DNA from: Sediminibacter sp. Hel_I_10
Lineage (GTDB): Bacteria; Bacteroidota; Bacteroidia; Flavobacteriales; Flavobacteriaceae
Reading direction: 5' to 3'
Assembly: GCF_000688335.1 (NCBI RefSeq)
Contig: NZ_JHZX01000001.1
Coordinates: 372,001 to 436,000 of the forward strand
DNA length: 64,000 nt
A model generated the notes under the pieces. That model did no database searches and was not told where the DNA came from. It worked only from the letters and a program-made list of their open reading frames with translations. A program made the position numbers and the translations under genes. Below are positions 1 to 64,000 of the stretch, in pieces. Positions within the stretch are counted from its first letter, which is position 1, and each line of letters opens with the position of its first letter.

Positions 1-62
1 GTAAGTCCTATTAATTCTTTGTCCAGTTCGTCTGATGGATATGCTGCTGAAAATGGGTTCAT
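1..62 (-). CDS. N-terminal fragment of an unknown protein, cut by the window edge
   Basis: On the minus strand an ATG at 62-60 opens a frame that stays open to the window edge, giving about 20 residues beginning MNPFSAAYPSDELD. It lies about 107 nt downstream of the NAD(P)-binding protein gene in the same direction, so it may be the next gene of that leftward operon. There is no recognisable motif in so short a piece. The call rests only on the open frame, the ATG and the operon position. Confidence 0.4.
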   Translation of the reverse strand, partial: MNPFSAAYPSDELDKELIGL

Positions 63-169
63 ATTGTTGAGATTTTGCTTATTTTTATTAGTTGTCGGTT
101 TTCTTATGACCGTTGATAAACTCTTTAATTTTTAAGATGCTCTGTTAAACATCGATTTCAATTTGACAG

Positions 170-832
170 TTACTTTTTGACTGCTACAAATGGGTAGCTT
201 CCATAGAGTGTTTCGTCTACTACCGTTTTCACATTAAACACTCCCAAATCCTCAAATGAAATAGCATCAAAACTTGGTTTACTGCTAGCCACAAGCGAAA
301 CACTTCCTTTCTTATCTACAAGCTTTCCTGGTCGTGTGATGATATAATCAAAGGAATCTTTCTTATTGGATGCCATAAATTTGGTAACAGTTGTATTGTC
401 TTTCAACATCTCTGTGGCACCAGTAAAAAAAGCAGCAGTCGGTGCTAACAATTTTAAGAGCATTGGATTTGACCCATCCGGTTTTGGTGCAAAAAAGACA
501 GATTGATATAAGAATGCCTTTAGCGATAGTTCATTATCGAGAATAGGCCACAGGCATTCAATAAAACGTGTCATCATCCCCTTGTCGTAGTCCTTACCGT
601 AGGTTCCACCTGCACAGCAGATGACATAGTTTGCTCCATGAACAGTCTCTTTCAAAGCATCTACATTTTCAAAATCCCCTTTAACGATTTTAAGCTTATC
701 ATTTTTAATTTTTATTTTACTGGGGTTTCTTACCAAAGCTTGAACATTATAGCCTTGTTCTAGCGCATAGTTTACAACATGACGACCTGTGAGGCCAGTT
801 GCTCCAAGAACTCCAATTGTTATGCTATTCAT
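170..832 (-). CDS. NAD(P)-dependent oxidoreductase, NmrA/atypical SDR type
   Basis: The 220-residue protein begins with a Rossmann fold nucleotide-binding motif (GATGLTGRHV, residues about 9-18), followed by a basic RNPSK segment at the end of the second strand that suggests NADP preference. A Cys-rich VICCAGGTYG segment sits where atypical short-chain dehydrogenases have the second glycine loop. There is no signal peptide, so it is cytosolic. It is transcribed leftward behind the DUF1772-like gene with about a 110-nt gap. The family binds NAD(P) and reduces or isomerises small substrates, or acts as a redox-sensing regulator. The substrate cannot be told from the sequence. Confidence 0.8.
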   Translation of the reverse strand: MNSITIGVLGATGLTGRHVVNYALEQGYNVQALVRNPSKIKIKNDKLKIVKGDFENVDALKETVHGANYVICCAGGTYGKDYDKGMMTRFIECLWPILDNELSLKAFLYQSVFFAPKPDGSNPMLLKLLAPTAAFFTGATEMLKDNTTVTKFMASNKKDSFDYIITRPGKLVDKKGSVSLVASSKPSFDAISFEDLGVFNVKTVVDETLYGSYPFVAVKK

Positions 833-945
833 TTGTTGTTGTTTATAAAGTTCCGAATTAAATAGTTACTTCTATTTTTTATTGAAATTAAATCCTTTTC
901 TTATAAATAATTCCGTTTAGATTAAATAGCTCAAGAAATAAGAAA

Positions 946-1422
946 TTAAGACGATTTATCAACGGTTATAAGATTTGATTTTTGAAAACCAAGTATCAAA
1001 AATACAGCTGCCATAATTGCAACGCCAATCCGTACCCAATGAAAAAACACCCAACCTTGCAATTTGCTGGTCGCTTCAGCAGCGCTATACTTTAATTCCA
1101 TAAAATCAAAATTCATAGGCAAGTGATATACAGCGGTTTGAATTATCGTCAAAAGCAAACCTAAAAAGGCATAAAGGTAATAGCGTTTGGCCTCCTTATT
1201 GTCTTTGGTCAAAATAACGAGCGATAAAGTTGCCAAAAATCCTGGCATTAGTGTTACAGCAGTTGGACCCAATAATAGCGGAAAATCAACCTTGAAGGTT
1301 TCCATAAACGTAATCGGATCTAATGATTGCCAATGGACACAGTGACTCAATCCAATAGTTATCATATTTCCTACGAAAGCAGCTGATGCTATGATGGCTA
1401 TAAAAGGCAGAATTTTTTTCAT
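946..1422 (-). CDS. Four-helix membrane protein, DUF1772 (anthrone oxygenase-like) family
   Basis: This 158-residue protein has four predicted transmembrane helices: residues about 5-25, 45-72, 83-103 and 125-146. A His/Cys-containing loop (SHCVHWQSLDP) and a PLLLGPTAV stretch resemble the DUF1772 family, some members of which are anthrone or quinone-related oxygenases in fungi and actinobacteria. Its ATG is 7 nt after the stop of the upstream alpha/beta hydrolase gene, so the two are almost certainly co-transcribed. Family assignment is by general architecture and is moderate. No catalytic role can be assigned. Confidence 0.6.
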   Translation of the reverse strand: MKKILPFIAIIASAAFVGNMITIGLSHCVHWQSLDPITFMETFKVDFPLLLGPTAVTLMPGFLATLSLVILTKDNKEAKRYYLYAFLGLLLTIIQTAVYHLPMNFDFMELKYSAAEATSKLQGWVFFHWVRIGVAIMAAVFLILGFQKSNLITVDKSS

Positions 1423-1429
1423 TCCTATA

Positions 1430-2431
1430 TTAGAGATTTTCGTACCATTTGTTAAATTCTTCGCCCATCTGTTTGGGATGACTCTCGGTCAAAAAGTGTT
1501 TGCCTTTTCCTAAATAGACTTCGGTGTAATTTTTAAAGTTTTCTCGTGCATATTCAACAGCTTCTTTTTGGTTGATAAGGCCTCTTTTCGCATAAAAATA
1601 TAAGATAGGCGTTTCGGTTTTTTTCATCCCTTCAGCGATTGTATTTAGAAGTTGTTCAAAATCACTATCGCCTTTTCCCTTATTCTTTGGTAATGAGCCT
1701 GGGTCTGGGCCGTTAACCATCGCGTATCGGCGTTCTTTCTCATCCCAAGGTTTGGTGTAATTGTCTTTTATTTCTTTAGATAACTTGCGACCTGTAAAGA
1801 AATTAACTGCTAAATTTTTCCCAGCAAAATTCTTTTTGACCATCCATCTTTCAGCACGTTGTGGTCTGCTGATGAGTTTTGTGAATAATTTCATAGTAAG
1901 TGGAAACTGATTATAAAAATAATCAGCCGGCATAAATGGCGCTTCAAAGAGCGCAATTGCCTTCACGTTATCAGGCTGTCGCATCACATAGAGCATCCCC
2001 ACTAATGAGCCAATATCCTGAACAAATAGCGTCACGTTTTTGAGTTGCTTGGCTTCAATAAAATCAGTCAGCATTTTGTACTGCGCTTCAACAGACACAT
2101 TTCTGTCTTTTGGAAAACTCGATTTTCCAAAACCTAAAAAATCTAATGCAATCACTTGTTTATTGCTATCAATTTCTGGAATTACGTTACGCCATAAATA
2201 AGACCAGGAAGGCAGTCCGTGAAGCAACAAGACTGGGTCTCCCTCTCCAGATTCGACATAATGAATTTTTTCAGCTCCTATGTCGATGTATTTCGATTCA
2301 AAAGAAAATTCATCTGAAATATTGGCTTCAACCTTTTTTGCTTTACCAGGATAGACTTCTTGACCATTCATTAGAGAAAATCCTAAACACACTAAAAGAG
2401 TGATTCTCCATTTTTTAATTTGACATATCAT
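1430..2431 (-). CDS. Secreted alpha/beta hydrolase, haloalkane dehalogenase/epoxide hydrolase-like
   Basis: I chose the ATG at 2431 over an upstream TTG, giving 333 residues with an N-terminal signal peptide ending near MNGQEV. The fold motifs are present: oxyanion loop LLHGLPSWSYLWR (residues about 69-81), DFLGFGKS, nucleophile elbow FVQDIGS with Asp139, and a late catalytic His in GKHFLTESHP near residue 314. This Asp-nucleophile layout is that of haloalkane dehalogenases and epoxide hydrolases. The residue after the nucleophile is Ile, whereas true dehalogenases have the halide-binding Trp there, so dehalogenation is doubtful. It is the first gene of the leftward operon with the membrane protein and the NAD(P)-binding protein. 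Confidence 0.8.
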   Translation of the reverse strand: MICQIKKWRITLLVCLGFSLMNGQEVYPGKAKKVEANISDEFSFESKYIDIGAEKIHYVESGEGDPVLLLHGLPSWSYLWRNVIPEIDSNKQVIALDFLGFGKSSFPKDRNVSVEAQYKMLTDFIEAKQLKNVTLFVQDIGSLVGMLYVMRQPDNVKAIALFEAPFMPADYFYNQFPLTMKLFTKLISRPQRAERWMVKKNFAGKNLAVNFFTGRKLSKEIKDNYTKPWDEKERRYAMVNGPDPGSLPKNKGKGDSDFEQLLNTIAEGMKKTETPILYFYAKRGLINQKEAVEYARENFKNYTEVYLGKGKHFLTESHPKQMGEEFNKWYENL

Positions 2432-3006
2432 TATTATCAAGGTTTTTTTAGACGTTTTTTAGAAAACACATGTAACTTTTTTCATCAAAACTGTGTCGTC
2501 TTTTTTTTACTTAGACAGATGAGTTAGTCATGTGTAAAAGGATTATGGTCTTTTTTTATTTTTATTTCGTTTTCGTTTGCCATATTTCAATCAGCATTAA
2601 ATATTTTAATAGGATGAATTATAAAACGCGCATTGGTTTTTAAATGTTAAATCATTACTATTTAATAGTTTAAGACTTAATCACTTTAGAGTTAACAATG
2701 GTTTTAATGCGATTAAGTATAAACTCTTCATTAGCTTATCTTTATTTTATTCGGAAAAATCATTTTTGTTTAAATATAACACTGTCATAAAATGGTTTTC
2801 ATTATTAAAGAAATCAATAAAACTCTAGGGTCTATATGAAGCAAACATGAATTAGTGTTTGTTTTTTTTGCCATGTTGTTTTAAAGATTTTTTTTATTAC
2901 TCCATATTATTCTTAGGTCCTAGAACACTTAGCAACAACACTAAGTATCCTCTCCGTCTAAAAGCTTAATACACTATTAATAGTTACTAAATCCAAACCA
3001 ATACTT
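2432..3006. other. 575-nt intergenic region between divergent transcription units
   Basis: This AT-rich gap separates the leftward hydrolase operon from the rightward hybrid kinase gene and should hold both promoters. I see no convincing small gene. One hairpin followed by eight T is listed separately. No clear TAnnTTTG promoter could be picked with confidence. Confidence 0.5.
2842..2869 (+). terminator. Orphan intrinsic-terminator-like hairpin
   Basis: A CAAACA / TGTTTG stem with an 8-nt loop is followed directly by eight T on the plus strand. No plus-strand gene ends upstream of it. It could terminate an unrecognised small transcript from 2441-2842 or attenuate the leader of the hybrid kinase gene, or it may be fortuitous in AT-rich DNA. 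The stem is short, so confidence is low. Confidence 0.3.
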
Positions 3007-4611
3007 ATGAACAATAAGAACTTTTCAAAGAAGTCACTGCCAGACGATTTTAAGGATTTACAAGAAGACTTTTTGTCATCCGTAGAAGACATCGATGATG
3101 TTAAGCGCAACCAACTTAAAGCAGAACTGTCTGCCGCCTTGCTTGGAATTTCCTTGGAAAATGAAGAAAAAGCAAAACGAGTAGCCCAATTGATTATTGC
3201 CAACCTCGAATTAAAGTTTCTTAATGAAGAAAAAGCCAATCGTGCTGCAGAGTTAGTTACAGCTAACATAGAATTGGTCTATCAAAATAAGGAAAAAGGG
3301 AAAAGGGCTGCTGAATTGGTAATTGCCAATAAAGAACTTGTTTTCCAAAATCAAGAAAAAGCGAGACGTACAATAGAATTAGCAATTGCAAATGCAGAAC
3401 TTGTAGTTCAAAGTAAGGCAAAAGAGAAACTAGCACTAGAATTGCTCAAAGCGAAAGATCGCGCCGAAGAAAGCGATCGCCTGAAGTCTGCTTTTTTAGC
3501 CAATATGAGCCATGAAATAAGAACGCCTATGAATGGTATTTTAGGTTTTTCTGAATTACTCAAGGAACCTAAACTTTCTGGAAAAAGACAACAAGAGTAC
3601 ATTGATATCATAAAAAAAAGCGGCGCACGAATGCTCAACATCATTAATGATATCATTAGCATTTCAAAGATAGAAGCGGGCTTGATGGAAGCCAATATTC
3701 ATAAATTGAATGTCAATAATAAAATTGAATTCATCCATCAATTTTTTCTTCCTGAAACCACTAAAAAGGGACTTCTTTTTTCAACTAAAAAACCGCTAAA
3801 AGGAGATCATGCCTTTATCAACTCTGACGCTGAAAAAATTTACGCCATACTCACCAATTTGGTTAAAAATGCCATTAAACATACTGAGACAGGCGCTATA
3901 GAATTGGGATATACATTAAAAACAGACCAGCAGATACCCGAGTTGGTGTTTTACGTTAAAGATACTGGTATCGGCATAGCAAAATCGAGACAAAAGTTAA
4001 TATTTGAACGGTTTACCCAAGCTGATATTTCTAATAAAATGGCGTTTCAAGGTGCCGGTTTAGGTTTGTCTATCTCTAAAGCATATGTAGAACTGCTTGG
4101 TGGAAAAATTTGGATAGATAGTGCCAAGGGTAAAGGCACCACATTTTATTTCACGCTGCCTTACAATACCAAACTACAACAACCTGAAAGCTCTAAAATC
4201 AAAGACAATCCTGAACAGCTTGTTGAAATAATTAATAAGAAACCACTAAAGCTAAAAATATTAATTGTAGAAGATGATGATGTTTCTCGAATGCTCCTCA
4301 GGTTTGTAGTAAAGACCTATAGTTCTCAACTGTTTGAAGCAAGAACAGGAGTTGAGGCTGTGGATATTATGAGAGAGCATCCAGACGTTGACTTGGTACT
4401 TATGGACATTCAGATGCCTGTTTTAAATGGATTTGAAGCTACCCGACAAATTCGTGAATTTAATAAAGATGTTATTATTATCGCGCAAACCGCATCTGGA
4501 TTATCTGAAGACAAGTCTAAGATCATAGGCGTAGGATGTAACAACTTTATGCTTAAACCAATTAACAAGAATAAATTAATGCTTACTATTCAAGAATATT
4601 TCAAATCTTAA
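3007..4611 (+). CDS. Hybrid histidine kinase with a 21-residue coiled-coil repeat (HisKA-HATPase-REC)
   Basis: This soluble 534-residue kinase has no membrane segment. Residues 52-150 hold five tandem units with a 21-residue period (NEEKAKRVAQ at 52, NEEKANRAAE at 73, NKEKGKRAAE at 94, NQEKARRTIE at 115, SKAKEKLALE at 136), which should form a long parallel coiled coil. The DHp domain follows with the H box MSHEIRTPMNG (His169). The ATPase domain has an N box (NLVKNAIKHT), DTGIGI and GAGLGLSIS. A C-terminal receiver carries VEDDD and LMDIQMPVLNG. The protein has no recognisable input domain other than the repeat, so the signal may come from a partner. It lies upstream of the giant PAS kinase in the same direction but 0.7 kb away, so it is probably a separate transcript. 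Confidence 0.92.
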   Translation: MNNKNFSKKSLPDDFKDLQEDFLSSVEDIDDVKRNQLKAELSAALLGISLENEEKAKRVAQLIIANLELKFLNEEKANRAAELVTANIELVYQNKEKGKRAAELVIANKELVFQNQEKARRTIELAIANAELVVQSKAKEKLALELLKAKDRAEESDRLKSAFLANMSHEIRTPMNGILGFSELLKEPKLSGKRQQEYIDIIKKSGARMLNIINDIISISKIEAGLMEANIHKLNVNNKIEFIHQFFLPETTKKGLLFSTKKPLKGDHAFINSDAEKIYAILTNLVKNAIKHTETGAIELGYTLKTDQQIPELVFYVKDTGIGIAKSRQKLIFERFTQADISNKMAFQGAGLGLSISKAYVELLGGKIWIDSAKGKGTTFYFTLPYNTKLQQPESSKIKDNPEQLVEIINKKPLKLKILIVEDDDVSRMLLRFVVKTYSSQLFEARTGVEAVDIMREHPDVDLVLMDIQMPVLNGFEATRQIREFNKDVIIIAQTASGLSEDKSKIIGVGCNNFMLKPINKNKLMLTIQEYFKS

Positions 4612-5203
4612 TATTGAAATTTAAGTTCTAATTAGGTTGCATGGAAACTATTAAGAGATAAATAGGAACAATTCATATTCTACGCCGTAATTGTAATATC
4701 AGAAGCAATCCCAATTCAATAATTAACGCATGCAAGACCGCCTTTGATATGGGTTTTATGATAAAACCGGTTACATTGTGATAAGAAATATAAGTAACTC
4801 GCAAAATTTTTAGATGTTAATGGTATTTGATTTATCCTTTCAACTACAGATTATTTTGATTCCTGAGACATTTTTAATAATCTGAATTTTCACGTAACTT
4901 ATCTGTATACTTAAAATCTAATTACTGTACAATTAGGTTATCTACTGTAAGTAAGTCTTTTATATTTTGATTTTTTGCTCGACATACCAATACTAAGTTG
5001 TTTAGAGATGTAATTTTGCTGATTTTATTTTTTCGAGGAGATGTTCTCCATAAAGGGAAATACTTCAAAATACTTTCATACAGATCTCAATTTGCTTTTT
5101 TACTATTAAATAAATATTTACTAAATTAGATTCTCAACCAATAAGCAAACCAACTACCAACCTACGTGAATACTCCACTGTCACGTAATTGAGTAACTCA
5201 ATT
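4612..5203. other. Long intergenic region with palindromes, no convincing gene
   Basis: Between the two kinase genes I see no coding frame except the short one that starts at 5204. The gap holds an odd 17-nt perfect palindrome GGTTTTAT-G-ATAAAACC (4752-4768), a CTAATT-N7-AATTAG inverted repeat (4918-4936) and the 19-nt palindrome listed separately. These could be operators or fragments of a structured leader for the giant kinase. No function is claimed. Confidence 0.45.
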
Positions 5204-5204
5204 A
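5186..5204. promoter_or_regulatory. 19-nt perfect palindrome, candidate operator
   Basis: TAATTGAGT-A-ACTCAATTA is a perfect inverted repeat of two 9-nt arms around one central A. It ends on the A of the ATG of the small Cys-rich frame and lies about 133 nt upstream of the giant kinase start. The odd length and perfect symmetry suggest a site for a dimeric DNA-binding protein. No regulator family is identified. Confidence 0.4.
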
Positions 5205-5335
5205 TGGATACGAAACATCTAACTTTTAAAAACTTACCTCATCAGCCAAGCTGTTGTCAAGATTCTTGTTGTTATAGTACCACTGTCCTTTTCCATATTT
5301 TATTAGTTAAGCTAGTCCCCAAAAATCAATTCTAA
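5204..5335 (+). CDS. Possible 43-residue Cys-rich leader peptide abutting the giant kinase
   Basis: ATG at 5204 opens a 43-codon frame whose stop ends one base before the ATG of the giant kinase at 5337, a spacing typical of translational coupling. The peptide contains two vicinal Cys pairs in CCQDSCC (residues 17-23), then a hydrophobic stretch. The vicinal dithiols could bind metal or respond to redox state. There is no known family and no visible ribosome-binding site of note, so it may be chance. Conservation in relatives would decide. Confidence 0.3.
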   Translation: MDTKHLTFKNLPHQPSCCQDSCCYSTTVLFHILLVKLVPKNQF

Positions 5336-5336
5336 C

Positions 5337-8300
5337 ATGACCTCATCTCAACTAAACTGTTTGTATAATGATAAAAGCAAAGACTCTCTTTGGATGGTCG
5401 ATCTTGACTTTAAATTGCTTTATGCCAATAAAACTTATCTGAGTATTATGCATACAATTACAGGAAAGGAGCAAAAGCTTTACGATTCTGTATTTCGTGA
5501 AGAGCTTAGTAAAGAAGAATATGAAAAATGGAGAACGAATTATAACAAGGCATTTAAAGGAGAGTATGTTGAGATAGCAGATCATTATTATGATTCAGAG
5601 TTAAAAGAAACTCAATACGGTCAAACTACTTTTGAACCTTTAACAAATGATGATAACGTGATTTTTGCTGTTGCTTGCCGATGGAAAAACGTTACAAAGA
5701 TTATAAAACATAGAAATGAAGAGAATCAATTAATGGATTCTTCTTTAGATGTTTTTTGTACACTTAATGCAGATGGTGAATTTGTGTACGTAAGTAAAGC
5801 TTCTGAAAGACAATGGGGCTACACCCCTGAAGAGCTGATTGGGAAGCGATATATAGAGTTCACCTTAGAGGAAGATGTATCCAAATCAGAGAAGATAACT
5901 GCTGCTATTGAAAGTGGTCAAAACATTAAAACCTTTTATAATAGGTATAGAAAAAAAGATGGAGGGGTTGCCTATAATTTATGGTCATCAAGATGGGATG
6001 ATACTACCAAATTATTTTATTCGGTAGCAAGAGATAACCAGGAACAAGTTGAGCAAGAAGAGAAATTATTACGAAGTGAACAACGTTTTAAAGCCTTAGT
6101 TCAAGGAGGCAATGACCTCTACGCTATTATCGATTTAGAAGGCCGCTATATTTATATGAGTCCTTCGAGTACGGCTATTATAGGCATTCCACCAGAAGCT
6201 TTTATCGGTAGAGATGCCTTTGAATTTATTCATCCTGATGATATTGAGCAAACCCGATCCAGTCTTAAAAAAATAGCGACCGAAGGTAAAGTGGTCATGG
6301 AGCTCTATCGAGCCAAAAATCAACATAATGAATGGCGATGGGTTGAGACCGTACTCACTAATATGTTAGATCATCCAGCGGTAAATGGCATTGTTATTAA
6401 TTCTAGGGATATTACAAAAGAGGTTGAAGAAAAACATCAACTTAAGTTGCTTGAAAGTGTCATTACAAATACTCAAGAAGCCGTCTTAATTACCGAAGCA
6501 GAACCTTTTGATGAACCAGGACCTAAGATCATTTATGTTAATGATGCTTTTGTTAAAATGACAGGTTATACCGCTGAAGAAGTTATAGGTAAAACACCAC
6601 GGATACTCCAGGGTCCTAATTCCAATAAAGAAGATTTAGAAAAACTGGGCCGCGCGCTTAGAAATTGGGAATCTCATGAAATAACCACCATCAACTATAA
6701 AAAGAACGGAGAAGAGTTTTGGATCAACTTTGAAGTATCACCTATTGCTAATGAAACTGGAAGATATACGCATTGGATTGCGATTGAGCGCGATGTAACC
6801 GAGCAAAAGAATAGAGAATTAGAAAAAGATCTCATCAGTAACATAAATTCCATTTTTAACCAAGATATTGACAACGACCTGTCTATCTGTTTAACCGATC
6901 TTTTACGAGAACTTACAGCGTTTGGCGATTTTGAATTTTCAGAAATATGGCTCACCGCTATTGATGAAAAGCGCATCAATCGTGTTGCTAATTATGCGGA
7001 AAATGAAGCTGGACATGCATTTCATAAAGCAACAAAGTCGATTAACTCTTTAGAATTAGGAGAAGGATTACCTGGTTATGTTTGGAAAACCAAAACCATC
7101 GAGATCTGGGAAGAATTTGACGGTAATTGGATCTCTAAAAGAAAGAATGCAGCAATAAACGTTGGTCTCCAATGTATGATGGGCATACCTTTGATACATA
7201 AAGAGGCCGTTTTGGGCGTATTACTTATAGCAACACCTAAAACGAAATCCTTTATCAATAAATATAAATCGATTTTTAAAAGAATAGAATTAACCATTAG
7301 TGCTGAACTAAATCGTAAAAAAGTAGAAATTGAATTAGCCCAAATTTTTGACTTTACTCCAGATATGATCTGTGTGGCAGGTTTTGACGGATTTATCAAA
7401 CGTATAAATCACGCTGGATTAGAAATGCTTGGTTATTCTTTAGACGAAATACGTTCTAAACCAATTGTGTCCTTTATGCACCAAGATGATAGAGTAATCA
7501 CTAACAAAAAACAAAAAAAACTCTATAAAGGCAAGAAACTTCAAAGCTTTGAGAATCGATACATTACAAAAACAGGACATACAATATGGTTGAGTTGGAC
7601 AGCAACCTCTGCTCCGGAATATGGTATTGTATATGCCGCTGCTAAGAACATCACTGAAGAAAAGAAGCTTCGAGAATTGAATCGTCAAGTTGGAAAACTT
7701 GCCAAAATTGGAAGTTGGGAAGTAGATGTAGTGAATCAAACTGTCTTTTGGTCAGACGAGGTTCATCAAATCTACGGAACAGACCCCCGCTCATTTGTGC
7801 CGAACATTGATGCCGCTATTAACTTTTACAGAGAAGATTATCGGGAACTAGCAGGATCAAGCTTTGAGAAATGTATTCTAAACCAAGAACCATATACTAT
7901 TGAAGCCGTTATCGTCAACTCTAATAATAAAGAATTGTGGGTACGTACCACTGCGAAAGCAGAGTTCATCAATGGTGTGTGCACACGAGTTTATGGAAGT
8001 TTTCAAGATATTAGCGCTATTAAGGAAACAGAAAATAGATTGCTATCGCTTTCAGAAAACTTACCGGGCGTGGTCTACCAATATCTTATAAATCCTAATG
8101 GAACAGACGAGCTTAGATATGTTTCAAAAGGAGCGGAAAGAACATCGGGCTTTACGGCCAATGAGTGGACCAATAACATAAACCTTTTATTCAATCAAAT
8201 TGAAGCGGGTGGTAATATGGAAGAGTTTAAGTCCAGTATTCGCAAATCCATCGAAACAAAATCAAAGTGGACATGTCGGTATAAATATGTTTTACCAACT

Positions 8301-11300
8301 GGAGAAGTTCGTACCCATATGGGATTTGGAATGCCCAACTTTTTAGCAGATGGTACAGTCTTATTTAATAATATCGCTTTAGATATTACACAAGAAGCGA
8401 AAAACGAAGAGTTATTAGAACTCGCTACAAAGGTCTCGAGAATAGGGAGTTGGGAACTCAACTTAATCAATCAAGAAGGCGATGAGATGTATTGGTCTCC
8501 CATGTTATTTGAGATACTTGAGCTAGACCATAACTTTAAACCAACTTTAAAAGCTGGTATAGAATTTCATACTGATGATAGTCAGGATATTATAAAAAAA
8601 GCACTTCATCGTTTAATTGAAGAAGGCATTGAATTTGATGAAGAAATTTTGGTAATTACTGCCAAAGGAAATAAACGATGGAATAGAGCCATTGGTAAAT
8701 GTGAAATAGTCAATCATAAGGTGACCAGAATTTATGGTAGCTATCAGGATATTCATGAACAAAAAGTAGCCGCTCTAGCATTAGAGAAAAGTTTGAAGGC
8801 GCTAAAAGATTACACATTTGCTTTAGATCAGTCGGCCATCATCGCTACTACGGATCATAAAGGAGTGATTACGTCTGTAAATGACAACTTTTGTAAAATT
8901 TCACAGTACAATGAAAAGGAACTTATTGGAAAAACGCACAGACTTATTAATTCTAACCATCACCCTAAAGGATATTTTAAAAATTTATGGGAAACTATAA
9001 GTTCCGGTAAAGTGTGGCGAGGAGAATTAAAAAACAAAGCGAAAGATGGCTCCTATTATTGGGTAGATACTACTATTGTGCCCTTCTTAGATGAAAGCAA
9101 TCAACCCTTTCAATATTTAGCCATTCGTTTTGATATCACTGAGCGAAAAAGAGTAGAAGAAAGTTTAATTACCACATCAGAACAATTACGTTTGGCAACA
9201 ACATCTGCAAAATTGGGAATATGGGATTGGGATGTAGTAAACGATAATTTGACTTGGGATGATAGGATGTATACCTTATATGGCGTTAAAGAGGAAGATT
9301 TTGAAGGGACAATAAGTGCTTGGACAAATGGTATTCATTCTGATGATGTTGAAAGAGCAACTAAAGATTTATATGATGCTGTTACTGGGGTAAGAGATTT
9401 TAAATCAGTTTTCAGGGTAGTTTGGCCAGATGAATCAGTTCACTATATAGAAGGAACTGCAATTGTTTCAAGAGATATAAAGGGAAATGCTTTAAGAATG
9501 ATAGGGAGTAATATAGATATTACAGATCTGAAGATAGCAGAACAAGAAATTTTAGAAGCCAAAGAAAAAATAGAAGTTAGTGAAGCGAAATTTAAATCGT
9601 ATACAGAACAATCACCAATAGCCATTTATACCACAGATATCAAAGGTGACTGTATTTACGCTAATGAAACATGGCTCAAAATGGCAGGCATGCAGTTAAA
9701 AGATGCCTTAGGAAAGGGATGGGTTAAGGCCTTACATCCAGAGGATTTGGAATATGTTCAAAAAAATTGGTACAAATCGGTTAAGTCAAATGGCAAATGG
9801 AGCTATGAATACCGATTTACAGATGAAAAACAGAATATTACTTGGGTTAACGGTACCGCAAAAGAATTATTTAATGAAAATGATGAGCTTATTGGTTATT
9901 TGGGCTCCAACGTTGATATTACCGAACGTAAAAAAGCAGAACAAGAGAAAAACAATCTTCAAGTCACTATAGAAAACAGCTTAAATGAAATCTATATTTT
10001 CGATGCCAAAACATTTCTATTTACTTATGTCAATAAAGGTGCTTATCGTAACCTGGGGTATTCTGAGGATGAAATGAAGACCTTGACCCCAATAGATATT
10101 AAACCCGATTATACGCCAAACACTTTTAATCATCTTGTAGCACCTTTAATACGTAAAGAAAAAGAGAAGATTTTATTTTTTACAAATCATCTACGAAAAG
10201 ATGGAAGCATGTATCCCGTAGAAGTGCATTTACAACTATTCGATGAAAGGGAAAACAAGAGGTTTTTGGCAATTATATTGGATATTACAGAACGTAAAAA
10301 AGCTGAAGAAAAAATTCTTCTTGCTAATGAGCGGTTTGAGAAAGTCACCGAAGCCACAAATGATGCTATTTGGGACTGGGATATTGAGAACGACACCTTT
10401 TATCGCTCTGAAGCGATTGAACATTTTTTTGGTAGAAACACCTTAAAATCATTTTCAAAATTAGATTTCTGGAAAGACCGTTTTCATCCAGAAGACAAGG
10501 AGACTATCATTAATAGTGTAGATGCTGCGTTAGCAGATCCCAAGTGTGAACGATGGGAACAAGAATACCGAATAGTTAACCCGGAGGGAGACATTATTTA
10601 CGTTATAGACCAAGGCATCATTGTAAGAGACATCAACGGTAAAGCTATTCGTATGGTAGGCGCCATGACCGATATGTCTAAACAGAAAAAATCTGACCAA
10701 GACAATAAGTTTAAAGCCAATTTATTAAGCACAATCGGTCAGGCTGCGATTGCAACAGATTTAGATGGCACTGTTAATTATTGGAATCATGCTGCTGAAT
10801 CTATTTACGGCTGGACCGCTGAAGAAGCGATTGGAAAGAATATTATAAATTTAACCCCAACCCAGACCAATGAAGAAGAAGCCAAGCAAATTATGGCTGC
10901 ACTTAAGAATGGACAAAACTGGTCTGGAGAATTTCAAGTACAGAAAAAAGATGGTACTAATTTCCACGCAGCTATTACCAACTCTCCCATTTATGATGAA
11001 GAGAATAACTTATCGGGAATCATTGGTATTTCTTCAGATATTACACAAGAAGTCAAAAATAAAGAATTGCTAAAAAAATATAACCTGGAGCTTAAACGCT
11101 CTAACGAAGATCTCGAGCAATTTGCTTTTGTGACCTCTCATGATCTTCAAGAGCCATTAAGGATGATTTCTAGCTTTATGGATCTTTTAAGCAGAAAGTA
11201 TGGGGATCAACTTGATGACAAGGCCCACCAATATATTTATTTTGCTACAGATGGCGCGAAACGCATGAAACAAATTATTCTCGACTTATTAGAATATTCA

Positions 11301-11720
11301 AGGGCAGGCGATCCCAAAGATAGAAAAGAGCTCATTGATTTGAATGATGTGATCTCAGACTTTGAGCATTTAAGAAGAAAGCTCATTTTAGAAAAGTCGG
11401 CGGTAATTAAAAGTATTGATTTACCAAGCATCTTCAATTATAAGGCTGCTATCACTCAAGTATGCCATTGCCTTTTAGACAATGCGCTTAAATATTCGAA
11501 AGAGGGTATGACTCCTGTAGTAGAGTTTAGTGCTATAGAAAACGAAAAAGAGTGGCTCTTTTCTATTAAAGATAATGGTATTGGTATAGAAGCGCAGTTC
11601 TTTGATAAAATCTTTGTAATTTTTCAAAGACTCCATAACCATGATACCTATGAAGGCACAGGTATAGGTCTTTCTATTGCTAAAAGACACGTTGAGCTTT
11701 TAGGGGGAAAATCTGGTTAG
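5337..11720 (+). CDS. Giant multi-PAS/GAF sensor histidine kinase (C terminus frameshifted)
   Basis: The open frame encodes 2,127 residues without membrane segments. By eye I count about fourteen PAS domains in series, each ending in DIT(E/Q) or similar (for example DITKEVEEK, DVTEQKN, DITERKRVE, NVDITERKK). A GAF domain sits at about residues 510-665 between the fourth and fifth PAS. The fourth PAS has a GKTPRILQGP segment like a LOV motif but lacks the photoactive Cys. The kinase core begins near residue 1930 with H box VTSHDLQEPLR (His1935), then N box LLDNALKYS, DNGIGI and GTGIGLSIAK. The frame stops early at 11720 after LLGGKSG, where a kinase should continue. A 1-nt shift restores about 20 residues to 11773 (next entry). 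It heads a tight operon with three receiver proteins, the first 5 nt after the restored stop. Confidence 0.9.
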   Translation: MTSSQLNCLYNDKSKDSLWMVDLDFKLLYANKTYLSIMHTITGKEQKLYDSVFREELSKEEYEKWRTNYNKAFKGEYVEIADHYYDSELKETQYGQTTFEPLTNDDNVIFAVACRWKNVTKIIKHRNEENQLMDSSLDVFCTLNADGEFVYVSKASERQWGYTPEELIGKRYIEFTLEEDVSKSEKITAAIESGQNIKTFYNRYRKKDGGVAYNLWSSRWDDTTKLFYSVARDNQEQVEQEEKLLRSEQRFKALVQGGNDLYAIIDLEGRYIYMSPSSTAIIGIPPEAFIGRDAFEFIHPDDIEQTRSSLKKIATEGKVVMELYRAKNQHNEWRWVETVLTNMLDHPAVNGIVINSRDITKEVEEKHQLKLLESVITNTQEAVLITEAEPFDEPGPKIIYVNDAFVKMTGYTAEEVIGKTPRILQGPNSNKEDLEKLGRALRNWESHEITTINYKKNGEEFWINFEVSPIANETGRYTHWIAIERDVTEQKNRELEKDLISNINSIFNQDIDNDLSICLTDLLRELTAFGDFEFSEIWLTAIDEKRINRVANYAENEAGHAFHKATKSINSLELGEGLPGYVWKTKTIEIWEEFDGNWISKRKNAAINVGLQCMMGIPLIHKEAVLGVLLIATPKTKSFINKYKSIFKRIELTISAELNRKKVEIELAQIFDFTPDMICVAGFDGFIKRINHAGLEMLGYSLDEIRSKPIVSFMHQDDRVITNKKQKKLYKGKKLQSFENRYITKTGHTIWLSWTATSAPEYGIVYAAAKNITEEKKLRELNRQVGKLAKIGSWEVDVVNQTVFWSDEVHQIYGTDPRSFVPNIDAAINFYREDYRELAGSSFEKCILNQEPYTIEAVIVNSNNKELWVRTTAKAEFINGVCTRVYGSFQDISAIKETENRLLSLSENLPGVVYQYLINPNGTDELRYVSKGAERTSGFTANEWTNNINLLFNQIEAGGNMEEFKSSIRKSIETKSKWTCRYKYVLPTGEVRTHMGFGMPNFLADGTVLFNNIALDITQEAKNEELLELATKVSRIGSWELNLINQEGDEMYWSPMLFEILELDHNFKPTLKAGIEFHTDDSQDIIKKALHRLIEEGIEFDEEILVITAKGNKRWNRAIGKCEIVNHKVTRIYGSYQDIHEQKVAALALEKSLKALKDYTFALDQSAIIATTDHKGVITSVNDNFCKISQYNEKELIGKTHRLINSNHHPKGYFKNLWETISSGKVWRGELKNKAKDGSYYWVDTTIVPFLDESNQPFQYLAIRFDITERKRVEESLITTSEQLRLATTSAKLGIWDWDVVNDNLTWDDRMYTLYGVKEEDFEGTISAWTNGIHSDDVERATKDLYDAVTGVRDFKSVFRVVWPDESVHYIEGTAIVSRDIKGNALRMIGSNIDITDLKIAEQEILEAKEKIEVSEAKFKSYTEQSPIAIYTTDIKGDCIYANETWLKMAGMQLKDALGKGWVKALHPEDLEYVQKNWYKSVKSNGKWSYEYRFTDEKQNITWVNGTAKELFNENDELIGYLGSNVDITERKKAEQEKNNLQVTIENSLNEIYIFDAKTFLFTYVNKGAYRNLGYSEDEMKTLTPIDIKPDYTPNTFNHLVAPLIRKEKEKILFFTNHLRKDGSMYPVEVHLQLFDERENKRFLAIILDITERKKAEEKILLANERFEKVTEATNDAIWDWDIENDTFYRSEAIEHFFGRNTLKSFSKLDFWKDRFHPEDKETIINSVDAALADPKCERWEQEYRIVNPEGDIIYVIDQGIIVRDINGKAIRMVGAMTDMSKQKKSDQDNKFKANLLSTIGQAAIATDLDGTVNYWNHAAESIYGWTAEEAIGKNIINLTPTQTNEEEAKQIMAALKNGQNWSGEFQVQKKDGTNFHAAITNSPIYDEENNLSGIIGISSDITQEVKNKELLKKYNLELKRSNEDLEQFAFVTSHDLQEPLRMISSFMDLLSRKYGDQLDDKAHQYIYFATDGAKRMKQIILDLLEYSRAGDPKDRKELIDLNDVISDFEHLRRKLILEKSAVIKSIDLPSIFNYKAAITQVCHCLLDNALKYSKEGMTPVVEFSAIENEKEWLFSIKDNGIGIEAQFFDKIFVIFQRLHNHDTYEGTGIGLSIAKRHVELLGGKSG

Positions 11721-11773
11721 AATCTACCCCTGGAGAAGGCACAACATTTCATTTTACAATCCCTAAACTTTAA
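11703..11773 (+). other. Frameshifted C-terminal tail of the giant kinase
   Basis: The text G5A4 at 11703-11711 would need one more base to keep frame. Reading on in the shifted frame gives I-W-L-E-S-T-P-G-E-G-T-T-F-H-F-T-I-P-K-L and then TAA at 11771-11773. This is the expected last strand of a HATPase domain (the G-x-G-T-x-F motif). The shifted stop lies 5 nt before the next ATG, as in an intact operon. The break is therefore a single-base loss in a homopolymer context, either a real mutation or an assembly error. Confidence 0.88.
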
Positions 11774-11778
11774 ATCTT

Positions 11779-12219
11779 ATGAAACAGCAAAAAAGAACAC
11801 TCGCTCACATTTTATTTGTAGAAGATAATGAAGGTGATATCATTCTTACTAAAGAGGCTTTTGAAGAATGTAAGATAAAAATAGAACTCAGTGTTGCAAA
11901 AAACGGGAAAGAAGCTCTTGATTATTTATATAAGAGAGGTGACTATACCAATGCCACGAAACCAGACCTTATCCTTTTAGATATCAACATTCCTATCTAT
12001 AATGGGCACGAAGTTTTAAAACGAATAAAAACAGACCCTGATCTAAAAAAAATACCTGTGGTTATGCTCACCACCTCGTCTAACGAAAAGGACATCAAGC
12101 ATGCTTATGATAATCACTGCAACAGTTATGTGGAAAAACCACTTAACATGAATGAGTTTATAACTGCCGTTCTCAAAATTGAAGAGTTTTGGCTGCAATT
12201 AACCACATTATCAGAATAA
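11779..12219 (+). CDS. Single-domain response regulator, Rcp1/phytochrome-partner type
   Basis: The 146-residue protein is one receiver domain: acidic pair FVEDNEGD near residues 15-21, phospho-acceptor Asp in LILLDINIP, switch Thr in MLTTSS and Lys in YVEKP. The EDNEGD start and extended loop are typical of the CheY-like regulators paired with phytochrome-type and other multi-PAS kinases of the HDLQEPLR class, which is the class of the giant kinase just upstream. There is no output domain, so it probably relays phosphate or acts by protein contact. Its stop is separated by one base from the next ATG. Confidence 0.93.
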   Translation: MKQQKRTLAHILFVEDNEGDIILTKEAFEECKIKIELSVAKNGKEALDYLYKRGDYTNATKPDLILLDINIPIYNGHEVLKRIKTDPDLKKIPVVMLTTSSNEKDIKHAYDNHCNSYVEKPLNMNEFITAVLKIEEFWLQLTTLSE

Positions 12220-12220
12220 T

Positions 12221-13234
12221 ATGACAGATCAAATTCAAGACCTTTTAAAAGATTTAACGGTTCTCGTGATTGAAGATAATCCCGGAGATTTTATTTTGAT
12301 TGAAGACTATTTGCTTGAAAAATTTAAAAGCATCGAAATTGTCCATTTTTCAAATTTCGAAAATTCAATTCATTACCTTCAAAATTCCAAACATAAAGTG
12401 TCCTGTATTTTAATGGATCTACATTTACCGGGATTAGAAGGTATTAAGCTCATTAATGAAATTTTATCTTATAATTTTCATGTGCCTATCATTATACTCA
12501 CGGGATATGCAGATATAGACCTCGCCAAAAAAAGTCTTCAAATAGGGGTGTATGATTATCTAATTAAAGATGAAATAAACCCAATCATACTTCATAAAAC
12601 TATTATATACGCGCTCAACAGAAGCCAATTTGTTTATCAAATTGAAGATGAAAAGCACAACTATGAGAATCTGTTTAACTTTAGTCCGCAACCCACCTGG
12701 CTTTTAGATGCAACGACCTTAGAAATACGTAATGCAAACAAAGCCGCTCAGAAAAAATACGGCTATTCTTATGAAGATTTTCGAGAAATGTCTTTTACAG
12801 CATTGCATCCCGAAAGTGAAGAAACCATCATAAGAGATAAACTAACTAGTCAAGATTATAATCTTAAAAAAAACCATTTTACACACATCTTAAAAAATGG
12901 AGAGACTATTAAAGTGAAGATCTATTACAGAAAAATTAAAAGTATTGCGACTACTGATCTTATTGTACAATCTAGCGATATTTCAGAAACATTGAAGCAT
13001 ATTAACACTATTGAAGTTCAGAATAAGAAATTAAAAGAAATTGCTTGGACGCAGTCTCACGTTGTTCGTGCACCTTTAGCAAGAATATTAGGAATTATTA
13101 ATCTCATTGAGATGGAGAACGAAGGCTCAGAGAATCTAGAGTTTTACTTAAAGCAATTGAGGGTTTCAAGCAATGAAATGGATGATATTGTCAAAAACAT
13201 CATTAATGAAACCAATCATATCGATCAAAAATAA
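12221..13234 (+). CDS. Receiver-PAS-DHp protein lacking a kinase ATPase domain
   Basis: The 337 residues are arranged as a receiver (VIEDNPGD; Asp in ILMDLHLPG; TGYAD; LIKDE), a PAS domain (about 145-270, from LFNFSPQPTWLLD to SSDISE), a short helix and a HisKA-like helical pair with H box SHVVRAPLARILG. The protein then ends at INETNHIDQK without an N box, G box or any ATPase domain. It therefore cannot autophosphorylate by itself. It may be a phosphotransfer module between the giant kinase and the flanking receivers, or a dominant partner in heterodimers. It sits between two single-domain receivers in one operon, which fits a phosphorelay. Confidence 0.85.
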   Translation: MTDQIQDLLKDLTVLVIEDNPGDFILIEDYLLEKFKSIEIVHFSNFENSIHYLQNSKHKVSCILMDLHLPGLEGIKLINEILSYNFHVPIIILTGYADIDLAKKSLQIGVYDYLIKDEINPIILHKTIIYALNRSQFVYQIEDEKHNYENLFNFSPQPTWLLDATTLEIRNANKAAQKKYGYSYEDFREMSFTALHPESEETIIRDKLTSQDYNLKKNHFTHILKNGETIKVKIYYRKIKSIATTDLIVQSSDISETLKHINTIEVQNKKLKEIAWTQSHVVRAPLARILGIINLIEMENEGSENLEFYLKQLRVSSNEMDDIVKNIINETNHIDQK

Positions 13235-13243
13235 GTGCCCTCT

Positions 13244-13630
13244 ATGAAAAAACAACTAGTCATAATAGATGACGATTATATTTACAGATTGATCACTTCA
13301 AAAATGATACATCACGTAGACAACTCTTTAGAGATTCATCAATGTGAAAATGCAGTTGAAGGCTTGGATAAGTTAACCTCTTTTGAAAATTCAGTTCAAC
13401 CTATTACCGTTCTACTGGACATCAATATGCCTTTTATGAATGGCTGGAGTTTTTTAAAAAAACTAGAGGAATTCACTCCTGAAATTCTAAACAACATCAA
13501 CATCTATATGGTCTCCTCTTCAACTGATGAAAGTGATATTTCAAAAAGCAAAAGCTATAAATTTCTCAAAGGGTTTATTTCCAAGCCTCTAACCAAGGAA
13601 AACATTAAATCCATTCTCGGTAAAAACTAA
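13244..13630 (+). CDS. Single-domain response regulator (CheY-like)
   Basis: A 128-residue receiver begins MKKQLVIIDDDYIYRLI, with the acidic pair IDDD, phospho-acceptor Asp in VLLDINMPFMNGW, a switch Ser in MVSSSTD and Lys in FISKPLT. I start it at the ATG at 13244. A GTG at 13235 that directly abuts the previous stop is possible and adds three residues. It is the last gene of the giant kinase operon and has no output domain. Confidence 0.9.
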   Translation: MKKQLVIIDDDYIYRLITSKMIHHVDNSLEIHQCENAVEGLDKLTSFENSVQPITVLLDINMPFMNGWSFLKKLEEFTPEILNNINIYMVSSSTDESDISKSKSYKFLKGFISKPLTKENIKSILGKN

Positions 13631-13787
13631 TCTATCTTAGGTTAGCCTTGCTTAACTGGTAATAAGACAACCAATACCACTTCTTTAAAATCTATTTTAA
13701 GATGTCCCTTTTTTAAAGGTTTTTACTGAAATTTTAGCGGCAGGTCTCATTGAGCTGTCAACCATATATTTAGACGTTCCCTCTGCC

Positions 13788-14666
13788 CTATTCAAAAAGG
13801 TCTGAAGACAGATAACGATCCCCTCGATCACAGATTATACTTACGATGACACCACTTTTTAACTCACTTGCCAGCTGTAATGCTGCTGTTGTGGCTCCTC
13901 CACTGCTCATACCCGAAAAAATACCTTCTTCTCTAGCTAAACGTCTTGCCATTGCAACAGATTGCTCTGTACTTACCTCAATAATTCGATCTACTTTTTT
14001 TGCATCAAATATTTCTGGCAAATAGGCTTTTGGCCATTTGCGTATTCCTGGAATACTTGAACCATCTGTGGGTTGCACCCCAACAATTTGAACGTTCTCA
14101 TTTTGCTCTTTTAAATAGGTAGACGTCCCCATAATGGTGCCCGTAGTTCCCATTGACGATACAAAATGAGTGACTTGACCTTCGGTATCTCTCCAAATTT
14201 CTGGACCAGTGGTTTTATAATGCGCTTTCCAATTGTCTTCATTAGAAAATTGATTGAAAGAAAAGTAGTTTTCCTTTTCAACCTTTTCAGTAGCATAATC
14301 TCGAGCCCCCTCAATACCATCGGGATGTAAAGTGACTTTAGCACCATAGGCCTTCATGGTTTGCACGCGCTCTTTAGTGGCACTTGCCGGCATGACCAAT
14401 TCTATATCTAATTTAAATATACCAGCAATCATGGCTAGCGCAATACCCGTATTACCACTGGTGGCCTCTATCAACTTTGAATTATGATCTATTTTACCAG
14501 CATCAAGTGCGGTCTTAATCATATTATAAGCAGCTCTATCTTTGACGCTCCCACCTGGATTATCTCCCTCGAGTTTAAAATACAAGGTCACATTGGGATT
14601 GGTATTTAAAACCATCGATTTCACAAGTGGTGTGTTTCCTATTTGATCAACTAATGTCTTACTCAT
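13788..14666 (-). CDS. cysM: O-acetylserine sulfhydrylase, cysteine synthase B type
   Basis: This PLP enzyme makes L-cysteine from O-acetylserine and sulfide or thiosulfate in the cytosol. The 292 residues carry the PLP lysine in NPGGSVKDRAA (Lys about 42), the substrate loop EATSGNTGIA, the phosphate-binding loop SSMGTTGTIMG and the C-terminal GMSSGGATTAA. Length and the absence of a regulatory domain fit CysM rather than cystathionine beta-synthase. Its ATG overlaps the end of cysE by 8 nt, so translation is coupled and both steps of the pathway are made together. Confidence 0.93.
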   Translation of the reverse strand: MSKTLVDQIGNTPLVKSMVLNTNPNVTLYFKLEGDNPGGSVKDRAAYNMIKTALDAGKIDHNSKLIEATSGNTGIALAMIAGIFKLDIELVMPASATKERVQTMKAYGAKVTLHPDGIEGARDYATEKVEKENYFSFNQFSNEDNWKAHYKTTGPEIWRDTEGQVTHFVSSMGTTGTIMGTSTYLKEQNENVQIVGVQPTDGSSIPGIRKWPKAYLPEIFDAKKVDRIIEVSTEQSVAMARRLAREEGIFSGMSSGGATTAALQLASELKSGVIVSIICDRGDRYLSSDLFE

Positions 14667-15459
14667 CCTCTTTACGTGATTTTGATATGATTTCTACTTT
14701 TGAACTGTTTACTACAATCGAATTTTTGGCCACAGACTCGGTCAGCCAAGTATTCCCGCCGATAATACTGTTTTCTCCCACAACGGTATCTCCACCTAAA
14801 ATAGAGGCATTGGCATAAATAACCACATCCTTTTCAATGGTAGGGTGCCTTTTGGTGTTCTGAAGCTGTTTTTTAACCTTGAGCGCACCTAAGGTAACGC
14901 CTTGATAGATTTTTACATTATCATGAATGTCTGCCGTTTCCCCAATGACAATCCCAGTACCGTGATCAATAAAAAAGGAATTGCCTATAGTGGCTCCAGG
15001 ATGAATATCGATACCCGTAAGTTGGTGGGCATATTCCGTCATCAATCTTGGAATGAGCGGCAAGCCTAATTTAAAAAACTCCTTGGCCATTCTATAAATG
15101 GCAATAGCAAAGAAACCAGGATATGCCAAATAGACCTCTTCTATAGACTGTGCCGCCGGATCATTATTATGAATGGCCATAGCGTCTTTTTTTAGACTAC
15201 AGAACAACTCCGGAATGATTTCAGTAAAGTCATCCCATGTTTTACAGGGTTTGCCCTTTTTTTCAGGACAGGCCAGATTTCTAATCACAAGAAATAAATC
15301 TTCCAGTTCTCTAAGCGCCTGTGCTGCATCTGTACCTTGATCAAACAAAGCGTTGAACAGCAATTGGGTAAACCGTTGAGATTCCTGTTTTAACTTGACA
15401 GAAACCTTTATTTCCCTTTTTTGATCACTTATCGCGGCCAACAATGTCGATGAATTCAT
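14659..15459 (-). CDS. cysE: Serine O-acetyltransferase
   Basis: It acetylates L-serine with acetyl-CoA, the first step of cysteine synthesis. I start at the ATG at 15459, which is preceded by an AAAAAAGGAG-type ribosome-binding site and replaces an upstream TTG. That gives 266 residues. An N-terminal helical domain is followed by the left-handed beta-helix hexapeptide domain with the family signature GIDIHPGATIG, DHGTGIVIGETA (catalytic Asp/His region) and YQGVTLGA. The C-terminal tail ends in a charged segment rather than the classic Ile-terminated CysK-binding tail. It forms a two-gene operon with cysM. Confidence 0.93.
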   Translation of the reverse strand: MNSSTLLAAISDQKREIKVSVKLKQESQRFTQLLFNALFDQGTDAAQALRELEDLFLVIRNLACPEKKGKPCKTWDDFTEIIPELFCSLKKDAMAIHNNDPAAQSIEEVYLAYPGFFAIAIYRMAKEFFKLGLPLIPRLMTEYAHQLTGIDIHPGATIGNSFFIDHGTGIVIGETADIHDNVKIYQGVTLGALKVKKQLQNTKRHPTIEKDVVIYANASILGGDTVVGENSIIGGNTWLTESVAKNSIVVNSSKVEIISKSRKEDE

Positions 15460-15498
15460 AACTCCTTTTTTCAAAGAGACGGATTTTTCTAATAAAAC

Positions 15499-15538
15499 TT
15501 AAAAAAAGAGGACTAAAAATATATTAATTTTTAGTCCT
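15499..15538 (-). terminator. Intrinsic terminator downstream of the DUF3298 gene
   Basis: A perfect 12-bp stem (AGGACTAAAAAT at 15509-15520 with ATTTTTAGTCCT at 15527-15538) has a 6-nt loop and is followed on the minus strand by seven T. It lies 120 nt past the DUF3298 stop and just upstream of cysE, so it should insulate cysE from the NimA-like/DUF3298 transcript. Confidence 0.75.
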
Positions 15539-15658
15539 TCTTTAAAACTTCTGTCGATCATCCTAATTTTTCAATAGAGGCAATTGATTTATGCCAAACA
15601 TTTTAATCATAATGAAAGCGTCTTGAGCAATCACGTTTCCGTAGAAAAAAAAGCATTT

Positions 15659-16555
15659 CTATTGAAATACCAACCCATTAGAAGCATACTTCTTTAAAAC
15701 AGGCAATAGCTCTACCAATGGCAATTCTATAGAATAGGTACCTGTGTAGGATGGGCACATCACGCAATCATCAAAATAGAACTCTAAGTATGTATCATTT
15801 AATACAAAGTTATTTTTACTACTGAAAAAATCGGTTGAAGACAACTCCCAACACTCGTAATACAGCTCGCCCTTATGAATCTGTTGCTGTATTTTTTTGT
15901 TGATAATTTCCAACAATTCATCTTCAGATCCTTGAACAAAGAAATCTTCATAAGTCATGAAAGCGCCTTCGTTTAAATCGAAATTGAAACAATCAAAAGA
16001 AAAGCTAGGATGCATGGCGCCAGAGTAAAAATTCTCCTTGTAAAAGAGCACACTCACCAGTTGATCACTAACAATGTAGATTTTATAATCTATATAGCGC
16101 TCCTCTCTAAAATTCTCTGCAGCAATGCTATCACATAAGAGCTTGCTTTGCATAATTTCAGATGCTACTTGGGTGACATTTGCGTAGTAGTTGGTGATGA
16201 AATCATTAAAGTTTTTATTGGAGTTCTTGAAATTCTCATTTAAAACCGGATAATTAAAATTGATCTTGTAGTCCTTTTTATCTACAACATAGCGCTCATC
16301 TGAAATCAACCCCTTAAAGGCTTCCCTTTCATCTTCTTTTTTAATTAAATTACTTTGCTTGAGCTCTATGGTAATAGACTTATCTAAAAAGTCCTTATCT
16401 GTATATTCTGCGCTTAGCGTATCTATTGGAAATGGGTATTCCTTTTCGGGAGTGTCATTTTGATCTAAAACCTCTTGATGCTTTTCGTTTTTACAATTGA
16501 AAAACAGAAGGAGTACAAGAACTAGAGATGTATATTTCAAAGATGGTTTTCTCAT
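15659..16555 (-). CDS. DUF4163/DUF3298 lipoprotein
   Basis: The 298-residue protein starts with a lipoprotein signal peptide (hydrophobic stretch and FFNC lipobox, Cys about 21). The body matches the RsiV-like pattern of DUF4163 followed by DUF3298: repeated beta/helix segments with FYKENFYSGAMHPS and a YEDFF turn, and a conserved YLEFYFDDCVMCPSYTGTY segment near the end. The family is anchored to the cell envelope. Members in other bacteria bind lysozyme or serve as anti-sigma factors, but no sigma gene is adjacent here. Its ATG is one base after the stop of the NimA-like gene, so they share a transcript and probably the upstream Crp/Fnr-type promoter. Confidence 0.78.
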   Translation of the reverse strand: MRKPSLKYTSLVLVLLLFFNCKNEKHQEVLDQNDTPEKEYPFPIDTLSAEYTDKDFLDKSITIELKQSNLIKKEDEREAFKGLISDERYVVDKKDYKINFNYPVLNENFKNSNKNFNDFITNYYANVTQVASEIMQSKLLCDSIAAENFREERYIDYKIYIVSDQLVSVLFYKENFYSGAMHPSFSFDCFNFDLNEGAFMTYEDFFVQGSEDELLEIINKKIQQQIHKGELYYECWELSSTDFFSSKNNFVLNDTYLEFYFDDCVMCPSYTGTYSIELPLVELLPVLKKYASNGLVFQ

Positions 16556-16556
16556 T

Positions 16557-17012
16557 TTAGTTTCTTCTTAATTTACCGGTCATTTCTTCAACTTTAATAT
16601 GAAAAATAATGGGGAAATCTTCCGTATGGATTTTACTTGAAAACTGACTGATAAAATCCAGTTCTCGATGCTCGTTCTCTATAATCAAATGCTTTACGCC
16701 CAAAGAAAACAAATGCAATTGGGATTTGGCATCACTACCAGAAAGCTCTACAAAAGCGCCCTGAGCTAAAACAGACTGCCAAGAATTTACAGAGTCGATT
16801 TCTGAAACTCCCAAAGACACACTCGTGTGCTTTCGCATTGCATTTATTTTATGCCCTTCTGCAGAGTAACCAATAATGGCATGTTGGTCTTTATCAAAAA
16901 AGTAAGTAATAGGTACTACGTAAGGCCGGTTTCTATAGATGTAAGCTAACTGACCAATGTAATTGGTTTCTAAGACTCTGCTACATTCTTTTGGGTTCAA
17001 GGTTCTAATCAT
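16557..17012 (-). CDS. Pyridoxamine 5'-phosphate oxidase-like flavoprotein (NimA-like)
   Basis: I take the ATG at 17012 (151 residues). A TTG at 17048 would lie upstream of the predicted transcription start. The sequence has the split-barrel FMN-binding pattern of the family: NYIGQLAYIYRNRPYVVPITYFFD, then GHKINAMRKH, where Lys/His contact flavin phosphate, then VSLGVSE. Relatives reduce nitroimidazoles or act as general flavin reductases. Physiological substrates are usually unknown. It is the first gene of a two-gene leftward operon and has one of the five matching Crp/Fnr-type promoters described here, consistent with a stress or low-oxygen role. Confidence 0.82.
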   Translation of the reverse strand: MIRTLNPKECSRVLETNYIGQLAYIYRNRPYVVPITYFFDKDQHAIIGYSAEGHKINAMRKHTSVSLGVSEIDSVNSWQSVLAQGAFVELSGSDAKSQLHLFSLGVKHLIIENEHRELDFISQFSSKIHTEDFPIIFHIKVEEMTGKLRRN

Positions 17013-17036
17013 CGTGCTAATTGTTAAATGAATAGG

Positions 17037-17079
17037 TAAATCTATCAAGATTAAAATCCTTAAATTATGATTTTAGTCA
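17037..17079 (-). promoter_or_regulatory. Class II Crp/Fnr-type promoter of the NimA-like gene
   Basis: TGATTTTAGTCA (17068-17079; on the coding strand TGAC-N4-ATCA) is centred at 17073.5. A -7 element TAGATTTA reads leftward from 17044 to 17037, and its first T is exactly 29.5 nt from the site centre. The predicted start near 17032 leaves a leader of about 20 nt before the ATG. Confidence 0.7.
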
Positions 17080-17190
17080 GTTCTCTTAAATTAACTTGAA
17101 GTTATTGCTAAATGAAATAAAGATAACCATGTTACCTATTTCTGAAATCAGATGAAGATGATAATAACAATTTGGACATGAGATAGTAAA

Positions 17191-19158
17191 CTAGATGGAT
17201 TTGTACCGCAGTAGTCGTAAAGCATTTAGCACCACCACAATAGTAGATCCCTCATGAAATGCCACTGCCACGCCAATATTTGTGAGCCCCAAAATAGTAA
17301 CCGGTACCAATAAACCCACAACGCCTAGACTTATGGCGATATTTTGTTTGATGATTCTTTTGCTCTCACGACTCAAACTGATAACAAACGGCAAGTTCTC
17401 TATTTTATCAGACATGAGCGCAACATCTGCAGTTTCTAAAGCCACATCGCTCCCAGCCGCTCCCATGGCTATACTTACGGTACTTAAAGCCATAGCTGGT
17501 GCGTCATTCACGCCATCTCCAACCATAGCTATTTTTTTATCGCGCTTAATTAATGTCTTAATGGCGTCAACCTTGTCTTCTGGCAATAAATTGCCCTTGG
17601 CTTCGGTAAGACCAATTTGTTTAGCAATAGCATCTCCAACGTTTTGATGATCTCCCGTGAGCATGATCATCCGTTTGATCCCAATCGCTTTTAAACGCTT
17701 CAACGTATCCACGGCCGTTTTCCGAGGTAAATCCATAACACTCACCAGACCCACAATTTCTTGTTTGTAAGCTACCAACATGGCCGTATGACCGTTTTTT
17801 AAAAGTGCATTCATTTCAAGCCTTGTTTTCTCACTAATTGTGATCTCAGAAGACTCCATCAATGTGGCGTTACCAATAGATACCTTGTGGTTCTCATAGG
17901 TTGCAGTAATCCCCTTTCCTTGAATGGCATTAACATTAGTGGCCTTATTTTGAGAATCTATCTTGTACTTTGTTTTAAGGTCACTCGCGATTGCTTTTGC
18001 AAGGGGATGGTTACTTAGGTTCTCTACTTCTAAAACCAATCTGGCCAATTCCACTTCATCAAAATTACCTAACGGAAGAATATTGGTGAGTTTTGGTTTT
18101 CCTTCGGTTAACGTCCCCGTTTTATCAAAGGCAATGGTGGTGATTTCGCCTAAATCTTCCAATGCTCTTCCGCCTTTAATCAGCACACCATCTTGTGCGG
18201 CTCTAGCAACGCCACTTAAAACTGCACTAGGTGTAGAAATAGCTAATGCACATGGACTAGCCGCTACTAATACCGTGATGGCCCTATATAGACTTTCACT
18301 AAAGGTTTCATCAACCACTAGGTATGCAAAACACAGTAGAACGACCAAAAGAATAACCAATGGCACATACCACTTTTCAAACTTTTTGGTGAGCCGTTGT
18401 GTCGGTGACTTTTGAGTTTCAACCTCACTTACCATTTTAACCAACCTTGATACCGTAGAATCTTTAGTAAGCTTTAATACCAAGACTTCTATACTGTGAT
18501 CTCCGTTGATGGTGCCAGCAAATACAACATGCTTTTTGTCTATATCAATAAAGCTTGGTAAATCTTTTGTGTCTTGCAAATAGGTCTTATCTACAGGCAT
18601 GCTTTCGCCAGTGATTGGGGCTTGATTTACAGTGCTACTACCACTTACAATAACGCCATCTGCCGCTATCTTTGTGTTAGGTTTTACAACAATAATGTCT
18701 TTTAGTTGTAATGCTTCTATGGCAACATCCTCAAGTTGATCTCCTTTTTTAACCAAGGCCGTTTTTGGAGATAAATTTCCTAGTGCTTCAATGGACTTTT
18801 TAGCCTTGTTCATGGCATAATGCTCAAGAGCGTGACCCAAACTAAAAAGAAACAGCAATAGTGCTCCTTCTGCCCAACTCCCAATATAAGCAGCCCCTGC
18901 CGCAGCGGCAATCATTAAGAAATCAATATCGAACCCTCCTTTAATGATTTTTTTTGAAGCTTCAATAACTATAAAATAGGCTCCAAAAAAATACGCAATA
19001 CTATAGCCTGTAAGCGCCAAAGCAAAAGACAGTTGAGAAAACATTTCAATCAAAAAAGCAACTAAAAGAAATACGCCACAAAGCACAGCAAAATAGAGCT
19101 CTGTGTTTTTACCTAAAAATTGATGTCCCCCATGGGCCCCATCTTGATGATCTTTCAT
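17191..19158 (-). CDS. P1B-4-type heavy-metal-transporting P-type ATPase
   Basis: The 655-residue inner-membrane pump (ATG at 19158 preferred to GTG at 19164) has a short His-rich N terminus instead of a metal-binding domain. It then has paired helices, the actuator TGESMPVDK, the membrane motif AASPCALA, the phosphorylation site DKTGTLTEGK, GDGVNDAPA and a last helix region with FHEGSTIVVVLN. SPC in place of CPC together with HEG(S/G)T defines subgroup P1B-4, whose studied members export Co(II), Fe(II) or related metals. Iron or cobalt detoxification is inferred from the subgroup. It lies downstream of trxA in the same direction with a 155-nt gap and could be read from the trxA promoter. Confidence 0.92.
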   Translation of the reverse strand: MKDHQDGAHGGHQFLGKNTELYFAVLCGVFLLVAFLIEMFSQLSFALALTGYSIAYFFGAYFIVIEASKKIIKGGFDIDFLMIAAAAGAAYIGSWAEGALLLFLFSLGHALEHYAMNKAKKSIEALGNLSPKTALVKKGDQLEDVAIEALQLKDIIVVKPNTKIAADGVIVSGSSTVNQAPITGESMPVDKTYLQDTKDLPSFIDIDKKHVVFAGTINGDHSIEVLVLKLTKDSTVSRLVKMVSEVETQKSPTQRLTKKFEKWYVPLVILLVVLLCFAYLVVDETFSESLYRAITVLVAASPCALAISTPSAVLSGVARAAQDGVLIKGGRALEDLGEITTIAFDKTGTLTEGKPKLTNILPLGNFDEVELARLVLEVENLSNHPLAKAIASDLKTKYKIDSQNKATNVNAIQGKGITATYENHKVSIGNATLMESSEITISEKTRLEMNALLKNGHTAMLVAYKQEIVGLVSVMDLPRKTAVDTLKRLKAIGIKRMIMLTGDHQNVGDAIAKQIGLTEAKGNLLPEDKVDAIKTLIKRDKKIAMVGDGVNDAPAMALSTVSIAMGAAGSDVALETADVALMSDKIENLPFVISLSRESKRIIKQNIAISLGVVGLLVPVTILGLTNIGVAVAFHEGSTIVVVLNALRLLRYKSI

Positions 19159-19313
19159 ATCCACTCTTTTTTACGCGCTAATCAAATTCGATGTTATTTG
19201 AAATGTATAGCCTACAGGCAATATCTATAATACGGACCGCACCCTTTAACCTTAAAACCAAAAAAATGAAGTCATTTAGTAGCTTTAAAAAAATTAGTTT
19301 ATCGCTTTTTAAA

Positions 19314-19613
19314 CTATGAGTGAGATGTAATCACCTTAATAAGGTCATTTTTTTGAACAACTCCAGATTGTCGCCATACCTGTTGCCCCTTCTTAAACAA
19401 AACCATGGTGGGAACGCCCCTAACTTGATATTTTGCCGCGAGTGGCTGGTTTTTATCTACATCGATCTTTACAATTTTCACACCTTCCCCCAGTTCTGCT
19501 TTGACCTCTTTTAATATAGGCGCCAAGGCTTTACAAGGGCCACACCAATCTGCAAAAAAATCGACCAAAACTGGTGTTTCATCATTAATGATCTCATTAA
19601 AACTACTTTTCAT
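19314..19613 (-). CDS. trxA: Thioredoxin
   Basis: This 99-residue cytosolic thioredoxin has the active site FADWCGPCK (Cys about 27 and 30), the conserved buried VDVDKN-like strand (KIDVDKN) and the cis-Pro in RGVPTM (Pro about 69). There is no signal peptide. It is divergent from the FixL-like kinase, and the 172-nt gap between them holds a TTGAT-N4-ATCAG site placed for class II activation of trxA. The gene context (universal stress proteins, methionine sulfoxide reductases, metal ATPase) supports a redox stress role. Confidence 0.95.
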   Translation of the reverse strand: MKSSFNEIINDETPVLVDFFADWCGPCKALAPILKEVKAELGEGVKIVKIDVDKNQPLAAKYQVRGVPTMVLFKKGQQVWRQSGVVQKNDLIKVITSHS

Positions 19614-19652
19614 GATCTTTTATTTAGTATAATTCTCAATATTCTGATTCAC

Positions 19653-19696
19653 TAAAATTACTAAATCTCTAAATTATAAAAGCTGATATTGATCAA
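19653..19696 (-). promoter_or_regulatory. Class II Crp/Fnr-type promoter of trxA
   Basis: On the coding strand the site reads TTGAT-CAAT-ATCAG (19683-19696 on the plus strand), a near-match to the Fnr/FixK consensus. Its centre is 19689.5. TAATTTTA reads leftward from 19660 to 19653, with its first T exactly 29.5 nt from the centre. The site is in the trxA/kinase divergent gap and could also affect the kinase, but no equally spaced -7 element is seen in that direction. Confidence 0.72.
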
Positions 19697-19785
19697 CTAA
19701 AATAAATATAAAGCTTTATTGGATTAATCAATGAAACAGGCTGTAATCACCTATCTTTCTATTCTCAAAATCAAGATCTTATCCT

Positions 19786-21291
19786 ATGTTTCAGCAAGAC
19801 CAAGAAATTTTTAATATCCTCCTAGACTCTGTATCAGAGGGCGTTATCGTGGTTGATCAAAATCAGACCATTGTTGAGGCAAACAGCTCTGCCGAAACTA
19901 TGTTTGGCTACAATAGAAAAGAACTGTTGCAACTTCCGCTTCAAAATTTGATTCCTCAAAATTATCACACTAAACATGATCAACATTTTAAGGGGTTTAT
20001 CAAGCAAAATAAGCATCGGCAAATGGGTCAAGGTCGTGATATTTTTGGCTTAAAAAAGAATGGAGTTATTTTCCCTATTGAGGCGAGTTTAAACCCATTT
20101 AATATCTACGGTCAAAATTTTATAATGGCTTTAGTTGTTGATATTACTGAGCGTAAAAAGCTAGAAGAAGAAAAGATACATTTGGCTAAAATCTTTCTTG
20201 AATCTTTGAATGAAATCTATGTGTTTGATTCTAAGACCTTAAAATTTATAAATGCCAACCATGGTGCACAAAAAAATATTGGGTATGGATTAGAAGAATT
20301 GGTAACTATGACGCCTTTGGATATTAAGCCCAATTTTACTGAAGCCCAATTTCGAATTCAATTAAAAGACCTGAGCGATGGTACTAAAGAAAAAATAGAA
20401 TTTGACACCATACACAAACGAAAATCGGGAAGCACATATCCCGTAAACGTACACCTGCAGCGCTCAGTCTTAGGAGACAAAAATGTATTTCTGGCCATTA
20501 TCATAGACATTACAGAACAGAAAAATTACACGAGCACGTTAGAAAAAACCGTTGCCTTAAGAACCAAAGAATTAAAAATAGCCTTGGCTGCAGAAAAGGA
20601 GCTTAATGATTTGAAAACAAAATTTCTGTCTATGGTGTCTCATGAATTTAAAACGCCTTTGAGCGGCATTCTAACATCAACCATTTTACTCAGCAAGTAT
20701 AAACAAACAGAACAGCAAGAAAAACGAGAAAAACACATCAAGACCATCACCGATAAAGTGCAATATCTCAATGCTATTTTAAGCGACTTTCTTTCCGTAG
20801 AAAAATTAGCCAATGGCAAGATCAACTATAAGTTCACCAAGTTTAATTTAAGCAAGGTTTTAAATGAGGTGATTTATAATGCCAACATGCTTTTAAAAGA
20901 CGGCCAGCAAATTAATTATCCTAAACATATAGACGAGATCTATTTATTTCAAGATGAAAAAATTCTAGAATTATCCCTGTCAAACTTGATCTATAACGCC
21001 ATTAAATATTCTTCAGAAAACACCACAATAGATATCTCTATTTCTCAAAATGAACACCAAACCACCTTCAAAATAAAAGATGAAGGCATTGGAATCCCTG
21101 AGAAGGATCAAAAAAATATTTTTAATCGCTATTTCAGGGCAGAAAACGCATTACTTATGCAAGGTACAGGCATTGGCCTCTTTATTGTAAAAGATCATTT
21201 AAAAAAACTCAACGGCTCCATTACTTTTAAAAGTATAGAGAATGAAGGGTCAACATTTATCATAGAACTCCCAAATAAAGCACAGTCATGA
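19786..21291 (+). CDS. Two-PAS histidine kinase with a FixL-like haem PAS domain
   Basis: The 501-residue soluble kinase has PAS-1 at about 5-125, PAS-2 at about 130-245, a DHp domain with MVSHEFKTPLSG (His about 285) and an ATPase domain (N box LSNLIYNAIKYS, DEGIGI, GTGIGLFIVK). PAS-1 resembles FixL: LIPQNYHTKHDQHFKGF aligns with the FixL haem helix, placing His64 at the proximal haem ligand. Arg84 falls exactly 20 residues later, as His200 and Arg220 do in Bradyrhizobium FixL. Oxygen sensing through haem is inferred from this. PAS-2 (SLNEIYVFDSKT and TPLDIKPNF) is closely similar to a PAS near residue 1,540 of the giant kinase. The gene overlaps the receiver-Crp gene by 4 nt (ATGA), so the two are a cognate pair. 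Confidence 0.9.
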   Translation: MFQQDQEIFNILLDSVSEGVIVVDQNQTIVEANSSAETMFGYNRKELLQLPLQNLIPQNYHTKHDQHFKGFIKQNKHRQMGQGRDIFGLKKNGVIFPIEASLNPFNIYGQNFIMALVVDITERKKLEEEKIHLAKIFLESLNEIYVFDSKTLKFINANHGAQKNIGYGLEELVTMTPLDIKPNFTEAQFRIQLKDLSDGTKEKIEFDTIHKRKSGSTYPVNVHLQRSVLGDKNVFLAIIIDITEQKNYTSTLEKTVALRTKELKIALAAEKELNDLKTKFLSMVSHEFKTPLSGILTSTILLSKYKQTEQQEKREKHIKTITDKVQYLNAILSDFLSVEKLANGKINYKFTKFNLSKVLNEVIYNANMLLKDGQQINYPKHIDEIYLFQDEKILELSLSNLIYNAIKYSSENTTIDISISQNEHQTTFKIKDEGIGIPEKDQKNIFNRYFRAENALLMQGTGIGLFIVKDHLKKLNGSITFKSIENEGSTFIIELPNKAQS

Positions 21292-22334
21292 CAACCTTAC
21301 TTTTAATAGAAGATGATAACGTATTACGAGAGAATACTTCGGAAATATTAGAACTTTCAAATTATCGAGTTATTACAGCCAGTAATGGACAAATAGGACT
21401 TGAGATGGCCAAAAAACAGAGACCTGATCTCATTATTTGTGATATTATGATGCCTGTGCTTGACGGTTACGGCGTTCTAAAAGGCCTATCTCAGGATAAC
21501 GAAACAAAATTTATTCCTTTTATATTTCTATCTGCCAAAAGTGAACGGCACGACATTAGAAAAGGCATGAATCTTGGCGCAGATGACTACCTTACAAAAC
21601 CTTTTAATGAAGAGGAGATTGTGAGTGCCATTGAGAGTAGATTAGCAAAAGTCTCCATTCTCAAAGAGGAACAAGCGCTTGTTAAAACTACGTTGGACAG
21701 TGACATGGCTGAGTCATTACATGGGCTTAAGGCGGTGTTTGAAGCGCATGGGGAAGTTTCCTCTTTTCAAAAAAATGATGTGATTTACCAAGAAGGTCAA
21801 CACTCAAATACTATTTACTATGTGCTTGAAGGTATTGTAAAGTGTTACAGATTTGACGAAAATGGTAAAGAACTGATTACTGCACTTCAAAAAAAAGATC
21901 ATCTTTTTGGTTACACCTCTTTTTCGCAAAACATACCTTACAGAGAAACGGCTACTGTTATAAGCGACGCTAAAACCTTAAGCATTTCGAAAAGTGAACT
22001 GGATTCTATTTTAAGTAATCATCACGCATTAACATTAGAAGTCATTCAATTATTAACCGATGATCTTATAGAAACTAAAGACCAGCTCCTGCAAATGGCC
22101 TATAGCTCTGTTCAAAGAAAAACAGCTGCCACAATACTAAGATTTGCTGAAAAAATAAACACTAAACCTGAAGATCCCATTAGGATTTCTAGAAATGATC
22201 TCGCCAGCGTAGCAGGTATTGCCACAGAAACCTTAATAAGAACCATGTCTGAGTTTAAGCGACAAGGTCTTATTGAAATGGAAGGACGAAACATTAAAGT
22301 TTTGAACCTTAAAAAACTACAGGACATACAATGA
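21288..22334 (+). CDS. Response regulator fused to a Crp/Fnr-type transcription factor
   Basis: The 348 residues contain a receiver (IEDD at 7-10, phospho-acceptor Asp52 in ICDIMMPVLDG, Ser82, Lys104 in TKPF), a cNMP-binding-like beta roll (about 140-250, FQKNDVIYQEG to ETATVISDAKTLSIS), a dimerisation helix and a Crp-type winged helix. Its recognition helix TETLIRTMSEF has Glu314 and Arg318 in the positions that read TGA half-sites in Crp and Fnr. There is no Fe-S cysteine cluster, so the signal should come by phosphorylation from the overlapping FixL-like kinase. Functionally it resembles FixJ and FixK in one chain. The likely targets are the five TGAY-N4-RTCA promoters around it. Confidence 0.92.
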   Translation: MTTLLLIEDDNVLRENTSEILELSNYRVITASNGQIGLEMAKKQRPDLIICDIMMPVLDGYGVLKGLSQDNETKFIPFIFLSAKSERHDIRKGMNLGADDYLTKPFNEEEIVSAIESRLAKVSILKEEQALVKTTLDSDMAESLHGLKAVFEAHGEVSSFQKNDVIYQEGQHSNTIYYVLEGIVKCYRFDENGKELITALQKKDHLFGYTSFSQNIPYRETATVISDAKTLSISKSELDSILSNHHALTLEVIQLLTDDLIETKDQLLQMAYSSVQRKTAATILRFAEKINTKPEDPIRISRNDLASVAGIATETLIRTMSEFKRQGLIEMEGRNIKVLNLKKLQDIQ

Positions 22335-22354
22335 TTCTATACTAACTTTTAAAA

Positions 22355-22399
22355 TATGATGAATATCATAGCTCTTTAGTAGGCTTCCTTATAGATTTA
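22355..22399 (+). promoter_or_regulatory. Class II Crp/Fnr-type promoter of the first universal stress gene
   Basis: TATGAT-GAAT-ATCATA (22355-22370) is a palindromic TGAT-N4-ATCA site centred at 22362.5. TAGATTTA begins at 22392, exactly 29.5 nt from the centre, and predicts a transcription start near 22404. The identical -7 octamer occurs at the NimA-like gene. Confidence 0.75.
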
Positions 22400-22414
22400 C
22401 TCTCACAAAGAGAA

Positions 22415-23263
22415 ATGTATAGAATGACTATTTTACTACCCACTGACTTTTCTGAGAACTCCTATAAAGCGATGCATTATGCACTCGATTTTTTCGAGAA
22501 TTCAACCTGCGATTTCTACTTACTTCATGTCAACAGAATGTTAGGTCTCAGCCCTGGTGACACCATGTACACGCCCAGCCAGAAAGATATTGAAGAGATG
22601 TACATCAAGCCTTCAAAAAGCAAATTAAAAGCAACCATTGCAACTCTTAGTAAAAAACACAGTTATAACAAAAATCATAAATTTCACGTAGTGGCCGATT
22701 ATGGTGTGCTGGTGGAATCGATTAGAAAACACGTCGCCAATAAAAAAATAGACACGATAGTCATGGGCACCAAAGGCGCATCTGGATTAAAAAGTTACAT
22801 CTTGGGGAGCAATACTGGTGACGTCATCAAAAAAGTAAAATGTAATACGCTAGTGGTTCCTGAGCTTGCAAAATATAAAGCGCTCAACGAAATCGCATTT
22901 CCTACAGACTACTTACTCTCCTATAACATAAAAACCCTTCAGCAACTCACCGATTTACTCTATGCAACTAAAGCCAGTTTACGAATCATACATATGCTCA
23001 AACACAATAGAACATTAAGCAGTGAACAGATTGCCAACAAGGATTTACTCAATGAATATTTCGATGACTTTAAACCGACATTTCATTTTCTTAGTGATGA
23101 CAAAGTAGAGAATGCCATTCAATATTTTGTAGAAAACCAGCATGTCGATCTTATTACCATGGTGGCGAAGAACCTCAACTATTTGCAAAATATATTTTTT
23201 CACTCAAGAGTTGAACACATCAGCTATCACACTAAAATACCGTTTTTTGTGATGCATGAATAA
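22415..23263 (+). CDS. Tandem-domain universal stress protein
   Basis: The 282-residue cytosolic protein has two UspA folds. The first opens with ILLPTDFSENS and carries the ATP-binding signature VMGTKGASGLK, then LGSNTGDVI and TLVVP (G-x2-G-x9-G(S/T)). The second (from about residue 155, IAFPTDYLLS) lacks the glycine loop and is degenerate. An internal ATG at the fourth codon is an alternative start. It is the first of three rightward usp genes and has its own Crp/Fnr-type promoter. Proteins of this family aid survival in growth arrest and low oxygen. The specific role is unknown. Confidence 0.9.
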   Translation: MYRMTILLPTDFSENSYKAMHYALDFFENSTCDFYLLHVNRMLGLSPGDTMYTPSQKDIEEMYIKPSKSKLKATIATLSKKHSYNKNHKFHVVADYGVLVESIRKHVANKKIDTIVMGTKGASGLKSYILGSNTGDVIKKVKCNTLVVPELAKYKALNEIAFPTDYLLSYNIKTLQQLTDLLYATKASLRIIHMLKHNRTLSSEQIANKDLLNEYFDDFKPTFHFLSDDKVENAIQYFVENQHVDLITMVAKNLNYLQNIFFHSRVEHISYHTKIPFFVMHE

Positions 23264-23302
23264 TGGCTGTTGGTATTATAAATTTCAATCCATTATTCTA
23301 AC

Positions 23303-23347
23303 TCTGATATATATCATAGTTCACCGCGCTCAAAGATAATAACTTCA
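23303..23347 (+). promoter_or_regulatory. Class II Crp/Fnr-type promoter of the second universal stress gene
   Basis: TGAT-ATAT-ATCA (23305-23316) is centred at 23310.5. A weaker -7 candidate, TAACTTCA, begins at 23340, again exactly 29.5 nt downstream. The predicted leader before the ATG at 23372 is about 20 nt. Confidence 0.65.
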
Positions 23348-23371
23348 CTCACCTATCTCAACGACATCATT

Positions 23372-24220
23372 ATGCTATCTATACTTCTTCCTACTGATTT
23401 TTCTGAAAATTCAATGAATGCTATAAAGTACGCTCTAGAATTTTTTAAATATCAAGAGACGCAATTCTTATTCATGCACGCCTATCAAAATGAGTTTTAT
23501 GACCACGAAGAACTCACTTCGAGAGACCATTTTGATACAGTTTTAGAAAAAGTTAAAATGGAATCCGAAAGCAGCTTAAAGCAATTGCTCAAAGATGTCA
23601 ATGCATTGGCGCCAAATCCCAGATTTACTTATGACAGTATTTCTGCCAATAATACTCTTGTTTCCGAAACCAATTCACTCGCCCATGCAAGACATATAGA
23701 TTTAATTGTCATCGGGACTAAAGGCATATCAGATGAGCGCCAAACCGTCTTTGGAAGTCAGACCTTTCAAGTTTTGAAATGTGTGGAATGCCCTGTTCTT
23801 GCCATTCCATGCAATTACTCAAACACACAGCCAAAGCGAATTCTATTTCCTACCAATTACCTCATGCCATATAAGCGTCGTGAATTAAAATTGCTTTCCA
23901 TATTAGCCAAATCTTACAGATGTAAAATAGACATCTTATATGTTTCTAAAAGTGACAAACTATCCATTAGACAAGAAGACAATCAAGCATTTATCAAGAA
24001 CGTTTTAAGTGATAATGAATTGAATTTTTGCTTTAGAGATAGTCATCATATTCCGCATACCATAACCAATTACATCAAAGAAAACCAAATGGATATGCTG
24101 ACTATGGTCAATACTCAGCACTCTTTTTTAGAAGATCTTTTATTTCCTTCAACCCTTGATAAAGTAGGTCTTGGTCTAGACATTCCATTACTCGCATTAC
24201 AAAATACCACTCGCATATAA
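23372..24220 (+). CDS. Tandem-domain universal stress protein
   Basis: This 282-residue paralogue of the preceding gene has an N-terminal UspA fold with ILLPTDFSENS and VIGTKGISDER, followed by FGSQTFQVL and CPVLAIP, where the second Gly of the ATP loop is changed to Asp. The C-terminal fold (ILFPTNYLMP onward) lacks the ATP loop. The altered loop suggests it may not bind ATP like its neighbours. It is followed after 18 nt by the third usp gene, so these two are co-transcribed from the promoter at 23303-23347. Confidence 0.88.
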   Translation: MLSILLPTDFSENSMNAIKYALEFFKYQETQFLFMHAYQNEFYDHEELTSRDHFDTVLEKVKMESESSLKQLLKDVNALAPNPRFTYDSISANNTLVSETNSLAHARHIDLIVIGTKGISDERQTVFGSQTFQVLKCVECPVLAIPCNYSNTQPKRILFPTNYLMPYKRRELKLLSILAKSYRCKIDILYVSKSDKLSIRQEDNQAFIKNVLSDNELNFCFRDSHHIPHTITNYIKENQMDMLTMVNTQHSFLEDLLFPSTLDKVGLGLDIPLLALQNTTRI

Positions 24221-24238
24221 CATTGAAACATCTGCACC

Positions 24239-25084
24239 ATGAAACATATCCTATTACCAACCGATTTTTCTGAAAACTCCTGGAACGCTATTGTCTATGC
24301 AATGCAGTTATTTAAAGAACAAACCTGCACTTTTTATTTATTAAACACCTATACCCCTGTTGTCTATCATGCTGAATATGTAATGGGCTATCCCGCTCAA
24401 TTTGGCTTGGGGGACACTATTAGAAACACATCTCAACAACAATTAGAGGAGCTTGTATTGCGTGTCTCTAATGCCTTTGAAGTAAATCCCAAACACACTT
24501 TCGAAACAGCTGCTAGATTTAATACACTCGTCCCGTGCATCTCTGAATTTTTAGAGACACAGCCTATAGACCTCATCATCATGGGGACCAAAGGTGCCAC
24601 TGGAGCTCAGGAAGTGCTTTTTGGATCAAATACCGTACATGTAATTAACGCCATTAGCTGTTCTGTTTTGGCCATTCCTTCTAACTTCAAATACAAAGCA
24701 CCTTATGAGATTTTATTTCCTACAGACCTAAAGGTAAACCATCAACATATAGAGGCTAAGATATTACAGCAAATTACCTTATCCAACCACTCTCGAGTGC
24801 ACTTAATGCATGTTTCAACAGGAAATGCTCTTAACGATGTACAAAAGGAAAATAAGCTACAATTAGAATCTAGTTTTGAAAATACCGTGATGCTTTTTCA
24901 TGATGTCACAGATATGAGTATTCCAGAAGCGATTGATAAATTCCAGACCACTTATGAGATCAATTTATTGGTCATGGTAAATAATAAGCACTCCTTTTTT
25001 GAAAATTTATTTTTCAAGAATACAGTCCATCAAATAGGGTTTCATTTAAATATTCCTTTTCTAGTGATTCCATCAAACAAATAA
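24239..25084 (+). CDS. Tandem-domain universal stress protein
   Basis: The 281-residue protein starts MKHILLPTDFSENSW. The first domain has the intact ATP signature IMGTKGATGAQ, FGSNTVHVI and SVLAIPS. The second (ILFPTDLKVN) is without the glycine loop. The gene lies 18 nt behind the previous usp gene and 75 nt before the helical hypothetical gene. It is probably induced with the second usp gene. Confidence 0.9.
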   Translation: MKHILLPTDFSENSWNAIVYAMQLFKEQTCTFYLLNTYTPVVYHAEYVMGYPAQFGLGDTIRNTSQQQLEELVLRVSNAFEVNPKHTFETAARFNTLVPCISEFLETQPIDLIIMGTKGATGAQEVLFGSNTVHVINAISCSVLAIPSNFKYKAPYEILFPTDLKVNHQHIEAKILQQITLSNHSRVHLMHVSTGNALNDVQKENKLQLESSFENTVMLFHDVTDMSIPEAIDKFQTTYEINLLVMVNNKHSFFENLFFKNTVHQIGFHLNIPFLVIPSNK

Positions 25085-25159
25085 ATAAAGTTTTGCCGAG
25101 GTATATCTTATCTCAATAATGATCAAATTTTTAGAGTATACACTTAATACCATCTCATT

Positions 25160-25603
25160 ATGAAAATAACACAAACGCGATATTCCAAATGGCTTAGTGC
25201 CGAAGACATGCACAATAATTCTCAAGAATGGCTGTCTGAGCTAAATTTTATCAAAGACGAACATCTGTTCTATCAAAATCTCATCAATTCATTGGCATCA
25301 GAAATAGCAGAAGAGAACAGTAAGGATAACTACATTGAAATTATAGACATTCTTAATACATCTCAAAAACAAAACCAAACACTCATTAAAGCGGTGAACG
25401 ATCATCAAAATGAACTTGAAGTGATGCTGGATGGCATTGATCAAATAAAAGAAGAAAAGATGTACGTTAAAGTACACACCACTTTAATTGCCACTATTGC
25501 AGAGTTTTTAAAAGAATATAAACTATTAAAAACGCAGTTGTTTGACATTATAAAAACCATCACCAAAGACGGGAAACAAAGAGATTTGATGGATAAAAAA
25601 TAA
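25160..25603 (+). CDS. Helical protein of unknown function in the stress cluster
   Basis: This 147-residue protein is predicted nearly all helical with two long amphipathic helices (about 35-95 and 105-140), and has no signal peptide or membrane segment. I recognise no family. The opening MKITQTRYSKWLSAEDMH is polar, and the layout is like small four-helix coiled-coil proteins found near universal stress genes. It ends at a strong hairpin terminator. No TGAT-N4-ATCA site was found in its upstream gap, so it may be read through from usp. Confidence 0.7.
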   Translation: MKITQTRYSKWLSAEDMHNNSQEWLSELNFIKDEHLFYQNLINSLASEIAEENSKDNYIEIIDILNTSQKQNQTLIKAVNDHQNELEVMLDGIDQIKEEKMYVKVHTTLIATIAEFLKEYKLLKTQLFDIIKTITKDGKQRDLMDKK

Positions 25604-25640
25604 GCTACCAATCCTAAATATTTATAGGTGGTAGCCCTTT
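25604..25640. terminator. Hairpin terminator between convergent genes
   Basis: GCTACC (25604-25609) pairs with GGTAGC (25630-25635), with an inner CCTA/TAGG pairing, followed by CCCTTT. It starts right after the stop of the helical gene and sits 46 nt from the stop of the opposite usp gene, so it may serve both directions. Confidence 0.6.
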
Positions 25641-25680
25641 ATGCGCTTAGTATAATTTAAGACCTCAAGCAATACATCAT

Positions 25681-26523
25681 TTAGTCCAGTTCATCATGAA
25701 CAACCAAAAGTGGTACTTCTAAATGACTTCCAATTTTAGTGGTTGATGACCCCATAAAGAAATGCTCAAACATGAGCTCCTTATGTTTTATAAGCACTAT
25801 TAAATCAATATTGTTGGTTTGCACATAGCCATTAACAGCATGATGCTTTGGCAAATCATGAACTGCATAATAGACAAAAGGAACTTTATGGAGTACCGTT
25901 TTTAGCGTTTCTTGATCGCTATGTTTTCGCTCTTCATCTACGCTATTTTCGTTAATTCTTAAAACATGTATTTTTTTACTAAAGCTTTTGATCACCCTGA
26001 TCGCTTTAGAAAAAGCAACACCGTTCATAGCATCAAAAGGATCTAATGGAAATATGATTTCTTCGGGTTTTTTATAGAGAAAACCATCTGGCACCACAAA
26101 GGTTGCACAATCGACGTTTCTAATCACATGAATCGTATTGCTGCCAAAAACCTTTTCTTTAACTCCAGTATTACCTTTAGTTCCCATGAAGATAAAATCG
26201 ATTTGCTTTGAAATCACCAGTTCATTTACTGCATTGGTTAAATCGCCATATTCAACTATAGGTTCATATTGAAAATTGTCATTATCAAAGACTTTCACCA
26301 AATCAACGATAAGGTCCTTTAACTGATCTTTCTCGTTTTTGATGATAGACTGATAGATTGAATTAGAGCCAGACATTATAAGATCTCCACTAATATAAGA
26401 GGATGAACTTTTAGTGTGGAGTATAAAAAAGGTACAAATCTCTTCTTTAAGGAACTGCATGGCATAATGCATTGCGTTTATAGAATTATCTGAAAAATCT
26501 GTGAGTAAAAGAATCCGTTTCAT
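25681..26523 (-). CDS. Tandem-domain universal stress protein
   Basis: I start at the ATG at 26523 (MKRILLLTDFSDNS), matching the start of the paralogues and replacing an upstream TTG. That gives 280 residues. The first domain has FMGTKGNTGVKEKVFGSNTIHVI with an intact ATP loop. The second (IIFPLDPFDAMN) is degenerate. It is convergent with the other three usp genes and has its own Crp/Fnr-type promoter with the same spacing. It is the fourth member of the cluster. Confidence 0.9.
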   Translation of the reverse strand: MKRILLLTDFSDNSINAMHYAMQFLKEEICTFFILHTKSSSSYISGDLIMSGSNSIYQSIIKNEKDQLKDLIVDLVKVFDNDNFQYEPIVEYGDLTNAVNELVISKQIDFIFMGTKGNTGVKEKVFGSNTIHVIRNVDCATFVVPDGFLYKKPEEIIFPLDPFDAMNGVAFSKAIRVIKSFSKKIHVLRINENSVDEERKHSDQETLKTVLHKVPFVYYAVHDLPKHHAVNGYVQTNNIDLIVLIKHKELMFEHFFMGSSTTKIGSHLEVPLLVVHDELD

Positions 26524-26543
26524 GGTTGTCCTATTTAGAACCA

Positions 26544-26586
26544 TAAACATAATCTTAGTGAGAGACAATAAAACTGATATTCGTCA
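26544..26586 (-). promoter_or_regulatory. Class II Crp/Fnr-type promoter of the fourth universal stress gene
   Basis: On the coding strand the site reads TTGAC-GAAT-ATCAG (core 26575-26586, centre 26580.5). TATGTTTA reads leftward from 26551 to 26544, with its first T 29.5 nt from the centre, as in the other four promoters. The predicted start is near 26539, giving a 16-nt leader. Confidence 0.72.
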
Positions 26587-26667
26587 ATCTAAACTAACTA
26601 ATTCTAATTTAATGCTTTGCTTGCTAGAGTGTATGCGATATTCGCTTTTTAAATTCCGTTTGATGTC

Positions 26668-27891
26668 TCACTCAGCCACAAGTTCTGTCTCAATAACTGT
26701 TTGACTTAGCAAGGTGCGATGCACTGGACATTTAGAAGCAATTTCTTTTAATTTTTCCCGTTGAGAATCCTCTAAATCCCCAATTAATTTCAATGTTTTT
26801 TTGAGATGATCTATTTGACCAGGCTTATCAATTTCAACCATAAGATCATCGCTATGTTTCTTAGAATAAGTGATGTACACAAACACTTCTTTTAAGTTCC
26901 ATTGCTTTCGTTCTGCATACAGTTTTAAGGTCATTGCAGTACATGAAGCCAAAGCTGCACTTAAAAAATCATAGGGAGAAGGTCCAAAATCATCACCTTC
27001 TACAGATTTGGGCTCATCTGCTATGAAATTATGGTTAACGGTTTGAATATTGGTTGTAAAATTATGTTCTTGAAGATTTAAATGAGCCACAAGCTGTTCT
27101 CCTTTAGTTTCTAACATCTCATTTTTTTGACTTGGTAAATAAGCCCTTACCCATTGACCAATCATATTAGCAGCATAGTTGCTGTATTTGGCGTCTGTTA
27201 AAAGATGATCTGCGCCATCTAAGCTTATAAAACTCTTGGGATGCAAGGCATTTTCATAAATCTCTTGAGCATTTTCAATACCAACAATTTTATCAAATGG
27301 TGCATGTAATATTAAAATTGGTTTTCTGAGATTTTTTATGATCTCCGACAAATCTGTCTTATCAAAGTCTGAAATAAAATCTTGATCTATAACAAATGGC
27401 CTGCCACCTATATTCACCTCGACCTCTCCTTTATCTTTCACCTCATCAACCGCATGAGAAAATAAATGCGTCACATGTTGAATATTTGAAGGCGCTCCTA
27501 TGGTCACCACAGCTTTTACATTATCTAACTGTGACGCGGCTACAATAACTGCTGCTCCTCCTAAGGAATGTCCCACTAAAAGCGATGGAGCCTTATAGTT
27601 TTTAGCCAGGAAATCGTTAACAGCCATGAGATCCTCTACGTTAGCAGAAAAATGACTTTCTGAAAATTCGCCTTCACTTTTACCCAAACCCGTAAAATCA
27701 AATCGCAATACACCAAAACCGAAATTGGTTAAGGTTCCCGTAATATTTGTCACTGCTTTATAGTTGCTGCTGCAAGAAAAGCAGTGTGCAAAAATGACAA
27801 AATAATTAGGCTTTTGATTTGCAGGTAGCTCTAATGTGGCATGAAGAAGGTGCCCTTTAGAGTTCTTTATTTCTAATGTTTTGCTCTGCAT
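26668..27891 (-). CDS. Alpha/beta hydrolase fused to an OsmC-family domain
   Basis: I place the start at the ATG at 27891 ([14 protein letters not shown]). Codons further upstream overlap the DUF427 gene. The 407 residues hold an alpha/beta hydrolase (about 1-255) with [17 protein letters not shown], nucleophile elbow VGHSLGGAA (Ser about 107) and the late His in GADHLLTD. An OsmC-like domain (about 270-407) follows, with two peroxidatic-type Cys in LASCTAM and SKCPVHRTL. OsmC proteins reduce organic hydroperoxides. The hydrolase may release substrate or detoxify esters. Two Cys in OsmC position support peroxidase activity. It is the last gene of a leftward run with DUF427 and SelO. Confidence 0.9.
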
Positions 27892-27907
27892 TGTTCTTAC
27901 ATTTTTT

Positions 27908-28189
27908 TTATTCAACCACTTGAACTCCTTTCCAAAAAGCCACCCTATTTTTAATTTCTTTCGCTTTATCAAACGGTTCTGGATAATACCAAGCAGCATC
28001 TTTATTGTTACTGCCATCTACTTCAAGCGTATAATAGCTCGCCTGACCTTTCCAAGGGCACATAGATTTTGATTCTGAAGGTTTGAAATAATCCTTCTCA
28101 ATGGATTCTTGAGGAAAATAATGATTGTTTTCGATAACGATGGTATCGTCGCTTTCAGCAATAGTTTGTCCGTTCCAGATGGCTTTCAT
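27908..28189 (-). CDS. DUF427 domain protein
   Basis: This 93-residue protein begins [26 protein letters not shown] and contains the family core [12 protein letters not shown] and [11 protein letters not shown]427 is a small beta-tent fold of unknown biochemical function. The gene overlaps the preceding small gene by 4 nt (ATGA) and is followed after 16 nt by the hydrolase-OsmC gene, so it belongs to the same transcript. Confidence 0.85.
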
Positions 28190-28449
28190 GATCTTAGTGT
28201 TTTAAGTTGATAGTGATTTAAAAAATGTATGACTTTTTCCATGGGCATTTCACAAGGCTTGATCAGTCTGGCTTTTGATGTGAGATAGATATTTAAACTG
28301 ATGACGTTGGTTCCTCCCAATTCTTCCGCATACATTTTTATACTTTTTCCGGCATTAAAATCCGTTCTTGTTACGCCATAAGTCTTATGTTGAAATGTTA
28401 CTTCAGAATACCCTTTAGGCAGTTTTTGAATGCGTTCTAAAAGATCCAT
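28186..28449 (-). CDS. Small conserved protein of unknown function in the selO operon
   Basis: I use the ATG at 28449 (MDLLERIQKLPKGY, 87 residues), whose A is shared with the selO stop (TAATG). An ATG at 28476 would overlap selO by 28 nt. The sequence has GVTRTDFNAGKSIKMYAEELGG and KPCEMPMEKVIHFL. My recollection is that similar small flavobacterial proteins are sometimes labelled peptide methionine sulfoxide reductase, but the MsrA GCFWC and MsrB zinc motifs are absent, so I leave it unnamed. Context suggests an oxidative stress link. Confidence 0.7.
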   Translation of the reverse strand: MDLLERIQKLPKGYSEVTFQHKTYGVTRTDFNAGKSIKMYAEELGGTNVISLNIYLTSKARLIKPCEMPMEKVIHFLNHYQLKTLRS

Positions 28450-30011
28450 TACGAACTGCAGGATAGCATAGAACATCCTACTTTATCCTTTGCCCAGTCT
28501 GGTCTTTTGGCAAACCATTTTTGATATTGAGGCTGTTCATCATACGGTTTTTTCAAAAGCGTGAACAACTCATCAATTAACTCATAGTTACCATCATTTG
28601 CGGCATCAATGGCCAATTGCGCCATATAATTTCTAAGAACATACTTAGGATTGACCTTATTCATTTGCTCTTGTCGCTCTTCTAAAGTCTGTATTTCTTT
28701 TTTCAATCGATGGGCATAGCTTTCAAACCAACGGTTCCACTGCTGCCGTATCTTATCTGACACCTCATTAATGTTATAGAACGCATCTTCTACTAACACT
28801 AAACCTTCTGCGACGGTTTCCGAAGTAAAACCACTTAAGTTTCTAAAGAACAAGGTCATGTCGGTTTCTGTCAATTCTAGATTTTGATCCAACTGTTGTA
28901 TGAGCTGTTCATCCTCATCACATTTAAGGTCAAGCCCTAATTTAGATCGCATCATCTCTAAATAAGCTTGGTCATAATCTGCTCTAAATTTCTGCAACAC
29001 TTCTTCCAATCCTTCTGCCTCATTGATTAAAGGGTAAAGGGCATTAGCCAATTGATACAGGTTCCATAATACCACATCGGGCTGGGCACCAAATCGGTAA
29101 CGTTTATGCTGCCGATCTGTCGTATTTGGGGTCCAACCTTTATCATAATCTTCAAGCCAGCCATAAGGACCATAATCTATGGTAAGCCCTAGGATACTCA
29201 TATTATCTGTGTTCATCACCCCATGAACAAAACCAACACGCTGCCAATGCACAACCATCTCAATACTTCTTCTCGCTATCTCACGAAAAAATGCGACATA
29301 TACTGCCTTAGATGGCGCTCCCAAATTAGAAAAAAAATGCTTGATGGTATAATCTGCAAGTTGCTTGAGTGCCACATGATCTTTTCTAGCGGCCAAAATC
29401 TCAAAATTTCCGAAGCGAATAAAACTAGGAGACACTCGGCATACTACAGCTCCTTTTTCATACTTAGCATTGCCATCATACATCATATCCCGAAGAACTT
29501 GATCGCCTGTTTCTGCCAAAGAGAGTGCTCGTGTTGTGGGCACACCAAGATGATGCATGGCTTCGCTACAAAGGTATTCTCTAACAGAAGATCTTAAAAC
29601 GGCCAAACCATCTGCAGATCTCGAGTATGGTGTCTCTCCCGACCCTTTTAACTGTAAGGCCCATTGTTGGTGCTTATGATTGACCTCAAAAAGATTGATG
29701 GCTCGCCCATCTCCCAACTGTCCTGCCCAATGGCCAAATTGATGACCACCGTAGCACATGGCATAAGGCTTTGTATCTGGTAAAACGGTATTCCCCGTTA
29801 CTAGTTGTAAAAAATCATTAGATGAAGAATCTTCCATAGTTAAACCAATATGATCTAACATTTCTGGAGACACATGGATTAATTTTGGTGTAGCCGTCTT
29901 TTTAGGAGTTACATAAGAAAAACAAGCATTGTGCACTTGCCTACGCTCATTTTCTTGAACAGGATCGGCGGGTAATTCTTTATTAAAGGTATCTTTTACA
30001 TTTAACTTCAT
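28449..30011 (-). CDS. selO: SelO/YdiU pseudokinase-fold protein adenylyltransferase
   Basis: The 520-residue protein has the family signatures YGGHQFGHWAGQLGDGRAI near residue 83, LKGSGETPYSRSADG, VRE, and the catalytic block HGVMNTDNMSILGLTIDYGP with Asn/Asp metal ligands. SelO transfers AMP to protein hydroxyl side chains and protects against oxidative stress. The C terminus ends GCSMLSCSS with the conserved penultimate Cys that is selenocysteine in some organisms. It follows msrA by 27 nt, so msrB-msrA-selO form a redox operon. Confidence 0.95.
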   Translation of the reverse strand: MKLNVKDTFNKELPADPVQENERRQVHNACFSYVTPKKTATPKLIHVSPEMLDHIGLTMEDSSSNDFLQLVTGNTVLPDTKPYAMCYGGHQFGHWAGQLGDGRAINLFEVNHKHQQWALQLKGSGETPYSRSADGLAVLRSSVREYLCSEAMHHLGVPTTRALSLAETGDQVLRDMMYDGNAKYEKGAVVCRVSPSFIRFGNFEILAARKDHVALKQLADYTIKHFFSNLGAPSKAVYVAFFREIARRSIEMVVHWQRVGFVHGVMNTDNMSILGLTIDYGPYGWLEDYDKGWTPNTTDRQHKRYRFGAQPDVVLWNLYQLANALYPLINEAEGLEEVLQKFRADYDQAYLEMMRSKLGLDLKCDEDEQLIQQLDQNLELTETDMTLFFRNLSGFTSETVAEGLVLVEDAFYNINEVSDKIRQQWNRWFESYAHRLKKEIQTLEERQEQMNKVNPKYVLRNYMAQLAIDAANDGNYELIDELFTLLKKPYDEQPQYQKWFAKRPDWAKDKVGCSMLSCSS

Positions 30012-30038
30012 GCTTGTTTTATACTTTTTGTTATCAGA

Positions 30039-30590
30039 TTATGCTGAAACTGATTTTAATTTTTCAGCGTGTAACTTTCTAAGTTTTGAAAGTTTTGGCT
30101 CAATAACAAAAGTGCAGTAGCCATAACCCTTATTATTTGAGTAGAAATTTTGGTGATCGTCCTCTGCCTTGTAAAAGGTTTCTGCTGCGCTAATTTCTGT
30201 AACAATAGGATCTTCGTAATAACTTTGCATGGCCTTTACTACGGCATTCGCAATTTTTTCTTGAGCAGCATCGTGATAGTAAATTACAGATCGATACTGT
30301 GTACCAACATCGGCGCCTTGCCTATTTAAGGTTGTAGGATCATGAGTGGTCATAAAAATAACCAACAAGTCCTCATATGACACCACATTGGCATCGTAAG
30401 TGACTTGCACTACCTCAGCATGTCCCGTTAACCCTGAACAAATTTCTCTATAGGTCGGTTTTCCCGGTACAGTACCACCTGTATACCCCGAAACGACCTC
30501 CTTAATACCCTTAACTTCTTGATAAACGGCTTCTATACACCAAAAGCATCCCGCGCCAACGGTGATTTGTTTTAAATTCTCTGTACTCAT
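30039..30590 (-). CDS. msrA: Peptide methionine (S)-sulfoxide reductase
   Basis: This 183-residue cytosolic enzyme reduces the S epimer of methionine sulfoxide with thioredoxin as donor. It has the active-site motif GAGCFWCIEAVYQ (catalytic Cys about 14), SGYTGG, YRS and the FYKAEDDHQNFY segment. No signal peptide is seen. Its ATG follows the msrB stop directly (TAAATG), so the two are co-translated. Confidence 0.96.
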   Translation of the reverse strand: MSTENLKQITVGAGCFWCIEAVYQEVKGIKEVVSGYTGGTVPGKPTYREICSGLTGHAEVVQVTYDANVVSYEDLLVIFMTTHDPTTLNRQGADVGTQYRSVIYYHDAAQEKIANAVVKAMQSYYEDPIVTEISAAETFYKAEDDHQNFYSNNKGYGYCTFVIEPKLSKLRKLHAEKLKSVSA

Positions 30591-31052
30591 TTAGCTGTTT
30601 TCTTTAATGGTTTCATCTACTTTCATGGCATCTGAATTGACACAATAGCGCAATCCGCTTGGTTCAGGTCCGTCAGGAAAAACATGCCCTAAATGTCCGT
30701 CACAAACATTGCACATCACCTCTACTCTCACCATACCAAACTTGGTATCTTTTTCATATTTAATGGCATTCTCTTTAATAGGCTGAGTAAAGCTAGGCCA
30801 ACCCGTGCCTGATTCAAATTTTATTGTAGAATCAAACAATGGGGTGTCACAGCAAATACAATTGTATTGCCCAGCATCAAATTTACTGCAAAAATCACCT
30901 GTACCAGGCGCCTCAGTGCCTTTCTGTCTTGCAATTCTATATTGTTCTGGAGTGAGTTGCTCCCGCCATTCTGCCTCTGTTTTTTCAACACGACGATCTG
31001 GTTCGGGATTTCCGTTGACACTATAATTGATAACATCTTTCCAAGTAATCAT
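30591..31052 (-). CDS. msrB: Peptide methionine (R)-sulfoxide reductase
   Basis: From the ATG at 31052 (MITWKDVINYSVNG, replacing an upstream TTG) the protein has 153 residues. It carries the structural zinc site (CICCD and CNVCDGHLG), the WPSF motif GTGWPSF and the catalytic Cys in LRYCVNSDAM. It reduces the R epimer of methionine sulfoxide and complements MsrA directly downstream. It is the first gene of the leftward redox operon. Confidence 0.95.
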   Translation of the reverse strand: MITWKDVINYSVNGNPEPDRRVEKTEAEWREQLTPEQYRIARQKGTEAPGTGDFCSKFDAGQYNCICCDTPLFDSTIKFESGTGWPSFTQPIKENAIKYEKDTKFGMVRVEVMCNVCDGHLGHVFPDGPEPSGLRYCVNSDAMKVDETIKENS

Positions 31053-31501
31053 AAGCTTATTTTTTCTGAAATTTTTATTGTAGTTGAAGTTTGTCGTAAT
31101 CAAGTACTTCTCATTACAACTTACCGGTCTTCTATTTTGGCATTATTGCTAGAACCCTAAGTTACGAAAACCTTAAAACCTTGGTTGTAAATAGTGCTAG
31201 AATTAAGAGGATTTTAAGAGCTGAACTCGTGAGTTTTTTTTGAACTATTTATATAAGCAGAATATTTCGGCACAATAAATGTTTAATTTCGTCTTGACAT
31301 CGATTGCAATTTTATATTTCTAATCTGGTCCAGTTACCACCTACTTTTTTTTGATAACCATGGTCAAATACTTATCATTTCCGAAGTAAAAATTTTAGAA
31401 CTATAGAATCAAAACATACTTTTAGTAATTTGAACCATCTCGTTTTGAGACGTTAATTAAGCATAAAGCCACTCTAACATAATTAAAGATTTAAGAACAT
31501 T
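31053..31501. other. 449-nt divergent intergenic region
   Basis: It separates msrB (leftward) from a small membrane protein (rightward). It holds TTGA-N9-TCAA around a perfect ACCATGGT palindrome (31351-31367), which may be an operator. The spacing differs from the Crp/Fnr-type sites in this window. I see no small gene or RNA in it. Confidence 0.45.
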
Positions 31502-31813
31502 ATGAAACAAATCGTTACACTATTAGGTCTAATTTCAGCCATCACAGCGGTGGTTCTTGCCGTCACATCTTTCTCCAATATGGCTTACATCCCAGCCATA
31601 TTAGCATTGGTTTTAGGTGCTCTATCCTTTTTTATTTCTAAGCAGAAATCGAAAAAAGCAGTCCAGTTGATCTTTTTATTGACCATTTTATCTTTAAGTC
31701 TTACCATTTATAAAAGCATTTATAGTGAAGAAGAACCTTCTGAAGTTGATCAATTAGAAGACGTTGAAAATCTTCAAATTAAATCTGCTACAGATAGTAT
31801 TGATGTGCAGTAA
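31502..31813 (+). CDS. Small membrane protein of unknown function
   Basis: The 103 residues contain three hydrophobic segments (about 4-22, 26-45 and 52-72) followed by an acidic, soluble C-terminal tail (SEEEPSEVDQLEDVEN). There is no recognised domain. It precedes the first M28 peptidase gene by 76 nt in the same direction. Confidence 0.7.
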   Translation: MKQIVTLLGLISAITAVVLAVTSFSNMAYIPAILALVLGALSFFISKQKSKKAVQLIFLLTILSLSLTIYKSIYSEEEPSEVDQLEDVENLQIKSATDSIDVQ

Positions 31814-31889
31814 ATTATACAGCTCAATACCATTTTCTAAGATTAATTTTCTTTTATTTGGAATCTAGAACCAAACCAACAGTTACCAA

Positions 31890-32927
31890 ATGAAACTTCA
31901 ATTGATTGCCTTATCGCTAACGTTGGTTGGTTCTTGCGCCACATTAAACCACGAGCAGAAAATAAAGCAGCTGCAAACCAATATCGTGTTTGAAGATGCC
32001 GAAGTGGTTTCTAAATATGCTGAGACCATCACCGCGGATGAATTAAAAACACATGTTTACGCCTTTTCATCAGACGCGTTTGAAGGACGACGCTCTGGAG
32101 AAGTTGGTCATCACAAAGCCGCTCACTTTCTTAAAAATTATTACCTACAAAATCAAATTGCCTCTCCTTTTGGAGGAGAACATTACTTTCAAGCTATTCC
32201 CGAATCGTTTTTCTCACGAGATCTAAAATCGTCTGAAAATGTTTTGGCCTATATAGAAGGCAGCGAATTCCCAGAAGAAGTGCTCATCATTTCTGGACAT
32301 TCTGACCATGAAGGCTTTACCGATACCGAAATTTATAACGGAGCAGACGATAATGGTTCTGGCACCTCGGCCATTATGGAGATTGCGCAAGCTTTTAAAA
32401 AAGCAACCGATGATGGTTTTCAACCTAGACGAAGTATTTTATTCTTGCATCTCACTGGTGAAGAAGTTGGCTTAAAGGGCTCGCTCTATTACACCCAGCA
32501 TCCCGTTTTCGCAATGAAGAATACCATTGCCGATCTTAATATTGATATGATTGGCCGTGTGGATGAAGCACATACAAATAACCCTAATTATATTTATATT
32601 ATTGGGGCCGATCGGCTGAGCACAGAATTACATTATATCTCTGAGGCTGCTAATACGCAGTTTACCAATTTAGATCTGGATTACACCTTTAATGCAGAGC
32701 GCGACGCCAACCGCTATTACTATCGCTCAGATCATTATAATTTTGCATTGCAAGGCGTACCTGTAATCTTTTACTTTAATGGCGAACATAAAGATTATCA
32801 TGAACCTACAGACACTGCCGAAAAAATAAATTACAAGCTTCTCCAAAAACGGACACAACTGATTTTTTCTACGGCTTGGTATTTGGTCAATACCGATAAA
32901 CGCATTATTGTAGATCAAGACTATTGA
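31890..32927 (+). CDS. M28-family zinc peptidase, lipoprotein
   Basis: The 345-residue protein has a lipoprotein signal (LVGSC, Cys about 16) and a single M28 aminopeptidase domain with the dizinc ligands in SGHSDHEG (His), GADDNGSGTSA (Asp), LTGEEVGLKGS (Glu-Glu with the general base), DMIGR (Asp) and YRSDHYNF (His). It should cleave N-terminal residues from peptides in the periplasm or at the outer membrane. Unlike its 3' neighbour it lacks the protease-associated insert. The two genes look like a tandem duplication. Confidence 0.93.
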   Translation: MKLQLIALSLTLVGSCATLNHEQKIKQLQTNIVFEDAEVVSKYAETITADELKTHVYAFSSDAFEGRRSGEVGHHKAAHFLKNYYLQNQIASPFGGEHYFQAIPESFFSRDLKSSENVLAYIEGSEFPEEVLIISGHSDHEGFTDTEIYNGADDNGSGTSAIMEIAQAFKKATDDGFQPRRSILFLHLTGEEVGLKGSLYYTQHPVFAMKNTIADLNIDMIGRVDEAHTNNPNYIYIIGADRLSTELHYISEAANTQFTNLDLDYTFNAERDANRYYYRSDHYNFALQGVPVIFYFNGEHKDYHEPTDTAEKINYKLLQKRTQLIFSTAWYLVNTDKRIIVDQDY

Positions 32928-33022
32928 TTTGTCGTTAAATAATGTTAAAGCCAATCCCCTGAAAATAAAAGGTTGGTGGAATTTTCGTAATATCGTAAAC
33001 TTAAAACTATAATTACTACTTC

Positions 33023-34591
33023 ATGAAAAATGCCTTAATAGTCATTGCTTCTGCCCTATTATTTGCAGGATGTGGCTCTTCAAACAAAACCACTTCTGAA
33101 AATTCTAAGCCTAAAGCAGCAGCAAATCCCGTAGATTATGCGAGCACAATTACTTCAGCGGAGCTCAAGGAAATGCTCTACACCTATGCTTCAGATGAAT
33201 TTGAGGGCCGTGAGACTGGTGCTCCTGGTCAAAAAAAGGCGGTTAACTATTTAAAAGATCAATATATCGCTATGGGCATCCCTTCTCCATTACCTGGAGA
33301 CACCTATTTTCAAGACGTGCCATTGCAAAAACAAAAAACACCAGACGTCGAGTTCTCTGTTGGAGATACAACATTCGAGAATTTTGATGATTTTCTGGTC
33401 TCTGGAAGCGTACAAACACAAAAATTAGATATTACTGAAGTTGTTTATGCTGGTTACGGGATAGATTCTGAAAATTATTCAGATTACGATGGCCTTGATG
33501 TTAAAGATAAAATTGTACTTATAAAAGCAGGAGAACCAAAAGATTCCGATGGCAATTACTTAAGCTCAGGTTCTAACTTAGACACAAAATGGAGCAATGG
33601 CAGACAATCTGTATCTTCAAAACGAGATGCTGCAGAAGCTAAAGGTGCTAAAGCCTTATTATTTTTATATCCAGAACTATTAGAGCAATATGGCGCCTAT
33701 TACAAACAGTTGGAATTATCTAGCAACTCGGGCAGAATGTCATTAAAGTCTAATGACATCCCAATGATTTCTATGTTAATTAGTAATGCAGTTGCTGAAG
33801 CCATCTATCCTGAAATTCAAACAGCAGATCAACCTAAAGTCTTAACTACAGGCTTCACTATAAACATTACAAGTAAAACTGAGGAGGTTGCTTCTGAAAA
33901 TGTCGTGGCCTTTATTAAAGGTTCTGAAAAACCAGATGAAATTTTGGTCATATCGGCACATCTAGATCACGAAGGCATTAAAAATGGAGAAGTATATAAC
34001 GGTGCTGATGATGATGGATCGGGCACTATTGCCATTTTAGAAATTGCTGAAGCTTTTAAACAAGCAGAAAAAGACGGCTACGCCCCAAAACGATCTATTT
34101 TGTTTTTACACGTTACTGGAGAAGAAAAAGGACTTTTGGGATCAAGACACTATTCTGATAACGATCCTATTTTTCCTTTAAAAAATACAGTGGCCGATTT
34201 AAATATTGATATGATTGGACGTACCGATCCCGAGCGTGAAGGCGATCGTAACTATATCTACTTAATTGGTAGCGATAAATTAAGCACAGAACTTCATACA
34301 ATTTCTGAGGAAGTCAATTCAAAATATATGAACATCACCTTAGATTACAAGTATAATGATGATAATGATCCTAATCGTTTTTATTACCGCTCAGATCATT
34401 ATAATTTTGCTAAAAACAACATACCGGTCATCTTCTATTTTAACGGCACCCATGCAGATTACCACCAACCTAGTGATACACCAGATAAAATTCAATATGA
34501 TCTGCTTGAGAACAGAGCTCGCCTCGTGTTTTATACTGCTTGGGAACTCGCCAATCGCAATGACAGAATTACTGTGGACAAAGCGCAATAA
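33023..34591 (+). CDS. M28-family zinc peptidase with protease-associated domain, lipoprotein
   Basis: The 522 residues start with a lipoprotein signal (LLFAGCGSS). A short N-terminal part, EFEGRETGAPGQKKAV, is shared with the upstream paralogue. A PA-type insert (about 130-290; VVYAGYGID, DVKDKIVLIKAGEP, AEAKGAKALLF) precedes the peptidase domain with SAHLDHEG, NGADDDGSGT, TGEEKGLLGS, DMIGRTD and YRSDHYNF. All metal ligands are present. The gene ends just before an intrinsic terminator. The role is peptide scavenging at the envelope. Confidence 0.95.
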   Translation: MKNALIVIASALLFAGCGSSNKTTSENSKPKAAANPVDYASTITSAELKEMLYTYASDEFEGRETGAPGQKKAVNYLKDQYIAMGIPSPLPGDTYFQDVPLQKQKTPDVEFSVGDTTFENFDDFLVSGSVQTQKLDITEVVYAGYGIDSENYSDYDGLDVKDKIVLIKAGEPKDSDGNYLSSGSNLDTKWSNGRQSVSSKRDAAEAKGAKALLFLYPELLEQYGAYYKQLELSSNSGRMSLKSNDIPMISMLISNAVAEAIYPEIQTADQPKVLTTGFTINITSKTEEVASENVVAFIKGSEKPDEILVISAHLDHEGIKNGEVYNGADDDGSGTIAILEIAEAFKQAEKDGYAPKRSILFLHVTGEEKGLLGSRHYSDNDPIFPLKNTVADLNIDMIGRTDPEREGDRNYIYLIGSDKLSTELHTISEEVNSKYMNITLDYKYNDDNDPNRFYYRSDHYNFAKNNIPVIFYFNGTHADYHQPSDTPDKIQYDLLENRARLVFYTAWELANRNDRITVDKAQ

Positions 34592-34618
34592 GACAGTAGA
34601 AATTTTATATGAGTTTAC

Positions 34619-34653
34619 AAAAAACCTCGCTATGTATTTAGCGAGGTTTTTTT
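34619..34653 (+). terminator. Intrinsic terminator after the M28 peptidase genes
   Basis: AAAACCTCGCT (34621-34631) pairs with AGCGAGGTTTT (34640-34650) around an 8-nt loop and is followed by further T. It lies 28 nt after the peptidase stop. Confidence 0.85.
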
Positions 34654-34732
34654 ATACTATCTATTTAATCTTTAGGTTTTTGAGATACCGTAAATGGAAC
34701 TGATCTTACAAACAACAAGACAATTAAAAACA

Positions 34733-34763
34733 AAAAACCCTTGCATTAGATGCAAGGGTTTTC
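34733..34763 (-). terminator. Intrinsic terminator of tRNA-Arg
   Basis: AAAACCCTTGCAT pairs with ATGCAAGGGTTTT around a 3-nt loop immediately downstream of the tRNA on the minus strand, followed there by a T run. Confidence 0.85.
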
Positions 34764-34764
34764 G

Positions 34765-34838
34765 TGAGCCCTGAAGGATTCGAACCTTCGACCGCCTCCT
34801 TAGAAGGGAGGTGCTCTATCCAGCTGAGCTAAGAGCCC
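34765..34838 (-). tRNA. tRNA-Arg (anticodon TCT)
   Basis: On the minus strand the acceptor GGGCTCT pairs with AGGGCTC allowing G-U pairs. The D arm is AGCTCAGCTGGATAGAGC, the anticodon arm is CCTCC-CTTCTAA-GGAGG with anticodon TCT, and the T arm is GAAGGTTCGAATCCTTC. The CCA is not encoded. Confidence 0.95.
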
Positions 34839-35148
34839 GAAATAAAAACATAAGAAGATACTTATTCTTATGGTCGGCAAATATACGATTTCTATTAAAA
34901 AGTCATAAGGAAAACATTATTTTTTCCCCTTAATTTTTATTTAAATATGGTTTACTGAAAATCAATCGGTTAATTATAGCATATCCTTTCTGTCCCAAGC
35001 AAAAAGCATAAGAATCACTTTTTTATATCAGCGAAGTATCACTTATCTTTGATAAAAAGCGAATCTCTTATTGAAATTCAAAATATGGGTTTATATGTCA
35101 ACCCGTTTGATTTTGAACACACTATTTGCTAACCAGCTCTGATTATTA
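34839..35148. other. 310-nt intergenic region before the FNT channel gene
   Basis: This AT-rich region holds the promoter of tRNA-Arg (leftward) and of the channel gene (rightward). No further gene, repeat or clear operator is visible. Confidence 0.5.
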
Positions 35149-35997
35149 ATGGAAGAAGAAGAAAAAAAACAGGAAGCACATCAAAAAGATTTAGAAAAAA
35201 AGTCTAATGAAGTTGAAGATGTCAAGAATTACACCGAAATTTTAAGTCGTGTCATACACGAAGGTGAGGAAATTTTCAAGCTTAAAAAAAGAGCTGTTTT
35301 TCTTAGCTCCTGTATTGCTGGCTTAGAAATAGGTTTTAGTTACGTACTGGTTTGCACCTTGTACTATCTTTTTGCTGGAAGCTTTGACGAGGCCTACATC
35401 TACAAGATGTTTGGGTTTGTGTATCCCATAGGCTTTATACTAGTTATTTTAGGAAGGTCTGCACTTTTTACAGAGCAGACTTCAGTTTTAGCATTACCAG
35501 TACTAAATGGGCAACGCACCATTTGGGAGTTACTTCAAATTTGGGGTATTGTTATCTTCGGAAATGTGATTGGCGGGATTCTGTTTGTATTTTTCATTAC
35601 GTCTATGGCCACCAAACTAGGTTTGTTTGATCAAGAGACCATGGTGACCGTAGGATCTCATATTTTAGATCATGAATATTGGGTACTTCTTATTAGTGCT
35701 ATTACCGCGGGTTGGTTGATGGGCTTGTTAACTTGGCTTTTAAACTCCTCGGTAGACGTGTTAACACGCATCATCATCATTATTATCATAACGGGCACAA
35801 TTGGCTTTGCAGGCTTCCATCATAGTATCGTTGGAAACATTGAAGCCTTCGGAGCCTTTTTATATGCCGATGATATCTCCATTTTAGATTATCTGGTTTT
35901 CTTAGCGTTAACTCTATTAGGAAACGGACTTGGCGGTGCTATTGTTGTAGGACTTTTTAAATACAGGATTTTCGAATCTAACTACGCCGCTGAATAA
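35149..35997 (+). CDS. Formate/nitrite transporter (FNT) family channel, YfdC-like
   Basis: After a charged 40-residue N-terminal tail (MEEEEKKQEAHQKDLEK), the 282-residue protein has six hydrophobic segments and FNT features: the re-entrant loop region SALFTEQTSVL and the AGFHHSIVGN segment, which carries the pore His. The long acidic N terminus and sequence style fit the YfdC-like subgroup, whose transported anion is not settled. It sits between tRNA-Arg and the left end of the fructan locus. Confidence 0.85.
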   Translation: MEEEEKKQEAHQKDLEKKSNEVEDVKNYTEILSRVIHEGEEIFKLKKRAVFLSSCIAGLEIGFSYVLVCTLYYLFAGSFDEAYIYKMFGFVYPIGFILVILGRSALFTEQTSVLALPVLNGQRTIWELLQIWGIVIFGNVIGGILFVFFITSMATKLGLFDQETMVTVGSHILDHEYWVLLISAITAGWLMGLLTWLLNSSVDVLTRIIIIIIITGTIGFAGFHHSIVGNIEAFGAFLYADDISILDYLVFLALTLLGNGLGGAIVVGLFKYRIFESNYAAE

Positions 35998-36090
35998 TTT
36001 GAGTAGCTCAAGTAGTTTTTTAAGCTAGCAATCTTACTCCTATTCAATAGCATTCATATTCAGTAGCATTCATTTTAGAAAATAAATCAT

Positions 36091-36133
36091 AAAATAAGCC
36101 TGAACATCTTATTGAGATTTTCAGGCTTATTTT
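36091..36133. terminator. Strong bidirectional hairpin terminator
   Basis: AAAATAAGCCTGAA (36091-36104) pairs perfectly with TTCAGGCTTATTTT (36120-36133) around a 15-nt loop. It is 93 nt after the FNT stop and directly adjoins the tRNA-3'-like remnant, the same arrangement as the terminators of tRNA-Arg and tRNA-Pro in this window. Confidence 0.75.
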
Positions 36134-36134
36134 G

Positions 36135-36167
36135 TTCCGGTGGCAGGGAATGAACCCTATCACCAAT
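36135..36167 (-). pseudogene. tRNA 3'-end-like remnant
   Basis: On the minus strand the segment reads GGTGATAGGGTTCATTCC then CTGCCACCGGAAC. It shares GGT at its start, the TTC of the T loop and CCTGCCACC with the 3' end of tRNA-Pro at 49451-49525, and it is followed by a hairpin terminator like the real tRNA genes here. No 5' half, D arm or anticodon arm follows. It may be a decayed tRNA end left by an integration event. Resemblance is short, so this is tentative. Confidence 0.4.
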
Positions 36168-36296
36168 ATGATTAAAAATTAATCTATAACACAACTCCCA
36201 ATGATAACCGATTAGGCAACTGTATTAATAACAACTTTCGATTTGGATTAGATTGAAAAATAAGTTTCTTAACCTATCATCTAATCCTACTATTTT

Positions 36297-36452
36297 TATG
36301 CAAATTTTATGATATTTAAAAGAGCATTCCCTTAATATTCTAATTCTTTGTTTTGTGGATTTACTTATATCTTAACTATCGTTCAACGCCTTCGACAGTG
36401 TTGAAATAGAAACGCTGCATATAACGGCCAATTCCTTTAAGGTTATTTTCAT
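36297..36452 (-). pseudogene. LacI-family regulator remnant with an in-frame stop
   Basis: An ATG at 36452, 12 nt after the fructokinase stop, opens a LacI-type DNA-binding domain: TLKELAVICSVSISTLSK and then ALNDS. A TAA at 36374-36372 interrupts it, and the same frame goes on with DISKSTKQRIRILREC, the expected second half of the LacI headpiece. Homology fades near 36297 and no effector domain follows. The gene is therefore a truncated, nonsense-mutated remnant at the end of the fructan operon. It probably once regulated sugar use. Confidence 0.8.
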
Positions 36453-36464
36453 TTTTTATAAACT

Positions 36465-37352
36465 CTATTCATAAGGATTTATAAAGCTATCGATTTCCTT
36501 TTGAGAGATTTTTGGGTTAGCACCTTCACTTTGTGTTACCAAAGCACCAACGGCACAGGCATAATCTATAGCATCTTGCGGCTTTTTGTCATTAAGCAAC
36601 TGACTTGTCAAGGATGCTAAAAAAGAGTCTCCCGCTCCAACGGTGTCAACCACTTTAATTTGATAGCCACTATTATAGAAAAATGAATCTTCAAATAGTA
36701 ACACTGCACCATGTCTGCCCTTGGTGACACATATACTTTTTGTATTGGTTTTTTCGGAAATGTATCGAATGTTTTGCTCTAATGAGTTGAATTTTGAACC
36801 TAAGGACTTACAGATTTGAAATAATTCATCATCATTGAACTTAATGAAGTTTGCCGCCTCCATTAATGAAATCAAGACCTCTTTTTTATAATAAGGCTCA
36901 CGAAGATTGATATCAAAAATCTTGTGTTTTGCCAATTTCAGAAGTTCATAGAGTGTATGCCTTGATGTGTCATCACGAGCAACCAAACTTCCGTAAACAA
37001 ATGCATCTGAAGATTTTATGCTGTCTTTTATTTTATCAGATAACTCTATTTTGTCCCAAGCTCTCGGAAATTTAATGTCGTAGGATGCTGAACCCTTTTC
37101 ATTTAACATCACTTTTACTTTACCTGTTTTATATTGCTCATCCACCTGTATTAGAGATGTGTCTACATTATTTTCCAATATAAAATCTACTAATTTTTCT
37201 CCATTAGTATCATTTCCTATCCTACTAATCATGGAAACGTGATTGCCCAATGAGGCAAGTCTAATAGCAACGTTTAAAGGTGCTCCACCTATTTTTTTAT
37301 GGGTTGGAAATACATCCCATAAGACTTCTCCGAAACATGTTATTCTAGCCAT
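36465..37352 (-). CDS. PfkB-family fructokinase
   Basis: The 295-residue cytosolic kinase has the PfkB signature 1 GGAPLNVAIRLASLG (about 22-36) and signature 2 DTVGAGDSFLASL with catalytic Asp about 245. Its place at the end of an operon with GH32 and a sugar porter makes fructose the likely substrate, giving fructose 6-phosphate. It follows susD by about 106 nt in the leftward operon and precedes the broken LacI gene. Confidence 0.92.
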   Translation of the reverse strand: MARITCFGEVLWDVFPTHKKIGGAPLNVAIRLASLGNHVSMISRIGNDTNGEKLVDFILENNVDTSLIQVDEQYKTGKVKVMLNEKGSASYDIKFPRAWDKIELSDKIKDSIKSSDAFVYGSLVARDDTSRHTLYELLKLAKHKIFDINLREPYYKKEVLISLMEAANFIKFNDDELFQICKSLGSKFNSLEQNIRYISEKTNTKSICVTKGRHGAVLLFEDSFFYNSGYQIKVVDTVGAGDSFLASLTSQLLNDKKPQDAIDYACAVGALVTQSEGANPKISQKEIDSFINPYE

Positions 37353-37458
37353 AGTATCTATAAAATTATTCCAGAAGAAATAAAACTAATTACTTCCTCT
37401 GGAATTTAAAAAACCAATTCAAAAATTAACTCAAAAAATTAAACTTCTTAATTAAAAA

Positions 37459-39204
37459 TTAATAGCCAGGATTTTGCAAATACAATCCACCGGTAAAATC
37501 GATCTCACGTTGTGGAATTGGATAATATTCATCACGTCCTGCTGTAAATTGTGCGTTGGAAAGAAAGTCCTTTCGCGTTCTTTCAACTTCCAAATAACCA
37601 TTAAGCACTTGTTCCGCCATTCCCCATCGCACTAAATCAAAAAACCTTTGCCCTTCCATACCAAACTCCAATCTTCTTTCAAACATTAGCGCCTTAAATG
37701 CATCAGGTTGAGACATTCCCGAAGGGTACATACCCACATTGTAAACATTCGAAGCACCTGCATCTATTTGCCTTTGTGTACTTGCTGCTGCACGAGCTCT
37801 TATTTGATTAATTATGTCTACGCCCGCACTAACCTGACCTAATTGAATCATAGCTTCCGCTTTGAATAATAGCACATCGGCATAACGTATAAAGTCAATA
37901 TTTTTAGAAGTTCCAACAAATGGTCCTTCTTTTACATAACAAGAACAATCTGGCGACTGTTGTTCTTTCATATTGCCAAAATAACCATATACACCAGGAT
38001 CTCTCGCCCAAGCAAAGTTATAGATCATATCGCCTGTTGTATTCACAGTGTTACGGTATTTAAATGGACGCCCAGGAATACCAACCGTGTGATCAATTCT
38101 TGGATCTAAAGTAATACCTGGAGCTAAAGCAGTTTCACCATTGTCGTCAACAACATCATAAATATTCGTATTATTAAAAGTATCTAACAATGGTAATCCT
38201 GAAGCATCCGTTTTAAATGCATTTACCATATTATGACTTGCCAAATGGAAACCACAACAACCATATAATCCTGTTCCATGCGGCGAGTTTAGGCCAGTAA
38301 CAAAACTTACTCTACTAACAATTGTTCCGTCATTGATTGAAAACTGTGCCGCCCAAATAGACTCCTGACCGTTATCAAATCCATCTAAAAAATTATTTCC
38401 GTAATCTGGCTCTAAACTTGAGGTCACTTCATTTGCATAATCGATAACTTCTTGCAATCTAGCAGCATTTATATTCGTTACTTGATGGGTTGGAGATTGT
38501 TCATAAGCTTGATATAGTCTCAGTTTAGCCAGATATGCTGCTGCAGCATTTCTATCGGCTCTGCCAACTTGGTCTTGAGCCTGTGGTAAGTTATCGTAAG
38601 CAAATAAAAAGTCTTCAGCAATAGTATTCCATAAGTCATCATTATCGACGTCATTTGAAATTTGTAAGATCTCTTCTTGTGATAAACCTTCTGTTATATA
38701 AGGAATCTTTTTGAACAATGTCTTAAGTATGAAATGGGAATGCGCTCTTAAAAAACGCAATTCAGCTTGTCTCAAAGCCTTATCAGGATATTCGGCATCT
38801 GGAATGGAATTAATGACATCCAGAGCAAAATTTGCTCTAGAGATGGCTTTATAGTAATTTGTCCAAGTTCGTGGCCCCATAAAATCTGAAGGATCATCGG
38901 CAATAGTTAGATTATATTGTTCATAACGATCAATAATATCAACATCTCCACGACCACCACCGCCTTTATAGGCGTCGTCCGAACGTACACTACCATAAAC
39001 CCACATACTCGTTAAAGGGCCCACCATATCATCATTTGCTATTCCTGCATAGGCAGCAACCACTAATGCTTCTGCGTTTTCTGCTGTGGCAACATTTTCA
39101 TTTGACAAAACACCTTCAGGCTCGTATTCTAAAAAATCTTCAGAACATGCCGCTACTAAAAAAGTAACTAAAATTCCTATTGTTATTATTTTAATATTTT
39201 TCAT
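37459..39204 (-). CDS. SusD-like surface glycan-binding lipoprotein
   Basis: The 581 residues begin with a lipoprotein signal (FLVAACSEDFLEY, Cys about 20) and have the SusD/RagB organisation: N-terminal TPR-like helices and a C-terminal part with INQIRARA and the family-typical LMFERRLEFGMEGQRFFDLVRW. It binds oligosaccharide at the cell surface and caps the SusC partner encoded 12 nt upstream. Fructan (levan or inulin type) is inferred from GH32 in the same operon. Confidence 0.95.
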   Translation of the reverse strand: MKNIKIITIGILVTFLVAACSEDFLEYEPEGVLSNENVATAENAEALVVAAYAGIANDDMVGPLTSMWVYGSVRSDDAYKGGGGRGDVDIIDRYEQYNLTIADDPSDFMGPRTWTNYYKAISRANFALDVINSIPDAEYPDKALRQAELRFLRAHSHFILKTLFKKIPYITEGLSQEEILQISNDVDNDDLWNTIAEDFLFAYDNLPQAQDQVGRADRNAAAAYLAKLRLYQAYEQSPTHQVTNINAARLQEVIDYANEVTSSLEPDYGNNFLDGFDNGQESIWAAQFSINDGTIVSRVSFVTGLNSPHGTGLYGCCGFHLASHNMVNAFKTDASGLPLLDTFNNTNIYDVVDDNGETALAPGITLDPRIDHTVGIPGRPFKYRNTVNTTGDMIYNFAWARDPGVYGYFGNMKEQQSPDCSCYVKEGPFVGTSKNIDFIRYADVLLFKAEAMIQLGQVSAGVDIINQIRARAAASTQRQIDAGASNVYNVGMYPSGMSQPDAFKALMFERRLEFGMEGQRFFDLVRWGMAEQVLNGYLEVERTRKDFLSNAQFTAGRDEYYPIPQREIDFTGGLYLQNPGY

Positions 39205-39216
39205 TTCTAATATTTA

Positions 39217-42200
39217 TTAAAAGTTAATGTTAAGCCCCAAGGATAAGGTTGTAGGCACTGGAATACTATTAACGTCCGTTCTTTCAGGATCGGCACCTAT
39301 ATAATCTTTTGGGGTGAACCAAAACAGATTCTCTCCTTGAAAGTAAATTCTTAAGTTAGTCATTCCCAACTTTGAAGTAATGTTATCAGGTAATGTATAG
39401 CCAAATTGAAGGTTTCTTAATTTAAAATAGGAATTCTTTCTAAACAAATAGTCTGATGTTCTTTGGTCATTGAACGCTAATGATAAAGATGGAATTGAAG
39501 AACCCGTATTAGTAGGTGTCCAAGCGTCTAATAAACCAACTCCTCCATTTTCTCTACCCTGAACAAAGTTATTCCAGAAAATATAAGGATCTTGACCAAT
39601 TCTTCCTGTAACGCCCGACCCAAACACTGACAAATCAAAATTCTTATAATTCAAATCGATTCTAACGCCATACTCTAAATCTGGCAAAGTCGTACCTATA
39701 AAATCGCGATCATCACCATCTATAACGCCGTCACCATTCAAATCTTGAAATTTTAAGCCTCCAGGTCTAGCACCAACTTGAGTAGGACTCGAATCTATAT
39801 CTGCTTGACTTTGAAATAATCCATCTGTTTTATATCCGAAGATTGAAAATTGGGAGTGTCCAATGATAGAATTATCGATAGTACCAGGATAAGATGATAC
39901 CACTTCAGCAGGTAATGCTGTGATTTCATCATTAAATGCTCCAAAATTTGTTGATATTCCTACCCTTAGACCATTATTGAATTCTTTAGAATACCCGAGT
40001 GATAATTCCCAACCTCTTGTTTCGGTGGTTGCGCCATTTAATACTCTCAATTGACCTTCTCCAATTACTGAAGCGATAGGAGGAGTCGTTAGGATATCAC
40101 TCGTTTCTCTCGTAAAATAATCAAAGGACCCCTTTATATTATTATTGAACAATGTAAAATCAACACCAACATTTATCTCTCTGGTAGTTTCCCATTTTAA
40201 AGCAGGATTTGCTGCCTGTATTGATACAAATCCCGAAGGTAAAGTGCCACCGTTATTTCCATTTAAATCATATGCAGTACCAACGTTGTTATAGATCTCG
40301 AAAAAACCATCAGTGAACTGAACCTCATTAGGCCCATATCTAGTTTCAAATAGTCCAAATCGCGACACATCCCCAATAGTCTGGTTACCAACTTCGCCGT
40401 AACCTGCTCTAAATTTTAACGCATTGACAATATCGTTCTCTTTCCAAAAATTTTCATTGTCTATTCTCCAACCAACACTGGCTGCTGGAAAAACACCATA
40501 TCTGTTTTCAGGACCAAATCTTGATGACCCGTCTCTACGAAGGGTGAAAGACGCTAAATATCTATCTTGAAAAGCATAATTCACTTTCCCAAACTGTGAC
40601 AATAATCTACTACCTGTCGATGAGCCTGAATTTGTGCGTGCGCCTGTTGCTGCATTTAGTTGAAAGAATGACTCTGTTTCTACTGCGAAAGTATTTGCGG
40701 TAGCGCTGACTCCTGTAAAATCAGTTTTTATTGCTTCTGTGCCCAATAAAACGCCTATTTTGTGGTCCTCTCCAAGTTCTAATTGATAGTTCAATGTATT
40801 ACTGAATACAACACTTGAAAACTTACTGGAGCTCTCTATAAGTCTGTTATCAGCACGTGTTATAAAGCCATTGAAAACTCTGCGTTCAATATCTCTTCTT
40901 TTGAAATCCCCATAATCCAGTCCTAAACTTGATCTAAAAGTTAGATTCTTCACGATGTCAAATTCTACATAAATATTTCCGAAGATGTTTGTCCTTTCCG
41001 TATTATCATCTTGATTTATATCTTGCATTAAAAGGGGGTTATTCCTATCAGAATAACCAGCTCCTAATGGTCCTGCATAATTTCCATTGGCATCGTAAAC
41101 GGGTAAGGTTGGTGCCAAAGTGATACCCAACCCTGGAGTTGGTGCACTACCAACATCTCGAGAAGCCAAGGTTTCATCTGATGTTGTAAATTGAGTATTA
41201 ATACCTAAACGTATCCTATTGTCTAAAAAATTAAAGTTTGAGTTTAATTTTGCTGAAATTCTTTCATACCCTGTAAATTTTAAAATCCCTGTGTTTCTTA
41301 AGTGTCCAATATTTAATAAATGAAAAGACTTATCTGTACCTCCAGAAACGGAGATTTCATTGTTATAAACATAACCTGTTTGATAAAGTTCATCTTGCCA
41401 ATCAGTATCACCAGAAGGCACAGAGGTGTCTCCACCTACGAAAGGCTGTACAGTAACACCATTTAATACAGGATTATTAAAATCACCATTCCAATCAAAG
41501 TTATAAATCTCACCGTAACCACCATTAGGATCCGCTCCATCGTTTACTGAAGCTTGCCATAATACCTCACCTCTTTGTTGTGCATTAAGCATATCATAGC
41601 GTTGTTTTTTTTCTGACAGCACTGATACATTGGAGTTTATGCTTACTTTTATTTTTTCTTCTCCTCCTGATTTAGCACTATTTTTTGTGGTAACAATAAT
41701 AACACCATTACCAGCTCGTGCACCATATAGTGAAGAAGCTGAAGCATCCTTCAGCACTTGAACGGATTCAATAGTACTTGGATTTAACCCTGCAAAAATC
41801 TCCTGCCTTACAGTAGGCACTCCATCTATAACATACAGCGGATTGTTATCACCTAATGTAGTAGCACCACGAATTAAAACATTATTGTTAATTCCTGTTG
41901 GGTCTCCTCCATTCTTTTGGATGAACAAACCTGAAACACGCCCTTGTAATGCCTGTACTGAACTACCAGAACTCATGCTTACGGCTTCTGCAGGTCCAAG
42001 TTCTACGACGGTAATTGCTCCAGTGACATCAACTTTTCTCTCTGTAGAATATCCTGTAACAATAATTTCGTCAAGTGCCGCTGCATCTTCATTCATTTCA
42101 ACGTTCACTACAGAACGTCCGTTAATTTGTACTTCTTGAGTTTTATAACCTATGTAGCTAAAAACCAATATTGCATTTGGATCAACATTTTCCAAAGTAT

Positions 42201-42372
42201 AATTACCATCAAAATCTGTGGCGGTACCTTGAGTGGTGCCTGACACAACGATAGTAACACCGGGCAAAGGCATACCGTCCACTTGCGCGATAACAGTACC
42301 GCTAACCTGTGCTTGAGTCAATAAGCCCATAAGAATGAATACAGGTAAAAATATGAGTTGTTTTAATTTCAT
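39217..42372 (-). CDS. SusC-like TonB-dependent oligosaccharide importer
   Basis: The 1,051-residue outer-membrane protein has a signal peptide (LPVFILMGLLTQAQV) and an N-terminal carboxypeptidase-regulatory-like domain (GTVIAQVDGMPLPGVTIVVSG). A plug domain follows with DEIIVTGYSTERK and PLYVIDGVPT, then a long beta barrel ending in LSLGLNINF with a terminal Phe. It imports oligosaccharides with SusD. It lies 12 nt before susD and 12 nt after GH32, all in one leftward operon. Confidence 0.96.
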   Translation of the reverse strand: MKLKQLIFLPVFILMGLLTQAQVSGTVIAQVDGMPLPGVTIVVSGTTQGTATDFDGNYTLENVDPNAILVFSYIGYKTQEVQINGRSVVNVEMNEDAAALDEIIVTGYSTERKVDVTGAITVVELGPAEAVSMSSGSSVQALQGRVSGLFIQKNGGDPTGINNNVLIRGATTLGDNNPLYVIDGVPTVRQEIFAGLNPSTIESVQVLKDASASSLYGARAGNGVIIVTTKNSAKSGGEEKIKVSINSNVSVLSEKKQRYDMLNAQQRGEVLWQASVNDGADPNGGYGEIYNFDWNGDFNNPVLNGVTVQPFVGGDTSVPSGDTDWQDELYQTGYVYNNEISVSGGTDKSFHLLNIGHLRNTGILKFTGYERISAKLNSNFNFLDNRIRLGINTQFTTSDETLASRDVGSAPTPGLGITLAPTLPVYDANGNYAGPLGAGYSDRNNPLLMQDINQDDNTERTNIFGNIYVEFDIVKNLTFRSSLGLDYGDFKRRDIERRVFNGFITRADNRLIESSSKFSSVVFSNTLNYQLELGEDHKIGVLLGTEAIKTDFTGVSATANTFAVETESFFQLNAATGARTNSGSSTGSRLLSQFGKVNYAFQDRYLASFTLRRDGSSRFGPENRYGVFPAASVGWRIDNENFWKENDIVNALKFRAGYGEVGNQTIGDVSRFGLFETRYGPNEVQFTDGFFEIYNNVGTAYDLNGNNGGTLPSGFVSIQAANPALKWETTREINVGVDFTLFNNNIKGSFDYFTRETSDILTTPPIASVIGEGQLRVLNGATTETRGWELSLGYSKEFNNGLRVGISTNFGAFNDEITALPAEVVSSYPGTIDNSIIGHSQFSIFGYKTDGLFQSQADIDSSPTQVGARPGGLKFQDLNGDGVIDGDDRDFIGTTLPDLEYGVRIDLNYKNFDLSVFGSGVTGRIGQDPYIFWNNFVQGRENGGVGLLDAWTPTNTGSSIPSLSLAFNDQRTSDYLFRKNSYFKLRNLQFGYTLPDNITSKLGMTNLRIYFQGENLFWFTPKDYIGADPERTDVNSIPVPTTLSLGLNINF

Positions 42373-42384
42373 AATTATTTAGTG

Positions 42385-44004
42385 TTAGTTAAAATTTAAT
42401 TTGTGAATTTCAATATGGTCAAGAAAGAATTCTTTCTTTTTTGGTTCAATACTTAATTTATCGAATGGTGTATTTGGAAAAAATATTTCTGTCATTACTG
42501 TTTCTCCGTCATCAAAAAATAATTCTATAGATGTTTTATCAATTATTATGGTTCCTGAAAAATCTGGATTATCTGAGGTTCTTTTAGCTAAAGAGACGCG
42601 ATCAGCAAATTTTTCTGAAAAACCTGTTTTTCCAGATTGTCTTCTATCAACAAAAAAGTTTTTATCATTAGTATTATATCCAAAGGCTAAACTGTCTCCA
42701 AACTTATTTGTCAAGCTGAAGGTGAAACCGGAATCTTCTAAATCTGAAATTTTGAAATTTATTTCTGTACTTGATAAATCCATCAATTTTGAATCTATAA
42801 GTTTTGTATTGCCGTTAACTATTATTGAATCTTCTTTAAATTTCGTGCTTCTATAGCTGGCTATTTCTTTAACTGGTTGAAATAATAATCTATAACTTGA
42901 ATCTATTTTTTGAAGTTCTACTGCTCTTGCAATAGTCATGGCACTTCTCCAAGTTTCAGTAGGCACTTCTTGAGCATAGTTCCAGTTAGACATCCAACCT
43001 AAAAACAACTTCCTACCATCGGTATCTGGGATATTAGCCCAAGTTACTCCGGCGTAATTGTCTCTTCCGTAGTCAATCCAAATAGATTTATGTTCTGAAT
43101 TATTTAAGTCATTTTCAAATGATGGATCTATTGAGAATTGTTTACCATCGAAATCCCCGACGAAATACTGGGTCGCACTACCTCCATTTGGTCCTCCTGG
43201 ATTAATACTAACAAACAACACCCATTTTACTTCATCTGTTCCTTGAACTGCCATTGGAAAGAAATCTGGACATTCCCAAACGCCGCCATGTGCACCTATT
43301 CCATTACCAAAATCAGATTCTAATTTCCAGTCTTTTAAATTTGAAGAGCTGTAGAACATAATTTTTTGACCAGCGGCCAATACCATAAGCCACTTTTCAT
43401 GTATAGAGTCCCATACAATTTTTGGATCTCTAAAATCTTTCATTCCTGGATTTTTAATTACAGGGTTTTCAGAATATTTAGTAAACGTTTGTCCCTCATC
43501 TAAAGAATAGGCGATCGCCTGGGATTGATAATCTGTTTTACCAGATTTTTCACCGTCCATATCATGGTAGGTAAACATAGCAATAATAGGCTCACCTCCA
43601 CCTTTGCCAAAACCAGACGTATTATTTACATCGACTACTGCACTACCAGAAAATATATATCCTTTTTCATCTGGGTATATAGCTATTGGCATTTCTTTCC
43701 AAGTAACCATGTCAGAACTTACAGCATGTCCCCAGTGCATAGGGCCCCAAACATTGCCGTCAGGGTAATACTGAAAATACAAATGGTAATATCCATTGTA
43801 ATAAAACATACCATTTGGATCATTCATCCACGCTTTCTTTGGTGTGAAATGAAAATTGGGACGATACAGCTCTTCTTCTGAATATGCCACTTTATCAGCC
43901 TTAGTTTCTATCTTTTGACTCTCTGTGGACTTATTTTTACAATTATGAAATAATGACACACAAATCATCAATAACATAAATTTTGAATAATAAAATCGTT
44001 TCAT
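42385..44004 (-). CDS. GH32 glycoside hydrolase (fructanase/invertase), lipoprotein
   Basis: This 539-residue enzyme has a lipoprotein signal (LFHNCKNK, Cys about 22), a five-bladed propeller with the nucleophile motif WMNDPNGMFY, the transition-state motif FRDPKIVW and the acid/base motif VWECPDFF, and a C-terminal beta-sandwich. It hydrolyses beta-fructosyl linkages. Surface or periplasmic placement is expected. Whether it prefers levan, inulin or sucrose cannot be told. Its gene is between the porter and susC with gaps of 6 and 12 nt. Confidence 0.95.
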   Translation of the reverse strand: MKRFYYSKFMLLMICVSLFHNCKNKSTESQKIETKADKVAYSEEELYRPNFHFTPKKAWMNDPNGMFYYNGYYHLYFQYYPDGNVWGPMHWGHAVSSDMVTWKEMPIAIYPDEKGYIFSGSAVVDVNNTSGFGKGGGEPIIAMFTYHDMDGEKSGKTDYQSQAIAYSLDEGQTFTKYSENPVIKNPGMKDFRDPKIVWDSIHEKWLMVLAAGQKIMFYSSSNLKDWKLESDFGNGIGAHGGVWECPDFFPMAVQGTDEVKWVLFVSINPGGPNGGSATQYFVGDFDGKQFSIDPSFENDLNNSEHKSIWIDYGRDNYAGVTWANIPDTDGRKLFLGWMSNWNYAQEVPTETWRSAMTIARAVELQKIDSSYRLLFQPVKEIASYRSTKFKEDSIIVNGNTKLIDSKLMDLSSTEINFKISDLEDSGFTFSLTNKFGDSLAFGYNTNDKNFFVDRRQSGKTGFSEKFADRVSLAKRTSDNPDFSGTIIIDKTSIELFFDDGETVMTEIFFPNTPFDKLSIEPKKKEFFLDHIEIHKLNFN

Positions 44005-44010
44005 TACTTC

Positions 44011-45330
44011 TTACCTTTTAGTTAATTTTTTACTTAAATCTTCAAGCGAAATACCTTTTGTCTCCGGCATAACAAATGCTACAAATAATAATTGAAATAC
44101 CATCATTACAGCGAAAAACAGAAAGACGACTCCAGCACCTATGGTTGAAAATAGCACTGGTACTAATGAGGGCACCACTGCAGCTAATATCCAGTGAACC
44201 GAACTACCAAATGATTGTCCAGACCCTCGTAGGTGGTTAGGGAAAATTTCTGAAATGAATACCCAAATCACAGTTCCTTGCCCAATGGCATGAGAAGCGA
44301 TGAACATGAATAAAAATATTGGCATCGCATTGCCTTCCCAATTCAAAAAGAATGCTGCCGATACTAAAGACAATGAAACTATATATCCAAAAGAACAGAT
44401 ATACATCAATTGTTTTCTTCCCAACTTATCAATTAAGAAGATCCCTAATAGTGTAAAGAGCATATTGGTTACACCTACACCTATACTACTCAATAGGGCT
44501 GCGCTTTCTCCTAATCCTGCTTCTTCCAAAATTCTGGGTGCGTAATATAAAAATGCGTTAATGCCTGATAATTGATTGAAAAACGATATAGAAAATGCTA
44601 GAATTAAAGGAAACCTATATTTCTTGAGGAAAATGTTTTCATTCGGAACCGTGTTATCCATTTCATCCTTTATCTCCAACATCAATTTCTCGGGATCTAA
44701 ATCAGGATTTATTAGCTTTAAAACTTCCTTCGCCTCACTATTTCTAAATTTTGTCAATAACCATCTTGGACTTTTTGGCACTGTTAAAGCAAAGACCGTA
44801 TAAATAGCTGCTGGAAGTGCTTCTATACCCACCATCCATCTCCATGCATTTTCACCAATGCCATTCAACATATAATTAGAAAAGAAGGCTACCAAAATAC
44901 CAAACACAATATTGAACTGATAGAGGGCTACTAATTTACCTCTATCTTTTGCAGGTGCTATCTCTGATATATAGGCAGGAGCTGCTATAGTTGATGCACC
45001 TACACCAAGGCCTCCAATAAACCTAAAAATCGCAAATGTAATAGGATCGTTTGCCAGACCCGAACCGATTGCAGATGCAGTATATAAGACGCCAATCCAA
45101 ACTAGTGTTTTTTTACGCCCCAGTCTATTGGTTGGTATGCTACCGAAAAGAGCACCAACAACGGTGCCCCAAAGAGCCATTCCAATTACAACTACACCAT
45201 GAATGATATCTGAAGAACCCCACAATAATTGCAGTTTCTTTTCAGCTCCAGATATGACGACAACGTCAAAGCCAAATAAAAAACCTGCTAATGCAGCTGT
45301 AATTGACCAGATTAAAATTTTCTTATTCAT
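44011..45330 (-). CDS. MFS sugar porter (fructose-type importer)
   Basis: I start at the ATG at 45330 (MNKKILIWSITAALAGFLFGFD), 439 residues, replacing an upstream TTG. There are twelve hydrophobic segments with sugar-porter motifs: RLGRKKTL after helix 2, SPRWLL after helix 6, DKLGRKQLM after helix 8 and the terminal PETKGISLEDL. It is the first gene of the operon and moves the hexose released by GH32 across the inner membrane, followed by phosphorylation by the fructokinase at the operon end. Confidence 0.93.
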   Translation of the reverse strand: MNKKILIWSITAALAGFLFGFDVVVISGAEKKLQLLWGSSDIIHGVVVIGMALWGTVVGALFGSIPTNRLGRKKTLVWIGVLYTASAIGSGLANDPITFAIFRFIGGLGVGASTIAAPAYISEIAPAKDRGKLVALYQFNIVFGILVAFFSNYMLNGIGENAWRWMVGIEALPAAIYTVFALTVPKSPRWLLTKFRNSEAKEVLKLINPDLDPEKLMLEIKDEMDNTVPNENIFLKKYRFPLILAFSISFFNQLSGINAFLYYAPRILEEAGLGESAALLSSIGVGVTNMLFTLLGIFLIDKLGRKQLMYICSFGYIVSLSLVSAAFFLNWEGNAMPIFLFMFIASHAIGQGTVIWVFISEIFPNHLRGSGQSFGSSVHWILAAVVPSLVPVLFSTIGAGVVFLFFAVMMVFQLLFVAFVMPETKGISLEDLSKKLTKR

Positions 45331-45681
45331 ATTGTATCCATTTGAAGTTACAATGTATTTCAAATACCTCTTTCGGATATTTGAAATTGTATCAATATGT
45401 TACAATATTGTTAAAGAAATATTAATTAAATTTAATCAATTGATTTTTAAATAGTTATATTATTTTTAAAATTTCAACTAAAACGTTGTATTGTAAATAT
45501 GTTACATGAAATTTCAATTGTGTAACAACAAAAGGTCAGATAATCGTTTTGAATATGATAAAATGGAATAGACAATCTCTTAAATAATTCATTTTTTCAT
45601 ATCATATTTAAGAAATTCATTAAAAACTATCAAAATATTGTCAATATGACAACCCGCTTTAAACGGTACATCAATAATGAA
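45331..45681 (-). promoter_or_regulatory. Promoter region of the fructan operon with repeated elements
   Basis: This 351-nt gap lies between the regulator gene and the porter gene and should hold the operon promoter. ATATGTTACA occurs twice as a direct repeat (45395-45404 and 45497-45506). The second copy is part of an inverted pair GTTACA-N14-TGTAAC (45501-45526) that encloses the palindrome TGAAATTTCA. Several CAATAT/ATATTG motifs add to this. Hybrid two-component regulators of this kind bind repeats upstream of susC operons, so these are the candidate sites. Confidence 0.5.
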
Positions 45682-48408
45682 TTAATTATCTCTAAATGCT
45701 TTTGGAGATATATTCAATTTTGCTTTAAATGCCGTGGAGAAATAGTTGGGAGACGAAAAGCCTGATGCATATGCAATTTCAGAAATAGACAATGTAGAAT
45801 CTTTCAATAATTCTTTGGCCTTATCCAGACGGATATTTTGAATATAATCGCTTATGCTAATACCTAGAATAGCTTTAATTTTTCTATATAGTTGAACTCT
45901 TGAAATTAATAATTGATCGGCTAAATTTTCTACAGTAAAATTTGAGTTGTCGATATTTTCTCGAATAATTAGGTTCAATTTTTGTAAAAATTCTTGTTCG
46001 ATAGTTCCAAACTCAGCCTCTTGACCTATGTTATGAATGCTATTGATATAATAGTACCTCAATTTTTCTCTGTTATACAACAATGTTTTTATGGATTGAC
46101 TTAAAATTGCCAGACTAAATGGTTTAGTCAAATATAAATCTGCACCAGATTCCAAACCTTTAATATAAGACTCTTTATTGCCCAAAGCCGTTAGAATAAC
46201 AGTTGGTATATGCGATGTGCGTAAATCCTTTTTCAAGGTTTCACAGATTTCAAAACCATCTTTAACAGGTAAGTTGACGTCACAAATGATTATATCTGGT
46301 ATTATCTCTATAGCCTTCTCTATGCCATCATTGCCGTCCGATGTATATATTTCATAAGAGATCGATAGTTTGTTTTTCAAAAATTTAACCAAATCAGAGT
46401 TGTCTTCAATAATCAATATGGTGTATTTTTCTTCAGATTTTGATATTACTTCGGTATCGTAAATATCATCCTCATACTCTTGATTAAAACCTGAAACTTC
46501 ATTATCAACCATAGCTGGTTCCAATACGATTTCATCACTGCTCAAATGTGCTCTGTCTTTATATAGTGTAATTAGAAATTCCGAACCATGCTTGCTGTGC
46601 ACCTCAATACTTCCCTTATGCAGTTCAACAATTTCACGAGAGATATGTAAGCCAATTCCAGAGCTGGCTTTATTATTATTAGAGCCTTGGTAAAATGCTT
46701 TAAACACGCTTTCCAACTCATTGTCGGGAATCCCTATACCAGAATCCTTAATCGATATTTTTACGAAATTGGTAGATCTTTCATCATTAATATCAATTAT
46801 GATTTTACCATTGTTTGGAGTAAATTTAAAAGCATTCGATAATAAATTAAAGAACACCTTATCCATAAGATTTCTATCCAAGAATATGGTTAAATCTAAA
46901 TTGTTGCCTTCTATTTTAAAATCAATATTCCGCTTTTGTGCTTCCCTTTCAAAATCTTTATAGATGTTATTTATAAAAGTAAAAAGGTTGGTTTCCGATG
47001 CTCTGAATATGAATTTCCTGTCTTCTAACTTTCTAAAATCCAGTAATTGATTGATAAGTCTCAATAAGCGTTTTGAATTGTTGAAGATTAATGAGAGTTC
47101 GTTTAAAATTTTGGAGTCCCTAATTTTCTTCTCTTCGGATAGAGATTCGATGGATGACAATATTAAAGTAATAGGTGTCTTGAACTCATGTGAGAGACCA
47201 GTAAAGAAATTTGTTTTCGCTTCATTGCTTGCCTTGACCTCTTTAGCTATTTTTTTAATTTGATTTCGTTGAACTGTGATTTTTCGATTCTGTAATTCTA
47301 ACTCCCGTTTTTTCTTTTTTAAATTATAGCTTGTGTAAATACTATAAACCCCTAAAAGAATACTGAGGATTAATAAAACCAAAAGCAACCTTAAGGCAAT
47401 ATTTTGAGAGGTATAGTTCTTTTCTTGTAATTTAATTTTGTCCTGTTGAAAATTTATATCTTGTTGTTGTTGATAAATTTTATCGAACTGTTTACTCATG
47501 ATGTCAGCATTGCGAGCATCAATTACTATAGTGTTCAAGAGATTGTTTTTGGCTACTGTTTTTCCTTTCAATATTTCTAAAGAAAGACGTATTGCTTCAT
47601 CCCCTCCTGTAGGATATAAAATTGTAGCCAATAATTTATTATCCTTGACCATTTGAATGCCTCCATTTGGCCCATTTAGACCGTCAACACCTATAATACT
47701 GATTCGGTTTTGAAGTTTTTTTTCTTTAACAACCTGCCATGCTCCCAAGGCCATTCTATCGTTATGGGCAAATATATAATCCACATCTTTAATACTATCA
47801 AGTACTTTACTTAAACTATTTTTTATGGAATAACTCTCCCAATTACCCTCAATCACTTTTATAACCTCTAAATTTGGATTATTGGTTACAACCTCCTCAA
47901 AGCCTAAACTTCTTTCCAAAGCTGGCGAAGATCCAGAAAGTCCCTTTATTTCAATTATTTTTTTGAGACTATTGGAGAAGGAAGCAATATATTTTGCTGC
48001 ATTAATTCCAACTTGATAATTATCTCCACCCAAATACGCGGTGTAATTTTCGCCCTCTGTTTTCCTATCCACAATAATAACAGGAATTCCATTTTTAAAT
48101 GCTTTTTCAACTACTGGTGTAATCTGCTTTGACTTTATCGGTGATACAATGAGAATATCAACGTTTTCGGAAATAAGTTGTTCAATATCTTTAATCTGAT
48201 TCTCAACCTTGTCATCACTATCAAGAATTTTAAGTTCAATTTCTGGATGAAATTCCGCTTGAATTTCCATAGATTTGTTCATAGACTTTCGCCAGTCATC
48301 CTTGGTTCCAGTTTGGGAAAAGCCAATCTTAAATTTCTTCTCATCTTCGAGCTTATTGCAGGAAACCAAGCTCAATACAACAAACACTAAAAATATTAAT
48401 CTTAACAT
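45682..48408 (-). CDS. Hybrid two-component regulator with periplasmic sugar-binding sensor
   Basis: The 908 residues hold a signal or anchor segment, a LacI/ribose-binding-type periplasmic domain (about 25-320; KIGFSQTGTKDDW, VSPIKSKQI, DRKTEGENYTAYLGGDNY, AHNDRMALGAW) and one transmembrane helix (about 335-358). A DHp domain follows with SHEFKTPITLIL (His407), then an ATPase domain (DSGIGI, SGIGLHIS), a receiver (CDVNLPVKDG, Asp about 710) and an AraC helix-turn-helix pair. This is the architecture of the Bacteroides fructan regulator BT1754, which binds fructose. It reads leftward toward the operon and should activate it on sensing free fructose. Confidence 0.95.
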   Translation of the reverse strand: MLRLIFLVFVVLSLVSCNKLEDEKKFKIGFSQTGTKDDWRKSMNKSMEIQAEFHPEIELKILDSDDKVENQIKDIEQLISENVDILIVSPIKSKQITPVVEKAFKNGIPVIIVDRKTEGENYTAYLGGDNYQVGINAAKYIASFSNSLKKIIEIKGLSGSSPALERSLGFEEVVTNNPNLEVIKVIEGNWESYSIKNSLSKVLDSIKDVDYIFAHNDRMALGAWQVVKEKKLQNRISIIGVDGLNGPNGGIQMVKDNKLLATILYPTGGDEAIRLSLEILKGKTVAKNNLLNTIVIDARNADIMSKQFDKIYQQQQDINFQQDKIKLQEKNYTSQNIALRLLLVLLILSILLGVYSIYTSYNLKKKKRELELQNRKITVQRNQIKKIAKEVKASNEAKTNFFTGLSHEFKTPITLILSSIESLSEEKKIRDSKILNELSLIFNNSKRLLRLINQLLDFRKLEDRKFIFRASETNLFTFINNIYKDFEREAQKRNIDFKIEGNNLDLTIFLDRNLMDKVFFNLLSNAFKFTPNNGKIIIDINDERSTNFVKISIKDSGIGIPDNELESVFKAFYQGSNNNKASSGIGLHISREIVELHKGSIEVHSKHGSEFLITLYKDRAHLSSDEIVLEPAMVDNEVSGFNQEYEDDIYDTEVISKSEEKYTILIIEDNSDLVKFLKNKLSISYEIYTSDGNDGIEKAIEIIPDIIICDVNLPVKDGFEICETLKKDLRTSHIPTVILTALGNKESYIKGLESGADLYLTKPFSLAILSQSIKTLLYNREKLRYYYINSIHNIGQEAEFGTIEQEFLQKLNLIIRENIDNSNFTVENLADQLLISRVQLYRKIKAILGISISDYIQNIRLDKAKELLKDSTLSISEIAYASGFSSPNYFSTAFKAKLNISPKAFRDN

Positions 48409-48553
48409 TTTATAATTAGAATTTTGATAAATGTATAGAATTCATATTCTATAATTCACAATCTGTTAAATTAAAAGGTTTAATATCGCGAAATTTTGAT
48501 TTGATATATTTAGAATCGATTTGATTCAGTGTATCCAATTTAAAGCAAAAATT

Positions 48554-49057
48554 TTAGTTGGCTTTTTTCACTTTGGATATACTAGCATTTTTTAGTTTCT
48601 CCTTCAATTGCAACATATCATCATTTGCCTTACTTTCAATTACTTTCGCATAAATTTGAGTTGTAGACAATCTTGAATGCCCTAATAATTTTGATACTGT
48701 TTCCATTGGTACGCCATTAGTTAATGTTATTGTCATAGAAAATGTATGTCTGGCCAAATGAAATGTTAGGGTTTTATGTCTTTCAGACAGGTCTCCTATT
48801 TTCTTGAGATATGAGTTGCGTTTTTGATTTGAAATTTTCGGAGAAACAGTAGCTTTGGCCAGTGATTTTGAATGTTTTTTATATTTATTAATCAACTCTA
48901 GTGCTTTTGATAATATTGGAATTTTTAAAGGGTTGTTCGTTGTAACCCTATGAGTAATAATCCATAATTTTCCATCAATACCGTGAAGAATGTCAGAAGG
49001 TTCCAAACTAATTGCATCAATATAACTTAAGTCTATGTAGCATTCATAAACAAACAT
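48554..49057 (-). pseudogene. Truncated tyrosine recombinase (catalytic domain only)
   Basis: The 167-residue frame starts in the middle of an integrase catalytic domain (MFVYECYIDLSYIDAISL) and keeps the HLARHTF and LLGHSRLSTTQIYAKV motifs with the nucleophile Tyr. In the same frame a stop lies two codons upstream and further upstream codons do not resemble an integrase, so the arm-binding and core-binding domains are missing. The Bacteroidota conjugative-transposon integrases have this form (CYTGLSYID). It lies about 0.4 kb from tRNA-Pro, on the 3' side where such elements integrate. Confidence 0.82.
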
Positions 49058-49271
49058 ATCCTAACCAAACAAAGACGTTTAATTGAAAATTGCTTTTGGA
49101 CGAAAGTCAAATCAACAATTCGGTTACTTCTTTTTGGTGATTTCAAAAAGGTAACCGAATAGGTCACTTTTTTAAATCAATTTAGCTCAAATTTTATGTT
49201 GCCCTAAAAACTACAAAACCTATATAATCATATGATTACCAATATTTTGTGTTAAATCTATTTTTAAAGTA

Positions 49272-49283
49272 GTCGGGGTGGCA
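49272..49283. repeat. 12-nt direct repeat of the tRNA-Pro 3' end, candidate attachment site
   Basis: GTCGGGGTGGCA at 49272-49283 repeats exactly at 49450-49461, where it covers the acceptor end of tRNA-Pro. A duplicated tRNA 3' end on the recombinase side is the usual mark left by integration at a tRNA gene. Twelve bases is short, so chance or an unrelated duplication is possible. Confidence 0.5.
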
Positions 49284-49412
49284 AAATTAACTTTGTTGAT
49301 TCTGAAAAGGAGTTGTTGCTCATCAAAAGCCAAAACTGCAAAAAGCGGTTTTTAAAGGCTTTTTTTGATTTAATTGCTAATGCACAACTATGTTGTCAAC
49401 GCTACCAAATAA

Positions 49413-49445
49413 AAAAGCCAAAAAATCGATGATTTTTTGGCTTTT
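49413..49445 (-). terminator. Intrinsic terminator of tRNA-Pro
   Basis: AAAAGCCAAAAAATC (49413-49427) pairs perfectly with GATTTTTTGGCTTTT (49431-49445) around a 3-nt loop. It sits 5 nt past the tRNA 3' end on the minus strand and ends in a T run. Confidence 0.85.
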
Positions 49446-49450
49446 AATGG

Positions 49451-49525
49451 TCGGGGTGGCAGGATTCGAACCTGCGACCTCCGCGTCCCAAACGCGGCGC
49501 GATAACCGGGCTACGCTACACCCCG
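49451..49525 (-). tRNA. tRNA-Pro (anticodon TGG)
   Basis: On the minus strand the acceptor CGGGGTG pairs with CACCCCG. The D arm contains AGCCCGGTTATCG, the anticodon arm is CCGCG-TTTGGGA-CGCGG with anticodon TGG, and the T arm is GCAGGTTCGAATCCTGC. The CCA is not encoded. Its 3' end faces the truncated recombinase. Confidence 0.95.
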
Positions 49526-49675
49526 AATTGGTTATCTGTAACGGGTTGCAAATATAATTGTTTTTCTTTATTTAAAAAGGAATTCTCATTAAAATATACA
49601 AGACCTTGGGCAACGCATCTATCCCATGAAAACTCGTAACTTTGCTGCTTGTTAAATTTCAGAAACCAAAGTTAG

Positions 49676-51973
49676 ATGATGACCAAACCTTACGGTCTTT
49701 TCCTTATATTCATTTTAGTCTCTTTAAACAGTTTTTCTCAAATCGATTACCACGGAAAAGTGATTGATAAAGACTCTGGTAATGCACTTGAACGCGTGCG
49801 CATTATCAATACCATATCCCAAGATACCTTAGTTTCAAATAGTAATGGTTTTTTCAGAATTCCGAATTCTGGAAACTATAAATTACAGAAATTTGGTTTC
49901 TATGAGCAAACTGTTAACTTGACCACAACATCCTACCGCATTATATCATTAGAACCCAATCCTTCAAAACTCAGCGAGGTTATAGTTAACGCCAATCATC
50001 TCCCAACTGTTTTAGAAAAGGCAACAGCTACCATCAATATCATCAGTAAAAAGGATATCGAACGTTCAAACAACACCAATTTTGCTCCTATTCTCAATCG
50101 TGTACCCGGACTTTTTATGCAAAGTGGCGCTTTAAACACAAATCGTATAACCATTAGAGGGATTGGATCACGGACCCTGTACGGCACATCAAAAATTAGA
50201 GCTTATTTTAAAGACATCCCACTTACAAATGGCAGTGGTGAAACTACTATAGAAGATTTTGAACTGGCGAGTATTTCAAATATAGAAATTATCAAAGGGG
50301 CGACATCTAGCAGTTACGGTGCTGGTCTTGGCGGTACAATCATTTTAAAACCTCAAAATTCTTACTTAAACCAATCCTCTCTAAATAATGAACTTACAGT
50401 GGGATCTTTTGGTTTGATCAAAGGTATTAACAATCTTAATCTAGGATTTAAAAACAATAGTATTCGTGCGGTATACAGCCATACACAAAGTGATGGATAT
50501 CGAGACAATAACAATTACAACAGGCAAACCTTTACTCTAAGTTCTCAACATTATATTAATGATACCAATGAGATTTCAGTTTTAGGAAGTTTCGTCAATC
50601 TCAAAGCATTTATTCCTAGTTCTATCAATGCTTCAGACTTTGAAAATAATCCAGAAAAAGCAGCATTTACTTGGCAACAGTCACAAGGATTTGAAGACGC
50701 TAACCGAGGCATTTTAGGCTTATCCTGGAATCATCAATACAACAGCAATCTCAAACAAATTACAAGCGTATTCACGTCTTTTAGAACTGCTTTGGAACCG
50801 AGACCTTTTAATGTCTTAAGAGAAAATAGTTTTGCTGTTGGGTTAAGAACTCGACTTCTTGGCAATATTATAGTATTCAACAAACCACTTAACTACACCT
50901 TTGGCGGCGAAATTTTTAACGATACATACACGGCTCGCACATTTGAAAATCTATATGAAGATTTTCCCGCAGGAACTGGCAGTGTTGAGGGCAGTAAGCT
51001 TTCAGATTTTGAAGAAGACCGACGCTATTTTAATTTGTTTTTTGAAACTGATTATTCGTTTTCTGATCTTACCACCCTAACTTTTGGGTTAAACCTCAAT
51101 CAAACGAGTTACGATTTAGATGATAATTTTCCATCTTCCGAAGTCAATCCAGACCAGTCAGGAACGTTTAAATACAACACGATTTTATCGCCTAAATTGG
51201 GACTTTCTCATCTCATTTCCGAAGAAATTAGTCTTTTTGCAAGTGTTAGTCATGGCTTCTCTCCTATTTCACTCAATGAAACGTTATTACCAGATGGGCA
51301 AATTAATACCGATCTACGACCAGAAACTGGATGGAATTTTGAAATAGGCACTAGAGGACAACTTTTGAAAAACCGATTACAATACACGGCTTCTTTGTAC
51401 CGTTTAGACATTAAAAACCTCGTTGTATCACGTCGTACAGCTTTAGATCAATTTATTGGCATTAATGCCGGGAGAACCCGCCATGATGGTTTAGAGCTAA
51501 GTCTTGATTATAAATGGTTGCAAAAAGAAGCATTTCAACTCAGTTCTTTTTTATCTTATACTTATAATAATTACACCTTTCAAGACTTTGTGGATAACGA
51601 GACTGATTTTTCTGGCAATGATCTTACGGGTGTTCCCAATCAAATTGCCAATTTGGGAATTGATTTTAATACCGCTTGGGGTCTTTATGGCAACATCAAC
51701 CAACAATACGTTGGTGCCATACCAATAACCGATAGCAATTTATTATATACTGAAAGTTATATGCTTACGAATCTTAAGTTCGGCTATAAGAACCAATTAA
51801 GCAAGGGCTTAACATTTAATATCTTTACTGGTCTCAACAATCTCTTTGATAAACATTATGCCGCTCAGGTGCTCATCAATGCCACCGGTTTTGGAGATAG
51901 TGCGCCTCGATATTATTATCCTGGAAATCCTGTAAACTATTTTTCGGGACTAAATTTAAATTATGTATTTTAA
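49676..51973 (+). CDS. TonB-dependent receptor
   Basis: The 765-residue outer-membrane receptor has a signal peptide (FLIFILVSLNSFSQ), a carboxypeptidase-regulatory-like domain (GKVIDKDSGNALERVRI), a plug (SEVIVNANHLPT, PILNRVPGLFMQSG, RITIRGIGSR) and a barrel ending in FSGLNLNYVF. The overall pattern resembles FecA- or ferric-siderophore-type receptors rather than SusC. No siderophore or iron gene adjoins it. The ligand may be related to the following sugar dehydrogenase and cytochrome or be unrelated. Confidence 0.9.
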   Translation: MMTKPYGLFLIFILVSLNSFSQIDYHGKVIDKDSGNALERVRIINTISQDTLVSNSNGFFRIPNSGNYKLQKFGFYEQTVNLTTTSYRIISLEPNPSKLSEVIVNANHLPTVLEKATATINIISKKDIERSNNTNFAPILNRVPGLFMQSGALNTNRITIRGIGSRTLYGTSKIRAYFKDIPLTNGSGETTIEDFELASISNIEIIKGATSSSYGAGLGGTIILKPQNSYLNQSSLNNELTVGSFGLIKGINNLNLGFKNNSIRAVYSHTQSDGYRDNNNYNRQTFTLSSQHYINDTNEISVLGSFVNLKAFIPSSINASDFENNPEKAAFTWQQSQGFEDANRGILGLSWNHQYNSNLKQITSVFTSFRTALEPRPFNVLRENSFAVGLRTRLLGNIIVFNKPLNYTFGGEIFNDTYTARTFENLYEDFPAGTGSVEGSKLSDFEEDRRYFNLFFETDYSFSDLTTLTFGLNLNQTSYDLDDNFPSSEVNPDQSGTFKYNTILSPKLGLSHLISEEISLFASVSHGFSPISLNETLLPDGQINTDLRPETGWNFEIGTRGQLLKNRLQYTASLYRLDIKNLVVSRRTALDQFIGINAGRTRHDGLELSLDYKWLQKEAFQLSSFLSYTYNNYTFQDFVDNETDFSGNDLTGVPNQIANLGIDFNTAWGLYGNINQQYVGAIPITDSNLLYTESYMLTNLKFGYKNQLSKGLTFNIFTGLNNLFDKHYAAQVLINATGFGDSAPRYYYPGNPVNYFSGLNLNYVF

Positions 51974-52004
51974 GTATCTTGATGCCTAAACTAAAACACG
52001 ATTC

Positions 52005-53111
52005 ATGACGCTTTCAAAACACAGCTTTTTTATCCTCTTTTTTTTGAGCCTTTTCGCCTGTGCTCAAGATAAAAACCCGATTAACACCAATAACACACAT
52101 GAAGTCATTGTTCCTGATCTTAATATCCCATGGGGCTTTACCTTTCTTCCAGACGGCGCTATGCTTATTACAGAAAAAGCAGGAGAAATCATTCACTTTA
52201 AAGACGGTAGAAAAACCGAGATAACTGGAGTTCCTCAAGTATACAACCGTGGCCAAGGTGGTCTACTGGATATTGCATTACACCCAGACTATGCGCAAAA
52301 CGGGTGGATTTATTTGACCTATGCGTCTTCTGAAGGTGATGATAATGGAGGACACACCGCCTTGATGCGCTGTAAATTAAAAAATAACGCACTTGTTGAA
52401 AAAGAAGTGCTTTACAAGGCAACGCCAAACACAACCAAAGGACAACATTTTGGATCAAGAATTGTTTTTGATGATAATGGCTATTTCTTTTTTACCATTG
52501 GAGAACGTGGTAATCGGGACGAAAACCCGCAGGACATTACTAGAGATGGCGGCAAAGTATACCGCCTAAATGCTGATGGCACCATACCCAACGATAATCC
52601 CTTTGTAGATGCTGCCAATGCTAAAACGGCCATTTATTCTTACGGACATAGAAATCCGCAAGGCATGGACATACACCCAGAAACCCGCGAGATTTGGGCA
52701 CATGAACATGGTCCAAAAGGTGGGGACGAAATCAACATTATCAAACCTGGTAAAAATTATGGCTGGCCTGTAATAAGTTACGGTGTCAATTACAGCGGTA
52801 CTTCGTTTACAGATATTACAAAAAAAGAAGGTATGGAGCAACCGCTACATTATTGGGTACCCTCTATTGCCCCAAGTGGTATGGCTTTTATTTCGAGTGA
52901 CGTATACAACGGCTGGAAGGGTAACCTATTAGTAGGATCATTAAAATTTCAATATCTAGACAATTGCTATATCGAAAACGGCAAAGTCGTAAAAGAGGAG
53001 CGCTTACTTGATGGCTTAGGTCGCGTGCGCTCAATAGAACAAGGTCCTGACGGTTATATGTATGTCGGCATTGAAAACTTAGGCATTGTGAAATTAATTC
53101 AAACCAAATGA
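52005..53111 (+). CDS. PQQ-dependent sugar dehydrogenase (soluble aldose type), lipoprotein
   Basis: The 368 residues have a lipoprotein signal (FLSLFACAQDK) and a six-bladed propeller of the GSDH family: PWGFTFLPDGAMLITEK, GQGGLLDIALHPDY, GHRNPQGMD and WAHEHGPKGGDEINI, which carry PQQ and calcium ligands. It oxidises aldose sugars in the periplasm and passes electrons on. Its stop overlaps by 4 nt the start of a c-type cytochrome gene, a natural electron acceptor. Confidence 0.92.
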   Translation: MTLSKHSFFILFFLSLFACAQDKNPINTNNTHEVIVPDLNIPWGFTFLPDGAMLITEKAGEIIHFKDGRKTEITGVPQVYNRGQGGLLDIALHPDYAQNGWIYLTYASSEGDDNGGHTALMRCKLKNNALVEKEVLYKATPNTTKGQHFGSRIVFDDNGYFFFTIGERGNRDENPQDITRDGGKVYRLNADGTIPNDNPFVDAANAKTAIYSYGHRNPQGMDIHPETREIWAHEHGPKGGDEINIIKPGKNYGWPVISYGVNYSGTSFTDITKKEGMEQPLHYWVPSIAPSGMAFISSDVYNGWKGNLLVGSLKFQYLDNCYIENGKVVKEERLLDGLGRVRSIEQGPDGYMYVGIENLGIVKLIQTK

Positions 53112-53563
53112 GAGCAGCTATACTATTAATTCTTCCAGCACTTTTAGTTTTAAGTTGTAATTCTTCTGAAAAAAGAACCGATACCATTGCGATGTCTTCG
53201 GAAACAGAAACTATAATAGCACAAAAGGATAAGCTAAAAGAGAGCATGGAACGAGGAGCAGCTATTTACATGGATTTCTGTATGAGCTGTCACCTACCCG
53301 ACGGTAAAGGCGTGCCCAAAGCTTATCCCCCTTTAGCGAATTCTGACTATTTAAAAAACAAACAGACCGAAAGTATAAAAGCCATTAAATATGGTAAGTC
53401 TGGAAAAATTGTGGTTAACAGTGTTACCTATAATAATATGATGGCCAGTTTGGGGCTTACTAACAAAGAGGTGGCCGATGTGATGAACTACATCAATAAC
53501 AGTTGGGGCAACTCTTATGGTGAAATGCTAACCGTAGAAGAAGTTTCAAAAATTGAACCCTGA
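53108..53563 (+). CDS. Mono-haem cytochrome c lipoprotein
   Basis: This 151-residue protein has a lipoprotein signal (LVLSCNSSE, Cys about 15) and a single haem-binding motif CMSCHLPDGKGVPKAYPPLA (Cys about 58 and 61), with a Met-rich NNMMASLGL segment for the axial ligand and the helix NKEVADVMNYINNSWGN. It is translationally coupled to the sugar dehydrogenase (ATGA overlap), so the pair likely forms a periplasmic sugar-oxidising unit. Confidence 0.93.
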   Translation: MRAAILLILPALLVLSCNSSEKRTDTIAMSSETETIIAQKDKLKESMERGAAIYMDFCMSCHLPDGKGVPKAYPPLANSDYLKNKQTESIKAIKYGKSGKIVVNSVTYNNMMASLGLTNKEVADVMNYINNSWGNSYGEMLTVEEVSKIEP

Positions 53564-53634
53564 TTTTTGTTTTGAATTGCTAAATTTGTAGGCAATCTGA
53601 TAGATCAGGTTCTAACAAAACTCTATAAAAAGCT

Positions 53635-54249
53635 ATGCTCATAATTGGTATTGCAGGCGGCACAGGCTGTGGAAAAACAACTGTGGTCAACCAAATTCTC
53701 AAAGAATTGCCAGAGGGCGAGGTTGGTGTAATCTCTCAAGATTCGTATTACAAAGACACAACGCATCTCAGTTATGAAGAGCGTGTAAAAATCAATTTTG
53801 ACCATCCAAGATCTATTGATTTTGAATTACTAGAGCAACATTTAAAAGCGCTTAAAAAAGGGCTTGCTGTAGACCAACCAGTTTATTCTTTTGTAAAACA
53901 CAATAGAACTGGAGACTCCATCCACACACACCCGCGAAAAGTAATGATTGTAGAAGGCATTTTGATCTTAACGCACCCCGAGCTTCGTGAGTTGTTTGAC
54001 ATCAAGATCTATGTGCATGCTGACAGTGATGAGCGCCTGATAAGACGTTTAAAACGTGATATTTCTGAACGTGGTCGCGATTTAGATGAAGTCTTGTCAC
54101 GTTATCAAAACACACTCAAGCCAATGCACCAGCAGTTTATAGAACCTATGAAAGAGTATGCAGACATCATTATCCCAAACAATAAATACAATACGGTGGC
54201 AGTAGGCATTGTAAAAACCATAATTAATGAAAAACTTAAATATGCTTAA
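53635..54249 (+). CDS. udk: Uridine kinase
   Basis: The 204-residue cytosolic enzyme phosphorylates uridine and cytidine in pyrimidine salvage. It has the P-loop GGTGCGKTT (residues about 7-15), the QDSYYKD segment, NFDHPRSIDFELL, SIHTHPRKVMIVEGIL and RRLKRDISERGRD. It starts an operon in which the following genes overlap (divIC, mutA). Confidence 0.96.
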   Translation: MLIIGIAGGTGCGKTTVVNQILKELPEGEVGVISQDSYYKDTTHLSYEERVKINFDHPRSIDFELLEQHLKALKKGLAVDQPVYSFVKHNRTGDSIHTHPRKVMIVEGILILTHPELRELFDIKIYVHADSDERLIRRLKRDISERGRDLDEVLSRYQNTLKPMHQQFIEPMKEYADIIIPNNKYNTVAVGIVKTIINEKLKYA

Positions 54250-54547
54250 GTATTTGAAGAACATTTTTGTGATTATCTCTATAGGCTTTGCTATTTGGAT
54301 GCTCTTCTTTGACGCCAACTCGCTACTCATTCATAATGAGCTCAACAACGAGATTAGTGATTTGGAAGATGAAAAAACCTATTATAGCAAAGAAATCACT
54401 AAAGATAAAAAAGCCATCAAAAGCTTAAGTACCGATGAAGGTATTGAGCGTATTGCACGCGAAAAATATTACATGAAAAAAGAAAATGAAGATATTTATA
54501 TCATTGAATATGAGGATAGTTTAAAACTGATAGCACATGACGAATGA
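54242..54547 (+). CDS. Septum formation initiator family protein (FtsB/DivIC)
   Basis: From the ATG at 54242, which overlaps the udk stop by 8 nt, the protein has 101 residues (an ATG at 54227 adds five). It has a single membrane helix (about 6-24, IFVIISIGFAIWMLFF), a coiled coil (NNEISDLEDEKTYYSKEI) and the family end EGIERIAREKYYMKKENEDIYII. It belongs to the cell division bridge between FtsQ and FtsL partners. The location between udk and mutA is not explained by function. Confidence 0.9.
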   Translation: MLKYLKNIFVIISIGFAIWMLFFDANSLLIHNELNNEISDLEDEKTYYSKEITKDKKAIKSLSTDEGIERIAREKYYMKKENEDIYIIEYEDSLKLIAHDE

Positions 54548-55901
54548 ACCCTTATTTGATAAATTTGACGAGGTTTCCGCGAAACAATGGAAACAAAAAA
54601 TACAAGTAGATCTAAAAGGCGCCGACTACAACGAGACCCTAATTTGGCAATCTAATGAAGGCATCAATGTAAAGCCTTTTTACCACGCAGATCATTTTAA
54701 GGTTTTACCCGATGTCTCCAAAACACGACCAGGCGAATTTAAAATTTGCCAAACGGTCTTTGTTCATGATCTCAACTTAGCAAAACACATCGCTGTAGAT
54801 GCTATTGCTAGAGGCGCAGAAATGATTCGATTTATTATTCCTTCTGAAAAAATCATCATAAAGGAGTTATTACAAGACATCCAATTAGATAACACCGCAG
54901 TTTATTTTGAACTTCAGTTTCTATCTTCAGAATACGTCAAAACCATCCCTTCAAAATACACGTTTATCTTAACCGATATCATAGGAAATCTAACCAAGAC
55001 GGGAAATTGGTTTAAAAATTTAAACGAGGATCATCTCCAATTTTTAGAGATCGTTAAACATTCTGGTCAGTTTTCAATAGATGCTTCCATTTATCAAAAT
55101 GCAGGAGCTACAATGACGCAACAATTGGCCTATGCCCTAGCCCAAGCTGCCGAGTATTTAAATCATTTAGATAAAAAGCTTTCTAAAGATCAAAAACAGA
55201 ACTTAGAGGTTATATTTAATGTTTCCGTAGGCACAAATTACTTTTTTGAAATCGCAAAATTGAGGGCCGTCAGAGTACTTTGGTCGATTCTCGCTGAAGA
55301 ATTTGAAGTAAATAGCAACTGCCACATCATAGCTTTGCCCTCTAAACGTAACATGGCCATTTATGATTATAATGTTAATATGTTACGAACTACCACTGAG
55401 TGCATGAGTGCTATTCTTGGTGGCGCAGACACTATCAATAATCTGGCCTATGATACCATTTATCATAAAGACAATGAATTTGGTCAACGTATTGCTAGAA
55501 ATCAATTATTAGTTTTAAAACACGAAAGCTACTTTGACAAAGTAGATAATCCTGCAGATGGCAGCTATTATATAGAGACCTTGACCAATGAGCTTGCAGA
55601 AAAAGCATTGGAGTTGTTCAAAGATATTGAAGCTAACGGGGGGATATTGCACCAACTAAAAGACGGAACCATACAACGCAAAGTCAAGGAAAGTGCTGCT
55701 AAAGAGCAAGCGCAGTTTGAGGCAGGAGATCTCGTGCTATTGGGCAGTAATAAGCATGCAAATTTAGATGATAAAATGAAAGACGATTTAGAGCTCTATC
55801 CGTTTGTAAAAACGAATCCCGTAAAAACCCTTATTGAGCCAATCATTTCTAAACGTCTATCGGAACAACTGGAGCAAATCAGACTAAAAGAAGAGTCTTA
55901 A
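54537..55901 (+). CDS. mutA: Methylmalonyl-CoA mutase small subunit
   Basis: The 454-residue protein matches the catalytic-like TIM barrel of methylmalonyl-CoA mutase but lacks the C-terminal cobalamin-binding domain, as expected for the non-catalytic small subunit. Visible family blocks include KTRPGEFKICQTVFVHD, GATMTQQLAYALAQAAEYL, LPSKRNMAIYDYNVNMLRTTTECMSAILGGAD and NPADGSYYIETLTNELAEKA. It pairs with the large subunit encoded two genes on. It overlaps divIC by 11 nt. Confidence 0.94.
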   Translation: MTNEPLFDKFDEVSAKQWKQKIQVDLKGADYNETLIWQSNEGINVKPFYHADHFKVLPDVSKTRPGEFKICQTVFVHDLNLAKHIAVDAIARGAEMIRFIIPSEKIIIKELLQDIQLDNTAVYFELQFLSSEYVKTIPSKYTFILTDIIGNLTKTGNWFKNLNEDHLQFLEIVKHSGQFSIDASIYQNAGATMTQQLAYALAQAAEYLNHLDKKLSKDQKQNLEVIFNVSVGTNYFFEIAKLRAVRVLWSILAEEFEVNSNCHIIALPSKRNMAIYDYNVNMLRTTTECMSAILGGADTINNLAYDTIYHKDNEFGQRIARNQLLVLKHESYFDKVDNPADGSYYIETLTNELAEKALELFKDIEANGGILHQLKDGTIQRKVKESAAKEQAQFEAGDLVLLGSNKHANLDDKMKDDLELYPFVKTNPVKTLIEPIISKRLSEQLEQIRLKEES

Positions 55902-55984
55902 GATACATTTAAGGCTATTTATGAAGGGCTTTTGCCATATACTCAAATAGATCAAAGTTTAAATAACCATTATAATTTATAACC

Positions 55985-56644
55985 ATGAAACCAAAATTTA
56001 TTCTTTTCGCTTTAAGTATTTGTCTATTAAACTGCAATACCGAATCAAAGCCAAAACTCGAATATACCTTCGTGACTGGTGAACCTACCCTTAATTGCCA
56101 ACAGGCAGACGCTAAACTCTTTGAAGAAGCTCTGCGGTCTTTTGAAGATGACTTAATTAAATTTTACACCCCAGATCAACCAAACCTCTCCAAAGCTTAT
56201 AGCCAATACATGCGCGCTGCCATTGGTAACCGTGTTAGTTATAATGATGTAATTAGTGAACATTCACGAGATGTTTACAAAGCATTAGAAGCTAAAAAGC
56301 CTTTATGGCATGCTACAGAAAAGCGACAAGAGCTTAATTTTAATCACCCCATATTTAAGTGTATTGGTGATAACATGAAAAATAGTGATTTAAGAAAAAC
56401 CTATAATGCTTTAACGAGCACTAATAGCATGTCTATGCGAATGATAGGTTATGAATTACAACGTAAGGCCTACACTTTAAAAGATGATCCTTACGCTTCT
56501 ACTTTTGCTGCTTTAATCAATTACTATGATCATTTTAAAGACGTAGATTTTACCCAACCGAAAACACCACCTACTGAGAACGCGAAACAACCGACCAGAG
56601 CAGAAAAAGCGGGTTCAGATAGTCATGAAGGTCATGGCCATTAG
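55985..56644 (+). CDS. Lipoprotein of unknown function between the two mutase subunit genes
   Basis: The 219 residues have a lipoprotein signal (SICLLNCNTES, Cys about 17) and a mostly helical soluble body. The C-terminal tail is rich in Pro/Thr and ends DSHEGHGH, which could bind metal. I recognise no family. It lies 83 nt after mutA and 49 nt before the large subunit gene in the same direction. An envelope lipoprotein between two subunits of a cytosolic enzyme is unexpected. Confidence 0.75.
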   Translation: MKPKFILFALSICLLNCNTESKPKLEYTFVTGEPTLNCQQADAKLFEEALRSFEDDLIKFYTPDQPNLSKAYSQYMRAAIGNRVSYNDVISEHSRDVYKALEAKKPLWHATEKRQELNFNHPIFKCIGDNMKNSDLRKTYNALTSTNSMSMRMIGYELQRKAYTLKDDPYASTFAALINYYDHFKDVDFTQPKTPPTENAKQPTRAEKAGSDSHEGHGH

Positions 56645-56693
56645 AAACTCCATCAGTATGCTATGATTTTTAAATTGAACCTTTAATTCACCC

Positions 56694-58829
56694 ATGCGTA
56701 GAAACCTCCAACATATCCATTTAAAAGATCTAGACCAAAAGTCTGACTCAGTATCTGTGCAAGAGAAAAAGAGCACGAGCTTTAAAACGGCTGAAGGTAT
56801 TGCTGTAAAATCGCAATACACCAAGGAAGATTTAAAATCTTTAGAGCACTTAAATTTCGCAGCGGGCATTGCGCCCCATCTTCGCGGTCCTTATGCTACA
56901 ATGTATGTGAGCAGACCTTGGACGATACGCCAATATGCCGGATTTTCAACGGCTGAAGATAGTAATGCCTTTTATAGACGCAATTTAGCCGCAGGACAAA
57001 AAGGTTTATCAGTTGCTTTTGACTTGGCAACACATCGTGGTTATGACTCTGATCATGAACGAGTCGTTGGTGATGTTGGAAAAGCCGGCGTTGCGATTGA
57101 TTCGGTAGAAGATATGAAGATTTTATTTGACCAAATTCCGTTAGATAAAATGAGCGTATCTATGACTATGAATGGTGCTGTACTACCCATTATGGCCTTT
57201 TATATTGTTGCTGCGGAAGAACAAGGCGTAAAACCTGCTCAACTCTCAGGGACCATCCAAAATGATATTTTAAAGGAGTTCATGGTGCGTAATACCTATA
57301 TCTATTCACCAACGCCCTCCATGAAAATCATTTCTGATATTTTTGAATATAGCAGTCAACATATGCCGAAATTTAACAGCATTAGTATTTCGGGCTATCA
57401 TATGCAAGAAGCTGGGGCTACCTGTGATATTGAGCTGGCCTATACTTTGGCAGATGGCTTAGAATATATTAGAAAAGGTTTAGATGCCGGGATGGATATT
57501 GACACCTTTGCACCTCGCCTCTCTTTCTTTTGGGCTATTGGCATGAACCATTTTATGGAAATAGCCAAAATGCGAGCTGCAAGAATGCTTTGGGCTAAAT
57601 TGGTGAGCAGATTTGATCCAAAAAACCCAAAATCACTTGCCTTACGAACGCATTGTCAAACTTCAGGATGGAGTTTAACAGAACAAGATCCGTTCAATAA
57701 TGTTGCTCGCACCACTATTGAAGCGGCAGCTGCTGCATTTGGCGGCACTCAAAGCTTACATACCAATGCCTTAGATGAGGCTATTGCTTTGCCAACCGAT
57801 TTCTCCGCGAGAATTGCGAGAAACACTCAAATTTTTCTTCAGAAGGAAACTCAAATCACAAAAACAGTAGACCCATGGGCCGGTAGTTTTTATGTAGAAA
57901 AATTAACCAATGATATTGCCCATAAAGCTTGGGAATTGATTGAGGAAGTTGAAGAATTAGGTGGTATGACAAAAGCCATAGAAGCAGGTATTCCGAAGTT
58001 ACGTATTGAGGAAGCTGCTGCAAAAAAACAAGCCCGCATAGATTCTGGACAGGATATTATTGTAGGTGTCAATAAATACAGACGTAAAGAAGAAGACCCT
58101 ATTTCTACGTTAGAAGTAGACAATCAAACCGTAAGAATTGGCCAAATTAAGCGTCTCGAGCATATTAAATTGACTAGAGATTCTGATAAGGTCAATGCTG
58201 CCCTCTCGCAATTAACAGCTGCGGCCAAATCTGGTCAAGAAAATTTATTAGCTTTAGCTGTAGAAGCTGCGAGACATCGCGCCACCTTAGGTGAAATTAG
58301 CGATGCGCTTGAAGTTGAGTTTGGACGTTATAAAGCACAAATAAAATCATTTTCGGGTGTGTATAGTAAAGAAATAAAAGACGACAAGAGCTTTCAGAAA
58401 GCTAGAGAACTCGCCGATTCATTTGCAGAGCAAGACGGTAGACGCCCTCGTATTATGATCGCTAAGATGGGACAAGATGGGCACGATCGCGGCGCCAAAG
58501 TTGTAGCAACTGGTTATGCAGATGTGGGGTTTGATGTAGACATTGGTCCGCTCTTTCAAACACCAAAAGAGGCTGCGAAACAAGCCGTTGAAAATGACGT
58601 CCATATTCTGGGCGTATCGTCATTGGCCGCTGGTCATAAAACATTGGTTCCACAAGTTATAGCAGCACTTAAAGATTACGGCCGTGAAGATATTATGGTC
58701 ATTGTTGGAGGCGTCATCCCAAAACAGGATTATCAGTTTTTATATGATGCTGGTGCCGTGGCAGTTTTTGGTCCAGGTACTAAAATTAGTGAGGCGGCGA
58801 TTCAGATTTTGGAAATTTTGATTGATTGA
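56694..58829 (+). CDS. mutB: Methylmalonyl-CoA mutase large subunit
   Basis: The 711-residue catalytic subunit interconverts succinyl-CoA and (R)-methylmalonyl-CoA with adenosylcobalamin. The N-terminal barrel has [20 protein letters not shown], the substrate-binding block [12 protein letters not shown] and [14 protein letters not shown]. The C-terminal cobalamin domain (about 575-711) has the base-off signature [11 protein letters not shown] (His about 595), SSLAAGHKT and VGGVIP. It completes the mutase operon and supports propionate or odd-chain/branched amino acid metabolism. Confidence 0.96.
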
Positions 58830-58898
58830 GTAACTCTGCTATTGGATTAAAACCATGAATTCAAAATATCTATAAATATACTTACTTAAATATATTAA

Positions 58899-58938
58899 AC
58901 CCTCTCTTAAAATTAAGTTTTCAATCTTAGCAGAGGGT
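58899..58938. terminator. Possible hairpin terminator between convergent genes
   Basis: ACCCTCT (58899-58905) pairs with AGAGGGT (58932-58938), with an inner CTTAA/TTAAG pairing, in the gap between mutB and the leftward S74 gene. No strong T run follows, so confidence is low. Confidence 0.35.
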
Positions 58939-59002
58939 CTAATTGTGTAATAAGGATCTAAGAATCTTTACGCTTTATAAGTGGTACACTTCTTGTTTTC
59001 CT

Positions 59003-60397
59003 TTATTTTAGTATCATACGCTTGGTAACCATATCTTTTCCATTAACATATAACGTGTACAAGTACATGCCTGCCCCATTGAGTTCACTTGCAGATATAC
59101 TCAGTTGCCCACGCTGTTCACTTACATCATAGGTCTTTAATAATTTACCATTAAGATCTAAAACAAGGATTGAAGCTTCCGCAATTCCCTCTGGCAAAGC
59201 ATAACTGATAATAGTACTACTGCTAAACGGATTAGGTGTGTTTTGAGATAGTTGATAGGCATTTCTTTGTATTTTATCGAACTCCTCTTCGGTAAATGAC
59301 TTCTCATAAACCACACGAGGTTCTAATTGACTTTCTAAATCCTTTACTTTTACATTTAATGTTTTAATAGCTTCGGTGAGCTCCGCAATTAAACCCATAT
59401 AATTTACAGACTTATAACTCCCTGTGCCTTCAAATTCACCTTCCTTATTGTACATAGGATAAGTGATAGTTTCCACGAGCTCTGGGTACACAAGCTCCAC
59501 TTCTTGAGCTATTAAACCATGTTGCAAGCCCTTAGCTAAATTCAAATCCTCATGATCTTTATAGGTATACGTATAGCCATTAAGTTGGCTAATATTTTCT
59601 AAAGCATTTTCGGTGTTATTAATTTCTGTTTTTAACTTACGGTCGGAGGGATTACTAAATGTCCCTGTTACCGTCACATTGCCATTAAAAAAACCTGCAA
59701 AACCAAAATTAGATATGCCTTGTATGGCGATATTACTGCCACCAATCCCAATACCTCCATTGGCTGTACCTTTAACAGATACATTACTTTGGTTAAATGC
59801 AGCAGTAGCAGAAAGCCCAACCCCTTCACCTGTGGTATTGGCTTGTATTGTATTAACTCGTATACCTGTTCTAAAACTATCGCTTTCCACAGCCAGCTTA
59901 ACGCCGCTAATGTTTGCTAAACCTGTGGTGTTGCTTTCTGGTAAAATAAGCTGTCCTTCGTTGGTCATACTTGCAATAAGGTTAGAGGTGGTAGAGGTAA
60001 AACTATCTGCAAACCGAAACTCTAAATCTCCCTGATTAAACAAATCACCAATCCATTGTATTCTAGGGCTGTTATCAATAATATCTTGGTAACCAAAGGT
60101 TAACGCTTTGTTAGGTAGCTGAAAACGTAGCCCATAGACCATTTGGTTAGGCGATGTATTGAGTTGACCGATACTAAACCATTGGTCACTGGCAAAGCCA
60201 AACCCAGTACCATCCTGTAGTTGCGTTACCAAACCAGGTTAAAATCTAAAGATTTCTTGACCGCTGAATTGCTGAGGAAAAGGGCTGCCAGTTGCTGGAT
60301 TAATTAAAATTTGTTGGTTTACTAAGTTATCCGATTGATTTTGTGAATTGCCAAGTCCACTAAAAACAAGGCAAACGAAAAGTAATTTTAAGATTTT
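59003..60397 (-). pseudogene. Broken T9SS-secreted protein with S74 intramolecular chaperone domain
   Basis: The open part (409 codons below 60238) ends with a peptidase S74/tail-spike chaperone domain (NPSDRKLKTEINNTENAL, GLIAQEVELVYPELV, YKSVNYMGLIAELTEAI), a coiled coil and a T9SS type A sorting tail (LSQNTPNPFSSST to VTKRMILK). Upstream in the same frame a TAA at 60241-60239 interrupts the protein. Beyond it the frame continues to a clear signal peptide (KILKLLFVCLVFSGLGNSQ), but there is no ATG before it and another stop precedes it. The gene has thus lost its start and has a nonsense codon, unless these are sequence errors. It is divergent from the adhesin. Confidence 0.82.
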
Positions 60398-60517
60398 TTA
60401 GTTTATGTAATAAAATTAGGATATCGATTACAATATTCTCTCAAAAGTGTTTTTTTTTATCATATATTTAACATTATCAATGTTTTACAGAATTATTAAT
60501 AATTTTAACTTTGTGTT

Positions 60518-63500
60518 ATGAAAAAGATAATCAGCTCTATTATTTTTTTTAATTGTAAATTTTTTAGCTTATGGACAAATTCCTACGGATGTACCCTTAG
60601 AACTCCGTGCTCAGTTTAATGGGCAATATGGCTATACTGTAATCGGCAATACATTAAATCAAGCTGATAATAAAACAATTACACCTTGCCAAATGTTGAC
60701 TGAGTCCTCAGCCCCATTAAACCTTACACCAAATCAAGTATTAGTTTCTGCTTACCTGTACTGGTCGGGTATTGGTGAAGGTACAGACAATCCTTTTATA
60801 AATCTTAATGGTATACCTCTAGTTGCAGATGAAATCTTGGCTGTAGACACTCAACAAACTGGTAGTGCACTTTACTTTGGTAGTTTTAAAAATATTACCA
60901 ATCAGGTTAGCATATTTGGTAATAGTATATATTATTTTTCCGATTTAGATTTAAATTCAATAATTGGTAATTATTGCTCAACAGGGCAGTATTATTCTGG
61001 CTGGTCAATTTTGGTGGTTTATGAAGATAATACGCTGCCCATACAACAGCTAAATATTTATGATGGATTGGTATCTGTCTATGGATTAGAAGACAATGCT
61101 AGTACTACCATAAATATTGGTAATTTAAATGTCTCGGACAATACAAATGCGACTATAGGCTATTTGGCATGGAATGGCAGCTCTAATTCATTTTTTAACG
61201 AAAGTATTTCCTTTAATAGTTCGGTACTGAGTAATGCCTTAAACCCAACCGATAATCCCTTCAACAGTACTAACAGCTATACTGGTGAAACAGATCTATG
61301 GAATATGGATTTGGATGTTTTTGATATTTCCAGTTTGATTGAAGTAGGTGATACAGAAGCGACTTTAACATTTACATCAGCCTTTGATAGAATCATCCAA
61401 AACGTCGTCACCGTCATCCCTTCAGAGCTACCCGATGCTACACTCAGCAATATAGTTATTAGTAACCAAGATCCCTGTGATGACCGTGATATTAGCTTAA
61501 ACCTTAACATCAACAACCTTAACAGTTTTGAGGTACTGCCTGCTAACACACCTTATTCCATTTTTGCATTAGACGCTGAGGGCAATGAGATGTTTATATC
61601 CAGTTTTTTTACACAGACGGCCCTACCCATAGATGGCAGTGAAACCCAAACGGTGAACATTAGTATTCCGCCAAACATACCCAATGCTACTACACTTATT
61701 CTAAAGGCAAATACATTACAAGACGGTAGCAACCCAACTAATGAGAGTAATGTGCTTAATAATGAGGTGAGCTTACCATTGGTATTGCCCCAAACACCAA
61801 GCATTACTAATGCAGCAGAAGATATTAGTCTTTGTGGTAGCCTTGAGGACAATACTGTAATAGATCTTACCCAAAACAATCTCACGTCCTTGGGCGTGCA
61901 AAACCTAGAAGAATACTCTATTAGCTACCACCTCTCGGATGCAGAGGCACAAAACGGCAGCAACCCCATTGCCAATCCCAATAGTTTTATGGCTACAAGC
62001 AATCCACAGACTATTTTTGTACGTGTGGAAAGCGTGCTGTCCTCAGCCTGTTTTGCTACACCTAGCTTTGAGGTCAGCTATCAAGCCGTGCCTCAGATTC
62101 AACAGACCCTAGATATCAACGAGTGTCAGATTGGTTCGGATCTTGTACTTTTTGACCTCAGCCTTAACAATGCCACTAGCATGGGCATTGCAGACCCAGC
62201 TGCTTCTACCATAAGCTATCATAATACCCTGGCTGATGCCCAGAGTGGCGACAATGTTATTAGCAATACAGCTGCTTATAATGCTGATACTACTAATGCA
62301 ACCATATACGTCCGTGCCCAGAACAGCACTAATCCCAGTTGCTTCTCTACGGCATCCTTTCAACTCAATACCTTTACGGTAAATATAGGCAATCTGCAAA
62401 ACCTTAGTTCAGAAGCCTGTACCAGCCTTGGGCTAGATGCGGTGTATGACCTTACAATTAATGCCCCTTTGGCCATTGGTAACCAAGACCCATCAACAGT
62501 AAGCCTTAGCTATCACCTTCCCGAAGCCGAGGCACAGAATGGCAACAACGCCATAGCCAATCCAAGCAACTATACCAGTACAGCCCTTAGCCAAACCATT
62601 TGGTTACGGCTTACTTTAGATACTGCACCCACAAGCTGTGCAGCCGTGGACAGCTTTACACTTACCACCGAGCCCTTAACGGTAGTGAAGAATGTGAGCG
62701 ACCTGAGCATACAGGCTTGTGTGTTTCCCAACGAACCGGTAAGTTTTGACCTTACCGAGAATTCCAACATAGCACTTGGTGAGCAAGATCCACTTCTATT
62801 TAACCTGAGCTATCATACCACGGAAGCCGATGCGCAGAATGGCAACAATACCATAAGTAATCCTTCCAACTATGAAAACACCAGTAACCCACAGACACTT
62901 TGGCTACGCTTGGAGCGCAACGATGTCCTACCGCTTTGCTATGCCGTAGCACCTTTTGATATTGAGATCGTAGGAACGCCAGAGATTAATTTTAATCCAA
63001 CGCCCTTACAAATCTGTGCTAGTGATGGTGATGGTTTTGCAGTGTTCAATCTCAACCAATCCATTACCGATATCAGTTTTGGCAATCCCAATATTGGTGT
63101 AACCTTCCATATCTCTTTGGCCAATGCCCAAAACAATATAGATCCTTTGCCAACGAGCTATACAAATACCGTGGCAGGGTTTCAAACGGTTTACTTCCGT
63201 ACCGAAGATACGGCCAACGGTTGTGGTTTTACGGGTAGCCTGGAACTTCAGGCTTTGGAAGTGCCGCAGCTCAGTGATGACGGCGCTGTGCTATCTGAAT
63301 GTGCCATTGATAGCAGCACAGGCGTTTTTAATCTTACGGACATTGAACCACTACTTATTGAGAATGCTGCTAATACCGAATTCGATGTGCAGTACTTTTT
63401 AAGCGAAGCGGACGCCCTTAACAGTGCCAATCCCATTGCTAATCCCAGTAATTTTAGCAATACATCCAACCCACAGACCCTATGGCTAGGCGTTGCCAAT

Positions 63501-64000
63501 AGCAACAACTGTTATGCCATTGCCAGATTTGAATTCAATGTACTTACCAGCACGTTTATTGCAGAGGATAGCACGCTTGCTGATATCACCTTATGTAGTG
63601 AGGATCCAATACAGTTGTTGGCCACTATAGATCTTAGGCTTTATGATACACTTATCAACCCTGACGCTGCTACTACCACAGAAGTAAGGTATTACCAGGG
63701 CTGGGCAAATTTTAATCTCGATGGTTCCATAGAAAATCCAGAAAGTTTTGTAGCGGATGTGCCCAATGCCAACATCATAGCGCATATCGTCAATACCGAG
63801 ACCCTTTGTAGCTCACCTGTACCTATCTCGTTTGAAATCAATATCAATCCATTACCTGTATTCAATTTACCAGAACGGCTCCCTTTATGTGTAGATGCCC
63901 AAACTGGCGAGCCATTGGACCTGTCGTTTTCACCACCAGTACTTGATACGGGTCTAGCTGGAAGCAGTGCTACTTTCCAATGGTTGCGCAATGGTGAATC
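60518..64000 (+). CDS. Large repeat adhesin, 5' part, signal peptide frameshifted at a T8 tract
   Basis: ATG at 60518 starts MKKIISSIIF, but a run of eight T at 60543-60550 puts the rest out of frame. With seven T the protein would read MKKIISSIIFLIVNFLAYGQ, a perfect signal peptide. Codons from 60552 then stay open to the window end, over 1,140 residues. An N-terminal domain (about 25-300) with SAYLYWSGIGEG, GWSILVVYED and YTGETDLWNMDLDVFD is followed by seven or so modules of about 100 residues that share SYHxxxADAQNG and NPQTLWLRL. Such proteins are large secreted flavobacterial adhesins that usually end in a T9SS type B (gliding-motility-associated) domain, here beyond the window. The T8 tract could switch expression on and off. 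Confidence 0.85.
61915..63850 (+). repeat. Tandem adhesin modules of about 100 residues
   Basis: Related units recur about every 290-300 nt. Cores are SYHLSDAEAQNGSNPIANP (near 61920), SYHNTLADAQSGD (62215), SYHLPEAEAQNGNNAIANP (62509), SYHTTEADAQNGNNTISNP (62809), TFHISLANAQNN (63104), QYFLSEADALNSANPIANP (63389) and RYYQGWANFNLDGS (63687). Most end in a (N/T)PQT-(I/L)-(W/F)-(L/V)-R-like strand and are joined by a segment with one Cys. The repeats are diverged, so they are old rather than recent expansions. Confidence 0.8.

Follow-up and report, generated by a model that had tools for sequence, protein, structure and literature searches.

In E. coli, class II sites for FNR and CRP are centred at −41.5. 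The FixJ response regulator consists of a receiver with a LuxR-type output and is connected to fixK by a transcriptional relay. The lxa locus of Burkholderia cenocepacia and the DosR regulon of Mycobacterium tuberculosis differ in regulator architecture and promoter from the system described here. According to the available portion of PMC6127331, the lxa locus responds to low oxygen and contains, besides usp genes, genes for a heat-shock protein and for a protein of nitro-compound reduction; the same text discusses FixLJ–FixK and also mentions DosR. Genes of the usp, heat-shock and nitro-reduction types also recur in our system, although the lxa locus and the DosR regulon belong to other phyla. 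For F. psychrophilum, the accessible part of PMC9723704 gives mapped transcription starts with TAnnTTTG at −12 to −5 and a median 5′ UTR of 24 nt, and in PMC8510549, as far as its text was available, a Bacteroides MalR matrix serves to predict that other Flavobacteriales Crp/Fnr homologues sense carbon. Among the papers listed by a literature search that covered few subscription journals, none appeared, from its title and the beginning of its abstract, to describe the site, the spacing or the REC-Crp protein considered below. The Flavobacteriaceae form a large family with members in the sea, in freshwater and in soil, and their oxygen control may be little described.

Five promoters of one geometry

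The window is the whole 64,000-nucleotide stretch of Sediminibacter sp. Hel_I_10 DNA that was analysed. A sequence-only reading of it had placed five TGAY-N4-RTCA sites ahead of a NimA-like gene, trxA and three usp genes. All five lie at the centres and on the strands that it gave, each with a −7-like 8-mer 23 nt downstream (sequences are those of the strand indicated):

17068..17079, − strand, Crp/Fnr-type site of the NimA-like gene, centre 17073.5, TGACTAAAATCA
17037..17044, − strand, −7 element of the NimA-like gene, TAGATTTA
16557..17012, − strand, NimA-like / pyridoxamine 5′-phosphate oxidase-type gene, ATG at 17012, Pfam Pyridox_ox_2 (E 1.4e-13)
19684..19695, − strand, Crp/Fnr-type site of trxA, centre 19689.5, TGATCAATATCA
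19653..19660, − strand, −7 element of trxA, TAATTTTA
19314..19613, − strand, trxA, thioredoxin, Pfam Thioredoxin (E 5.5e-32)
17191..19164, − strand, P-type ATPase downstream of trxA, Pfam E1-E2_ATPase (E 1.3e-50)
22357..22368, + strand, Crp/Fnr-type site of usp1, centre 22362.5, TGATGAATATCA
22392..22399, + strand, −7 element of usp1, TAGATTTA
22415..23263, + strand, usp1, universal stress protein, Pfam Usp (E 9.9e-26)
23305..23316, + strand, Crp/Fnr-type site of usp2, centre 23310.5, TGATATATATCA
23340..23347, + strand, −7-like element of usp2, one base off TAnnTTTR, TAACTTCA
23372..24220, + strand, usp2, universal stress protein, Pfam Usp (E 1e-20)
24239..25084, + strand, usp3, universal stress protein, Pfam Usp (E 4.1e-23)
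26575..26586, − strand, Crp/Fnr-type site of usp4, centre 26580.5, TGACGAATATCA
26544..26551, − strand, −7 element of usp4, TATGTTTA
25681..26523, − strand, usp4, universal stress protein, Pfam Usp (E 1.7e-26)

The usp2 promoter escapes the strict element TAnnTTTR and is matched only by the relaxed form TAnnTTCA. The gene usp3 starts 18 nt after usp2 and probably shares its transcript, and the P-type ATPase gene may possibly be transcribed together with trxA. The first T of the −7 element precedes the start codon by 32 nt (NimA-like gene), 47 nt (trxA), 23 nt (usp1, or 32 nt if the next in-frame ATG is taken as the start), 32 nt (usp2) and 28 nt (usp4). A two-fold symmetric TGA-N6-TCA core is present in all five sites.

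Taken by itself, the 12-mer TGAY-N4-RTCA shows only mild enrichment in the window, with 10 matches against 5.1 expected, a count that 2 of 100 shuffles reach, and half of these matches (5/10) have no −7 element at a gap of 23. Site and element together are found five times, four of them in the strict form of the element, whereas 200 dinucleotide shuffles average 0.02 and never exceed 1, which bears out the claim that five equal spacings go beyond chance.

In each case 29.5 nt separate the site centre from the first T of the downstream element. If the −7 element lies at −12 to −5, as the available text of PMC9723704 reports for F. psychrophilum, and only then, the sites would be centred at −41.5. 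The distance itself, the TGA-N6-TCA core and a poor upstream promoter box are shared with class II Crp/Fnr promoters. The proposal of a regulon with class II geometry is supported. The E. coli class II promoters differ in having TATAAT in place of TAnnTTTR, and TTGAT...ATCAA in place of [CA]TGAY...RTCAT. The arrangement suggests that class II geometry has been preserved with a sigma factor that reads another promoter.

A composite promoter across the Flavobacteriaceae

The composite was defined as TGAY-N4-RTCA, a 23-nt gap and TAnnTTTR. In 80 named loci of relatives there are 247 composites at a gap of 23 and 27 at a gap of 45; the 59 other gaps yield 0–9 each (mean 2.9), and nine control palindromes yield 0 or 1 at gap 23. 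Site and −7 element recur as a unit, as the sequence-only reading had supposed. The genome-wide enrichment for which it proposed a test is present; it is modest in the organism's own genome, where gap 23 accounts for 9 of 52 matches and 30 other gaps for 43 in total, and overwhelming in relatives, 120 Flavobacteriaceae genomes containing 1655 composites against 63 for reversed controls. Two of the nine strict matches in the own genome, at 48060 and 1979844, lie inside coding sequence away from any fitting gene start and are probably due to chance.

The composites stand ahead of start codons, with 24–36 nt between the first T of the −7 element and the start codon in 167 of 236 cases, and precede genes for universal stress proteins, cbb3 oxidase, HemN, a ribosome hibernation factor and Hsp20, a set of low-oxygen type. 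The claim of a five-promoter regulon is supported as to the regulon and too narrow as to its extent, since the composite is a code of the whole family and not a local set. For 110 of the 120 genomes it yields a list of probable low-oxygen promoters that can be tested directly. A T immediately follows the site in 95% of 246 instances, among which the −33 TTTG consensus is absent; positions −35 to −32 are merely T-rich, with G at −33 in 22%, in keeping with the suggestion that a separate −33 box is lacking.

Two candidate regulators

Upstream of usp1, two genes encode a kinase and a response regulator:

19786..21291, + strand, PAS–PAS histidine kinase, FixL-like haem-PAS with His64 and Arg84
21288..22334, + strand, REC-Crp response regulator (receiver, cNMP-binding domain, Crp helix-turn-helix)

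FixL is the best solved match of the first PAS domain of the kinase (E 2.4e-12), and in the alignment with 1d06 its His and Arg pair with residues that we take to be the haem-proximal His and the distal Arg. A kinase frame adjoins REC-Crp in 77 of the 80 loci, and both residues are kept in 41 of these 77 kinases. The pair resembles the rhizobial and Burkholderia FixL–FixJ–FixK system in its FixL-like haem-PAS kinase, receiver, Crp-type output and cbb3 and usp targets. It differs in that receiver and output (cNMP_binding and HTH_Crp_2 in place of the LuxR type of FixJ) are fused in one protein, so that the FixJ-to-fixK relay is missing, and in probably sharing its sites with a second, Fnr-like regulator.

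In the organism's own genome, the gene for this stand-alone Fnr-like protein adjoins cbb3 oxidase genes and hemN. The protein aligns over nearly its full length with the FNR structure 5cvr, presumably from A. fischeri (E 4.1e-23); among solved structures, another Crp/Fnr protein, 2gau, matches it best (E 5.9e-28). Like FNR, all 30 Fnr-like proteins have counterparts of Cys20, Cys23 and Cys122; unlike FNR, all 30 have Asn at the position of Cys29, leaving the FNR set of four (20, 23, 29, 122) incomplete, and their fourth invariant cysteine is at their own position 58. The protein probably contains an Fe–S centre. As in a solved FNR, whose recognition helix reads E...SR, Glu and Arg are present in 30/30 Fnr-like and 81/81 REC-Crp proteins; Ser is replaced by Ile in all.

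The number of composites follows the two proteins. Medians per genome are 25 with both regulators, 14 with REC-Crp only, 11 with the Fnr-like protein only and 1 with neither (120 genomes, uncorrected for kinship, small genomes being frequent in the last group and a partial confounder). Two of the 23 genomes with neither contain 29 and 5 composites (G048 and G051, 82% and 88% complete). The organism's own genome has 9 despite possessing both regulators, the bottom of the range of 9–53 for such genomes. At least three composites occur in 40 of 43 genomes with the Fnr-like protein only; REC-Crp is therefore rejected as sole regulator of the code, and the receiver-Crp protein, whose deletion the sequence-only reading had suggested as a check, is retained as one of two probable regulators, both assigned by genome comparison.

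Interpretation and alternatives

With a probability of roughly 0.8, we take the five sites to be operators of a family-wide low-oxygen regulon, under class II activation by the FixL-type kinase and REC-Crp together with the Fnr-like protein. A Crp/Fnr-type dimer would bind [CA]TGAY-N4-RTCAT, with the centre of the site some 41.5 nt ahead of the transcription start, and activate sigma-A RNA polymerase at the TAnnTTTR −7 element 23 nt away, the activator site substituting for the −33 box. The neighbouring haem-PAS kinase would switch REC-Crp, an arrangement equivalent to FixL plus a single protein that joins a FixJ-type receiver to a FixK-type output; the second reader would be the Fnr-like protein, which has four invariant cysteines and whose gene lies beside the cbb3 genes. 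The two paralogues probably read one code, perhaps with some division of labour between them. Sequence shows the fixed geometry, its enrichment in the family, its placement before start codons, the correlation with both proteins and the haem-PAS match; the transcription start, binding, activation as against repression, the oxygen signal and any division of labour are inferred from it. Because the same lock is found across the family and tracks two probable oxygen-responsive regulators, it looks like a common low-oxygen switch.

It is possible, though we think it doubtful, that REC-Crp alone runs the five window promoters and that those of the Fnr-like protein are separate and merely look alike. 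None of the five sites is more than about 5 kb from the kinase/REC-Crp pair, and in relatives the REC-Crp loci abound in composites ahead of usp genes. Yet, among the sites sampled, genomes with the Fnr-like protein only also have composites before usp (2), hemN (2) and ccoNO (1), against 6, 1 and 1 in genomes with REC-Crp only. Separate sites for each regulator are further opposed by a comparison of 50 sites from either group (listed places from four genomes each, not a random draw), which gave no clear difference within the palindrome and a small one outside it, at −34. Geometry alone does not give the sign of regulation, and the sites might serve repression; a repressor, however, needs neither one exact spacing nor a missing −33 box. 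Moreover, the composite here accompanies genes for cbb3 oxidase and haem synthesis, and according to the accessible part of PMC9723704 both classes are up under oxygen limitation in F. psychrophilum; we consider repression improbable.

Rigid spacing is typical of two-box sigma promoters too, but that the composite is a single promoter of an alternative sigma factor reading both boxes seems very improbable: the upstream box has the form of a Crp/Fnr-type inverted repeat of 12 nt, with tandem copies 22 bp further up, the number of composites tracks two Crp/Fnr proteins, and the −7 box agrees with the sigma-A consensus in the available text of PMC9723704. Local duplication could be suspected from the three related usp paralogues among the five genes; against this, the NimA-like gene and trxA are unrelated, no two of the five promoters have the same spacer between site and −7 element, and across genomes the pattern turns up before genes that are unrelated. 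Chance is ruled out by the shuffles, the other palindromes, the other gaps and the reversed patterns. We assign these two explanations a negligible probability.

The low-oxygen regulon favoured here may form part of something broader. We lean slightly towards a single composite low-oxygen promoter code, in single or tandem form, in the Flavobacteriaceae and many other Bacteroidia, common to the haem-PAS kinase with its one-piece FixJ–FixK-like protein and to the Fnr-like protein, whose fourth cluster cysteine would have been relocated. On this reading lineages would keep either sensor or both with the code unchanged, and the sensor would have been swapped in evolution while the promoters stayed fixed. 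This would be a natural example in which two sensors that differ in chemistry have converged on a single promoter set and may have replaced one another there. In a further difference from E. coli class II promoters, a second, tandem site at −63.5, 22 bp further up, occurs in 65 of the 149 genomes surveyed from the class Bacteroidia. Class I sites were rejected as the cause of the gap-45 peak, because 21 of its 27 members (all but 6) also carry TGA-N6-TCA at −41.5 and most are therefore tandem pairs.

Geometry of the promoters

Five promoters in the window, those of the NimA-like gene, trxA, usp1, usp2 and usp4, carry Crp/Fnr-type palindromes (TGAY-N4-RTCA) and −7 elements that match the description in the sequence-only reading exactly; the usp2 element, TAnnTTCA, is the sole departure from the strict form TAnnTTTR. 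The count of the 12-nt palindrome is unremarkable by itself: the window has 10 where 5.1 are expected, and half of the 10 lack a suitable element at a gap of 23 nt. The composite of palindrome, 23-nt gap and −7 element occurs five times, whereas 200 dinucleotide shuffles yielded 0.02 on average and never more than 1.

The enrichment extends modestly to the whole genome, a check that the sequence-only reading had proposed. In the single contig of 4,106,053 bases, in which the window occupies 372001–436000, the strict composite occurs 9 times and the reversed pattern once. Gaps of 8–38 nt give 52 matches, of which gap 23 alone contributes 9 and the 30 remaining gaps together 43; the reversed control gives 22 in total. 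Five strict composites lie outside the window, three of them ahead of fitting starts:

Composite 1: small membrane-protein gene (judged by eye), then hemN
Composite 2: ccoNO about 240 nt ahead, with space for one small gene between
Composite 3: acetyl-CoA hydrolase-type gene

The other two fall within coding sequence, with no fitting start, and are probably due to chance. Strict patterns undercount the regulon, since the ccoI promoter (locus L147, near 13525–13567) has its site 23 nt from CACCTTTG, which differs from the strict element by a single base.

A scan of genome contigs for REC-Crp, the response regulator encoded in the window with receiver, cNMP-binding and Crp helix-turn-helix domains, matched at least 588 places, and we used the best 80 loci (each of at most 21 kb; 1,468,825 bases). 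Here the palindrome precedes TAnnTTTR 247 times at gap 23 and 27 times at gap 45, the other 59 gaps between 0 and 60 giving 0–9 (mean 2.9). Nine other palindromes occur 0 or 1 times at gap 23; the symmetric forms TGAC-N4-GTCA and TGAT-N4-ATCA account for 35 and 123 instances, respectively. Composites are present in 68 of the 80 loci. Relaxing the −7 element to end in TTYR raises the total to 252, and in 236 cases a reading frame begins within 250 nt; the frames were called mechanically and some starts are guesses. The distance from the first T of the −7 element to the start codon is 24–36 nt in 167 of these 236 (median, 31). In Flavobacterium psychrophilum, mapped starts place TAnnTTTG at −12 to −5, and 5′ UTRs have a median length of 24 nt (PMC9723704). 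If this placement is valid here, the site centre would fall at −41.5 and the typical 5′ UTR would be about 20 nt.

A logo of 246 instances (one at a locus edge was omitted) has the consensus [CA]TGAY-N4-RTCAT. The base directly 3′ of the site is T in 95%, the sequence stays T-rich on to −32, and an A-rich stretch follows the −7 element. The logo has no −33 TTTG box (G at −33 in 22%), which fits the proposal that site and −7 element act as a unit, although the T-rich stretch could be what is left of such a box.

Probable regulators and their genomes

Besides weaker ones, the genome encodes two strong Crp-type proteins. One is REC-Crp, from the window; the other, a stand-alone Fnr-like protein, is encoded elsewhere:

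1044897–1045595: Fnr-like gene, near cbb3 oxidase genes and hemN

Among 120 Flavobacteriaceae genomes, 110 contain the strict composite, with 1655 instances in all compared with 63 for reversed controls. In 40 of them, hand-chosen as 22 Fnr-like-only and 18 REC-Crp-only genomes with at least 9 composites each, gap 23 gives 725 and gaps 24–33 together 381, or 38 per gap; this ratio is inflated by the pre-selection, from which 1655 versus 63 is free.

Orthologues were called at cut-offs of at least 240 bits for REC-Crp (54 genomes) and 150 bits for Fnr-like (70 genomes), both chosen after inspection of the lists.

Strict composites per genome, by regulators encoded
Both: median 25 (n = 27, range 9–53)
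REC-Crp only: median 14 (n = 27, range 6–37)
Fnr-like only: median 11 (n = 43, range 2–36)
Neither: median 1 (n = 23, range 0–29)

Compared with genomes having neither, Mann–Whitney p values, which ignore kinship, are 1e-8 for REC-Crp only and 1e-9 for Fnr-like only. Of the 23 genomes with neither, 21 have 0–2 composites; the exceptions are G048 (29 composites; 82% complete) and G051 (5; 88% complete), in which a regulator gene was possibly missed. Genome size is not the whole reason for this scarcity, since 7 of the 8 such genomes of at least 2.6 Mb also have 0–2. Sites from REC-Crp-only and Fnr-like-only genomes (50 each, four genomes each) show no clear difference within the palindrome and a slight one at −34. 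All 30 Fnr-like proteins compared (the best-scoring 30 of 70) and all 81 REC-Crp proteins from the 80 loci keep the recognition-helix Glu and Arg of a solved FNR.

The comparative basis for reading these promoters as a regulon is strong, and those of the window are class II as judged from their sequence features. Class II activation by two regulators would account for the data most economically: either Crp/Fnr-type protein, with the same DNA specificity, would bind the site and activate sigma-A promoters, each being fed by a different sensor. The sequences themselves show the geometry, the enrichment and the co-occurrence with both proteins; the transcription starts, the binding, its sign and the signal are inferred. 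Among the papers listed in literature searches, none appeared, judged by title and abstract opening, to describe this system.

Candidate sensors

A kinase frame scoring above 200 bits adjoins REC-Crp in 77 of the 80 loci; in the other three (L080, L121 and L136), the contig begins no more than 1.8 kb from REC-Crp. The best solved relative of the N-terminal PAS domain of the Hel_I_10 kinase is FixL (1d06, E = 2.4e-12), with the haem-ligand His and the distal Arg aligned. The His is kept in 68 of the 77 kinases (counted by eye) and both residues in 41. Where His stands without Arg, the place of the Arg is usually taken by Met, Leu, Ile, Val, Ser or Thr, and the ligand or its affinity may therefore differ. 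Kinases lacking the haem His stand beside REC-Crp of L076, L092, L097, L103, L104, L105, L106 and L112; their signal may differ. The kinase/REC-Crp pair would work like a shortened FixL–FixJ–FixK, REC-Crp differing from FixJ in its Crp-type output.

All 30 Fnr-like proteins (L147:13898–14596 and L154–L183) share four invariant cysteines. Three are counterparts of FNR Cys20, Cys23 and Cys122; the fourth, at position 58, has no FNR match, and Asn replaces Cys29 in 30 of 30. An Fe-S cluster is plausible, possibly with these cysteines as a variant ligand set; lacking Cys29, the protein is excluded from FNR sensu stricto. In L071 (Hyunsoonleella ulvae), REC-Crp is followed about 0.9 kb downstream by an Fnr-like gene.

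Target genes

Classed by best match to 20 Hel_I_10 proteins, the 236 targets assigned across these loci (80 in all) comprise 99 usp, 5 ccoNO, 4 ccoI, 3 hemN, 4 NimA-like, 2 thioredoxin-like, 4 kinase-like, 5 resembling a 147-aa protein and 110 others; usp is over-represented because the loci were picked around REC-Crp. Among the 110 are a 15-member ribosome hibernation family (Ribosomal_S30AE), a 2-member Hsp20 family and a family of 27 members, the representative of which matches nothing in Pfam. In 20 sites each from two Fnr-like-only and two REC-Crp-only genomes (frame assigned for 38 of 40), the targets include hemN 2 versus 1, ccoNO 1 versus 1 and usp 2 versus 6. Expression of cbb3 and haem synthesis genes is reported to rise in F. 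psychrophilum under oxygen limitation (PMC9723704). The target set resembles the low-oxygen-activated locus of B. cenocepacia with six usp genes, for which FixLJ–FixK and DosR are discussed (PMC6127331).

The 147-aa protein (window 25160–25603, beside the usp genes) has no Pfam match; its homologues follow composites in the five cases counted. The 27-member family consists of L098:8249–8653 (minus strand) and 26 relatives of about 135 aa, with further cases seen by eye in L215, L223 and L191; by eye it is perhaps TerB-like.

Breadth and a tandem form

In a scan of 198 Bacteroidota genomes, a tally by eye gives 139 composites and 15 controls for the 28 from other orders of the same class; the 149 of other classes mostly have 0–3 each, the largest count being 8. 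A tandem form (palindrome, 10 nt, TGA-N6-TCA, 23 nt, TAnnTTTR) would place sites at −63.5 and −41.5, exactly 22 bp apart, and the proximal site is often degenerate (TGA-N6-TCA). Of 149 Bacteroidia genomes, 65 contain this form and none its reversed control; only four of the 149 are Flavobacteriaceae, one of them with a match. Within the 80 loci, L123–L141, a group without any member named as Flavobacteriaceae, supply 21 of the 27 gap-45 cases.
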